NCBI RefSeq assembly: GCF_002234675.1
Contig: NC_019859.2
Coordinates: 3,255,240-3,319,239, forward strand
Reading direction: 5' to 3'
Length of the DNA stretch: 64,000 nt
Origin: Oryzias latipes
Taxonomy: Eukaryota; Chordata; Actinopteri; Beloniformes; Adrianichthyidae
This document shows positions 1-64,000 of the stretch, in pieces; position 1 is the stretch's first letter; the number at the start of each line of letters is the position of its first letter. Made by a program: the position numbers and the translations under genes. The notes beneath the pieces are model-generated. The model made no database searches and was not told where the DNA came from. It saw only the letters and a program-made list of their open reading frames with translations.

Positions 1-502
1 GAATACTTGCAGACTGCCATGTACGCTGGTTTGCTGCTGTGCTGAGTCTGTCAAGTTCAGGGTCCAAAACAAGGTTGACGTCTCCTCCTATAATGATTGT
101 GGAGTCAGAGTGAACTGAGAGTGAGGTGAAGAATCTGTGAAAGAAGGAAGAGTCGTCAGCATTCGGGCCATATATGCTGGCGATGCAAAAGTCCTTATTC
201 TGAATGGATATATTAATGATTACAAATCTGCCTTCTGGGTCAGTAACTGTATCCTTATGAGTAAATGTAACATTTTTATTAATCAAAACTGCAACCCCTC
301 TTTGTTTGGAGTTGAAACTGGCAGAATACATAGCTGGATACTGGGAACAGCACAGGAGTTGACCAGCTGATAAAGATAAATGGGTCTCCTGCAGCAGAGC
401 TATATCTGCTTTAAGATCATTCAGGTGATTTAACACTTTCAATCTCTTTGGCCCAGAACCAAGTCCACGCACATTCCAGCTAACGATGTTAAGACTGCTC
501 AT
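1..502 (-). mobile_element. L1-like LINE, ORF2 endonuclease start (runs off the window)
   Basis: On the minus strand an open frame starts with ATG at 502 and stays open to base 1, so the element continues beyond the window. It opens MSSLNIVSWNVRGLG, then has LQETHLS about 40 residues in, ASIYGPN near residue 110 and GGDVN near residue 140. These are the usual blocks of an L1/Tx1-clade apurinic-like endonuclease, which nicks target DNA for reverse transcription; the catalytic N, E and D positions look present. I saw no stop or frameshift in the roughly 165 visible codons, so this part is young or well kept. ORF1 lies upstream on the same strand. Whether the reverse transcriptase beyond the edge is intact cannot be told. 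Confidence 0.9.
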
Positions 503-1025
503 AGCTGTTCTAACCGGGAGAGTGCAAGGCTAAATAGTGCGTGTGCCCGTCCGTGTGCGCGTGCCCGCTGTGCGTACCTGCTACACTGACAAGCGCTATG
601 CGTTGTGGGTGAACGTATCTTGGCTATGAGCTGCATGTTATGTGCGTCCTGTGTGAGCCTAAGTGAGGTTTTTGCAGTTTATCAACGTGTGTGTGCGGGA
701 TCGCGTGTGCATGCTCTTATGCGCGCTAGTATGCGCGCGCGCCCGTTCCGTGCATAAATAAATACTCACCATGGTTGCGTTGACTTTACCTGATTCACAT
801 ATGAGGACATGGGAAGGGGGGGGGACAAGAGAAAAGAGAGAGGGAAAGAGAAAGAACAAAAAACAAAAACAACGAAACAACAACAGAAACATGAATGTGA
901 GAGAAAGAAAAAACACTTTTCCTGAGAGGTGTGGATTATTGATGATCCGATTATTTCCTATTCAATTAAATAAGTTTGCGGGTTTCTTCTGGGCAGCGCA
1001 GATGTCAGTGCGCCTCTGAAAGCCT

Positions 1026-1451
1026 TCAGCACAGCCAGGGTGTTACCTCTGGGTCCCGGAACAGCTTGCCATTCACAAAAAGTTTATCAACAGCAACCAC
1101 CGCGCGTGCTCCAGCAGACAGGTGCTTCCTCCTCAGCGGGAAGAGGATTTTCCGACGGCGGAGGATCTCGCCTGGAAACTGATCATTCACGCTATAATGT
1201 GTGTCTTTCAGCTCGCGCCCTCTGCTTTTTACCTGCATCTTTTGTTTATAATGTTCAAATTTAGCAACAATAGGACGGGGACGCTGATTGTCCGGCCTTT
1301 TTCCTCCGAGCCGGTGAACCCTGTGAAAGGAGATCTTCTGGACTTCTTCCTTGGGGAGTTTCAGGTGGACCTCTATAAAGGACTTAACAATGTTCTCCGG
1401 GACTTCCCCTGCCTCTTCTGGAATCCCTGCGAACACTAGATTGTCCCTCAT
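1026..1451 (-). mobile_element. L1-like LINE, ORF1 C-terminal part
   Basis: A 141-residue open frame on the minus strand contains RDNLVFAGIPE near its start, then ISFHRVHRLG and PRPIVAKFEHYKQK. This is the RNA-recognition-like core and C-terminal domain of L1 ORF1 proteins (transposase_22 type), the RNA chaperone of the retrotransposition complex. It lies 5' of the endonuclease frame that starts at 502, giving the normal ORF1-ORF2 order. The N-terminal coiled coil is missing because the copy ends near 1500, a 5' truncation typical of target-primed reverse transcription. The bases between 503 and 1025 hold the ORF1 tail and inter-ORF spacer, with GT/GC-alternating sequence around 520-760. Confidence 0.85.
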
Positions 1452-1519
1452 GCTCCTCGCCTGAAGATCCAGGAGGGTTTCCTTGATTCTGGTGATTTTG
1501 AATCATGCACCTGACAAAT

Positions 1520-1720
1520 ATCCAAATTTACAAAAAGAAAAAGAAAAAACTAAAACTAACACTAAAACTAATAAAAACTAAACTAAAACGAAGCAATTTC
1601 AAAAAATAAAAACTAATAAAAACTAGTAAAGCTGCCTCTAAAAACTAATTAAAACTAAATAAGTTTAAAAACAAAAATTCAAAACGAAATAAAAACTAAA
1701 ACTAATAAAAAATGCGAAAC
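1520..1720. repeat. A-rich tandem repeat (AAACTAAAACTAAT type)
   Basis: About 200 bases of irregular tandem repeat built from AAACTAAAA and ACTAATAAA units. It abuts the 5'-truncated end of the L1 copy. The next stretch, about 1731-1890, holds no gene I recognise; it may be an LTR-type repeat end but I cannot support that firmly. Confidence 0.7.
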
Positions 1721-2094
1721 TATTATAACCTTGGTCTCAGCTTCGTCAGAGCCTCCAGCCACGCCAACTCCAGAACCTCATCGGATCGCAAAAAAAAATC
1801 TTTATTACTCACCTAACCACTTACCTGTCTCCTCCTTCCGGGTTACAGCATTTGGGTCTGTCTTGTTTTCGGATCATGACAATTGTGATGTGTCATTTTC
1901 TCACCAGTACATAATCCAATTAACATTTTGATACTCTATTGCCATCTACAATCTAAAAAGAATCCCAAAGGACCCTCTTCACATTTGTGCTTTTTAGTCA
2001 GATGTAATATGAGTTATTATAACATGATTTGACTGGTATGCTGTTCTGCTAAAGGTAACTTGCAAACCATTATGGGATTCCTAAATGTAGCTTT

Positions 2095-2219
2095 TCAGCG
2101 TTTTAATCTTATGCTGCTAAAAGCTGGAACAGTCTCCCTGAGGTTGTGAAACAGGCCTCTACTGTGCTAACGTTCAAGTCTAGACTCAAAACATTCCTGT
2201 TTAGCCATGTATATGACTG
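2095..2219 (+). mobile_element. L2/CR1-like LINE, last residues of the reverse transcriptase protein
   Basis: A short plus-strand frame reads AAKSWNSLPEVVKQ followed by FKSRLKTFLF and a stop. This is the familiar C-terminal tail of Jockey-superfamily (L2/CR1-type) LINE proteins, in which a WNSLP block precedes an FK..LK..LF block. Only the tail survives. About 1900-2090 and 2220-2320 hold no other recognisable feature. Confidence 0.7.
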
Positions 2220-2324
2220 AAGGGTACTTAACCACACCTTTTTTTGTTTTCTTTCTTTTCTTTCATCTAAAGAAAATTCTATCAAAATGTTTTTTTTAAT
2301 CTTTGCACTGTTATGTATTGTGAT

Positions 2325-3300
2325 TCAAGATTCAAGTTTTTATTGCCGTTTGCTCATGCAGTACATCGGAAATTTTCTTTGGCATCTCTCATGTCAGGGT
2401 AAATTAAAAGGACAAAAATTTGAAAAAATAAATAGAATAAAGTTAAAAGTTAAAATTAGACAACAAAATTCCAAGGTGTATAAATATGAGTAAAATATGA
2501 ATACGAATATTGCAGCGACCCAGTCTGTACAGAAGAATTATTGCACATATTATTGTTTATTGCACTTAGTGATTCAGTCCAGTCTTCCCTCTCTGTTGTC
2601 CTTTGCCAGCATTCTGATTGCTGTTGGGAAGAAGCTGTCGTGGAAGCGTGTGGTATGTGCGTGGATGCTTTCAGGCCTGCAACGTCTGAGGATGTGGCCT
2701 GAGTCCACACATTGGATCAGTGCATGAGAAGGGTGGTGTCTGTCTCTGATGATCTTAGAGACTCTCCTCTTGCAGCGCAGTTCATAGATGGTCTCCATGG
2801 ATGGAAGGTTGCAACCTATAATTTTCCCAGCTGTGTTAATGACCCTCTGCAGCATCTTCCTTTCTTTTATGGTGGTGTTACCAAACCAGGCTGTTCGTCC
2901 GCTGGTGAGGATGCGTTCCCCAAGCCCCCTGTAGGCTTGTGTGAGGGTCCGGCGCTTCAGACCAACCTCCTTCAGCAGCCTGATGAACTACAGCCTCTGC
3001 TGGGCTTTCTTAACTGTGGCAACAGTGTATTTTTCCCAGCTGAAGCTGCTGGTAGTCTGCAGACCCAAGAACCGGTGGCAGTCGGTCCGCTCCACCACAG
3101 TCCCGTTGATGATGAGCGGTTGATGTGGCGGTGCTTTCCTTCTTGTAGTCCACGATTATTTCTTTTGTTTTCTCTACGTTGAGAACAAGGTCGTTGTCCT
3201 CTCCATACATGGTGATCCTGTGCACGAAGTCTCTGTATGCAGACTCGTCCCCTCCTCTGATGAGACCGAGGATGGTTGTGCTGTCTGCATACTGAAGGAA
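2325..3300 (-). mobile_element. Rex1-like LINE, 5'-truncated, minus strand
   Basis: Minus-strand fragments include VEKTKEIIVDY (about 3160), then GKIIGCNLPS, YELRCKRRV and ARTTRFHDSFFPTAIRML type blocks down to about 2580. This is the thumb and C-terminal region of a Jockey-superfamily (Rex1/L2-like) reverse transcriptase. The 3' end, at the low coordinate, finishes with copies of a TTGAATC unit near 2325-2340, the type of short tandem tail these LINEs carry. The frame is broken by several shifts, so the copy is dead. The same family recurs at 19540-21480. Confidence 0.75.
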
Positions 3301-3424
3301 TTTATATTTTTGTGGTCCTTCTTTCTCTTAGGCTTCTTGTCTTATCTTTATTTTATTGAAGGTTCTCTTTCAGGTTTACTGTGTGTGATTCCCGTCCTTT
3401 GAATTTTAAAGGGAGTTCCTGAAC

Positions 3425-3898
3425 ATTGCATATGTAAATAGGTTTTAAGGCTGCAGCTCCAAACTCATCCCCCTTCAGGAGAAACAGTCTTTGATCTTCT
3501 AAGGCAATCTGGAAGGCTTGGTTCTAGGTCTGACATGGGCCATAAATTAACTCTATCTCTGGGACTGATTGTAGCTGTGGGAACCACTTCAGGTGTCCGT
3601 TCACATGTAAAGGACAAAGAGTTGAGACTGACTGCCTGCGGAGAAGGATTCGGGCGACTGTGCTGGACCCCCATGGGGACACAGTTGGGAGTCAGACACA
3701 TCCTGTCAGATAACCCCCTGGATATTTTTGGCGGGAACCAGACGCTGTGATTTTTAAGTATGGACTGAAGGAAGTAGGTGGGCTCCTCTGTCAGCCAATC
3801 TCGAGCAGCCAGAGGCGGAGATACAGCAGCCATATTGCTTCCGGGGGAGGAGATTCTGACCACATGTTTAAAAGTCTGCACTCAAGGAACTTTCCTTT
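3425..3898. other. Unassigned repeat flank, possibly part of an LTR-type fossil
   Basis: This stretch is continuous with 5288-5512 once the retroposon between them is removed. A possible LTR-type segment would begin near 3747 and end near 5512, with an AATAAA at about 5424. I do not recognise any protein in it, and the LTR reading is tentative. If right, it is an old, broken fossil carrying a nested insertion. Confidence 0.3.
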
Positions 3899-5287
3899 TT
3901 TATTTGCAAGGAAGGTGGGACCTAGGACCATCTGTCCCCTGCCTCTTCCCTGGTGGGGGGTACGGGCCCCTTTGCAACGGCGGCCGTGTCCCCGGGGTGC
4001 CGGCTTCCTGGGCCCGGCGGTGCTCTCTCCGCGCGGTGGGGGGGTTCACATTACATCTGAGCCGGGGGTGTTCGTGTCCCTGGGGGGTGGGTTCTGGTCC
4101 TTGCTCCTGAGCGCTGGGCCCCGCCAAATTTCCAACTGTGGCCGAGCCTGGTCGGGCCATATTTACAACACCCCTTGTGGGCCCTCTTTTTTCCCCGGGG
4201 TTCCCCCCTCCTGGGCGGGGGCGGCGGGCCCCTGCCTTGCTCCTCCCTGGACCAACCGTGGGCCAGGCGGATGGCTGCCTGGAGTGCGGAGCGGGTCTAC
4301 CTTGGGGGGTCCTGGCCTGTACCTGGGGTTGGGGCGGGGGGATGCCCGGAACTCCTGGGTGGTGGTGGGGTGCTTCTCTGGGGCTGTGGGCGTCCTTCTC
4401 CGGTGGGGTCCTGCGTTGGGCTCTCCCGGCGCGGCGGGGGGGCTGCTCTCCTGGTTGGGCTGGGGCGGCGCTCTCTTTCCCTCCGTGCTTCCCTGCTCTC
4501 TGGCTCTGGGGGCCTTGCGGCGGTCCTGCTGGCCCTGGCCTGGGTGGCGGGCTTGGTCGCCCGGGCGGCGGTTGTTCCCTGCCGGTTCCCGTGTGGCGTT
4601 GGGGGGATTCCGGCTGCCGCTGCTGCTGCGGTGGGGTTCTTGGGGTGGGGATGGCTGGGCACTCTCCCTCCTTCTTTTCACTTTCCACCATCCATTTTAG
4701 AAGAACATAAACACTCACCTGAGCACAGGTGTTAGCTCACCTTTGCACTAACAGTTTGCATGACTGAATGACTGAAATATTTCACACTAGTTGGTTTTAA
4801 GGCATAAGTATGCGTGTGAACACTATCTGTTTTGTGTACATGTCGACAGGTGGACATTTTTGCAGCTAGCAGGTGTGTTTATAACACTTGAGTGTGTGTG
4901 GACAGGCTCCGCCCTTTTTGTACTACGTTTGAACCTTACCATAACATGGAACTAGACACAACCAGTAAACTTGTTGCTTTATGCTGCTTCATGGTCTTAT
5001 CCCCCCTCCCCTCCTATTATCACCCTCCTACCCCCCCTCTCTCTAACGTCCCTCTCTCTTCTTCCCCTCTTTCCTTTTCCGTCCGGTCCAACACCAAAGA
5101 TTTTCAGACATGGTTGAAATTAATAAAGTTTGGCCTCAATTACAAAAGGGGTTTATTCAGACATACCTTTGGTTTGTCTGAAGATTAATAACCCCTCTTG
5201 TTAAAGTAAAATATGTCCAACACAAGAGGCCCTCAGCTCTCATCTGTCTGCCCAGCTGTTGGACGGGACAAGTTAAAAAAAAAAAAA
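3899..5287 (+). mobile_element. GC-rich retroposon (copy 1) with 3' hairpin, oligo-A tail and target-site duplication
   Basis: About 1.39 kb. The left 800 bases are very GC-rich (G-runs, CCCGGG and GGCGG blocks) and open in most frames, which is a composition effect. The right part is ordinary sequence with a pyrimidine-rich patch at 5000-5090. Near the end, GTCCAACA (5215) and TGTTGGAC (about 5262) form an 8-bp inverted repeat around a 35-40 base loop. GGACAAGTT and about 15 A residues follow. The insertion is bracketed by AAGGAACTTTCCTTT at 3884-3898 and again directly after the A tail at 5288-5302, a 15-bp target-site duplication. This is the signature of LINE-type target-primed insertion. 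No coding region is recognised. Related copies are at 14510, 16440, 18330 and 23465. Confidence 0.7.
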
Positions 5288-5514
5288 AAGGAACTTTCCT
5301 TTGTTCTCAACAGGCTGGCATGTTAAGACGCTGGTAATTTTGCGCTGTGGAAGCTCTGGAACTTTGGGAACCCAGACGTCTGTTTTATTTTGTTTTACTC
5401 TGTTTTAGAAATATTCTTAGGGAATAAATTTGTTAATCTTAATCCGGTCGAATCCAGTGGTTTCTTCTTCTCGACTTTTTTGAACACGCAAGGAAAGTAA
5501 TCTCAAAGCGACAG

Positions 5515-6011
5515 ATTATTTCCTACAATACTTAATGATGATGTTGTTGGAGTCGGGGAAGGTGCAGTCGTAGGTGTAAAGTGAGAAAAGCTTTGGGCTG
5601 AGGCAGCACCCCTGCAGTGTACCGGTGCTGACTGTCAGCTCAGCAGAAACCTTCTTTCCCATCTTCACCACCTGTGGTCGGTCAGTGAGAAAGTCAAGGA
5701 TCCAGTTTCTGGTGGGTGTTGGTATTCTCAGTTCTGCGAGTTTATCAGTCAGCTTCAGGGGCCTGATGGTATTGAAGGCAAAGCTATAGTAAAAGGAACA
5801 GAATCCCGGCATACGTGTTCTTGGAGTCCAGATGTTGCAGTGTGGAGTGAAGTGCCAGTGCCACCGCATCTTCTGCTGATCTGTTGGGGCGGTAGGCGAA
5901 CTGGTGGGGGTCTGCTGATTCGTCGATCAGGGAGTTGATGTGGGACAGAACCAGCTTTTCCAGACATTTCATTGCTGCAGGGGTGAGAGCCACGGGTCTC
6001 AGGTCGTTCAT
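5515..6011 (-). mobile_element. Rex1-like LINE, reverse transcriptase fragment
   Basis: On the minus strand RPVALTPAAMKCLEKLV is followed by HQFAYRPNRSAEDAV, then WILDFLTDRPQVV and GTLQGCCLSPKLFSLYT. These are the central reverse transcriptase motifs of a Jockey-superfamily (Rex1-like) element; GTLQGCCLSP stands for the usual GAPQGC.LSP. The FADD catalytic block is not visible and a frame change separates the two halves. It faces the plus-strand fragment at 6245, so the two are separate insertions or one inverted copy. Confidence 0.75.
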
Positions 6012-6244
6012 CGCTGCGACGTGTGTTTTTTTCTAATGCATTGTCCTGTGTTGTGAAGTACTTTGAATTACTTTCTGTACGAATTTTTTTTGGTTGCAGA
6101 AATTAACATAAAACAAACAAAAAAAAAACTTCTGGGGTGAGGCTGTTGGAGTCCAATACTTCCCAACGTTTTCCATAAGAACTATTATGCATATATTTTG
6201 CGAAAAGATCAGTGACTTTTGTGTTTCATTCAAACACGGGAATA

Positions 6245-6937
6245 TTACCTTCTACAGGGGGGCCATCGAGAGCATCCTGACCAGCTGCATCACCGTGTGG
6301 TACGGAGCCTGCAACGCGTCCTGCCGGAAAACTCTGCAGCACATTGTGAGAACAGCTGAGAAGATCATCGGTGTCCCTCTTACTGGCCTCTCGGACATTT
6401 ACCGCTCCCGCCTCACCCGCAAAGCCATCAGGATTGCAGGGGACCCCACACACCCATCCCAGAGACACTTCAACCTGCTGCCATCAGGGAGGAGGCTGCA
6501 AAGTCTGCAGGCCAGAACCAGCAGACTAAAAGACAGTTTCCTCCATCAGGCGATAAGGACACTCAACTCCCTCCCTGCCCTCCCCCCTCTGGCCCCTCCA
6601 CTCCGTCCTACAAAACCACACTGAAAACTTTCACAACAGTTCAGATCACCACCTTCACCAAAGACTGCCATCACTAACTCATCCACTTACTGTTCTCAGC
6701 ACTGTTGTCACTTTAAACTGCCACTTTAACCATCTCATTGCTCTCTGCACTGTTTAGACTACTGTTATTCTTCTTATTATTGCTGTCTTTTTATCTATTT
6801 TTTAAGTCGTTTATTTATTTATTATTTTATATGCTGCTTGCACTGTGGGGTGAGAGGAAAGCAATTTCATCTGTGCTGTATGTCTTTATGGATGCAGTAC
6901 ATTTGACAATAAAGCCGACTTTGACTTTGACTTTGAT
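6245..6937 (+). mobile_element. Rex1-like LINE, C-terminus and 3' tail
   Basis: A plus-strand frame to 6624 carries ESILTSCITVWYGACNA, AEKIIGVPLTGLSDIY and LLPSGRRLQSLQARTSRLKD, the C-terminal region of a Jockey-superfamily LINE protein. The 3' untranslated part contains an ACAATAAAG signal near 6907 and ends in a short TTTGACT tandem (about 6910-6935), the terminal repeat tail expected for these elements. The upstream reverse transcriptase domain is missing, consistent with 5' truncation. Confidence 0.75.
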
Positions 6938-7219
6938 TAGCAGGGATTATTTGACTCATGTGTTTCCAAGAAGATTAAGTGAGGCAAGAGAAGTCTCAGG
7001 ACAAGGATTCTGCCAATAAAGAAAAGTCTGTTTGGACAATGGACTTGCAAGCCACTGTGTCCAAAAACCCCAGCCAGCAGTCTATATTGCACAACAAAAG
7101 TGCAGCCCCAAACCTTAACCCTTTTCAACTTGGGCTAAAAGAAAGCTGCTGCTACATTTGAGAGAAATCAAAAGGTGACCTGTGTAGTGAGGTATTTGCT
7201 CATCTTTCGTATTGTTATT

Positions 7220-7422
7220 TTAACCCTTGTGCTATCCTATGACCCCACCCTTACATTGACATGTTCTCCCTACCGTGAAAAAGGTGGAGAGGATTTCATG
7301 TAATCCATGGACACCAGTGAAGATCACAAATCATTGAAGAAAATAGGTTCTGCGCACTGTTTAGTGGGGTGTAGATGACCCACCTCCCATTATTAAAGTG
7401 CCTAGGATAGAACAAGGGTTAA
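7220..7422. mobile_element. piggyBac MITE with TTAA target duplication
   Basis: TTAA at 7220-7223 is followed by CCCTTGTGCTATCCTA. At the other end TAGGATAGAACAAGGG is followed by TTAA at 7419-7422. The two termini are inverted repeats of about 16 bp with one mismatch. CCC termini and a duplicated TTAA are diagnostic of piggyBac-family transposons. The 195-bp element has no coding capacity and would need transposase in trans. Confidence 0.85.
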
Positions 7423-7437
7423 ATGTGTGATCAAAGG

Positions 7438-7485
7438 CCATCCTTCATACTATGATCTCAAGGAGATCATAGTTTGAAGTGATGG
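7438..7485. repeat. Near-perfect 22-bp hairpin
   Basis: The arms pair over about 22 bases with one mismatch and one bulge, closed by a 3-base loop (AAG at about 7460-7462). The inner core ACTATGATCTC / GAGATCATAGT pairs perfectly. It sits just beside the piggyBac MITE. The loop is too small for a typical microRNA precursor. From here to 8035 I see no gene. Confidence 0.7.
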
Positions 7486-8035
7486 TTACCATTATCAGAA
7501 TCCCAAAGCATGCATGGCAAATGCAAACTCTGAGTTTGCAAGGAAAAATGGGCTAATAATTCAGAAATACCTTGCTGCAGGTTTTACAAATGAGGTGTGA
7601 CAGCATTCATAGCACTATTACACAAAAGAATAGTTTGCAGATATTTTCACGCCAAGAGACTATGTCATCATACTTCAGATGTAGTACAGTTGTAATAGGC
7701 TTTCATTATTACAGACGCGTCAGTAAGCTTGCACTCCAGCCACATCTAAAACACATCCTAGTGTGTATCCCAGAATAACAAACAACTCACATACGTCACA
7801 TAAAAGTGCTAAAGCACGATGGGTGCCTGAAACTTAATAGATCTTTTTTCTTCAGCATCAGACCAGGCAAAAATGCTTGATATCCAACTGTGCATTACTT
7901 GCGGGCTCTTCGGTTTAGCAGTGATGGCTAGGTCCATTCAGACTGTCCTTCTTAGAAGCCTCTGTATTGAAAGAACTGCCACAAAGGGTACAGATGTCAA
8001 ATGGGCCATTGGTATGGATTAGATTGTGTCCATGT

Positions 8036-9673
8036 TGTCACGGTGGTGGGGTGGCTCGAGAGCCGGTAGGACCCAGTAGCAGAGGCGGAGGCACGAGGAT
8101 CAGAGTCTAATGGATTTAATAAACAAAAACCAAACACAAAGCGCTGCAGAGCAGAATTTCTGAACAAACAAAACTTACTTGACGTGGCGAGGAACATGAA
8201 ACATGGAACGTGGCAAGAGACAGCATGATATGAAACACCATGACAAGACTAATGGACCAGCACAGGAGGAAGGCAGAGACAAGACTTAAATACAGACAGG
8301 GCAGACAAGACACAGGTGGACACGGTCAGGGCTGATGGGGACCAAAGGAAGTAAAACTCAAGAAACAAGACAAAACAGGACCTTTCAAAATAAAACAGGA
8401 AACAGAAAACAAGACAGAACGGCGAGGCAGGTCCGGAGAAGGGCCGGGCAGTCCGACGAGGCAGGTCCGGAGAAGGGCCGGGCGGTCCGGCGAGGCAGGT
8501 CCGGAGGACGGCCGGGGGGCCGTGGAGTCAGGCGTGGAGTCAGGCGTGGAGTCAGGCGTGGAGTCAGGCTTGGAGTCAGGCTTGGAGTCAGGCTTGGAGT
8601 CATCGGGCCAGCAGTCGGCCGGCGGGTCGGGCCAGCAGTCGGCCGGCGGGTCGGGCCAGCAGTCGAGCTCCGGCGGGTTGGGCCAGCAGTCGAGCTCCGG
8701 CGGGTCGGGCCAGCAGTCGAGCTCTGGCGGGTCGGGCATGCCCTTGGAAGCGGGGATTGGTTGGGGTTCAGGCGGAACCCCCCTGGGAGCCGGGACGGGT
8801 CGGGGTGCAGGCGGCACCTCCCTGGGAGCCGGGGCGGGTCGGGGGGCAGGCGGCACCCCCCTGGGATCCGGGGCGGGTCGGGGTGGAGGCGGCACCCCCC
8901 TGGGATCCGGGACGGGTCGGGGTGCAGGCGGCTCCCAGTGTAGTCCGGGCGGCTCCCACTCCAGGGAGATGAGGGAAACTGGGCCTGATCGAAAATCCAA
9001 AAAGTTCTAGTCCTTTCTGCTTCCCGGCAGTAGGCAGTAGGTTCCAGACGCAAAGCACAAAGCGCTGCAGAGCAGGTTTTCAGAACAAAACAAAACTTAC
9101 TTGACGTGGCGAGGAACATGAAACGAGAACGTGGCGAGGAACATGGAACTAGACAGCATGAACACCATAACAGAGGTATGGACCAGCACAGGAGGAAGGC
9201 AGAGACAAGACTTAAATACAGACAGGGCAGACAAGACACAGGTGGACACGGTCAGGGCTGATGGGGACCAAAGGAAATATATGTAAGTTTTTGTTCTATG
9301 AACCTGCATACTGTCATGGTTTTGAGTTTTTTGTCTTGTTTTTCGTCTTAGTTCTTGTTCTGTCTTGTTTTCTGTTTCCTGTTTTATTTTGAAAGGTCCT
9401 GTCTTGTCTTGTTTCTTGAGTTTTACTTCCTTTGGTCCCCATCAGCCCTGACCGTGTCCACCTGTGTCTTGTCTGCCCTGTCTGTATTTAAGTCTTGTCT
9501 CTGCCTTCCTCCTGTGCTGGTCCATACCTCTGTTATGGTGTTCATGCTGTCTAGTTCCATGTTCCTCGCCACGTTCTCGTTTCATGTTCCTCGCCACGTC
9601 AATCTCTGATCCGTGTGCCTCCGCTTCTGCTTCTGGGTCCAACCGGCTCTCGAGTCATCCCACCACCGTGACA
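8036..9673. mobile_element. Cluster of gypsy-like LTR fossils around proline-rich minisatellites
   Basis: Three related LTR-type segments lie here: one in minus orientation at 8036 to about 8420, a second partial minus copy at about 9040-9290, and a plus-orientation copy at 9312-9673. The last begins TGTCATGG and ends CCGTGACA, the TG...CA ends of an LTR, and looks like a solo LTR of 362 bp. Between the first two lies sequence encoding tandem proline-rich repeats on the minus strand (separate entry). The elements are broken and incomplete; no pol domain is visible. The arms are still easy to align by eye, suggesting moderate age. Confidence 0.6.
8423..8935 (-). repeat. Compound minisatellite encoding proline-rich repeats
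   Basis: Four different tandem arrays follow one another. About three units of a roughly 34-base GGTCCGGAGAAGGGCCGGG repeat lie at 8423-8510. About seven units of the 12-base GGAGTCAGGCGT repeat lie at 8522-8605. Five units of a 24-27 base CAGCAGTCGGCCGGCGGGTC type repeat lie at 8610-8735. Four or five units of about 39 bases with GGAGCCGGGACGGGTCGGGG lie at 8770-8930. Read on the minus strand they give repeated PDPPELDCW, PDSTPDST and PRPAPDPRG units. The arrays sit inside the LTR fossil cluster and probably derive from its internal region. Confidence 0.65.
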
Positions 9674-10067
9674 CATGTGCTCTGACAATCAAGAAGAAAG
9701 TACCAGAACCTTCAGTCAATAAAACCTCTTATTTTACAATTGCCCACTCTGATAGGCATCAGACAAGAACCCTACAAAGAAGAGCTGGAAAGAGAAGTGA
9801 AGACATGCACATTCCTCCGAAGCATTATGTTCAGTTATCTTGTTAATAATGTTTTATTCCTAATAGTATAAAGGCATGTTCAAAAACAGTCATTTAATTC
9901 TCCCATGCTCCATGTTTGGGTAGCTTTGTTGTTTGTATGTTCTCATAGCTATTTTGATTAAAATTCTTAGTAACTATCATATATTCAACAAACTGTTTAG
10001 TTCTTTGTGTTTCATGAAAAATCTCAGAAAAAATGAGGCATTTATTTTAAGAAGGTTTTTTGGGAAC
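9674..10067. other. No recognised gene
   Basis: A short plus-strand frame at 9690-9840 has no family resemblance I know. The rest is AT-rich. Confidence 0.5.
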
Positions 10068-10176
10068 ACAGCTGTGTTTTTCACATACCTGACATGTTTC
10101 GACAGATGTCTTCCGTCTTCAGCAGAGACTGATTTTCTCCGTCGCAACATGTCAGGTATGTGAAAAACACAGCCGT
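10068..10176. repeat. Fold-back repeat with 36-base arms
   Basis: The left arm at 10068-10103 and right arm at 10141-10176 are reverse complements over 36 bases with two differences (core CACATACCTGACATGTT). The 37-base spacer contains a second small inverted repeat (GTCTTCAGCAGAGACTG region). It is probably the terminal part of a mobile element. Confidence 0.7.
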
Positions 10177-10239
10177 ATCTAAAATGCAAGAACCGAAGAA
10201 ATCAATCAATTAAATACAGACACTATGAACTTTATTGAA

Positions 10240-11118
10240 CTATTTTAAGAAGGTGTTGAGATAATAATTTGATAATAATTTGTGCTCTTTGCATACAGGT
10301 CTGGTGCAGTGGGAACACCAGCTTTTGACTTTTCTGTCTTTGGAAACTGGGCAGTTTGCACACCTCCTTCGGTCCACCTGCCTGATGCTCTCTTCAGGCT
10401 TTTTTAACCCACATCTTCCCATGGCCTCGGCACGCTTTTGAAGTTAGGGCGTGGCCTCAATGCGCCTCTTCAGATGTGGCACGACAAGCTCTTTGCCCAG
10501 CTCCTTGATAAAACACTGACGTGGTTTGCTGACACCACCCAAATAGCCAGGGTGTTACGCAGTGAAGCTTGTGTAGGCATTGATGGTGGCAACATCCAGC
10601 ATGTTGTACCAGAGAACCATGTCCACCTCCGTGTTCTCCACTGACATGAATAGTTTCTAACCATTTGATCCATTGTGTCCACAACTCCTTTTGTTTTGTT
10701 ATAGTACTGGATCACTGCTGGTTTCTTCTTCAGACTGTTGTGATTCACTGCTTTGTCACCATGCATGGTGCTCGAGAGGCACAAAAACAAAATATTTGGG
10801 ACATATGTGGATGAATAAATGATCAAATGTGATTTATTTCAAAGTCATTTTGTGTAAATACTGAGCCATATAATAAATGATATTGAAAACGAATATGGGT
10901 CATTTTGTACCCATGTTGAGCATTAAAGTGGTAGTGATACAAAAACAGTTTTATTCAAAAAGTAAGAAATGAGAAAATACAATAATCATGTGTGATGGTC
11001 TAAAACAAGTTAATTGAGGAAAACCTTGACAACTGAATGAAAGTATTAATTTATCGCAAAGATATCAAAAATAAAAACTCAGCTGGGTCACTTTTGACCC
11101 ATGTTGTGCATATTAGGG
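10240..11118 (-). mobile_element. piggyBac transposon remnant inserted at TTAA into the plakin-repeat exon
   Basis: Minus-strand frames show KKKPAVIQYYNKTKGVVDTMDQMVRNYSC (around 10640-10740) and then MGRCGLKKPEE with a C-x2-C, C-x2-C cysteine cluster (RCANCPV, WCSHCTRPVCKEH) down to 10240. These are the C-terminal catalytic part and zinc-binding tail of a piggyBac (PGBD-type) transposase, separated by frameshifts. The 5' terminal repeat is at 11118, reading CCCTAATATGCACAACATGG on the minus strand, next to TTAA at 11119-11122. Copy B of the host gene has an uninterrupted TTAA at the same codon position, so this is a genuine insertion site. The far end with its own TTAA was not found. Confidence 0.8.
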
Positions 11119-11122
11119 TTAA

Positions 11123-11285
11123 GATTGTGCTGCTTTTCGTCAACACCTGTATGCATCCGGCCAAACTCTGAAATGGGAATTTTGCCTTTTTTGTACTCCT
11201 GCAGATCGTACTCTGTTATCTTTCCCTCTTTAATGGCGTCTTTAATGGGATACTAGTTTCCACTCTTGCCATCTTGCAGCTCAGA
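11123..11285 (-). pseudogene. Copy A plakin-repeat region beyond the stop codon
   Basis: Directly after the TAA at 11286 the same frame continues to encode recognisable plakin linker sequence: LQDGKSGN, a TAG, then YPIKDAIKEGKITEYDLQEY and KKGKIPISEF. This matches copy B and the plectin/desmoplakin DRKSGRQYDI region. Two in-frame stops separate it from the kinase, and the piggyBac remnant cuts it off at 11122. It shows that the ancestral protein carried at least one full plakin repeat domain after the kinase. Confidence 0.75.
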
Positions 11286-14007
11286 TTACAAATCATCATA
11301 CAGTGCCACGCAGTGTATATCCCAGCCCGTACTCGCTATCTCATGCATCAAATCCTCATCAATCAAGCCCTTCTTATAGGCTTCATAGACAGAAATTTCT
11401 TTATCCGTATCTGGATCAATGATGACGACAAGTGGAGACTTTTTGGTCTCATGGCTCTCTGAAATGAAATCTCCCTCTCTTTGCTCCTCTTGCAGAGGCT
11501 CACAGATGGTACTGTCTTGCTCGTGGATCTTGTCTTTTTCATCCAAAATAGGATTATGTAATTCCTCCAGAGAGTCACTGTCCTGAAAGAAAAAAAATGT
11601 GTGAAGAAATGAGAAGAAAGAATGAAATAACCACTCATTCACTTTCAAATTAGGTGTTTTTAAACATTTAAAACATTTTTTCTTACCAGCTGTTTTAGAA
11701 CCTCGTAGACCTCATGAATAATTTTGGATTTATGCTTTGAGTACACGTTCTCCACCATGGGAGTAATCTCTAAAGAATTTTACATATTGAAGGAGAAGAG
11801 ATGAAAACAGAATGAATACTGGAACATTCCAGTTGCTTTTTGCAGAGAAGAACATGATTTTGAGATTACTTTGAATATGTCTGTAATTAAAATGATCTCA
11901 TACCTTCAAATGTTGGCCTCTGGGTTGGATCACCATTCCAGCACTTCTGCATTAGATCGAGCAGATCGCTCATTCCTGCTTTATCCGTCTTTGATAAGTC
12001 ATCAAGAGGGGGTCTTTGACCTTTAGCGATACACTTGCGCAAACGTGATGGATGAGCAGCTTTGTTTTGAAAACACAGAAGGAGAGAAGAAAATTAGTCT
12101 ATTTTACAGATAAAAGGACATCAGATCTTTCGTTTTCTCTTTAATTTCAAGAAATGTAATCTTAATAATAAAACTGATGGAACTTACTGGGGAAAGGTTC
12201 TTCTCCAGAAAGGATGGCCCAGAGAAAAATGGCAAAACTGATGAAAACAGAAAAATATACTTGTGACAACAATTGGAGTGAAGTCAACTTGTTTCAAGAA
12301 GACATTAAAAAATCTGTTTGAAAGTAATTTACATGATTTAAATATTATTATGTTTTCATATTATAAAATAACAATATTTAGTCATATTTAAAAAAGGATA
12401 AATAGCAAAAAAGTTATTGAAAAACAGATTTATTTAGCTTTGTTTACCTGTACACGTCAAAAGAGCGAACAGGTTTGTAGTTGATGTCATAAGCTTCAGG
12501 TGGCATGTACTTTACTGTGCCTGAAATCTCTGTTTCTTCTTCATCGCTGGGGCAACAGGTGGCAGACATTGTGCACAGACCAAAATCTGCCAGCTAAAGA
12601 GTAGCAGGCAAATAAAACTATTACATTTCAGCGTTAGAAATAAGGGAAAAAAATGGCAAGTAAACTTGGTTGTCCTCCCCAATTTTTGGTTGCCCTTCGA
12701 TACCAATATTTAACAGCAACGAAACCTACTCAGATGTCAGTACTTACATCTTTATTTCTTCTATACATCTAATATCAACTGCCTGTTATGATGGACAATT
12801 AAAAAACTCTGAAAAAAACAAACATTTTACTAAATATTGAAGCATCTGGTTACACAAAGTATTGCCAAAAACTTGAAACTAATATCTTTATATCTAGTAT
12901 CTTTACACAGATTTAAATATATTGGTTCTTTTTTTTCTTTGGTTTTGATAATTGTTGCTTAAAGAATATAAAATACAAATACTGTTGTAAAAATTTAGAA
13001 TATCATATCAATCCCATGGAAAAAGGTTTTTTTCAGTTCATGTCAGTCTGTTATGAGTGAAAGTTATAGTGTTTTATGAATGTGTTTTAAATCTTTTTGC
13101 GTGTTTTTGGAGACCTCTTGAAAAGTGCACTTGTAGAAACAGAAAGGATTGGCTAATATGCACGCACTTCGTTTGTCAGCGGAAAGAATTTGCTGCATAC
13201 GTCTCAATTCAGAGGTTACCAAAAACTAACCCTTGAAACTTGAAAAATAGTCGAAAAATACCAAAATGTTGAATAAAAGGCCAGGTTGTCACACGGACAA
13301 CCATCAGGTTCATTTGGGTTGTCCTCCGTGAAATCTGGTTGTCTCGGACAACCGGATAACCGCTTATTTCGAACGCTGCATTTATACTATTAACCCACTA
13401 TTAATTAAATGCATTTTACCTTGGCATGAAGGTCTTCAGACAGCATTACATTCTGCATTTTTAGGTCGCGGTGCAAGATACCCATTGAATGGAGGAATCG
13501 CATTCCTGAAGCCACTTCCAGAATCAGACGGCAGGCCAGAGAAAATGGAGGAGGACCTCGCAAGTTTTTGCAAAGATCCATAATAGATCCTCTGGTCATG
13601 AACTCCATGACCATTCCTTTTTGCTTGACTTTTTCATTTGGAGGGATTCCCTTATACATCCCATAAACCCTCAGGACAAAGTTGCAGGAGAACACTTTCT
13701 GAAATGTAGCCTCCTTTAACAGTGATTCCTCCACACTGCAACAGAAAAACATGTTCTCAGTCATTCACCTAGTAGACTGGGGAGTAGATGATGCAGCATA
13801 CAATTAGTGAAAATCATAAAACGTGTTCATTTACTTAACATCATGCAGTATCTTAATGGCCACATCATGTCCCATTTTGCGATGCCTGGCCTTGTACACA
13901 CTGCCAAACCCTCCTTTGTCAATCTCTGTCCAGTCCAATAAGGAGTCATCATCAAACTTGTTGATCTGGTTGTTTTCTCCCATCATATTTCTGAAGAGTG
14001 TCAGGAC
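11286..14007 (-). CDS. RIP-like protein kinase fused to a plakin-type linker repeat (copy A), 399 aa from the first in-exon ATG
   Basis: Seven exons join in frame: 14007-13835, 13735-13420, 12593-12448, 12237-12188, 12059-11904, 11769-11687, 11582-11286. From ATG at 13986 they give 399 residues with no break. The kinase domain spans about residues 19-280: KGGFGSVYK (25-32, first loop glycine replaced by Asp23), VAIK Lys45, gatekeeper region MVMEFM (92-97), HRD Asp141, DFG Asp159, PPE 187-189 and DVYSFAIFLW. These resemble RIPK-family kinases, and all catalytic residues are present. After helix EVYEVLKQL (about 301) comes an acidic linker, then VVIIDPDTDKEISVYEAYKK (about 353-372), which closely matches the linker repeat before the last plakin repeat domain of plectin and desmoplakin. 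TAA at 11286 stops it early; homology continues in frame to 11123, then piggyBac. Exon 1 opens in phase 0 with an acceptor, so coding may start further upstream. Confidence 0.8.
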
Positions 14008-14509
14008 CTTTTATATGAAAGGAAGAAAGAAAACTCTATGTGTAACACCACTCTTTTTAACACATTTGTTTTTACACAGAATGAAATATTTTGAACTTTT
14101 TATTTTGCATTTTTACCAAAGGTCATTTTTTAATAAACAGAATAAGAACAAGACTGTAATTAATGGCTTCCATTTGAAATCAATGTATTTGTGAAGAGAC
14201 GGATAAAGCGAAGCTCTGAAAACATAAGAGTTATTGAACCGTGTTCACGATCCAGTTACCGGCCAGTTACAGGCCAATACAATGCTAACAACTAATGGTC
14301 TATCAGGCTGCGGTGGCCATTTAAGATACAACCAACAACAAATCTCGGTACAAGCTAACAAATCTTAAAGCGCTAAAATCAATCTTGGAACAAATGAACA
14401 AATACTGAAAACACAACAGCAAATCCCTGAATAAATAACAGAGTCCGGAAACACAAAAGCAAATCCGAGTGCAAATGACCAAATACAAAATAGTTTGAGT
14501 GATTAAATG

Positions 14510-14975
14510 AAGTATTTCACATGGGTTGGTCCGAATGCATAAGTATGCGTGTGTGAACATCAGTTGCATTGTGTACATGTTGACATGTTTTGTATATGGG
14601 CATTTTTTGGAGCCAACAGGTATGTTTGTGGCATTTGGATGTGTGTGTGGACAGGCCCCGCCCCCTTTTGAACTTATATTAATTGTAAACCTGACTGTAA
14701 TGATAGTAAACATCCAACAAGCTTCACAGGTCTACCCCCCCCCCTTTTTTTTTTCTTCTTCCCCCCGACATCCCTCTCTCACTTCTTTTCTTTTCTGTCC
14801 GGTCCAACAAAGGACTGTTACAGATATGAGTAAGATGAATTAAGTTTAGCCTAAATTACAAAAGGGGTTTATTTAAATATACACCTAGTGTGTCAAAAGA
14901 TTCATAACACCTATTGAAACAGTAAAGTATGTCCAGACGAGTCTTCTCAGCTGTTGGACAGGACAAAAAAAGAGA
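14510..14975 (+). mobile_element. GC-rich retroposon family, copy 2 (5'-truncated)
   Basis: This copy matches the 3' third of the 3899-5287 element: shared blocks include GCATAAGTATGCGTGTG, GTGTGTGGACAGG..CCGCCC and TTACAAAAGGGGTTTAT, followed by the terminal CAGCTGTTGGACAGGAC and a run of A. It lacks the GC-rich head. It lies upstream of kinase exon 1 of copy A. Its 3' end is also found at 23465 in copy B, where it marks one edge of the deletion of the kinase exons. Confidence 0.65.
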
Positions 14976-15069
14976 ACACTCTATGTGGAGACAGTCAATG
15001 TTAACCTGTGGTTCAGTATTTACAAAAGGATGAAGCATTTACCCAAATGTTAAACAGATTAAACAACAG

Positions 15070-15720
15070 GTTCCAAAAATGATTCTGTGTTTAATGCCAC
15101 CGCCGTGTTCAGAGTTTAAGCAAATGTGTCTCAGATTTAGCTCATTAGTGGCAGCATCTGCAGATGAACTGCATCACTGTCACAGAGACATGGTAAACTG
15201 TGGATTCCTCTCTAAATTCTGTTCAGATGACAAATGTAGGCTCCATAGATGTCTGCGATTTCAAGAATACAGGACATTTTTAAAGGTAGTGACTGCTTTT
15301 AGCGGTGGTGTGACTGCACTTACTGCATTTTATGGCACTGTTTGAGGACAGGAGTGTTTTGTTACCAAGCCTTTTGATTTGTTTTTGACCTGTTTCGACA
15401 GAGTTATCTAAAGTCATTGGTTGATGCTCGTGTATGTAATAGACATTTTCAGAGAATGAAGAGAAAATCTACCAACATTTATTCTTATTTTAAGAAAAGA
15501 AGTACAGCAGAAGGAGTGAAAGAGATGGTAGGGCAGCAACAGAGGTATAGTGAGAAGGAGGAAGATGAGACAGAGCAGCATGATCCACAGCCTGTATTAA
15601 TGACAGAATATAATGAGGAAGACAAACATGAGACGGCATCAGACGAAGGACAGTCAAAGAAGAAAGGCAGAACTCATCAAAATCAGGGTCTCGACCTGTA
15701 TATCAGTAGGCATTTAAGTT
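15070..15720 (+). pseudogene. Duplicated segment with a hAT-like transposase N-terminal relic
   Basis: A plus-strand frame at 15456-15728 begins MKRKSTNIYSYFKKRS and continues with an acidic, glutamine-rich stretch. A basic MKRK...FFK/YFK start followed by an acidic linker is common in fish hAT/ZMYM1-like transposase-derived proteins; the zinc finger and catalytic core are absent. The same segment occurs at 23640-23787 plus 25703-26490 in the copy B half, interrupted there by L1. Homology is at nucleotide level on both sides of the frame, so the segment belongs to the local duplication. The gene label is weak. Confidence 0.45.
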
Positions 15721-15942
15721 TCTGTTAGTTTTCTAAAGGTTGTTTTACTACGTTTAGTAAAGTGAATTTTGAAAATACAGCTCTTGGCTTTTGTGTGCCA
15801 CCTCAAGATATAAGGCGACACTGCCTTCCATGAAACAGGTAATGAAAACAGTTTTAAATTATATATTAGTTTGATCAGGTGGTAAATGAAGGTAAAAGTA
15901 AACTGGAGCATCAAATTTGCCAATTTGATGGTATGGCCTCAC

Positions 15943-16020
15943 CGTAGCTTCCTCCATTTCAGCCAAGTCGGTGTTTTTTCCTATCTTGGTGGTCAGTATT
16001 TCCAGGCGGTGACTTGAGAC
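15943..16020 (-). other. Candidate upstream coding exon of the kinase-plakin gene (78 bp)
   Basis: On the minus strand a pyrimidine-rich tract ending CCTGCAG precedes base 16020, and GTGAGG follows base 15943. The 78 bases between them are open and encode VSSHRLEILTTKIGKNTDLA followed by EMEEAT. The exon starts and ends in phase 0, the same phase as kinase exon 1 at 14007, so splicing would read ...EEAT-VLTLFRNMMGEN. This would give the kinase an N-terminal helical extension. It is only a candidate: I cannot find the next exon upstream. Confidence 0.4.
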
Positions 16021-16439
16021 CTGCAGGGTGAGGACAAGTGGGGGGGGCAACTTTTAAGATCACTACTGTTAATCCAGAAAATGTTCTTTTTGCAAAAACT
16101 TCAGAGAAAGTTCACTCTCCAACATAAAAAATTGCCCTAAACTGCATGATTTTTTTCTTTTGGCCAAAATCTGATGATCCAGATCAGTTTACAAAATCTG
16201 ACAAACCAGAGAATACATTTCATAGCAGAGAAATCCTTCACATTCTGAATACTTCTACGCCAGTGAAGGTTTGCTGATGACTCTTGCATTAATGTGAAGC
16301 TTTGCTAAAGTTTAAAACTTAAACATCCTGATGGTTATGACATTTTATCTGTAAAAGACCCCAAAAACCAATCCAATCTAATCAAAAATCAATGTATTTA
16401 ATTAATAAAGGACGTATGTTGTTTGCTGTACTTTGCAAT

Positions 16440-17262
16440 TTTAGTTGGCTAGCATCCTGGCAGGGGTTCCTGGGTCGACGCCTTCTGGGCGCAGGGTAGG
16501 CGGTGGCAGCCGGCCAGGAACAGCGGCCGGGGGCCATGCTGGGTGGCTGGTCCTCTCAGGGCGGCCTGGCGTGTGGGGATCCTGCTGGCCGTAGTGGTGG
16601 TCGGGTGTTTGGCGCTGGGGATCGATCGTCCGAAGGGGGTTACTGTGTGGTGACGGGGGGAGGGGTTTGAGAGTGCATGGGTGGGGACAGGCCTTGGGGC
16701 TGGCTCGCCGGACCTACTGGGACTCACCCTCTCCATTGCAGAGTGGGGTGGGCATTAGGGGAGATATTGGAGGAGGGGTTGTGGAACATGGTGGAGGAGG
16801 GGGTTGTAGAGGGTAGAGTAGTTTTGGGGGGGTAGTGGTGGAGCTGTGGGTGCGCGGTGATCTTTGGGATGCTTGGGTCGGGTGCCAGGCATGGCCTGCG
16901 GTGACAATGATCCGGCTGGGTGGTGGGCGGCTCATGGGTCCTCTGGGCCCTGGATTCGCCCTTGGACCGAGTCTTGGTGTCCAGTGCCTGGTGGCCCCAA
17001 TGGCTGCTGCCTGGTACGGCGGAGCACGCCTGTCCTGTGGCCTGGGGGTCCTGACGCCAGGCTCGCCTATGCCTTTGGTGCCTGAGGGGCCACTGCAGGG
17101 GGCCCCCCTCTGCACCTGGCTGCATTAAAAAGTGATAATGCATACTTTGTCTGCCATTAACCCTTACACATATAACCTCTTTTTGTATAGTTTGTCTGTC
17201 CAACACAAAAGGCCTTCAGCCCTCTTCTGTTTGCTCAGTTGTTGGACAAAGCAAGTTAAAAA
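16440..17262 (+). mobile_element. GC-rich retroposon family, copy 3
   Basis: The stretch 16450-17120 is strongly GC-rich (GGCCGGGGGCC, GGGGG runs), like the head of copy 1. After about 80 ordinary bases it ends with GTCCAACACAAAAGGCCTTC, TTGTTGGAC and a run of ten A at about 17253-17262. The 8-bp stem GTCCAACA/TGTTGGAC is preserved. No protein is recognised; the open frames reflect GC content. I did not find a convincing target-site duplication here. Confidence 0.55.
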
Positions 17263-18329
17263 AAAAAGAGATGTAGACTTTAGCCGTCTCACACTCCCAA
17301 AGGAATCCTCACCTCCTCAAAAATGCCTCCATTACAGAGGCGAAGCAGAGATAATTTAAGTCTCTTTTCAAGCAGCTGTAGAATGACAACAAGAGAAGAA
17401 GGAAACGCGACACACTTCTCATCTCTGGAGGAGGAATAAACTACACACATCCAACATTATTGCCACAGAGGAAAAACTCACTTGCTTTTTGTCTTCCTCC
17501 TTTGTCTTCCTCCCCCTGTGCCTTCCTCTCCCTCTCTGTCTTAACTTTCTCTCAGATACACATAAAAACAACACACACACTCATACCTACACAGGTATGG
17601 CACCTCCCAGGCAGGTAACATCCAACCATTTCAAGTTGTTCTGTTCTCTGCATTTCTTCCTCCTCCTCCTCCTCCTCTTCCTCCTCCTTTCTTCAGGCTT
17701 TTGAGAAAATTGCGCAAACTTCTTAGAAAATTGTCCAAGTGTTAAAAACCACAAATAACATTTTCTCTAGTTCTGCTAAAGCAAAAATAACATTTAGTTT
17801 GGTAATTCTGTTGTGTTTTGAAAAATCATTGAGATCCACTTAAAGCTCAAATAAAAGCTGCAGGCTTACAAAGGTTTAGCTCTGTATTCAGATAATTATG
17901 GGATGTCATGTTGTGCTGTGACATTTTAAAAATGAGCTAGAAAGTGTCACAGAAGGGTCACATGATAGTGTTGCCACAGGTTTACTCTGGATAAAACCTA
18001 TTTCAGCCAAACACAATCAAGAAATCATACCGTTTATAGAAAGTGCTGGGGGCCGAATATTATTTACAGTATTTTATAAAAGGAGCCTGTGGGCACGTGC
18101 AAACTTGAACGCAGGCTTTGGACATGCCTGGTTTAAACAAATCAGTTTGCTCATCTTCAGTTCCCGGTGCAGATTTTTGGATATTGAGTCATTGGCTGTA
18201 TTAGTCCGATGAGGTAAAGAGAGAGCTGAGGAAGAAAGCAAAGCTCTCAATTTATCGGTCGATCTACATTTCAATCAGTAGTAGTTTTAGGTATGGGCTA
18301 TAAGGGCAATTGTCTGGGGCGCAAATTTA
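17263..18329. other. No recognised gene; CT-rich microsatellite at 17658-17695
   Basis: A CCT trinucleotide tract lies at 17658-17695 and a pyrimidine-rich stretch at 17480-17560. The remainder is AT-rich and I see no gene. Confidence 0.5.
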
Positions 18330-18456
18330 AAGGTTACACACCTCTGGTTTGTCAGAAGATTCATAACCCCTGTTGTTAAAGTAAAATAAGTCCAACACAA
18401 GAGGCCTTCAGCTCTCATCTATCTGCCCAGCTGTTGGAGAGGACAAGTTAAAAAAA
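18330..18456 (+). mobile_element. GC-rich retroposon family, copy 4 (3' end only)
   Basis: Only about 125 bases of the 3' end survive: AGATTCATAACCCCTGTTG, then GTCCAACACAAGAGGCCTTC, CAGCTGTTGGAG, GGACAAGTT and nine A. Severe 5' truncation with a preserved 3' end supports LINE-type insertion. From 18457 to 19030 I recognise nothing else. Confidence 0.6.
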
Positions 18457-19030
18457 AAGACAAAATAAAAAAGAATGACATTATTGGCATGAGCTGAGTA
18501 ATCTAATGGCACACCATGATCCAGGTGTTGCGCAATCGAGGCTGCGCTCTGTGCTCATACCATACTCACCTCGCAGCCTGCGCCCTTTACCCCTTCCCTA
18601 TTACATTTGCGGCTCCTTCTCAAAGGCAGGAGCGCGTGCTGCTGCAGGGAAAGCAGTTCGCAGGTTTCAGGCTTTTACAAACTCTATGATATAACAGATA
18701 ATAGAAAACCAACAGTGGCACATATTTTTTGTTTTAGCAAGCATTCTGTTTCTTGAAGGACAAACATAAAAAACAATCAGCACAGAATTGCATTTTTGAG
18801 TTTTTATTTTTTCAAGTCGTTGTGAAACAGGAGCAGATGAAAAAAGGCTGCTTGAAAAATAATGTATTTGTGAGATAAAAAATAAATAAATGGGTGGGCC
18901 AAAGAAAAACAAATATAACAACATTTTTGAAAGGCCCCTCAACATTGTCTCTCAATTTCTTAAAAGTCAGATTCTCCAAAAGTAAGTCACACTTCTTGGA
19001 GTCAAAACTAAAACGAAACGAGGAATGGAT

Positions 19031-19230
19031 TGAGCTTCAAATCAAATCAAAATTTATTATAAAGCACTTTTCCTATAAAAACACAACACAAGTGCTTTAC
19101 ATGAAGAAAAATAAAAATAAAACATGCCAACAAGCACAAAAATTAAATGGATCCCCCTCTGCAGACCTGCACACAACCTCCCACTCCCTAAACTGATGGG
19201 GATAGACAATGGGAAATACCAAGAACTCTC
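19031..19230 (-). mobile_element. L2-like LINE 3' end
   Basis: Read on the minus strand this has TGTAAAGCACTTGTGTTG and a short terminal (TTTGA)n tail at about 19031-19048, the usual 3' end of fish L2-type LINEs. No coding part is attached. Confidence 0.55.
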
Positions 19231-19539
19231 ATAGCAGAAAGTAATAAAACACTTGAGGTAAGTTTTATAGAAAATTAAAGACATACTTCACATTTACAGA
19301 TAATCTGTAAGAACTAAAAAAGTAACTCCATATTTATCAGTTTATATGGTTTATTAGCAAAAGTGTTTTACGGCCGTTATTGTATCAACCAATGAACAGT
19401 AAAGCTGCAGCATTTCATTTGCTTGAATCTAACAGATTTCGTGTTTAACTTTGAAAGATCGAGTAGAAATGGTGGAAGAAAAACCATAGCAAAACATTAA
19501 AAGCTGCAGAAGCCTGCATTAGATATTATACAGTCAAGA

Positions 19540-21481
19540 TTCAAGATTCAAGATTCAAGATATTTATTTGTCATTGTCAGTGGAACAATGAAAATGCGTC
19601 TGGAGCCTCAACAACAGCCACTCAGTTCAGTTCACCCAAAAAAAAACCCATAAATAAATAATAACCAAAGTGCAGCATCAGTACGAAAGGAAACACAGCA
19701 AGGACTTAACATGAAAAAAAATAGATAATAAATAGGACATTAAATAAGACATTCAGTGTGCACAAGATTTTAAGTTAGTAGCAGTAATGCAAGACCAGTT
19801 TTCACAGAGTTCGCAGTGTGGTCAGATAAGGAGGGGGGGGGGGCAGTAGCTAGGAGGGACTGTTCAGCAGCCGCGCAGCCTGTGGATAAAGGCTGTTGCT
19901 CAGTCTGGTTGTTTTGGCCTTAATAGACCTGTACCTCCTTCCTGAGGGGAGCAGATGGAAGATGGGCTGGATGGTGCGGGTCACGCAGGATGTTCTGGAC
20001 TCTCTTCAGACAGCGGGTGGTGTAGAGACTACTCATCTCTGGGAGAGTGGTCCCAATGATTTTCCCAGCTGTTTTCACCACCCGTTGGAGTCTCTGCTGA
20101 TCTGCCTTTGTGCAGCTATGAAACCACACTAAGAAACTAAATGTCATTACACTGCTGATGGCACAGTTGTAGAAGTTCACCATCAGTTGCCTGGAGATTT
20201 TTGCCGCCTTTAGTTTCCTCAGGTAGTATAAGCGTTGTTGAGCCTTCCCCACTACTGAAGCAGTGTGTGGACCCCATGATAGGTCCTCCGTTATTGTGAC
20301 CCCCAGAAGTTTAAAACTGGTCACCCTATCCACCATCTCCGTGCCAATGGAAAGTGGCTGATGGTTTATACTGCGACTTCGGAAGTCAACAATAATTTCC
20401 TTGGTCTTTGTGATGTTTAGTATCAGGTTGTTATTGTTGCACCATGACGCCAAGTGTTGCACTTCTTTCCTGTAGTCCGTTTCATTATTGTCGTTGATGA
20501 GTCCAAGCACTGTAGTGTCGTCAGCAAATTTAACGATGAGGTTGGATGAAGATGATGAGCAGCAGTCATGAGTATACAGAGAGTAGAGTAGAGGGCTCAG
20601 CACACACCCTTGGGGGGCCCCTGTGTTGATTAAAACAGTGGATGAAGTGTACTTTCCTACTCTAACCCTCTGTTTTCTGTTGGTTAGGAAATCGGTAGTC
20701 CAGTTGCACAGTGCGGTGCTGAGTCCAAGGTGGTGTAGCTTGGCTCGAGGCTTGAATGGCCGAATCACATTAAAAGCTGAACTGTAGTCCACGAAAAGAA
20801 GCCGTGCATAGGTGTTCTTATGCTCCAGATGCTCCACTAGCCTATGGAGCACAATGGCGATGGCATCCTCAGTTGACCTGTTCTTCTTGTAAGCGAAATG
20901 ATATGTATCCAGTGAAGGTGGTATTGCAGCCTTGATGTGTTTTATGACCAGTTTTTCCAGGCACTTTGCAGGGATGGGAGTGAGCGCCACGGGTCTGTAG
21001 TCATTTAGACATGTTACCTTTGATTGCTTAGGAATGGGGGTTATTGTAGCAGATTTGAAGCTGGTGGGGACCCATGCTGTGGAGAGCGACAAGTTGAAGA
21101 TGGTGGTAAAGATGTCAGTCAGCTCCTCTGCACAGTCCTTCAGCACCCGGCCCAGTACACCATCAGGCCCGGCTGCTTACATGGTGTTGATGTTTTTCAA
21201 AACACCGCTCACCTTGTGTGTGCTCAGGACTGGGGGGGTGTCGGTAGAGTGAAGGGGGGGGTAGGATCTTTATTTTCTCTGGCAAAACAGGCATAGAAGA
21301 GGTTTAAGTCCTCAGCCAGTGTAGGACAGCCCACTGGGGGTGGTGGTGATTTCCTCTTATAGTCCGTAATTGCCCTAATGCCCTCCCAGACCTGTCTGGG
21401 GTTTGTGGCGGAGTCAAAACTGACTTCAATGCGCCTTTTGTATTGTTGCTTTGCAGTGTTGATGCCTTTCCGTAAAGCAGT
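19540..21481 (-). mobile_element. Rex1-like LINE with a nearly continuous reverse transcriptase
   Basis: The minus strand carries a 408-codon frame (21146-19920). It contains NDYRPVALTPIPAKCLEKLV, HFAYKKNRSTEDA, LFVDYSSAFNVI, GAPQGCVLSPLLYSLYTHDC, catalytic VKFADDTTVLG and TKTKEIIVDFRS. These are the ordered motifs of a Jockey-superfamily (Rex1-like) reverse transcriptase with both aspartates. Upstream coding continues to about 21480 (WEGIRAITDYK, then AGPDGVLGRVLKDCAEEL) with one TAA near 21178. A frame change near 19960 shifts the C-terminal LLPSGRR block out of frame. The 3' end carries an ATTCAAG tandem at 19545-19561. The endonuclease is missing. It is probably young but defective. Confidence 0.85.
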
Positions 21482-21608
21482 CGGGCTGCACAGTGGTGCA
21501 GTGGTTAGCGCTCTTGCCTCACAGCAAGAAGGCCCCGCGGAGCCTATAGGCTCTGGAAGCCCCATGACCCCGAAAGGGACAAGACGGGTTTAGAAGATGA
21601 AAAGATGA
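21482..21608 (+). mobile_element. tRNA-related SINE
   Basis: The head reads CAGTGGTGCAGTGGTTAGCG followed by CTCTTGCCTCACAGCAAGAA, a very common fish SINE head with a tRNA-like A box (GTGGTTAGCG). The tail ACGGGTTTAGAAGATGAA is a decayed form of the widespread GGTTTAGAAGATGGATGG tail. It abuts the 5'-truncated edge of the Rex1-like LINE. Confidence 0.6.
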
Positions 21609-21813
21609 ATGTCAAACAGTCATTAGTTTAAAGTTTAGTGTCAACAACAAAAGTTATACAGAATCAAATCTATTTTTGCAATTTGTGCAAATATTTTATC
21701 TTGACAGGCAGTTGTAGTTGTAGATATCTCCTGAGTCAAAATGCTATAGTCCACAAAACTTTTTTCTTTTTATTTCCAGCGGTACTCTTTTACCCCGTAG
21801 CTTCACAAACAAG

Positions 21814-23366
21814 TTAACCCTGATCAGTAAACATATCTAGACTCAAGAATACTTGAATGTGTTGCTGCTTGTTGTGTAGCCAGTTCCTTTGGAGGAGGTG
21901 GGCAGCATCGGTAACCCAGACTTTGGGTCTTTTCTGCAGCGATTCAGAGCTTGTTTGTAGGTTAATCTTCTCCTGTGTTAGTGGGTCTAAGACAGGGGTG
22001 TCCAAATCCAGGCCTCAAGGGCCGGCAACCCGCTGGTTTTCCAGAAATGCTGCCTCATCTGCTGTTGATTACCTGGATCAGGTGTGTTTAGCCAATTAGG
22101 AGCTTCAAAGGCAGGTTGATTGGAAAACATATAGGACACCGGCCCTTGAGGCCTGGAATTGGACACCCCTGTTCTAAGATATCCTTTTCATACGTCGTCT
22201 CGGCTTGCAGTTCCCTCATCATTGTGTGGTCAATCATTCTTAACTTAAAGGCATCTGTGACGCTCATCCTGCTGCCTGTTTTGGGATTGACCAGCCCTCC
22301 GGTCAAGAGCTGGACCACCATGTAGCGGCGTGCAGTCTCCTTAAGCATCCAGCCGTTCTGAGCTGCTTCACCCGCAGACAAAATCTTTCTGGTTGTGGGG
22401 TCTTCCACTTCACTAACAGCCTTTTCTGCATTGAGCAGCAGCTGGAGTTGACTTTCCTCAATGAGACATCTGTTTGCTGCCTTGTGAACTGTGTATCTGT
22501 CCTTGTTCTGGATGTCAATGATGCCACCTGTGGCTGCCTGAGCCTCCAGCAGCCTTTGGGCAGTGGTGCGGTCTATCAGTCTGCGCTGGGTGGCATTATG
22601 TATTGTAAAGCAGGTGCAAGTATTAGTATCCATCACTCCTGCAATTGGATATGTTTCCTCAGTTTTGGAGCGGTCTAAACGGGCTGAATTTACTGGAGTG
22701 GCAGACTTTGGGAGGACTGAATTAAGCTGCTGCTGCTTTTTGTCAACACCTGCAAGCATCAGGGCAAACTCTGAAATGGGAATTTTGCCTTTTTTGTACT
22801 GTTGCAGATCGTACTCTGTTATCTTTCCCTCTTTAATGGCGTCTTTAATTGGGATACTGTTTTCCACTCTTGCGATCTTGCAGCACAGATGTCTCACCAT
22901 CAGGTCCCACGGAGGTTATTTCCTTCCAGTCGGACTCTAACTCCAGCAGATTCAAGTACTGCGAATGATCAATGACGCCCTGCGTGTAGGCTTCATGGGA
23001 AGACATTTCTTTACCCGTTTCTGGATTGAAGATGGTGATTATGGTAGACGTGTAAGTGTCATCGGTCTCTGAAGTGAAATTTCCCTCTCTTTGCTCCTCT
23101 TGCAGAGGCTCACAGATGGTACTGTCTTGCTCGTGGATCTTGTATTTTCATCCAAAATAGGATTATGTGATGCCTCCAGAGAGTCACTGTCCTGAAAGAA
23201 AAAAAAATGTGAAAAGAAATAATAAAAAAACCCACTCATTCACTTTCAAACTAGGTATTTTTATCCAAAACATTTTTTCTTACCAGCTGTTTTAGAACCT
23301 CGTACACCTCATGAATAATTTTGGGTTTATGCTTTGAGTACACGTTCTCGACCATGGGAGTAATCT
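21814..23366 (-). pseudogene. Plakin repeat domain pseudogene, copy B of the kinase-plakin gene
   Basis: Two exons match copy A: 23366-23284 (83 bp, same length as A exon 6) and 23191 to a stop at 21814. The long exon encodes NPETGKEMSSHEAYTQGVID, DRKSGKQY, IKDAIKEGKITEYDLQQYKK and ISEFALMLAGV. It continues with AGVMDTNTCTCFTIHNATQ, RLLEAQAATGGIIDIQNKD, LLLNAEKAVSEVEDP and VVQLLTGGLVNPKTGSRMSV. This follows, repeat by repeat, the linker and last plakin repeat domain of plectin/desmoplakin, whose repeats bind intermediate filaments. Breaks: one missing base at about 23148 against copy A, one extra base at about 22853 and a hAT MITE at 21993-22171. All kinase exons are absent. Confidence 0.8.
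21985..22179. mobile_element. hAT MITE inside the plakin exon
   Basis: The element 21993-22171 (179 bp) begins CAGGGGTGTCCAAATCCAGG and ends with the inverted form GGAATTGGACACCCCTG, with further pairing through CCTCAAGGGCCGG. It is flanked by GTCTAAGA (21985-21992) and TTCTAAGA (22172-22179), an 8-bp target duplication with one mismatch. CAGGGG termini and 8-bp duplications define hAT elements. Removing it restores the plakin frame from ...KDIL into DPLTQEKINL. Confidence 0.85.
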
Positions 23367-23464
23367 CTAAGGGATTTTTTTAATATTGAAGGAGAAAAGA
23401 TAAAAGAACTAAATCAATGCTGAAAAAAATTCCAGTTGCGTTGTGCAGAGATGATTTTGAGATA

Positions 23465-23556
23465 ATTTTGTTGTAACAGTAAAATATGTTCAACACAAGA
23501 AGCTTTCAGCTCTCATCTGTCTTCCCAGCTGTTGGACAGGACAAAAAAAGAAAGAG
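23465..23556 (+). mobile_element. GC-rich retroposon family, copy 5 (3' end only)
   Basis: AACAGTAAAATATGTTCAAC, then CTTTCAGCTCTCATCTGTC, CAGCTGTTGGACAGGAC and seven A. The 5' stem has GTTCAACA in place of GTCCAACA, which still pairs through a G-T. Homology with 14905-14975 continues rightward into shared flank, so this copy came with the duplication and was not an independent insertion. Confidence 0.6.
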
Positions 23557-23787
23557 TCCACTCTACATGGAGATGGTCAATGTTAACTTGTGGTCCAATA
23601 TTAACAAAAGTATGAAGCATTTACCCAAACATTAGAAAGGGTAAAGACCAAGTTCCAAAAATGATTATGTGTTTAATGCTTCTACTGTGGTCACAATTTA
23701 AGCAAATGTGTCTCAGATTTAGCTAATTGGTGGCAGCATCACTGTCACAGAGACTTGATAAACTGTATATTCCTCTTTAGATTCCTT

Positions 23788-25702
23788 TATATTTCTGACC
23801 CACTGAACTCTCTGCCCATACTATTGGACATTTTGGATCAATTCGGATCATTTTCAGGTTATAAGGTTAATTACCAGAAAAGTGAGAGCCAGAGAGATGC
23901 CTCATTCAATAGCCCCCTTTAAACAAGTGGAAACTGGCTTTAAATATTTAGGTATATTTATATCTTCCTCTACTTCCGAAATGAAAAAAACGCAACTTTG
24001 AATCCCTGCTGGAGAGCATTGGGGAAGACTTTGATTGTTGGTCAGTTTTACCTCTGTCACTGATTGGGCGGGTGAATCATCAAAATGACCTTCCTTCCTA
24101 AATTCTTGTATCTCTTCCAGCACATCCCTATACTTATTAACAAAGCTTTTTTCGACAAACTGGAAAAACGGATTTCTCACTTCCTATGGAGCGGGAAAAC
24201 ACCTAGAGTCCGCAAATCTGTATTATAGTCACCTAAGAACAAAGGAGGTCTTGGCCTCCCCAACTTTAGACAATATTACTGGGCAGCAAATATACAGAAG
24301 CTCCTATACTGGATGAATGATAATGATACTTCCCTGCCTGTCTGGGTGCAAATGGAGAAGGGATCTGGTCCCTACTCACTGTCCTCAGTTCTTTGCTCGC
24401 AATTTCCATTGACATTATCTCTTGTTAGAGACAATATCATTGTAAAGGAAACAGTCACCAACTGGAGACAATTCAGAAAATATTTCGGTCTGCATGGTCC
24501 TTCAATACTACCCCCCCTACTAAATAATTGTAATTTCGCTTCCTCCGTCACTGATGCGGTTTTTAAAATTTGGCATAGCAAAGGACTTAAAAAAGTCAAG
24601 GACCTATATACCAACAATATCTTCTCAACCTTTGCTAATCTCTCAGCCAGATATAACTTACCTAACTCACATTTTTTTCCGTTTCCTCCAGGCAAGAAAT
24701 TTCGTGAAGAAACAATTCCCTCATTACCCTAACCACCCCCCCAAAACTTTTTTAGATACCTTGCTGGAGGTGGACCCACAGCAAAAGCACTGTATTTCAG
24801 TTCTAACTGGAATGATTGACACAATAGTCAGTAGGTCAATTTCCTTCGTGAAAACCACCTGGGAAAGTGAATTACATACGACTTTATCTGAAGAACAATG
24901 GGATACAGCCTTAAAGTTAATACATTTGTCCTCTATATGTGCCCGACATGCCTTGATCCAGTTCAAAGTATTTTACAGGATACATTACACAAATGCAAAA
25001 CTATCCAGAATCTACACGTCTGTCTCTGATAAGTGCAACCGTTGTGGACACTCGCCAGCAAACCATACCCATATGTTTTGGGCCTGTTCTAAATTAAGAC
25101 GTTTCCGGACACATGTTTTTAACACTCTCAGCCAGGCATATGGAACAAGGCTACTGCCTAATCCAGTGTCCGCTATCTTTGGTTTTGCGGTTGATATGAA
25201 TCTCTCTGGACCTTGCACACGCGCTCTAGCATTCACTACCTTGTTGGCCAGACGATTGATTCTGCTTAGATGGAAGCTCTCTGACCCCCCCTCACATGAC
25301 TAAAGGAGGTGAAACTTGAAAAGCTGAGGTTCTCACTCAAAGGATCTCTAAGTAAGTTTAAAGAGACATGGCATCAATTTTTATCACTGCTAGATACACT
25401 TACATTACTCCCAGAGGCAGAAACTGATTGACCCCCTTTATTTTTTTGTGTGTGTGTGTGTGTGCGTTCTTGTTTATGTGCACATACGTAGAGACTGGAT
25501 CTCTATTATGTCCTGTGTGTATGTGTATGTGTGCGAGTGTGTATATGCATGACCTGGAAATGGGAATGTTCTGTGTTCGGGGGGGGGAGGGATATGGAGA
25601 AACACAGCTGTATTGTCGTTTAAACACGTTTACCTTTTTGAAAACATGCTCTGTATGTTAATATGTTCTAAAAACTCGATTAAAAAAGTTGGAATAGACT
25701 CC
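23788..25702 (+). mobile_element. L1-like LINE, ORF2 C-terminal part, inserted into the duplicated segment
   Basis: The plus strand encodes, in pieces, FSGYKVNYQKSE, FKYLGIFISSS, FLPKFLYLFQHIP, ISHFLWSGKTPRVR and GGLGLPNFRQYYWAANIQKL. A long frame then runs to 25303 with IHLSSICARHALIQFKVFYR and the C-terminal zinc knuckle CNRCGHSPANHTHMFWAC. This is the thumb and C-terminal domain of an L1/Tx1 ORF2. Several frameshifts and a stop near 24226 break it. The 3' UTR contains a GT microsatellite at 25447-25545. Flanks rejoin the segment seen uninterrupted at 15200-15225, which places the insertion edges to within about 15 bases. Confidence 0.85.
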
Positions 25703-26490
25703 GGTCAGATGACAAATGTAGCACACAGGACTTTTCTCGGTGGTGTGACTGCACTTACTTCATTTTGAAATGCTGAAAAAAATAAGAGGATAAGGCGGAT
25801 CTTCCTTTGGGGTTCACTTCCCCGTTTGGACCATTAAAGCCTCCAGAGCGGGTGAAACAAAAGAATCGGGCTCAGTTCTTTAAGACCTTTCTTTATTACT
25901 TTTTTCTTAACTCCAAAAACGGAGATTGACCACGCATGGATGCGCTCCACACCCTCATATGCGCTCTTCCCCCTCCTTCCTGCACCGCGCGAGCTGAGAC
26001 AAACCTGTTTTAGTGCACACACGCACGCACACACACTCACGCACACACACACACGCACATGCACACACACACACCTACACACACACATACACCACAACCT
26101 TTCTTTTTTACACCTGTCAAATATTTTCTGTGGTGTCTTTTAATGACCAAACATGCGCCCCCTGGCATTTTATGGCATTATTTGAGGACAGGTGTGTTTT
26201 TTTTACCGCAGCCTTTTGATGTGTTTTTGACCTGTTTCGACATAGTTATCTAAAGTCATCAGTTGATGCTCGTGTATGCTATATAAATTTTCAGAGAATG
26301 AAGAGAAAATCTACCAACATTTATTCTTATTTTAAGAAAAAAAGTACAGCATAAGGCGTGAAAGAGATGGTAGGGGAGCAACAGAGGTATAGTGAGAAGG
26401 AGGAAGATGACGAAGGACAGTCAGAACCATTAGTCAAAGAAGAAAGGCAGAACTCAGCAAAATCAGGGTCTCGACCTGTATATCAGTAGG
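25703..26490. other. Continuation of the duplicated segment, with an internal insertion
   Basis: Bases 25703-25770 and about 26160-26490 align by eye to 15220-15345 and 15325-15710. Between them lies about 390 bases of other sequence with a CA-rich tract (26013-26095). That insert is unassigned; an LTR-type fragment is possible. The relic frame at 26300-26490 is shorter than its partner at 15456. Confidence 0.6.
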
Positions 26491-27330
26491 CAGGGCCGGC
26501 CCTGGTCTTCCGGGGGCCCTAAGCGAACTTTAATTCGTGGGTCCTCTAACTGATCAGCAGCACCAACAAAACGCAACTGCTGTTGCAATATAAATGAGAT
26601 CTCTCTATTAATACATTTGTGAATGTATTATTTTTGCTGCTGAAGAATTGAATACAGTATATTGCCTGCATGTTGGATGCACATTTAGTGGTGCCAAACC
26701 AATTCTAAATGCAAAGAAAAAATTAGAATGACAAATGTCATTCTAATAACAAAATGTCATTCTAATAAATGCTGAGGAAACTGAATCAGGGCAGAAGCAG
26801 ATCAACATGGAACAGTCAACCTGCACACTTTGAGAACCATGAAGAAGAGTGAGACGTCAACCACAGAAAACTGTTTACCATCAGCACAGACAAAATGAAG
26901 TAATTTAATCACCATTTTTTCGTTTTGTGGACTCCGCCATGTTGGAGCCAGATGTGATCAGTAGGCAGTGATAAGTCTGAATTATTGTTTCTATGGCAAC
27001 CACTCATCAATCAGGACTGAGCTTGGTGGAGGGCCACACCCCTGCAGGAAATGTGTCAAAGGTTCTGAACATTGCATGTGAGACTACATACTTTAGAGGG
27101 ATTGGATTGGTCAGTTTATCACTTGAATAACTTGAACTACAGAAAAAATATTTAGACTATAAAGTAAAAAAAAAGGCAGCAGAGCCAGAATGTTTATTCT
27201 AACTAATAGAATGAAGAATGAGTGAGAGGCGTTTGTTTCTCTATAGAAGTCTGAGATTTTAGCTTCATGGAGCCACTTTCTGTTCGAAACACCGGGGGGT
27301 GTCACTCAGTCCAGTTCTCATTTACAGTGT
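26491..27330. mobile_element. hAT terminus followed by a MITE-like repeat
   Basis: CAGGGCCGGCCCTGG at 26491 followed by GGGGGCCCTAAGCGAA is a hAT terminal sequence; the matching far end was not identified. About 26985-27327 shares blocks with the MITE at 42836-43275 (TTTCTATGGCAACCA, ATCAGGA, GTGTCACTCAGTCCAGTTCT). I see no gene between 26560 and 27886 other than the expected SRP68 3' UTR. Confidence 0.5.
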
Positions 27331-27886
27331 TGAAGATGTGCTTGATGGTGGTTTTCCCCACGTCTGTGACTCCTGGCATCTTTTCTGAATGAGAATGAAC
27401 TTTTAACACGTTTATTTTCCTCCGCTGCCACTAACAGATTGTGTTGCTTTTGTTTTTCTCACTGTCAGCAGGTGCTGTGGTTGCTACGGCAACACAGAAA
27501 GTGTCTAAACAGTCAGATTTGGAATTGTAAGTTTAATGCAGTGACATGTTGACGATTACAAAGCAGAAAGTGAGAAAACTTCATTTGAAAGCAAATGTCT
27601 CATCAAAAAACTAAAGGAAAGGAACAGGAAACAAAAAGTTCATTTATGGTTATTATTCAGAGGTTAGTTAAAACTAAAGACCGAGGTAACCTGTTAAGCT
27701 GCAGGTATGTTTTCTCTGCCGGTAATAAAGGAAGGAGTGCTGACCTCAGGTCTCCCTCAGCATGTGAGATTTAACCGCACAGGCAGAAAGAAAAACGAGC
27801 AGAGAGAGACATGATTTCTCTGAACTCATTCCAGCCTTTGGTGACTCGCTCCGAGTCTCCGTGTGCTCGCATGGAGGTTCTTCAGC

Positions 27887-30800
27887 TTAGCTGCCAAAGC
27901 CGAAGATGCCCTTGATGTAGCCCGTCAGGCCGCCCTTGCCCTTCTGCTCCACCTTGTCGTCCAGCGGCGGGAAAGTCACGTGGTTGAGAGCCAGGTCAAA
28001 GAACAGAGGCTTGCAGGGGATTGGCTGGAAGTCTGGCGGGAAGGGGACCAGGTTGGGATGTTTGCCGACCAGAGTCGAGTCGATGCGGAAAGTTTCCAGA
28101 TGCTCGCAGAGCGGCTGAAGAGGAAGAGGAGGAGCGAGAATGAGAGTGATGAAGAAAAAGGAGTTTAACATGACTGAAAAAGAAGGATCCATAGCAGCTG
28201 AATTTATGTTCATGTTGAGACTATAGAACTTAATGGGCCACACATCCACCACCTCTGTGAGATTAGTTTATAAACATTATTTCCTATGCATCCTCATTTT
28301 CCACCATTATGTTGTGTGATATATTAGACTCAACGAGTGACTAAAGTAATAACGAATCTTTTTTGTGTGTAAATTATTAACTAAAGAGGCTCTAAACTAT
28401 TTTGTCTTTACTCAACTTTGGCAGCATGTGCCCCTCCCACATTAGCACTATAGTTCAAGGAGCTCATATTTCAGCATCGTGAACATCCAGGAATGGGAAC
28501 AGGGATATAGACATTTATTTTTCTCGTGTTATCTGGATCGTTAAACATGTTAATTTTGATTAAAGTCATTTGTACATAAAGTGTTGAATAAAAAAGGATC
28601 TTGCCTATTTTTAATACCCGTTTTTTGGTTTAGACACGCCTCACACCAAGCATCTTCCTTCCTCCATGGTTTCAAAGAGCTGACTACTGAATAGGACTGG
28701 GTTCGTAAAATTGATTATTCGATCTGAACCGATCCAAGCTTCATAAATCAATAATTGATTCATAAAAGTAGAGCTCAAGCTTTTAATGTCTTTCCTGTTC
28801 TGGTGACCTAAGGCTAAGATTTGGGGAGATCCAGCTTTGAATCAATCATGGTGTCCAACTGTAAAACAGTTTACAAAATCCAAAAGGAAGGTTCATGAAC
28901 ATTACTAATATACTCTGATACATCTAGTTTAATTTGAACAATGACGGGAATAAAACCAAAGTCTGCTAGCTTGATGCTGACGTACAATGGAATTTCCCAT
29001 AGGATGGCTAATGCTAACTCTCGGTTGACCTAAAGACATTGCTGACAAAATTTGCAGCAACATATGTTATAATTATATAAGTGTTAATTTATATACTCAC
29101 ATTATTTATATACTTATTTATATACTCACAGGCATGAATTCTCCAAACTCTTAATTTAATTTTTTTTTTTTTTACATTTTTTTTAAAGTTTTGCTGAAAT
29201 CTTTTGGAATAAAATGTAATACTATAGCGTGAGCTCCACCTAGTGGCCAAACTGAGACGCAGGTTTCACAATCTGCACATTTTTGTTGGAGCTTCTCTGA
29301 AAAACCGTTTAACACTGTGTGGTGTTCATCCATCAACCATTGGTTTAATTTTTCACTAATACATTTTACAGTATGTGAGATGTATTAGAGTAACATGAAA
29401 ACTTAAAACATTAATGTATTCCTATACAAAAATGTCTAAATGTGTAAATTTAACACCCAGCCCTACTATTGAAGGAATTCAATCCTAACTAATATCTCAG
29501 ACTACCTGGTTTCTCCTGACTGTTTCCTCTTACCGTGTTGTCTTTCTGCTGATGAGGAACAGAAACTTCTGCAGTCTCGTCCTTGTCTGAAACACATTTC
29601 ATCGTGACTTCAGATAAATCTGTGGATGTTAAATTTAGTGCATTTCTTCCATGGAGGGGCTCTCACCTAAAATGGCAGCAGCTTGAAGTGAATATTTCTC
29701 AGCGTTCACCTCAGCGATGAGCTCCTGAACGTCAGGAAGATCCTGCAGACGGTTCAGTGAGGAAGAGCACAAACGGAACGGTTTGGTTTTTAAAACATGG
29801 AGCTGCTAAAACTTCACGGGTTGAAACAAACCTTGAGGCTGCTGTTAAGACTCTTGGCTTTGGACTGGACCTCCTTGGCGTACTTCAGCACCCTCTCATA
29901 CAGAACCAGCGCCTCGCTCCACTTCTTCACCAGGACATAAGACTGAGCTATAAAGAAACACCTGCCAGCGGGAAAAAGAGAAAAGTACATTTTTATTCTG
30001 ATTAATGAAGCAGGACAGACGTTGCTGTGAAATCCATTTGCTGGATTATTTATCAGGTGGAAAAGAGACGCAGCTCTGTTAATATGGACAGCAGTGTGTC
30101 CAATTAAGTTTAAGGGCACAATATAAAAAAACAGAGCAGAGAAGGTGACCTGTAAGCTTTGTAGATCAGCGTCTTGAGGGACACCTCTTTCTGGAAGGCG
30201 TGGTCGTCCTCCAAACCCGGCAGGGTGGACAGTTCAGCCAGACTCTGAGAAGAGGAGGAGGATGTGAGGACAAACTCTTATTTGTTAAACATGAGAAAAA
30301 ATCAACATCTTCTCGTTCTGCCTCATCTTCTTCCTCACAGGACATTTAAGGGCTGAACTCTACCTGCAGGATGATGTCATAGAGGCGGATCAGGTCCTGA
30401 GGCCGGGGGCCCCTCTTGCTGTCGTCGGCCCCCGTCTCCTTCAGCTGAACCTGCAGGGTGTGAGCCATGCTCTCGTTCCTCTTCACCAGCGTGCACAGCT
30501 TGATGTAGGTCAGATAGCTGCCGCAGAAAAACCAAACAGCAGGTCAAACCTGAGAGCTTCTCATGTCTACAAGGAACACATCAGCCTCGGTTTCATTCTG
30601 AGTTTGCTGCTTCTGTCTGTTTGAGGAAACATCTTCACGGTTGGTTTACTAAAACCAATGTCAAAGCATGAACTTCCTCTGCGACTAGACTAAAACAAAA
30701 GTCTCTATATTTTTTATATTCTTACCTGTGCAGGAACTGAAGGTTGGAAACTTTCCCTCCATCGCTGTCTGAGCTCCTTTCTCGCAGTTTCTACAAAATT

Positions 30801-33800
30801 GACCAAAGGACAATGACCTACGAATCCCCGAAAGCTTTTGAAACGTCCCACCGAACATTTGAACGGGAGTTTCTCACCGCCTCACTCTTCAGCTCCTCTC
30901 TCACAGCCTGGATGGTGTCTCTACATTCGGCCAGCAGGGTCTCATAAAGATGCTCTTTGGTCTCCTCGTTTGCTGCCTGCAAAAAAAGAAAAAAAAGAAA
31001 AAAAAAACAGGTAAACATTTGCCTTTTATGTTGAAAGAGCTGAACTCATCCTGAGCAGCACCATGGTTGTAGAATGGCCAAAGAGGGTTACAACTGACTT
31101 TGTTTTTCATAATCAGAGAGAACTTTAGGAATTCTGTTGAAAATTTCTGTTTAGGAAAAAAAAGGGTAGTTTTTGATCGCCAACAGAAAATAAATTGAAA
31201 GTTTTCAGTAAAGCCTGTTGATGCTAAGAACCAACTTCAACGTCACAGCAACCGGTTTCTGCTGCACTGCAGTACTTCTTCCCGCCCACAGGTGTCGCTG
31301 TCGACAAATGCAATGAAGCAACCATGACTGTTTTCAGGCTAAACTCTTTCTGCTCTCGATCGCTCATCATTTATCAGATATGCGGAGCGACAAATTCTCA
31401 GGACGTCCGACAAAACTTGAGGCCAGTGACTCTTTAACTCTAGCGGACGGCTGCTGCAGTAACAGAATTTGATGTTTATAAAATGTTAAAGTACCAAAAG
31501 ATTCCTTACAAATCTACATATTTGAGTGAATTCACATCATAGTGAAACCTTTAATATCCTGTAATATTCTCAACCAATCAGCTTGTTAAATTAGTCTTTT
31601 TGGTGGGCGGAGTCTCTGTTTTATGGATTTCTCTGGTCATAATGGTCGTATTAAGTCACATCTATAAGCTGTGATTCTACAACAGCTTTTCCTTCTGATG
31701 CAGCAGCTTCAGATGAACTCGGATACACATTTGTTTAGTAAAATGTTTGAAAACAGATTTTGCTTTGGAGGAAAAAAAACAAAAAAAAAACAATAAAACC
31801 GCAAGTGTTTTTTTTGTTTTGTTTTTTACTATTTATCGTTTTCTATAACAACCTAAAGTGATGATTTTTTTTAAACAAATAACAGCAAATTTTGGATCCA
31901 TTATTACTTTATAGAATATTAAAAATCTTTCATCTAAAATCGTACAAACTCCACTCGGGGGGGGGGGGGGGGGGGGGGGGGTGGTTCTGACCTGAGCAAT
32001 GGCGGCCTCGTTGTCTGCCAGACCCAACAGGAAAATGCGAGCCTTGTCGACCTTCACGGGAACGCTCCGCCCTCGCCACTCCACCTCACTCATGGTAGCT
32101 GCCTGCTTGGTTCTTGCCTGAGTGATCAGCGTCTGGAAGGAATGCAGGAATGCATTTTAAAACTGATCTTTATGTCATTAAGGCTAACAAATTTAAAAAA
32201 GGTTTCCAGTTGCTGAAATATTTTCCTTTCCCACTTTCAACATCCGTAAAACTCCTACATAACGTCCCTTAAAGAGCGCCAAAGCCACACACCTCCAGTT
32301 TCTCTGCCATCATGCCTCCGCCTCCACCTGTCAGCCGCATCTGCATCAGGTCGTTGATTGCATTCTGGTCTCCTGTTGACCCATTTCAAAGCAGTTGGAG
32401 TCTGATATAAAAACCTCCTGAACCACAAAGAAGCCGTGGGAAACTGAAGTGACGCTCACCGATGTTGTAAGCACAGTAGCGGATGTTGGGGGAGATCTCG
32501 TCCACGCGCTGACGATACAAAGCCGCCATCTCCTCGGTGAACGCACTGGCCAGTTTCTCATAGATGGTTCTGACGGATAGAAAACGGGTTCATCTTTGTC
32601 TGCATCTGATTACCAGAGAAAGAAAGCTGGCGTCAAACCTACTTGCACTTGTTGAAGGCTTCCATGGCGCGTTTCCACTCCTGCAGCTCAAACTCCACCA
32701 TCCCAGTCAGGTATGCAGTGTAGGCCTGGAATAAAAACCATTAGCTGACACTTTGTGGTTGTTCGAGAAAAAAAAAATGGTTTTGACCAATTCAAGCTAA
32801 TAATCTGTTTGCTTCATCGTGGGAGGAGTAAACAGCCGTAGCAGCCGTCTCTGGGTGCCTCTCGAGGACGGGTGGGGAAACGTTTGCGTACCTGCGCCTC
32901 CAGTTTGGTCTTCGCATCGACACGGTGACTCTCGCAGAGCTTCTCCAGCCGCTCGCTGTGCTTGGCGGCCTTCCGGAGGCGTGCGAGCAGGTGGAAGCGC
33001 TTCCGCGGTTCTGTGTTGGCCTCCTGTTTCAGCTGCATGGCGTAACTCCAAGCACGCTCTGCCTCCATCAAAACCAGCAACAGATATCTGAGAACACGAA
33101 GAGGGAAAATCATTCAAGCTTTCTGCATAATTACAGACTAAACTTTCACAGAACCGTCTGTACGAGGCTGAGGTCAGAGTCTGATTTTTAAGTTTAACTT
33201 CATTCTCTGTTAAGCATCTGCAACTTTATTTGTCTCCTACATTTTATTTAGGAACCATTAAAGTGAAATAGATTTTCCTTTAAGCCACATCTGTCAAGGT
33301 GGGAAATACAAATACAAAAAAATTAAAGACGGCTACTTAAACTGGTATTTTCTAAATGTAATACTGAGCATGAATCTGCTGTTTTAACAACTTTAATAGC
33401 AGCATCTTCATAACAAAAGACTGTCAGTTGCGGAATATGCATTATTATCAATCAGCTTAGTGACCTTGTGGTAAAGTGTCCACTCTGAGACTAGAAGGTT
33501 GCGAGTTCAAATCCTTGGCTATGGAGGTTCCTGAACACGGCTGTGTCTGCAGCTCGCCGCTCCCCCAGAGGATGGGTCAGATGCGGAGAACAGACAGTTG
33601 ATGGGACTTTTAGCTACGGTGTGTAAATGTAGCGATTAATTCATATTTGGAGTAAAAAACTCTTGGTTTTTGTCTGTTAAATAGTAGCTTTGTTTTATTT
33701 TAAGTTGAAGGTTCTTCTATGTCTTGCTAAAATAGAGAGGACTCATATGTCAAAAAGAAAAAACTCCAAACTTTCAAAATACGTTAGACTTTTGTGAACT

Positions 33801-35165
33801 TTACAAGAATGGGGTTTCGATTTAGGAGTCGGTCCAGCCGCTTTGAGAAGGTAGCGGATGGATTCTCAACACGTGATCGAGTGACTTGACATGCGTCAAG
33901 AAGAAGGCGGATGTGGTGGAAAGAATCCAGCAGAATTCCAAAATAAAACTTCCTTCAGAAAAAGATTAGAGATAAAACAGAAAAAAAGTTGGCTACATAT
34001 ATTTTTTCTCTCCATGACGGTACCAACCGTCTCATGGACCGGTATGAATCAGCAGCCAAAGGATGAGGGTCCACTGCTCTTAAGGAATATTCTTGGACAA
34101 CCAATGAAGAAAAAAAACATTCGAAACTAGATTTTTTAAGAAGAAATCCAAAATAGAAAAATATAATATAAACTTATGTTTAAGGAAAACAACACTTGAT
34201 TCCAGATAAAATCAATGTAGTAAATAAATGAGAGCCAATCCTTCTCTGACCTGCTGTCAGTCAGCATTTCCTCTGTGATTTTCTTCCCAACAAACTTATG
34301 CCGGTTGCCCATCCTGAATCCAAGAGTCTTGCGTAGCCGACGCAGCCTGCGGGAGCAGTAGCCCCTGGAAAAAAATTACACAAAAAGAAACAACAGTACT
34401 TTAAGCAGCTCTGCTTCAGTGTGAAAGCACTGAACCAACAAATTACACAACCCTGGTTTACAAATCCAGGAACAATGTCAGCTTCTGATGTAAACCCATA
34501 CCTCACTGAGGGTTTTAAAGTGTCTGATACTTGGCTCTTGATTTCACTACAAACTAAAAATACATATCAAAGCAAAGAATAGAAATATGAATTTAAGGTA
34601 TAAAAGATGGCTAGAGGTCGAAGGCTAACCTGTATCTCTGGTAGTCTCCGTGTCTGAGGCCATGCTGCTGCTGGGACTCCTTGATGATTTGCAAGACTGA
34701 AGTTCTATGTTAAGGAAACGTAGAACAGTAGCAACAACAACAAATATAAAGATAGAAAATGAGGACTTAAATGTGTCATTCACTGTTCCGAAGGCCAGTG
34801 AGACTTGGTCGGTGGCAATAGATGAGACAAAAAGGCAAAAGCAGTGGTTAAAAATATCGGTTATGTCCCACAAGTTTACATCTATTAACTTTATATCTGT
34901 CTTTATTTAAACGTTTTTTTCTTTTAACCGTCGGAGCTAAGACTTGTAATGACACGTAGCCTAAAGACGCTGCTAAGGTTACCCTTTAGCTAGTATGCTA
35001 ACATCTGCTTTTTAACGTAACTCGAAATAGCAGAACTAAAAGTTTAATTTAAAAAAATATTCTGTGGTAAAGGATACTCTCAAGACCAAGTCCGCTATCC
35101 GGGAGATTTTCCTTATTTTCTTCCCCGACGGAGACTTTAGCTTCGTTTGGTTTGTCTGCGGCCAT
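27887..35165 (-). CDS. srp68: Signal recognition particle subunit SRP68, 592 aa
   Basis: Sixteen coding exons join in frame with GT-AG introns: 35165-35078, 34696-34630, 34364-34251, 33087-32892, 32725-32643, 32569-32460, 32372-32293, 32132-31992, 30976-30878, 30790-30726, 30517-30364, 30244-30150, 29961-29832, 29742-29667, 29586-29534 and 28114-27887. They total 1779 bases. The product begins MAADKPNEAKVSVGEENKEN. Hallmarks are HGLRHGDYQRYRGYCSRRLR in the RNA-binding region, RAWSYAMQLKQEANTEPRKR, RCFFIAQSYVLVKKWSEALV and the C-terminal LTGYIKGIFGFGS, all near-identical to what I recall of human SRP68. SRP68 binds 7SL RNA and SRP72 in the particle that targets secretory proteins to the ER. 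The alanine/glycine-rich N-terminus of mammalian SRP68 is shorter here. No break is seen. Confidence 0.96.
31957..31981. repeat. 25-base G homopolymer beside an SRP68 splice donor
   Basis: Twenty-five consecutive G on the plus strand (C on the transcribed strand) begin 11 bases into the intron after SRP68 exon 8 (exon end 31992, donor GTCAGAACC). The length is likely polymorphic and prone to sequencing error. Confidence 0.9.
33450..33640 (+). mobile_element. tRNA-derived SINE in an SRP68 intron
   Basis: CTTGTGGTAAAGTGTCC holds an A box and GGTTGCGAGTTCAAATCC a B box, 30-35 bases apart, as in tRNA-derived SINEs. The downstream body contains CCGCTCCCCCAGAGGATGG, a block common in fish SINEs of this type. 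No acceptor-stem pairing or CCA-type end is evident, so this is not a functional tRNA gene. Confidence 0.7.
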
Positions 35166-35907
35166 CTCTACAGGCTAACGGTGGAGCGTTGCACACATGC
35201 TCGAGAGAAGCGGACCAATAGTAGCAGGAGGTAGTAAGAGGGACAATATCGCGATATTTGCCGACGAACTCTCGCTGGATCTCGTCTGAGCAGAGAACTT
35301 TAGAAATGAATGGAATTAAATCCAAAACGCGCAATAAAGCGGCACAAAAACAGATGTTATTTATCTCTGAGTGGATTTATTAAGTTTTTGTAAACTAAAT
35401 ACCTTATAAGTTATTGTAACGTAAACTGTAACTGGAAATAATTTGGAACAATTTAAAATTACGCTTTCACAAATCCAATAAATAACATACATGATTCTAT
35501 GTTATTGACGCAGAAAATTAGCCTTTTATTCATGAAAGTTTCCTCTTTGTTACTTCAGTTAAACAAATCAGTTGGAAATGTGAAAAATTTGGTTGATATT
35601 TAAGCAAACTGTATCATGAATTTGTAAATCTAGCCCAAAAGCATTTACCGGTAGTATTTTGTGTGCTAGGGCAAAAAAGGGTAATAAAAACTTGTCACGT
35701 ATATAAATAACGTTTATTTAAAAAAGTACAATTACAAACTTACTTTGCATAGTATCTAATACTGACAAAAGGAACAAATATAAATAGTAAAAAACTAGAA
35801 AGTAGTCTGGAACAAAACCACAAAAAGTCCCTTTTATTCTGAAAAAAAAAAAGAAAAATTTGGATAAAGGGGTTAAACTTTTTTAAAACTCCAATTGTAG
35901 GTTTTAT
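35166..35907. promoter_or_regulatory. SRP68 upstream region and POLG2 3' flank
   Basis: This 742-base gap between the SRP68 start and the POLG2 stop must hold the SRP68 promoter and the POLG2 3' end, both transcribed leftward. Next to the POLG2 stop an AATAAA (35908-35903) overlaps the TGA by one base. No TATA box is evident upstream of SRP68, as usual for a housekeeping gene. Confidence 0.5.
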
Positions 35908-38900
35908 TCAGATGTTTTCAGCTGCCGAAATGTATCTGGACAGAAACTTCCGGATCTCTGAAATGTGCATGGTCTCCCTGATGGTTGTGTCTCTGCTGCG
36001 GACCTGAACGAGGCCGTTCTCCAGTGTGTTGTCACTGATCACCACAGAGAACAGAACTCCCATCTCATCATATCTGTAAAAAACAAACAGAAGGGCAATT
36101 TGGAATCAAGAGAACCACCAACCATTTTGCACAAAATGTAATTGTTCATTAAATTAAACGTGTTCATGTTTTTTTTTAAAAGAACATTTACTTGGCAATT
36201 TGCTGCTCTGCTGACGTCGGCACGGTTTCAAGATATCCAGGCCACGTGAAGATCTTAGCTTCCAGAAACTCCTGCAGAAGGCCTCCACAAACCTGAAAAA
36301 TCATGTTTCAGCAACTTTAACTATTATGTACACAAAAAAATAAAAATCCTCCACAAATATTTACAAATAAAACCTCCCATTACCTGTCTAAGTTCCATGG
36401 TGGCCCCCCTTCCGATGTTTAGAGCCACTTTGACTGGAGCCAACACCGGATGCAGCTTCAGAACCTGGAAACAGACGGACGCTCAGACACCAGAGCGGCG
36501 GCCATCAGGGGAAACACTGGGCACCCTGACCTTTCTCTGCTGCAGCTTCTGCCGGCCCTCCTCCCTCTTCAGCTGCTGGAGTGAGTTAAACAGAAAAGCC
36601 GTCACGCCGCGATCCATGTTCCCGCTTATCCAGACAACGTGAGGGACAGACTTTTGGCCGTCTCGACACTAAAGCACATAAAAGACATTGGATGCTTTTT
36701 AGGTAAAAGACACACAACTTTAAACATTACCAGGACCTGAAAATGTAACAAAATGAGTCTGCTGTGGTGGAGTTAAAGAGTCTTGAATGTAAAAAAAACC
36801 TGCAGTTTGGAGCGTGCTCCTTTATGCACGTGCAGGAGTTCAGCATTCCCTCGGCTCCACAGCGTCTCCAGAGTCTCACTTCCCCACGGAAAATTGTACA
36901 AGATCCTCACGCCGCGAGAAGCTGCGCCTTCCAGCTCCTGCTCGGGGACTTCACTGCTGCTGAAGTCCGACGGGGAAAGAGCGAACTACAAACGGGAAAG
37001 TGGACGACATTTGAAATGAAACTGACAAAATATTGAAATACAAGCATTTGCTGAGCAAAGTTTTTTTTGTATATTTCAGGTAAACCTTCTTTGGTTTCGT
37101 CTTAATATTAAAGTCAAAATTAACTTCATGGATGAAAAGAGACACACTGTTAAAAAAAAAACTTTTTTGGTGTTTTTAACGTGTTCTTGTGGCATTTTTT
37201 TTGATGATGGAGGAAAAATGTGAAGAAAATTAAGATCGAAACAGAATTTCTGAGTCTTTCTTTATTGTAATTGTTGTCAATCAGGAGCAGATGAAATATT
37301 GGCATATATATTTGTGGTGTAGAAAGAACAGAGCTCCCTGCTCCGCTTCATTCTGATGCATCTTTGTAGACAAATGGATCTATGAACGTCTTTATTTTCC
37401 TAATCTGAGCTGGAATCTGGATCTAAACTTTATGGCTGGATGGCTCTCACTGCCGCCCACAACTGAGAGGAAAAAATGAACTCCTGCCGCTCTGCAGAAA
37501 CTGTTGTAGAAAATGACCGTTTTTTCCTTCTTATTTTGGCTAAAAACGGCATCATCATAATGGAAAGACCACTGGGAACATTTTGAAATAGATTAAAAGG
37601 TGCTCAGAGCGGGACTTTCAACACTGAAAGGGCTCAGTAGCTCACTTATCCATCCTTACAGACAATAAAAAAAAACTATATGGCTCGGCCCTCTTCTCAT
37701 TTAGCCAGTGCACAGATATGGCACAACACAGAAACACTTCTTTTATTCAAGGCGGAAGTTACTGAATTTCAAATTAAAAGCATAAATTCGTAACGTTGTA
37801 ATCAAAACATTGTTTGCAAAAGAATAGGAACGTGTTTTATAAACCTTTTTTTTTTTATTATTAGAACTATTGTGTAGTTTCTATACAGTTTGAAAGATGG
37901 ATAGGACAATAAATATATATGGAAAGAGAAGACTTTCACCTGTAAATTTTAAATAGAGCTATTTGTCAGACGCCAAAACATTTGGTGGAAAAATTCACTA
38001 AATAAAAGTCTCCTATTTGAGATATTTTTGTAAAAACAACTAGAGTACAGTATTTTAATTTCAGTGTAATTGCTATGCTAAATTTCCTTTACTCTGCCTG
38101 TATTTTTCCCCATCCACAGTTTGTTTGAAGCTTTCACTCACCTTCTTCCACCACTTCAGTCGTTGTCGTGTCCAGTGGTCCAGCCACTGAGAAGAAGTGC
38201 GAGGAGAACAGAACCAAACCAGAGACGTTTGCGTGATTTCAGCCGAGCTGTGGGGTCAAACAAGCAAACAAAAACATAAACCCCAATCAACAGGAGTTGT
38301 GAAAATCAGTCATAAAATCCTGTGTTTGTCTGGAGTTTATGATCAAGTCAGAGTGATGTTTCCATGTTCATAAAGCCAAACTGCAGAGAGACAATCACAG
38401 AGGAAGAGGAGGCCTCACCAACCAGAACCAGCTGAAGGCTGGAAGCACAAACCCGTCTCTGCCAGGCCGAACGGGAGCTTTCTGTTGACCAGCTCCAACG
38501 ACGGGACCAACTGCTGCAAGGCACCTGAGGAAAACACCAAACAACCGGGTTGGAGGTTTGAGGACATAGTTTCTGCGAGCGGCAGGAATTTGTTAGAAAA
38601 TTGCCTCTGAGTTGTGGGCAAACTGTCAAGCACGGTGGAGGGAGGTTGATGATTTTCAAACACTGTATTAATTCCTATCTGATAAGTACTGTACCGGTAT
38701 TTGTGTTTGCATCTTTATTGTCTACTCCCAGGTTATGTTTACTTATTTAGATAAGTCCTGTCATTTCAAATGACTGAAATCAAAACTAAATACCTTTTGA
38801 TATAGAACAGGTTTCAAAAACCTGTTTACACATCTGAACATTACATCTAGAGGAGGAAGTGAAGGGTTTGGAGTTTACCTGTCAGTAGATTTGTCCTCAC

Positions 38901-39338
38901 TTCTGGGGATCTTTCCAGCAGCATTTTTATCTCCTGGATGATCTCCTCTTTGCTCTCCTGTCGATCCAGTATCTGCTTTATATGCTCACACTCAACAAGC
39001 CGCAGTCCGTCAGCTGCTCGCTCCTCCTGACTGACGTACAGAGTGCTGATCCCAAGCACTTGGCCTCTGGCTCTGCCTGTGGTCACGGAGTGCCACCACT
39101 GCTCCAGCAGGTTCCTCCTCAGCTCCGTGCCCAGAGGTCCGTAGCTGCAGCTCAAGCCTCGCTGGAACAGATCTGCGTTCGTTTCGCCGGGAGAGACGTA
39201 GTGTCTGTCCACGCAGAGCTGCAGCAGCGACCGCAGTCGGTCCAAACCGTCTGTGGGCGCGGAGCTGCAGCCTCTGCGGCTCAATGAGGAGAAGCGCGAC
39301 GGCACGCGCCGAACACACCGAGCCCACATCATCATCAT
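35908..39338 (-). CDS. polg2: DNA polymerase gamma accessory subunit POLG2 (mitochondrial), 447 aa
   Basis: Eight coding exons join in frame: 39338-38879, 38524-38419, 38247-38142, 36985-36800, 36668-36531, 36464-36384, 36292-36192 and 36073-35908 (1344 bases). The start [20 protein letters not shown] is a basic, serine-rich presequence expected for mitochondrial import; four consecutive ATG codons leave the exact start open. Diagnostic stretches are [80 protein letters not shown] and [20 protein letters not shown]. These match vertebrate POLG2, a class II aminoacyl-tRNA-synthetase-like processivity factor that binds POLG in mtDNA replication. Length is slightly below the human 485. AATAAA overlaps the stop codon. 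No break is seen. Confidence 0.95.
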
Positions 39339-40890
39339 GCGAAGGAGAAGAGCCCGGATGTAAGTCAGCTCAGGGAGTGCAAACTCCCGCCAGTAATCAT
39401 GATTTCGACCTATCCATGTTTCATATCCAACCAACTATCTTTGCTTCGAGAAGCCAAACATCGGTTTTAAGTTCTGGCTGTACGACACAAACCATTAACG
39501 CCGACACCACGGTCGGCGGACTGTCAATGGATGTAAACAAACGCGCGTGCGGTGATACTGCGTGTGAACCGGACGGGAATCTTCCACATCCGGTCAACCT
39601 ACGGTGATGCGATGCCAACTTTAATTTTATTTTTTCTCTTTTTCTTGTTTTTTTGCTTCCTTTGAAATTTCAGTATTCTTACTACTTGTATCCGCCATAT
39701 TTTGTGATTTTTATGAACGTGTTATGCTGTTGTCCTGTATTGTGTTCAATAAAGTTCTTCAAAGATAAACTTTATTGAAAAGAGTGCAAGTAGACAGCAA
39801 GAGAAACCATGGTGGTATACAGTGTAAAATAATGATAATAACAAACATGCAGACATGAGATTCACACATATCAATAGTTTTGAGAGCCTTTTTTATTTTT
39901 ATTTTATTTATTTATTTATTTTTTTTCCACAATGCGGCGAAAGCAACAAATCTCACAATACAGAATGTGGAAAAAATGGACATCCCAGAAGCAGCTGCTT
40001 ATTATTAGGGGTCCAGCATTTTAGACAAGCATAAAAATACAAAAGATAAGTGGCGGAAGGAAAAGAAAAGAAAATAATTTCATAAATAAAATATACTAAT
40101 AGAATGCGAGAAATGATGGTAATATAGTGGAAAGTGTTAGACAATAGGGACAATGAATTTGAACAACATAAACTCTGGCGTGTGGCCATATAAGTGTCAA
40201 CAGACAGAAAGAAATCACAAACACGTTAATAGATGGTTTCGGTTGGAGCAGCATTTTCACAGTATGTTGACAATAATAACAATTTCAGTTTCCTTTTAAA
40301 CATGTACATGTGCCTTTCTGTTGATGTAGTGTGATATTGATGCTATGTAAACAAACAAAACAAAAAACATGAAAGAATTGAGCAAAATATGATGTATGAT
40401 ATGTACATTTATGAATATAAAATTTTGCAAGAATCAGTGCATTATTTATTAACATGTATTGGGGATTTTTGAGTTTCTGAAGAAAAAAAATAAAGTAGTA
40501 CATTTTCCCAAGGAAGGGAAAAATCTTTGAAGGCGGTGCCAAATTCTCAACAAGGAGCACATCTATTGGCTGCTGTAAACCTGAGTAAAAACACTATAGA
40601 ACTAGAGAAAAATACATCTTAGGCTTCCAGTTTGATTTTTTTTTCATGTATTTATTTTGCTTATTTGCTTATAAGCAACAGTAGCAGGTAGATAGGGGAT
40701 GGATCACCTAAAGTAATCCTCCAAACTGGGGACTGATATTTAATAAAGCTGTCCTTTCTAATTTAATTCTTCAAGGAAATAAGATGTATAGAACCATAGA
40801 TAAAATGTCTCAAAAGAGCCTGAAGAGTGTGAACTCCAGAACCAAATATCAACTCACTACACCACTGTTTTTTAAAAATAAAATCTTCAA
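39339..40890. other. POLG2 upstream region and AT-rich intergenic sequence
   Basis: Bases 39339-39600 upstream of POLG2 are comparatively CpG-rich (CGGTCGGCGG, ACGCGCGTGCGG) and probably include its promoter. From about 39600 to 40890 the sequence is AT-rich with poly-T and ATTT tracts; I recognise no gene. Confidence 0.45.
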
Positions 40891-40894
40891 GGCA

Positions 40895-41205
40895 TCATTA
40901 AAAGCAACGTGTAACGTTTGAATGCTTAAATGCAAAAGGCAGTGTACAAAGCAGCCCAGTAAGATTTGAATAGAAGTATCCTAAAAAAATTGAACATGAA
41001 TAAAACCTGTGTGCCTGAGCATTTAGTAGAGAACGTTGTCTACAGATGTCATTTTCATCGTTATCAAAACATCCAAGATATTTAAGTTTATGACAGACAT
41101 CAAGCCCAGTTTTGAAAGTAGGAAAATTCACATCAGCCTTAGTACGGAGGACGAGCAGAGCAGTTTTATTAGCATTCCATAAAAAAATCATTTTTAAAAC
41201 CATAA
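40895..41205 (-). mobile_element. LINE reverse transcriptase fragment
   Basis: The minus strand reads NANKTALLVLRTKADVNFPT, then CHKLKYLGCF, NDICRQRSLLNAQAH. The order K-T....TK..LNFP....KYLG......I.RQR.LLYAQAN is typical of the region just after the catalytic block in fish non-LTR retrotransposons. It is a decayed fragment without the catalytic residues. I cannot assign the clade. Confidence 0.6.
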
Positions 41206-42023
41206 CAGGAAGTCATTTGAAAGCTGCTGGGGCTGAAAACCACTAAATCCTCTGGATACATCACATTATTTTATGGTGCAAATCTAAGAAAACTGTTAAC
41301 ATATGCATTATAGTTAATTTAAACTATAACTGATCTTTAGCTTTGCAGAAACCATCTGTTATTTTATTGGTATTTTTAAGAGTTTAAATATTGAAACCGT
41401 AATAATTCCCCCCTTTTTTCCACATTTCACTCCACTGTTTGAATATTAAAACAATGAATGTGAACATTTTTCATTCATTTTACCTTTTTTGTTTCCAAGT
41501 TAGCAACATACTAGGCAAGAATCGAAACATTTTACTCAAAAACAAGTTCCACTTTGACTTTTACAATATTTGATTAAAAGAAAATTAAAATAACGGAAAA
41601 CTGACAAATTATTGTTTTAAAAATCATTTAGAAAGAAATAAACCAACAATGTTTTATAGAAACACAGGACACACTTGGCGTTTTCTTCTTTTTTATTTGA
41701 AAAGGGCTGCAGGCTCCCTTTAATAGGATCATCATAACATCACTTTCAACATATCACAAACTGAAAACACTGGATTATTAAGAAAAAAAATAAATTACAG
41801 AGGAATGTAACAAAAACTGTCAAAAAAGTGCAGTAATCATGAACGCACTATAGGAGACGTGTCTGTGACACCATCTACTGCTTTGGGTTTACCGAGTCAT
41901 TCCAACCCAGCTGTAAAACAAAGTTAAACAGTACAAAGAATAATATATCAGACTGTCGGACTGCAAGACAAAAAGAAAGAAAGAAAAAGATCATGTTTGT
42001 TCCATATTCTGCGTGGACCATGT

Positions 42024-51750
<9,727 letters not shown>

Positions 51751-52550
51751 TTTAGTCCAACTATCGTCGAAAAAGGATGTCTTTGAACGGCTAACACGGC
51801 TCAGTGAAAATGCACAGCTTGAGATGGTCGCCGGGTCCGTGAAAGAAAATGCCGGTTGGAGCCCGTTCTGAAAGGCGGAAGTGAGGTCGTGCTGGGCGAA
51901 TAACCCTTGTATCAATGCGCCGCACGCCGCCGCACTGCTTTTGGTACTATTTTGCAGAATAACGCAAATGCACGAAGACGTTCATTTATTTGTACAAAAA
52001 CAACAATACTGACATATTTCTTTTGACAGATAAGGCAACACAATTTAATTTGGTTTATAAACAAAATATTTAAGGGAGATGCAAAAAGTTTGACAGTATT
52101 CATAATGATAACAAAGATAAATACAATGAATACAAAAATAGGTTTAGTAAAAGAAAGGATTAATTAAAATAATAATAAAAATGAAGTGTCCAAAGAGGAA
52201 TGTTTTTAAGTTTGGCCCAAAGCAGGGAAACACTTCATCAGGCTACTGGTTCATTCAGAGCTGAAACAAAAAGGCCCAAATTGTTATGCATTCATGTACA
52301 CACTGAATGATCATCTGTTATATAACTTGCTGGATTCTACAAAGGAACTATGAAACTTAATTGAGTGTACACATTTTTGTGTAAAATCAAACTTTTTCCT
52401 TTCCATTTCTATTCATAATATTTGTTTAAATCTTGATATCTAAATCAGGAATTTCCAATGTTGCAGTTCCTCTATATACCACAAGAGGCTGGTTGCAGAA
52501 GTGAGTAAATCTCCACAAAAAACCTAGGACCTTAAAGTCCCACTGGGATC
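51751..52550. other. DDX5 upstream region, then AT-rich sequence
   Basis: About 51751-51950 is relatively CpG-rich, as expected for the promoter of a widely expressed gene, with no TATA box seen. 51960-52550 is AT-rich with no gene recognised. Confidence 0.45.
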
Positions 52551-55025
52551 TTCTTAAGATTAGAAATTTACCTCTGAGTTGTGGGCGGGACTGTTGGAAC
52601 AGAGTAAGTCCGCTCCCCCTTCCTCTCCCTCTTTCTGAGAGCTCTCTGTTTGAGCGGAGCAAGGTTTTTTGGCAACAGCATTTTTTCATTTGCGCCTTAT
52701 TCACAACAATTTTTATAAAGATATAATTAGAAATTTAATTTTGAGCCTGATTTTCTTTATGAACAGTATTTCATTTTCATCAGAGTGGGTCTATAACTCA
52801 CTTAAATTCTGACTTATACAGTTGTTTATGTTTAGGGCATATGACAAGGTGTGTGAAGGGTGGGTCAAAAGTAGAGGCATCATTTTTGCAGTGCAGTTTA
52901 GTAGGGGACTGTGGAGATTGTCCAGTGTGTTTGCCTAAATGCTCTAAACCAGCCATAATTTTTCCATGAAGAAATTACTATTATGGTATTAGAGCTCAAA
53001 TTTGTAGTAATCTCTTGAACAATTTTCCTTAACACACTTTATGGGCTTCATCCAAGATTGACCTGTGCCAGTGTTCGTTTTCAAAATTCAAAAAAGCGAT
53101 TTATTTGGTTCACCCACTAGTAGCTAGGATAGGCTCCAGCAACCATGTGACCCTAGGGATCAAGCAGCTTTAGAAGATGGATGGAAATCCTGACCTAAGC
53201 AGATGCATAGATCCTCCTAGTCTGGTCTTCAGTTCAGTGATTTTTTCAAGTTACAAATTAAACTAACATGATTCATTACTCTGCATTTTTATGATTTTTG
53301 TTAACAATAAACTCAGGGCTGATCACATTCTATACAAACCAGCAGACATGTCAAATTTTCTCATTATTTTCCTCATATTTTTTCTACAGCAATTTTATAC
53401 GTTTCTGTCATTTCTTAAAAGCAGATGACCACACACTTTAACGTTTCAATTTAAATAGATAGTATTCCTTGAGAACTATTTAGAAACTAAATAAAAGATC
53501 AAAGGAAAGAAATATTTTCCCACGTAAACATTCTAAAAACTGTTCTCAAAAGATAAAAGAATGAAAAAAATAGAACAAACGCGCAAAATAAATTATTTTG
53601 GACACAGTAAAATTTATTTTTAAAGTGACATTTCTGAAACAGTATATACAACTATAAGGTCAAAAAAGTGAATTAAATTACAGATTGTATATTTTGGAAG
53701 AAAAAAAAACCTTGAAAGTACAAATCCTAAACTTGAAAGACATGTTAAAAGTGTGAAAATAATAGAATTTATAATAATTGTAAATAAAAATAATAATTCG
53801 AATAAAAACTGAAGTCACTGCAAGAAGATTTGACCTGATTTACAACATTTGGTGTTAATTATATGAAGTGCAAAGTGCCAAAACTACAAGAGACAGAAAC
53901 ACCAATAATTGAATTCCAACAAATATTTGTGTCACACAATCGTCCAAATCATTTATCTTCGGTGATTTCCTGTTACTAATCCAGATGTTCAGGTTTTCTA
54001 ACTAAATGGAAGAAAACAGGAACATATGAAAACAAATAAAAACAGCAACAATCAAGATTACCATAGTACATGAAGGTACAAATAGTTTGCAGGAACAATC
54101 AACGTTTTCATGGAAATAATAATACAGGAACATTGTGGCATTGCACATTTAGTGTTTTCTTTTTTCTTTTTTTAAGCAAAAGAATAAAAAAGAGTAAAAG
54201 TGGATTCTTTATCTTTTTGAATGTGATGATACATCGCTATACCTGCAAAAAAGAAGACATTTCAACGTCATTAGATATTTACATTTATCCTTAAAATTGT
54301 TAAAGTTTCAAACAGAAAGAACATTAACAATACTTGAAACAACCAAAACACCTGATTTAAATTTAATTTTCTTACAGTCTTTAATTTCTTTTTCATTTTT
54401 TTTACAGCTGAGTGAAAAACTGTATAAACTAAATATGAAATCGTTCTCATGTCATAAACCCCCAAGTCTAGTGAGCTAAACTGGCTTCATTTACTTTTCT
54501 AACCAGCCTGTAACAGGAAATCAACATACTGCCCCATGGAGAATAGAAATAGGCAACAGTCAACAACAGTCACTTTCGACTTCTGAACCACTTCAGAAAA
54601 TGGACAAAAAGGGTTCGGACTACAAGTATACACAGGTGTGAACACATGTAAACCTGCGCCCACACTAACCCTGATTTCCTCTACGTTCCTACAATAAAGG
54701 AAACTGTTTTTCTCTCTTCTGTCCAGAGAAAAGCTTTTTGTGGGGTGAGATCCATAAAGGAGAACTTATTGCACTTTACTTCCTACTTTTACTTCCAGGT
54801 ATGTTATGTTTGATATATTTTTTTTTTGGATAATCTATTTTTGCTATGAATCTCTTCATCTTTTTTGTGTTTTTTGTGTCTCAAATCGGTCAAAACACAA
54901 ACATGTTAAATATTTAGGGATCAACTAAGGCTATGAACATTTGGAGCTCTCAGTGGGAGACGTTTGAATTTTAAAACTGCTCACCTTAGATTGTTTTCTC
55001 AGTCTCTTGCACGCCATTATGTGAG
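52551..55025. other. Repeat remnants and AT-rich sequence
   Basis: About 52560-52660 is a repeat (CTGAGTTGTGGGCGGGACTG) with weaker relatives near 38590 and 61660. 53135-53190 (TAGGATAGGCTCCAGCAACC, then TTTAGAAGATGGATGGAA) is a fish SINE tail. The rest, especially 53200-54960, is AT-rich; no further exon of the gene at 55 kb was recognised. Confidence 0.5.
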
Positions 55026-55587
55026 TCACTTTGCTTCATTACTTGATGTCCAAATTTCTGTGAGGTTTGACAGTAAACGGTTCACCCTTTCCAAATTGTT
55101 TCGGTCTACATGTTCTGCAAAACAGACACAGGTTTGCACACATAACACGATGAGATATCTTAGTTAACAAAATATGGATATTGTTTGCCACAATTTGACA
55201 ATAAGGTACCTTGGACAGTCAGGATGATTATCCAAATGGTCAGAATAAGACACATTACAGCCAAAAATACTTGGACAGGACTCCTTCTACTATTTTCACC
55301 CCCAAATGACACTGAAAAAAGGATTGTTTGATATAATTCAAAAGAATGTGAACATTATAAGATATAATCCACTTAGACACCAAGCAGAAGTATTTCTTTG
55401 AACTCCTACCAGATGGGGGAGAGTCTGGGTGTCTTGGTGGGGTTGGTGGAGTCGCCTCCACCCAGGGGCGATCGTGCACCCTCAGGCTTTCTGTGCTCAT
55501 ATAGATGTCCACGATGCTTTCCTTGTAGTCCAGATCAAACTGAACCTTCTTCTTGACGTCAGACTGAGCTTCCAGTTCTTCCGACAT
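55026..55587 (-). CDS. Candidate small type II membrane protein, about 122 aa
   Basis: Three exons join in frame with good splice signals: 55587-55410, 55311-55210 and 55114-55026 (stop TGA). The 59-residue N-terminal part (MSEELEAQSDVKKKVQFDLD, then ESIVDIYMSTESL and a proline-rich stretch) has no signal peptide and contains tyrosines in an acidic setting. Residues about 72-92 (VQVFLAVMCLILTIWIIIL) form one hydrophobic helix with arginines before it. The last part, EHVDRNNLERVNRLLSNLTE, has an NLT glycosylation sequon and heptad-like leucines. This looks like the cytoplasmic tail, membrane anchor and neck of a lectin-like type II receptor, but no lectin domain was found. A donor (GTAATG) at 55042 leaves room for further exons. 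I do not recognise the family. An upstream acceptor suggests a 5' UTR exon. Confidence 0.5.
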
Positions 55588-55629
55588 TCTGTGTTTCATA
55601 TAAACTAACAAAACAAATACTGCGAGTAC

Positions 55630-57230
55630 GTAGGTGAGTGTTTTTGAAGAAGGACGTAAAGCATGGAAAGAGGAAGAGCGTGTGAACAGGAAATCAAAGG
55701 GACATTTTCAGTCATGCACTTTAAAAAAGTTAATAAATTAAAACTCTACCTGAAAGTTATTTCATAAATCATTGCAAAAAACAGAAGTTTAAGTATTTTC
55801 TTCATCTGGTGAGCACTTGTACAGTTTTCTGTACAGTTTAACCCTTTAATAACCAATCTGTGGTGATGATTAGTGAATTATTGTGATCTGATGACAATCA
55901 ACACACATGTGGTTTATCTATATCACTATTTACTAAAATTATTTGACAGTTTTTCTGATGATAATCAATAGGCTATCAATTTTCTGTCCTTGATCATAAA
56001 CATCAAAATGATGTATTCTGTTGATAATCAATTAAATAAAGTGTGATCCACATTATTGTTTACTGAAACGAGAATATTTTCTGAGTTTATATATATATTT
56101 AAAAGAAAAAACTAAATGGGGATAAGATTATATAAAATCTTATGTGACATGTCATTAAGAATAACTACACTGTCAAGAAGATTGCATCATTTTCAATCAT
56201 TTAAGTCAAATTTTTTATTTAATTTCTCATAAACATTAACAATCCAATCAAATCGATCAAAAAAAGCCCACACTTCTCACTAAAATTTAAGTCATCGCAA
56301 ATACACAAATAAGTTTATCCCACTTTGAATGTCATATAGATCGTTTTAAATAAAACTAAACCTAAAACAATGCATAAAGAAGATGATTGTGTTTACTTTA
56401 AAAAAAAAAATCAAGAAATTTCACATTGGTCAGACTACTTCACACTTGAACTAAGACAATTTAATATAATAATAAAAAAAAAGTTAAACCACAATCTCTG
56501 TTTATGTAAAACGTGTTAAATATTCAGTCTCTTTTTTGCTATTATTAGAAGCTATTTTTGTGGTTCCTCAAGAACTAAATAACAAACAAAAAATTTTTCC
56601 TATGAGTTAGACTGAAGGTAACGACTTGATCACAAACATTTTACCACCAAATTAAAAAAGAAAAAGAATGGATAAATGCATTTGAGACCCAGCTGTCCTT
56701 TAAGCAGCTGCTCCATGTCTGTGAACACGAGAGAAAAAGACTGGTCTAGTTCATTAAATCCTTCAAAACTCTTTGTTCTTAAAATTAAAGTGAATTTTTC
56801 TTTTGGGGATTTTAGTTAATACAATAAAATATATTTTTATTGTTTTATTGGAGACCTCATTTATTCCTGCAATCAGCTGCCATCTTTGTGTTAGTTGTCG
56901 TCACATTAACTCTATTTTATTACAAAATGACAAACAGTTAATCTCTGCTTTCACTTTAAACAGGACTTAGAACATGTTGACTAATTATAAACATCATTTT
57001 TACCAAGTTTATGTGTTTTCTAAAACAATTAAGGACATAAAATAGTAGCTAAAGTCGCTCAGCAGCGCTCAGCTTTCGGAGGTTTGGGTGACTTTTGAAG
57101 GCTCCATTAGGAAACTACAGGTGGATTCAGAGCTGGACATGAGCTGAAACTCAAGAGACTCTTGTCCGCTGTCGGTTTGTTCATCCGGAGTTTTTGGTGT
57201 TGCTCCAAAACAGATTATTTCGTCTTTTAA
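55630..57230. other. AT-rich intergenic sequence
   Basis: Long AT-rich stretch with short A and T tracts. I see no gene or clear repeat. Confidence 0.5.
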
Positions 57231-57400
57231 ATCGAGGAAGAAAACACAAGTTCCGCCATTCCGCCTGCACGCGCGTGCGAGCCGCCTCTGCTTGAGTCTC
57301 CACGGTTCTCATGGTGTGTTTAAGTTCAGCGTCAGCGCTCAGACTTCTTCAATCTGAGTCAGGATCGTTAATTTGCGACAAACCAGACAGTAAAACAAAC

Positions 57401-58009
57401 ATGGCAGAAGTAGCTCCAGCTCCCGCCGCCGCTCCGGCCAAAGCCCCCAAGAAGAAGACTTCCAAGCCGAAGAAGGCCGGTCCCAGCCTCAGCGAGCTGA
57501 TCGTCAAATCAGTGGCCGCTTCCAAGGAGCGCAGCGGCGTGTCTGCCGCCGCCCTGAAGAAGGCTCTGGCGGCCGGGGGCTACGATGTGGACAAAAACAA
57601 AGCCCGCGTCAACACCGCCATCAAGAGCCTGCTGACCAAGGGGACTCTGGTCCACACCAAGGGCACCGGCGCTGCCGGCTCCTTCAAGGTGAGCAAGACG
57701 ACCGAAAGCACGAAGCCTGCAGCTAAGAAAGCCGCTCCTAAAGCCAAGAAGCCCGCCGCCAAGAAACCCGCAGCGGCCAAGAAGCCCAAGGCAGCAGCCA
57801 AGAAGCCCGCAGCTGCTAAGAAGTCTCCCAAGAAGGTCAAGAAGCCCGCAGCAGCGCCCAAGAAAGCAGCCATGACCCCCAAGAAGGCCACCAAGAGCCC
57901 CAAAAAGAGCCCCAAGAAGGTGGTGAAGAAAGCCCCCGCAGCCAAGAAAGCTCCCGCTAAGAAGGCAGCCAAGCCCAAAGTCAAGAAGACAGCAGCCAAG
58001 AAGAAGTGA
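57401..58009 (+). CDS. Linker histone H1, 202 aa
   Basis: Single exon. The start at 57401 ([20 protein letters not shown]) is preferred over the in-frame upstream ATG at 57311, because histone H1 begins with this acetylated alanine/proline-rich tail. The globular winged-helix domain (about residues 28-100) contains [40 protein letters not shown] and [16 protein letters not shown]. The C-terminal half is lysine, alanine and proline repeats ([11 protein letters not shown] motifs), the usual linker-DNA-binding tail with CDK-type SPKK sites. An AAACACA box lies near 57243. A 3' stem-loop follows the stop, so the gene is replication-dependent. It shares its strand with H4 and H2B downstream. Confidence 0.97.
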
Positions 58010-58040
58010 AGAAACATCCTCAGAATTCTGTAGAACCAAA

Positions 58041-58056
58041 GGCTCTTCTAAGAGCC
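58041..58056 (+). terminator. Histone H1 mRNA 3' stem-loop
   Basis: GGCTCTTCTAAGAGCC, a 6-bp stem with a 4-base loop followed by AACA, 31 bases after the H1 stop. It is the SLBP binding site for 3' processing without a poly(A) tail. Confidence 0.9.
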
Positions 58057-58059
58057 AAC

Positions 58060-59291
<1,232 letters not shown>

Positions 59292-59330
59292 AACTAACAT
59301 TCCGCTGTTTGCGACTTAAAGGCCCTTTTA

Positions 59331-59346
59331 AGGGCCATCAATTATT
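59331..59346 (+). terminator. Histone H4 mRNA 3' stem-loop
   Basis: GGCCCTTTTAAGGGCC, a 6-bp stem with a TTTA loop, 40 bases after the stop. A purine-rich GAAGAACAGAA at about 59351-59361 could be the U7 snRNA binding element. Confidence 0.9.
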
Positions 59347-59364
59347 CTGAAGAACAGAATTTTC

Positions 59365-60060
59365 TTTGCATCAACATTATCAGAAGTATGTAAAGTGGGC
59401 AGCGTCGACTAGTATTACAGCTTGATCAGTATTACATTCAGAAGGTAGCAAAAAATGTTGAGCAAATTCCTTTCTAGGAAAATCTGGAGTATTGTAAAAG
59501 TTAATTGGGGCAATCAACATATTTTTCAATATATATTAAGTAAAATTAGCAAACCCCGCATATACTATGTTGGACTCAAGTTAAGAAACTGTTTTCCAAA
59601 TGTTCCAGTTTCTATGACTACAGTCTGTACATCACAATTTTATTAACTTGGAGAATAAAAGGTTTATCATAACAATAAAAAGATTACCCATCGTTCATCA
59701 AAAGAGGATTCAGAGTTAAACCTTCAATAAAGAAAGTTGCACAGCAGCTCCTCTAACCTATGTGTCTGAGCGTCATAAGTGAAATAAGCTGAGCATGTCT
59801 GTGATGTCTGAAATGTCATTGCTATTTTTCCCCCTTCTTTTTGGGGAATCAGTTCCAGTTTTGAGGTCCAATAAGCCTCCATTTAAGAGGTCAGTCCAAT
59901 ACTACATGGACAAACCATTTAAAAAGATATATATTTTAAAAATCAATATTTTTTTCCCCCCCGTGATTTTATAATCACTGTAAACTCGCGCGATTAACAC
60001 ATTTGATTAAAAACTCCTGTGTTAGTGAAACATGGAGACCTCTGTATCACGCTGTAACAG
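59365..60060. other. H4-H2B spacer
   Basis: AT-rich spacer with no gene recognised. A short plus-strand frame at 59455-59646 has no coding features. Confidence 0.5.
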
Positions 60061-60073
60061 CATAACAGTTCAG

Positions 60074-60126
60074 CCAATCATAAATGGGAAACGACACAGT
60101 ATAATTTACACACAGTTTGTATATAA
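60074..60126 (+). promoter_or_regulatory. Histone H2B promoter: CCAAT and TATA boxes
   Basis: CCAAT at 60074-60078 and TATATAA at 60120-60126 lie 107 and 61 bases upstream of the H2B ATG, the spacing expected of a replication-dependent histone promoter with a leader of about 25-30 bases. Confidence 0.75.
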
Positions 60127-60171
60127 TCAGCCTCTGTTCTCGTCGTGGTCATATTCTCGTTCATAGTCTGA

Positions 60172-60555
<384 letters not shown>

Positions 60556-60584
60556 ACGGACCGATGTGATCCACACAAACCAAC

Positions 60585-60600
60585 GGCTCTTTTCAGAGCC
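60585..60600 (+). terminator. Histone H2B mRNA 3' stem-loop
   Basis: GGCTCTTTTCAGAGCC followed by ACACA, 30 bases after the stop. It has the standard 6-bp stem and 4-base loop. GAAGAGTTTGG at about 60615 is a possible U7 binding element. Confidence 0.92.
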
Positions 60601-60929
60601 ACACACCTGATCTGAAGAGTTTGGTATTTCCTTCTGTTAAACTGACTGCTAAATGAATTTAGCCAATATACACAATGACAAATAATAAAAATGTAATTTA
60701 CACTATCAAGACCTTAAGACATGGTGCAATTAGGTGCTACTGTTGTTTCATGCACATAGATGAGCTTCACATGAACAAATCAAATGAAACTATATCTCTC
60801 CATAATAAACTGTAGAACAGGTATAATTCAGTGCTGTGTTGGTTTCCCCATTTCATTGTACACGAACAACTATAGGAGTAATGAGCCTAATAATTGCATA
60901 CTGAAGTTCTGCGAATTTTTATTTTTTTA

Positions 60930-61435
60930 TGGAACGCTAACATTGCCCGATTGGTCCAAAGGATGCACGTCTTATGGCTGAGGCTCTTTGGTGTCAGTAG
61001 CAAAATAATGTGGACCTTTTATACATCTGTTTTGAAAGTATTATCTGTTACGGTCTGGTTTGTCTGTTCAAAGCAAAAACAAGATCGGTATCATGCTCAA
61101 AACAGCTAAGAAGATCAAAGGTCCTCACAAATGTCCATCTATGCAGCAAATTTGAGTGTTCTGTGTTGCGTTTAGCTCATAAAATCAACAGTGATCCACC
61201 TCATTCTGCTTTTTGACTTTGAACTATTACCTTCCGGATGACTCTTCAGGGCAGCCACAGATATAAAACCAACAGATATAAAAGCTTGTTTGTTCCATCA
61301 GACATAGTTGTTTTGTGGGTGTTGTTGTATTGTGTATGTTTATTCTGTTTTTCTCTATGCTGTAGCTGTGGGCTCCTCAGCGCAAGACAAATTTCCCTCA
61401 CAGGACAATAAAGTTTAATTGATTCATTGATTTCT
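60930..61435 (+). mobile_element. Rex1/L2-like LINE, degraded C-terminus and 3' tail
   Basis: Plus-strand pieces in shifting frames read MWTFYTSVL, SIICYGLVCLFKAKT and RLAHKINSDPPHSAF, then FELLPSG, resembling the Y.S.L.S....W.G......L..I...A..I block and the C-terminal HP.....LLPSG of Jockey-superfamily LINEs. The 3' end has GACAAATTTCCCTCACAGGA, CAATAAAG and a TTGATTCATTGATT tail at 61417-61432. It is old and heavily frameshifted. Confidence 0.6.
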
Positions 61436-61439
61436 TTAT

Positions 61440-62807
61440 GGTGTGTGTTACCACAGATGTGTCACAGTATACGATGAACTTCATAAAAATCATTGTTGTT
61501 GACATGAAGAGATGTCAACGACTGCAATGACATACAAAAGTCTTAAAGCCTTAAATTTAATTTAGTGATTAAAGTCTCACTCCAACCAAACTGAATTTTT
61601 AAAGCATTTCCAGTGGTCTTTTAATTATGATTATGCCATTTTCAGACAATATATAAAGTTATGGGTGGGACTGTCGACAGACGGAAGCCTCTGCTTATGT
61701 CCCATCATTTCTTTGTTTACACGTTCTACTGCTAACTTCTAGCTGCTCACATTACAACAAAATACTGGAGCTACAGTTTTGAGCCAGAAGGCAGGTTAGA
61801 TCTGTTTGTCTGCAAGGGGATGTATCAGAATGGAGCGGAGATAAATGCCACAAGAACATGTTAAAAACAGGATTTTCAATGTAGTTGGTTTTTAACCTGA
61901 ATGCAAAGCTAGAGATGATCAGATCTGAGAGGAAATATGAACTCCAGTTTATATAGTACATCACTTCTATTTCAATATTAAGATGTTTATGCCCACAAGA
62001 GATAATTGATCTTCCATACAAATAATAAAGCTGTAACTTATTATTATTTTAAAGAGTAGAAAAATTAGATTTTAAACCTTTTTAAATTCATTTAGTACCA
62101 TGAAGATCAGAACATTTCCCTTTCTATCACTGTCACTTAAATCTAGAAATTAATGAACTTAGTTGAAGTGAAGCATTTAACTTTACCAAGCCATAATTTT
62201 TTAATTATTTAGTGAGAATGTCCTCACTGAACTTTTATCTTGCTATTCTGAGTAAAAAACACAAAACAAACAACAATCAGCAAATCCTTCCAAACAAGTG
62301 AAACTACATTCCTGAGGAGGAAAGACTCTGTGAGGTCTGTGAGCTGCAAGTGGTGGAGGATGAATTTCATTTTTCGGTTTTATTGTCCTTTGTATGAAAA
62401 ACAGAGACTTTGTATGTATGACGTCATAGAAAAGAAATGTCCTCATTTGTTTTGGTTATCTGAAGACAAAATTTTACGTTGGCTTTTTGAAAATGAAATC
62501 TTTTGTTTGGCAAATTTTGTGTCAGAGGCATGGACAATAAGAATGCACACTTTGTATTCTGTTAGACTCTGATTAGGGGGGTTATTGGATTTTTTTTTAG
62601 TGATGGGGATGTATCTTTATGTATTGTGTATTTTGTTTTTCAGTGTCATATAAGCCCGTGTGGGCTGGGCACATTAGTGCATGACACTTAAATAAATCAA
62701 ATCAAATCAAAACTATTAAACCCCAAATGAATACATACAAGCGTTGCTTCTGTAGGAGATTAACCTAAAGATTGGCAGGTTTTAGCGTGGAAGACAGTCG
62801 GTTACAT
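61440..62807. other. AT-rich sequence with a LINE/SINE 3' tail
   Basis: No gene recognised. 62645-62710 ends in ACACTTAAATAAATCAAATC plus AAATC repeats, the 3' tail of an L2-like element. 61650-61700 contains a weak copy of the GGGCGGGACTGT repeat. Confidence 0.45.
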
Positions 62808-63100
62808 CAGGGGGGTATTCCTAGTTACCACGGTAAGCTTGAGGCTAAGGAAATTCATAACCTCAGCTTTCGGTTTAAAAAACGGAGGTATATCAAGTTG
62901 CCAGCAACTCATGCTCTGAACATAACCTGGTCTGGAGCAGGTTTAGTTGAAGGTTAGTTTGTTTACAGAGAGGTGAAGCAGCATGACGTGTCCATTTGAA
63001 GATGATTTAGTGGATGAAGAAGCTCAGATAATACTTTTTCCACCGTGACAGGGTGATAAGACCACATATGGATGTTGGAAAAATAAACTTTTTACATTGA
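62808..63100 (+). mobile_element. PIF/Harbinger-like transposon remnant
   Basis: It starts with GGGGGGTATTCCTAGTTACC, similar to the terminal repeats of fish Harbinger elements. From ATG at 62993 a plus-strand frame reads MTCPFEDDLVDEEAQIILF, similar to the N-terminus of HARBI1-like transposases, and breaks after about 20 residues. The catalytic domain is absent and the matching terminus was not located. Confidence 0.55.
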
Positions 63101-63238
63101 TCCAACTTAATTATTTGCTTCAGTTGAAATTCTGAGGCGGGTAATGGCTTGGGTTTGTTCTATTTCCTCCTTGCTGATGGAGCTGAAAGCTTAAAAGGTG
63201 GAATCATGATCTCAGATCCATTGTCAGTAAGGAGGTCT

Positions 63239-63664
63239 TCAATGAGGAACTTTTGTCCGCCATGACATCGTCTCCTGGCTGCAGCAAAGGAACTTGGCTT
63301 CTAAGTCATGGATGTAATCCAAAGCCTCATCCAGAGCACCTGTGAAGATAAAGAAATTAAAAATCAGTCTTGATATATTTATTCTACCTTTCAACACAAC
63401 ACAGTAATCATGTTTTGAAAAGTATGTTAAGTATTTAATTACAAATACATTTCATTTATTTTGGTTAATGACAAAATACCCAAAATTAATTAAATACATG
63501 TAATTAAAATAGGTGAGAGCGTGAACAGCTTTTATTATATACATTAATTTTTTCAGGTAGAAATGCATTTATCCAATAACGGTACACATAGTTGACTAAC
63601 GTTAACCAAACACATTATGAACAACCTTACCTGCAGGTGGGTGTGTCACGTAGTCGTGATCCAT
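63239..63664 (-). CDS. Weak candidate two-exon gene fragment, 44 aa
   Basis: Exon 63664-63631 encodes MDHDYVTHPPA and ends at a strong donor (CAG, GTAAGG). Exon 63339-63239 follows a TTCACAG acceptor, continues in frame as ALDEALDYIHDLEAKFLCCS and stops at 63239. After a one-base shift near 63275 a second frame continues QKFLIEDLLTDNGSEIMIPP, FKLSAPSARRK, so the locus may be frameshifted. The family is not recognised. It may belong to the neighbouring Harbinger element or be a host gene whose first exons lie here. 63665-64000 upstream has no other feature I can support. Confidence 0.3.
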
Positions 63665-64000
63665 CTTTACTGTCTTAGCTTAGCCACCATGTCGCTATCT
63701 TCACAGCATAGCTGCATAGACTGACGTTTGAGGTTCTGTCATATACTGACTCCCTTCTCAAAGGAGCAGTAAAGTTTTTCCAAGGGAAAATACTCGGGAC
63801 GACACCACTCTTCAGGCGACGAACGACGCAGCCGCACCACACATCCGGAGCGAAGTTAGTAAGTGCCGGCAGCAGAGGGTGCTACCTGTGTTTACATTAA
63901 AACTATGCCCTTCCTCTCTTCAGATCGCCTATATCCATTTGGGTTTCAGGTTTGGATCCACAGGAAAATAATGATATGAGAGGCCAGGCTGTTTTTGGTT

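Follow-up and report, generated by a model that had tools for sequence, protein, structure and literature searches.

The closest described systems to the locus reported here are envoplakin (EVPL) and the RIPK3-like kinases of teleosts. According to the available text of PMC4730296, srp68 and evpl adjoin aanat in tetrapods, an arrangement also present in fish, ddx5 and evpl adjoin the aanat1 copies of fish, and medaka aanat1a lies on chromosome 1. In the periplakin linker, the deletion-mapped motif DWEEI is critical for targeting to intermediate filaments (PMC7035337, available portion), and the filament contact of envoplakin is ascribed to a basic groove of its repeat domain (PMC4782060, available portion). 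No RIPK-plakin chimera was named among the matches listed for literature on plakin-kinase fusions, medaka RIPK3 and medaka envoplakin, in agreement with the preliminary description of this DNA, in which no described protein of this kind was known. Words beginning with 'plakin' had zero occurrences in the main text, as far as it was available, of two papers on RIPK evolution (PMC12119088 and PMC9573974).

The window, the whole stretch of 64,000 nucleotides of Oryzias latipes DNA analysed here (NC_019859.2, positions 3,255,240 to 3,319,239), lies on chromosome 1 between SRP68 and an intact envoplakin gene, in a four-unit array of RIPK3-like kinase exons and envoplakin pieces, a reading held, together with the history proposed below, with good confidence. 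The array represents a real and apparently undescribed family of chimeric genes that arose at the envoplakin locus in medaka fishes. It shows a new domain pairing caught at birth, in which a cell-death-type kinase was captured by a cytolinker gene.

The envoplakin locus contains an array of four kinase units

In the genome map of the array (region C1:3140001-3319239), the order on the minus strand, 5' to 3', was SRP68, unit 1, unit 2, unit 3, unit 4 and intact envoplakin (Table 1), with units 1 and 2 contained in the window. Unit 4 and the intact envoplakin gene were found approximately 90 kb and 110 kb from unit 2, respectively. The window neighbours SRP68 and DDX5/DDX17 agree with the srp68-evpl-ddx5 synteny published in the available text of PMC4730296. 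An envoplakin paralogue candidate was present on C8. The units share with envoplakin the SRP68-side locus, homology to the linker and repeat domain (unit 1) and, in unit 4 and O. javanicus, a first spectrin repeat of plakin type. In contrast to envoplakin, they have no coiled-coil rod and no plakin domain past the first repeat, and a kinase stands in their place.

Table 1. Coordinates of the features of the array and its neighbours (window positions unless marked C1)
Feature	Position	Strand	Remarks
Transposon remnant	10240..11122	-	Interrupts envoplakin exon at TTAA (11122); transposase PF13843 at 10838-10473
Decayed remainder of envoplakin linker	11091..11252	-	Same frame as unit 2 exon 7, past stops
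Unit 2 (copy A) exon 7	11286..11582	-	Brief kinase-side start followed by end of envoplakin rod and first linker part; ends at TAA
Unit 2 kinase exon 6	11687..11769	-	
Unit 2 kinase exon 5	11904..12059	-	
Unit 2 kinase exon 4	12188..12237	-	
Unit 2 kinase exon 3	12448..12593	-	DFG, PPE
Unit 2 kinase exon 2	13420..13735	-	HRD
Unit 2 kinase exon 1	13835..14007	-	Starts at splice acceptor; first ATG within (MMGENNQ)
Homologue of intron after unit 4 spectrin exon 4	14984..15329	-	83% identity
Decayed homologue of unit 4 region with spectrin exon 2	15827..16283	-	67% identity, E 2.4e-50
Unit 1 envoplakin C-terminus end	21849..22016	-	After insertion of ~150 bases
Unit 1 exon 7	22172..23191	-	Kinase-side start, envoplakin linker, plakin repeat domain; disrupted by frameshifts
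Unit 1 (copy B) kinase exon 6	23284..23366	-	
SRP68 3' part	27887..30513	-	Conserved neighbour of envoplakin
DDX5/DDX17-type helicase exons	43745-48827	-	Belongs to conserved aanat1 synteny block
Unit 3	C1: spectrin match 3213745-3213329; kinase 3211813-3210320	-	
Unit 4	C1: spectrin exons 3190118 to ~3183450; kinase 3181176-3176839	-	
Unit 4 scattered envoplakin C-terminal pieces	C1: 3175566-3173160	-	
Intact envoplakin 3' exon	C1: spectrin matches upstream, 3159641-3159271		Open frame 1138 aa

Unit 1 is a frameshifted remnant, a decayed second copy of exons 6-7 situated 11.6 kb from unit 2, and no match to its kinase exons 1-5 was found. It nevertheless preserves the full extent of the linker and plakin repeat domain (23366-21849), and its repeat domain had envoplakin as the best solved-structure match (4qmd, 1.6e-43). 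Units 3 and 4 end shortly past the kinase and neither contains a linker join; they probably never had one, loss being possible. Spectrin exons 1-2 of unit 3 were not found in the array region, and, compared with unit 4, its spectrin exon 4 lacks 10 bases, which shifts the frame. Among the four units, an open spectrin-kinase frame is therefore confined to unit 4.

Unit 2 encodes a RIPK-type kinase

Unit 2 consists of seven minus-strand exons (14007-11286) bounded by GT-AG splice sites in compatible phases, and the reading frame is kept throughout. The spliced exons comprise 406 codons followed by TAA, and the product from the first ATG in exon 1 is 399 aa long; the in-frame join, intron phases and product that had been proposed were all recovered at the same positions. 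The kinase is of RIPK type and looks intact, with the four motifs that had been listed for it (VAIK, HRD, DFG and PPE) all confirmed. In Pfam, this single product matched the kinase model (PF07714, 9.1e-46) and, in the same frame, one Plectin repeat (PF00681, 7.3e-08; 32.6 bits, cut-off 20.5), and the central proposal, an in-frame fusion between a RIPK-type kinase and a plakin-type repeat, was borne out.

Compared with solved structures, the unit 2 kinase was closest to RIPK3 (2.2e-51), followed by RIPK4 (5.3e-44) and RIPK1 (5.8e-44). The first glycine of its P-loop is replaced by Asp. The kinase is predicted to be catalytically active. Only the kinase and Plectin models scored above the curated Pfam cut-offs, and no C-terminal CARD, death domain or ankyrins were found in unit 2; RHIM was covered by the general Pfam scan alone. 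The NCBIfam scan gave weak matches to prokaryotic kinase models, all below cut-offs. Identity of the kinase domain to the unit 2 product was 57-61% for the Oryzias RIPK3-like kinases P0009-P0011 and 44% for the teleost RIPK3-like kinase P0015. P0015 has a CARD (PF00619), and P0009-P0011 align to that tail; in contrast, unit 2 has no such tail.

The frame of exon 1, which opens at a splice acceptor, is closed by a stop lying three bases 5' of the exon, so that the first usable start within the seven exons is the internal ATG. A 26-codon open, splice-flanked stretch at 16020-15943 was considered as the true first exon of unit 2 and rejected. Its peptide gave no solved-structure match at E 10 and no Pfam match at E 1, and at the DNA level the stretch is homologous to spectrin exon 2 of unit 4, in a decayed state and translated in a different frame. 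The exon 2 stretch and its flanks gave 111 matches, whereas 40 shuffles averaged 67.6 and reached 87 at most. In the DNA comparison no match to unit 4 spectrin exons 3-4 was found upstream of unit 2. An N-terminal plakin domain of spectrin repeats is absent from unit 2, with no protein-level spectrin-exon match in the window and the decayed exon 2 detected at the DNA level only. Judged from these upstream homologues, unit 2 appears formerly to have had the spectrin-kinase arrangement too.

The plakin tail of unit 2 is a truncated envoplakin linker

Homology of exon 7 to the large 3' exon of envoplakin in a relative (P0121) has a sharp onset at 'ILDEKDKIHE', inside the rod end, and in the DNA alignment the kinase-envoplakin join lies directly after CATAATCC. 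In unit 2, 43 linker residues align to the solved periplakin linker, covering positions 8-50 of its 113, compared to 104 residues (9-112) for the full envoplakin exon of P0121. The plakin tail of unit 2 is a truncated envoplakin linker, amounting to about 40% of the linker. When exon 7 of unit 2 alone was compared with solved structures, desmoplakin was best (3e-08) and envoplakin last (0.04), the exon being too short to decide between them; P0121, the locus and unit 1 make the label envoplakin probable for this tail. That the array descends from the envoplakin gene is marked by the breakpoint, the homology, the synteny with SRP68 and DDX5/17, and the intact envoplakin exon with which the array ends.

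The plakin frame of unit 2 is ended by two in-frame stops, TAA at 11286-11288 and TAG at 11253-11255. The complete linker and plakin repeat domain are not present in unit 2, and no plakin repeat domain was found downstream of its linker piece. A coiled-coil rod was likewise not found in the window, where P0121 residues 1-760 gave no match at E 1. The transposon remnant that interrupts the envoplakin exon is presumably piggyBac-like; its opposite inverted end was searched for and not found. The codons aligned to DWEEI read TGWDI in unit 2 and DWKEI in unit 1, and the repeat domain to which the available portion of PMC4782060 assigns the groove is missing from unit 2.

These findings bear on the proposal, made in the preliminary description, that the fusion would place a stress or innate-immune kinase on the intermediate-filament system. 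A functional kinase anchored to filaments through its plakin tail might be argued from the Plectin repeat, which is above the Pfam cut-off in the kinase's own reading frame, from an O. sinensis relative with both kinase and Plectin, and from unit 1, in which linker and repeat domain formerly followed. It is highly improbable for unit 2. Filament placement is unsupported there because the linker is truncated, DWEEI is lost and the repeat domain is absent, and the two stops and the transposon stand against it as well. Moreover, unit 1 is frameshifted, units 3 and 4 end before any linker, and the plakin part of the O. sinensis protein is gapped. On this comparison of motifs and domains, filament tethering by unit 2 is unlikely, and its plakin tail is a relic and not a filament anchor.

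Kinase-plakin joins and spectrin-kinase fusions occur in several Oryzias species

The same kinase-plakin join as in unit 2 was found in one gene model of O. sinensis, P0002. A kinase together with a plakin-type domain was present in at least three proteins (P0002, P0003 and P0007), all from Oryzias, among the best 120 of 586 matches. With the plakin end as query, none of 120 matches had a kinase (best 120 of 470), and a search of 175 candidates for plakin end plus kinase gave two matches, P0003, the source of the query, and P0007. No kinase-bearing plakin protein from outside Oryzias was found among the matches listed. Protein searches were clustered at 90% identity and covered the best 120 of 586 or 470 matches, so that an annotated unit 2 protein could sit inside a cluster.

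That the join is accidental, arising from two neighbouring genes or an assembly error, is exceedingly improbable. The region is rich in transposons, which would favour such an accident, but the junction lies inside a single exon and not between genes, it is common to two units here and to P0002 of another species, and four units were found. An assembly artefact was rejected, as two units and P0002 have the same join. The earlier argument against a chance join was thus strengthened by P0002 and by the decayed copy of exons 6-7 lying 11.6 kb away. It had been stated that the fusion would fail if no other fish had the two domains adjacent; P0002 has the join, although with a gapped plakin part.

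The kinase of unit 4 is that of O. latipes P0003, with 308/308 residues identical. P0003 and O. javanicus P0007 contain a plakin-type first spectrin repeat (PF23160, 5.5e-24 and 7.8e-37, respectively) spliced onto the kinase, and the junction is alignable between the two. Identity between them was 51% in the spectrin part (55/108), 38% at the junction (13/34) and 79% in the kinase (216/275). Assignment of this N-terminal repeat to envoplakin rests on the Pfam plakin model, a plectin structure match (3.9e-05), the locus and a presumed likeness to envoplakin sequence. P0003 and P0007 belong to the same clade as unit 2. They retain the N-terminal plakin part and end right after the kinase, whereas unit 2 has the opposite end. 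The spectrin-kinase fusion of unit 4, common to two species, is a more interesting product than that of unit 2. P0003 is annotated 'RIPK3-like' and is a plakin chimera, which calls for caution in annotation.

In a quick tree of the kinase, with SH-aLRT support only and 68 of 121 prepared rows, the window sequence, P0002-P0006, P0008 and P0007 formed an Oryzias clade (8/68 rows, SH-aLRT 100). This chimera clade adjoins ordinary Oryzias RIPK3-like kinases, with P0009-P0011 in its sister group. Within the clade, P0002 did not group with the window sequence despite the common linker join. The UniRef O. latipes members P0004, P0005 and P0008 had a best match to units 2-4 of no more than 91%. The array may differ between medaka strains, and incomplete gene models also reduce the match of these three. 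A separate gene model, O. melastigma P0001, contains two consecutive kinase domains, perhaps two tandem RIPK3-like genes annotated as one.

The preliminary description was right on the fusion itself. It overlooked the acceptor start of exon 1, the decayed plakin sequence beyond the stop and the second copy, and it included neither the SRP68/envoplakin locus nor the spectrin-kinase fusion of unit 4 and P0007.

Proposed history of the array and selection on its kinases

The order of events would have been as follows. An envoplakin duplicate would have gained kinase exons that replaced most of its plakin domain and rod, and the kinase would therefore have become spliced to the envoplakin 5' exons still present in unit 4 and P0007. 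Tandem multiplication of the units would have come next. A deletion in O. sinensis P0002 and in units 1 and 2 would have fused the final kinase exon, with the frame kept, to an internal point of the large 3' exon of envoplakin, and unit 2 would afterwards have lost its spectrin coding exons and the remainder of its plakin end. If expressed at all, the unit 2 product would most likely be a RIPK-type kinase of 399 aa that lacks CARD, death domain and ankyrins and has a mostly inert tail. Unit 4 would be expressed from a promoter derived from envoplakin.

The dN/dS of the kinase was 0.45 between units 2 and 3 (bootstrap 0.23-0.87), 0.79 between units 2 and 4 (bootstrap 0.46-1.63) and 0.60 between units 3 and 4 (0.35-1.21). 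Introns differed by 6-18% between units in 11 of 15 pairs, the four pairs with an intron over 600 bases being excluded. In neutral simulations, the kinase frame was still open in 56%, 30%, 16% and 9% of cases at 2, 4, 6 and 8% substitution, respectively. Constraint on the kinase between units appears weak or mixed, and unit 2 may be a recent pseudogene because its dN/dS is 0.45 against unit 3 but 0.79 against unit 4.

It is therefore a serious possibility, falling somewhat short of the expected outcome, that unit 2 makes nothing, that both window copies are pseudogene debris and that only the recent date of the duplication has kept the kinase frame open; this would be compatible with the history given above. 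The broken state of unit 1, the loss of the 5' exons and 3' end from unit 2, the replaced first P-loop glycine, the dN/dS interval against unit 4, which includes 1, and the neutral simulation, with which chance survival of the open frame is compatible, all point in this direction. In contrast, the six kinase exons of unit 2 are intact, their splice sites are good and the other catalytic motifs are kept, its dN/dS against unit 3 is below 1 with an interval that excludes 1, and members of the clade are present in three Oryzias species.

A further, rather doubtful reading is that a new gene type evolved in Oryzias, with a CARD-less RIPK3-like kinase placed behind the promoter and first spectrin repeat of envoplakin, that its intact members, unit 4 and P0007, act at plakin-containing junctions of epithelial cells, and that the array keeps yielding variants (spectrin-kinase and kinase-linker). 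It is made less probable by the frameshift in spectrin exon 4 of unit 3. The array raises the question of whether an immune kinase gained epithelial expression. Under the favoured history of capture, duplication and decay, an intact parent-type gene, intermediates and failed copies all lie within approximately 130 kb, and the array allows the successive stages in the birth and decay of a chimeric gene to be tested directly in medaka, a laboratory fish.

Other features of the window

An open frame for reverse transcriptase (PF00078) was found between units 1 and 2 (19923-21176, minus strand). Just upstream of unit 1, at 24229-25300 on the plus strand, long open stretches resemble what we take to be a retroelement. 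Open frames at 57296-60636 resemble histones H1, H4 and H2B, presumably a small histone cluster. At 8290-9660, repetitive open frames were observed with an inverted near-copy alongside.
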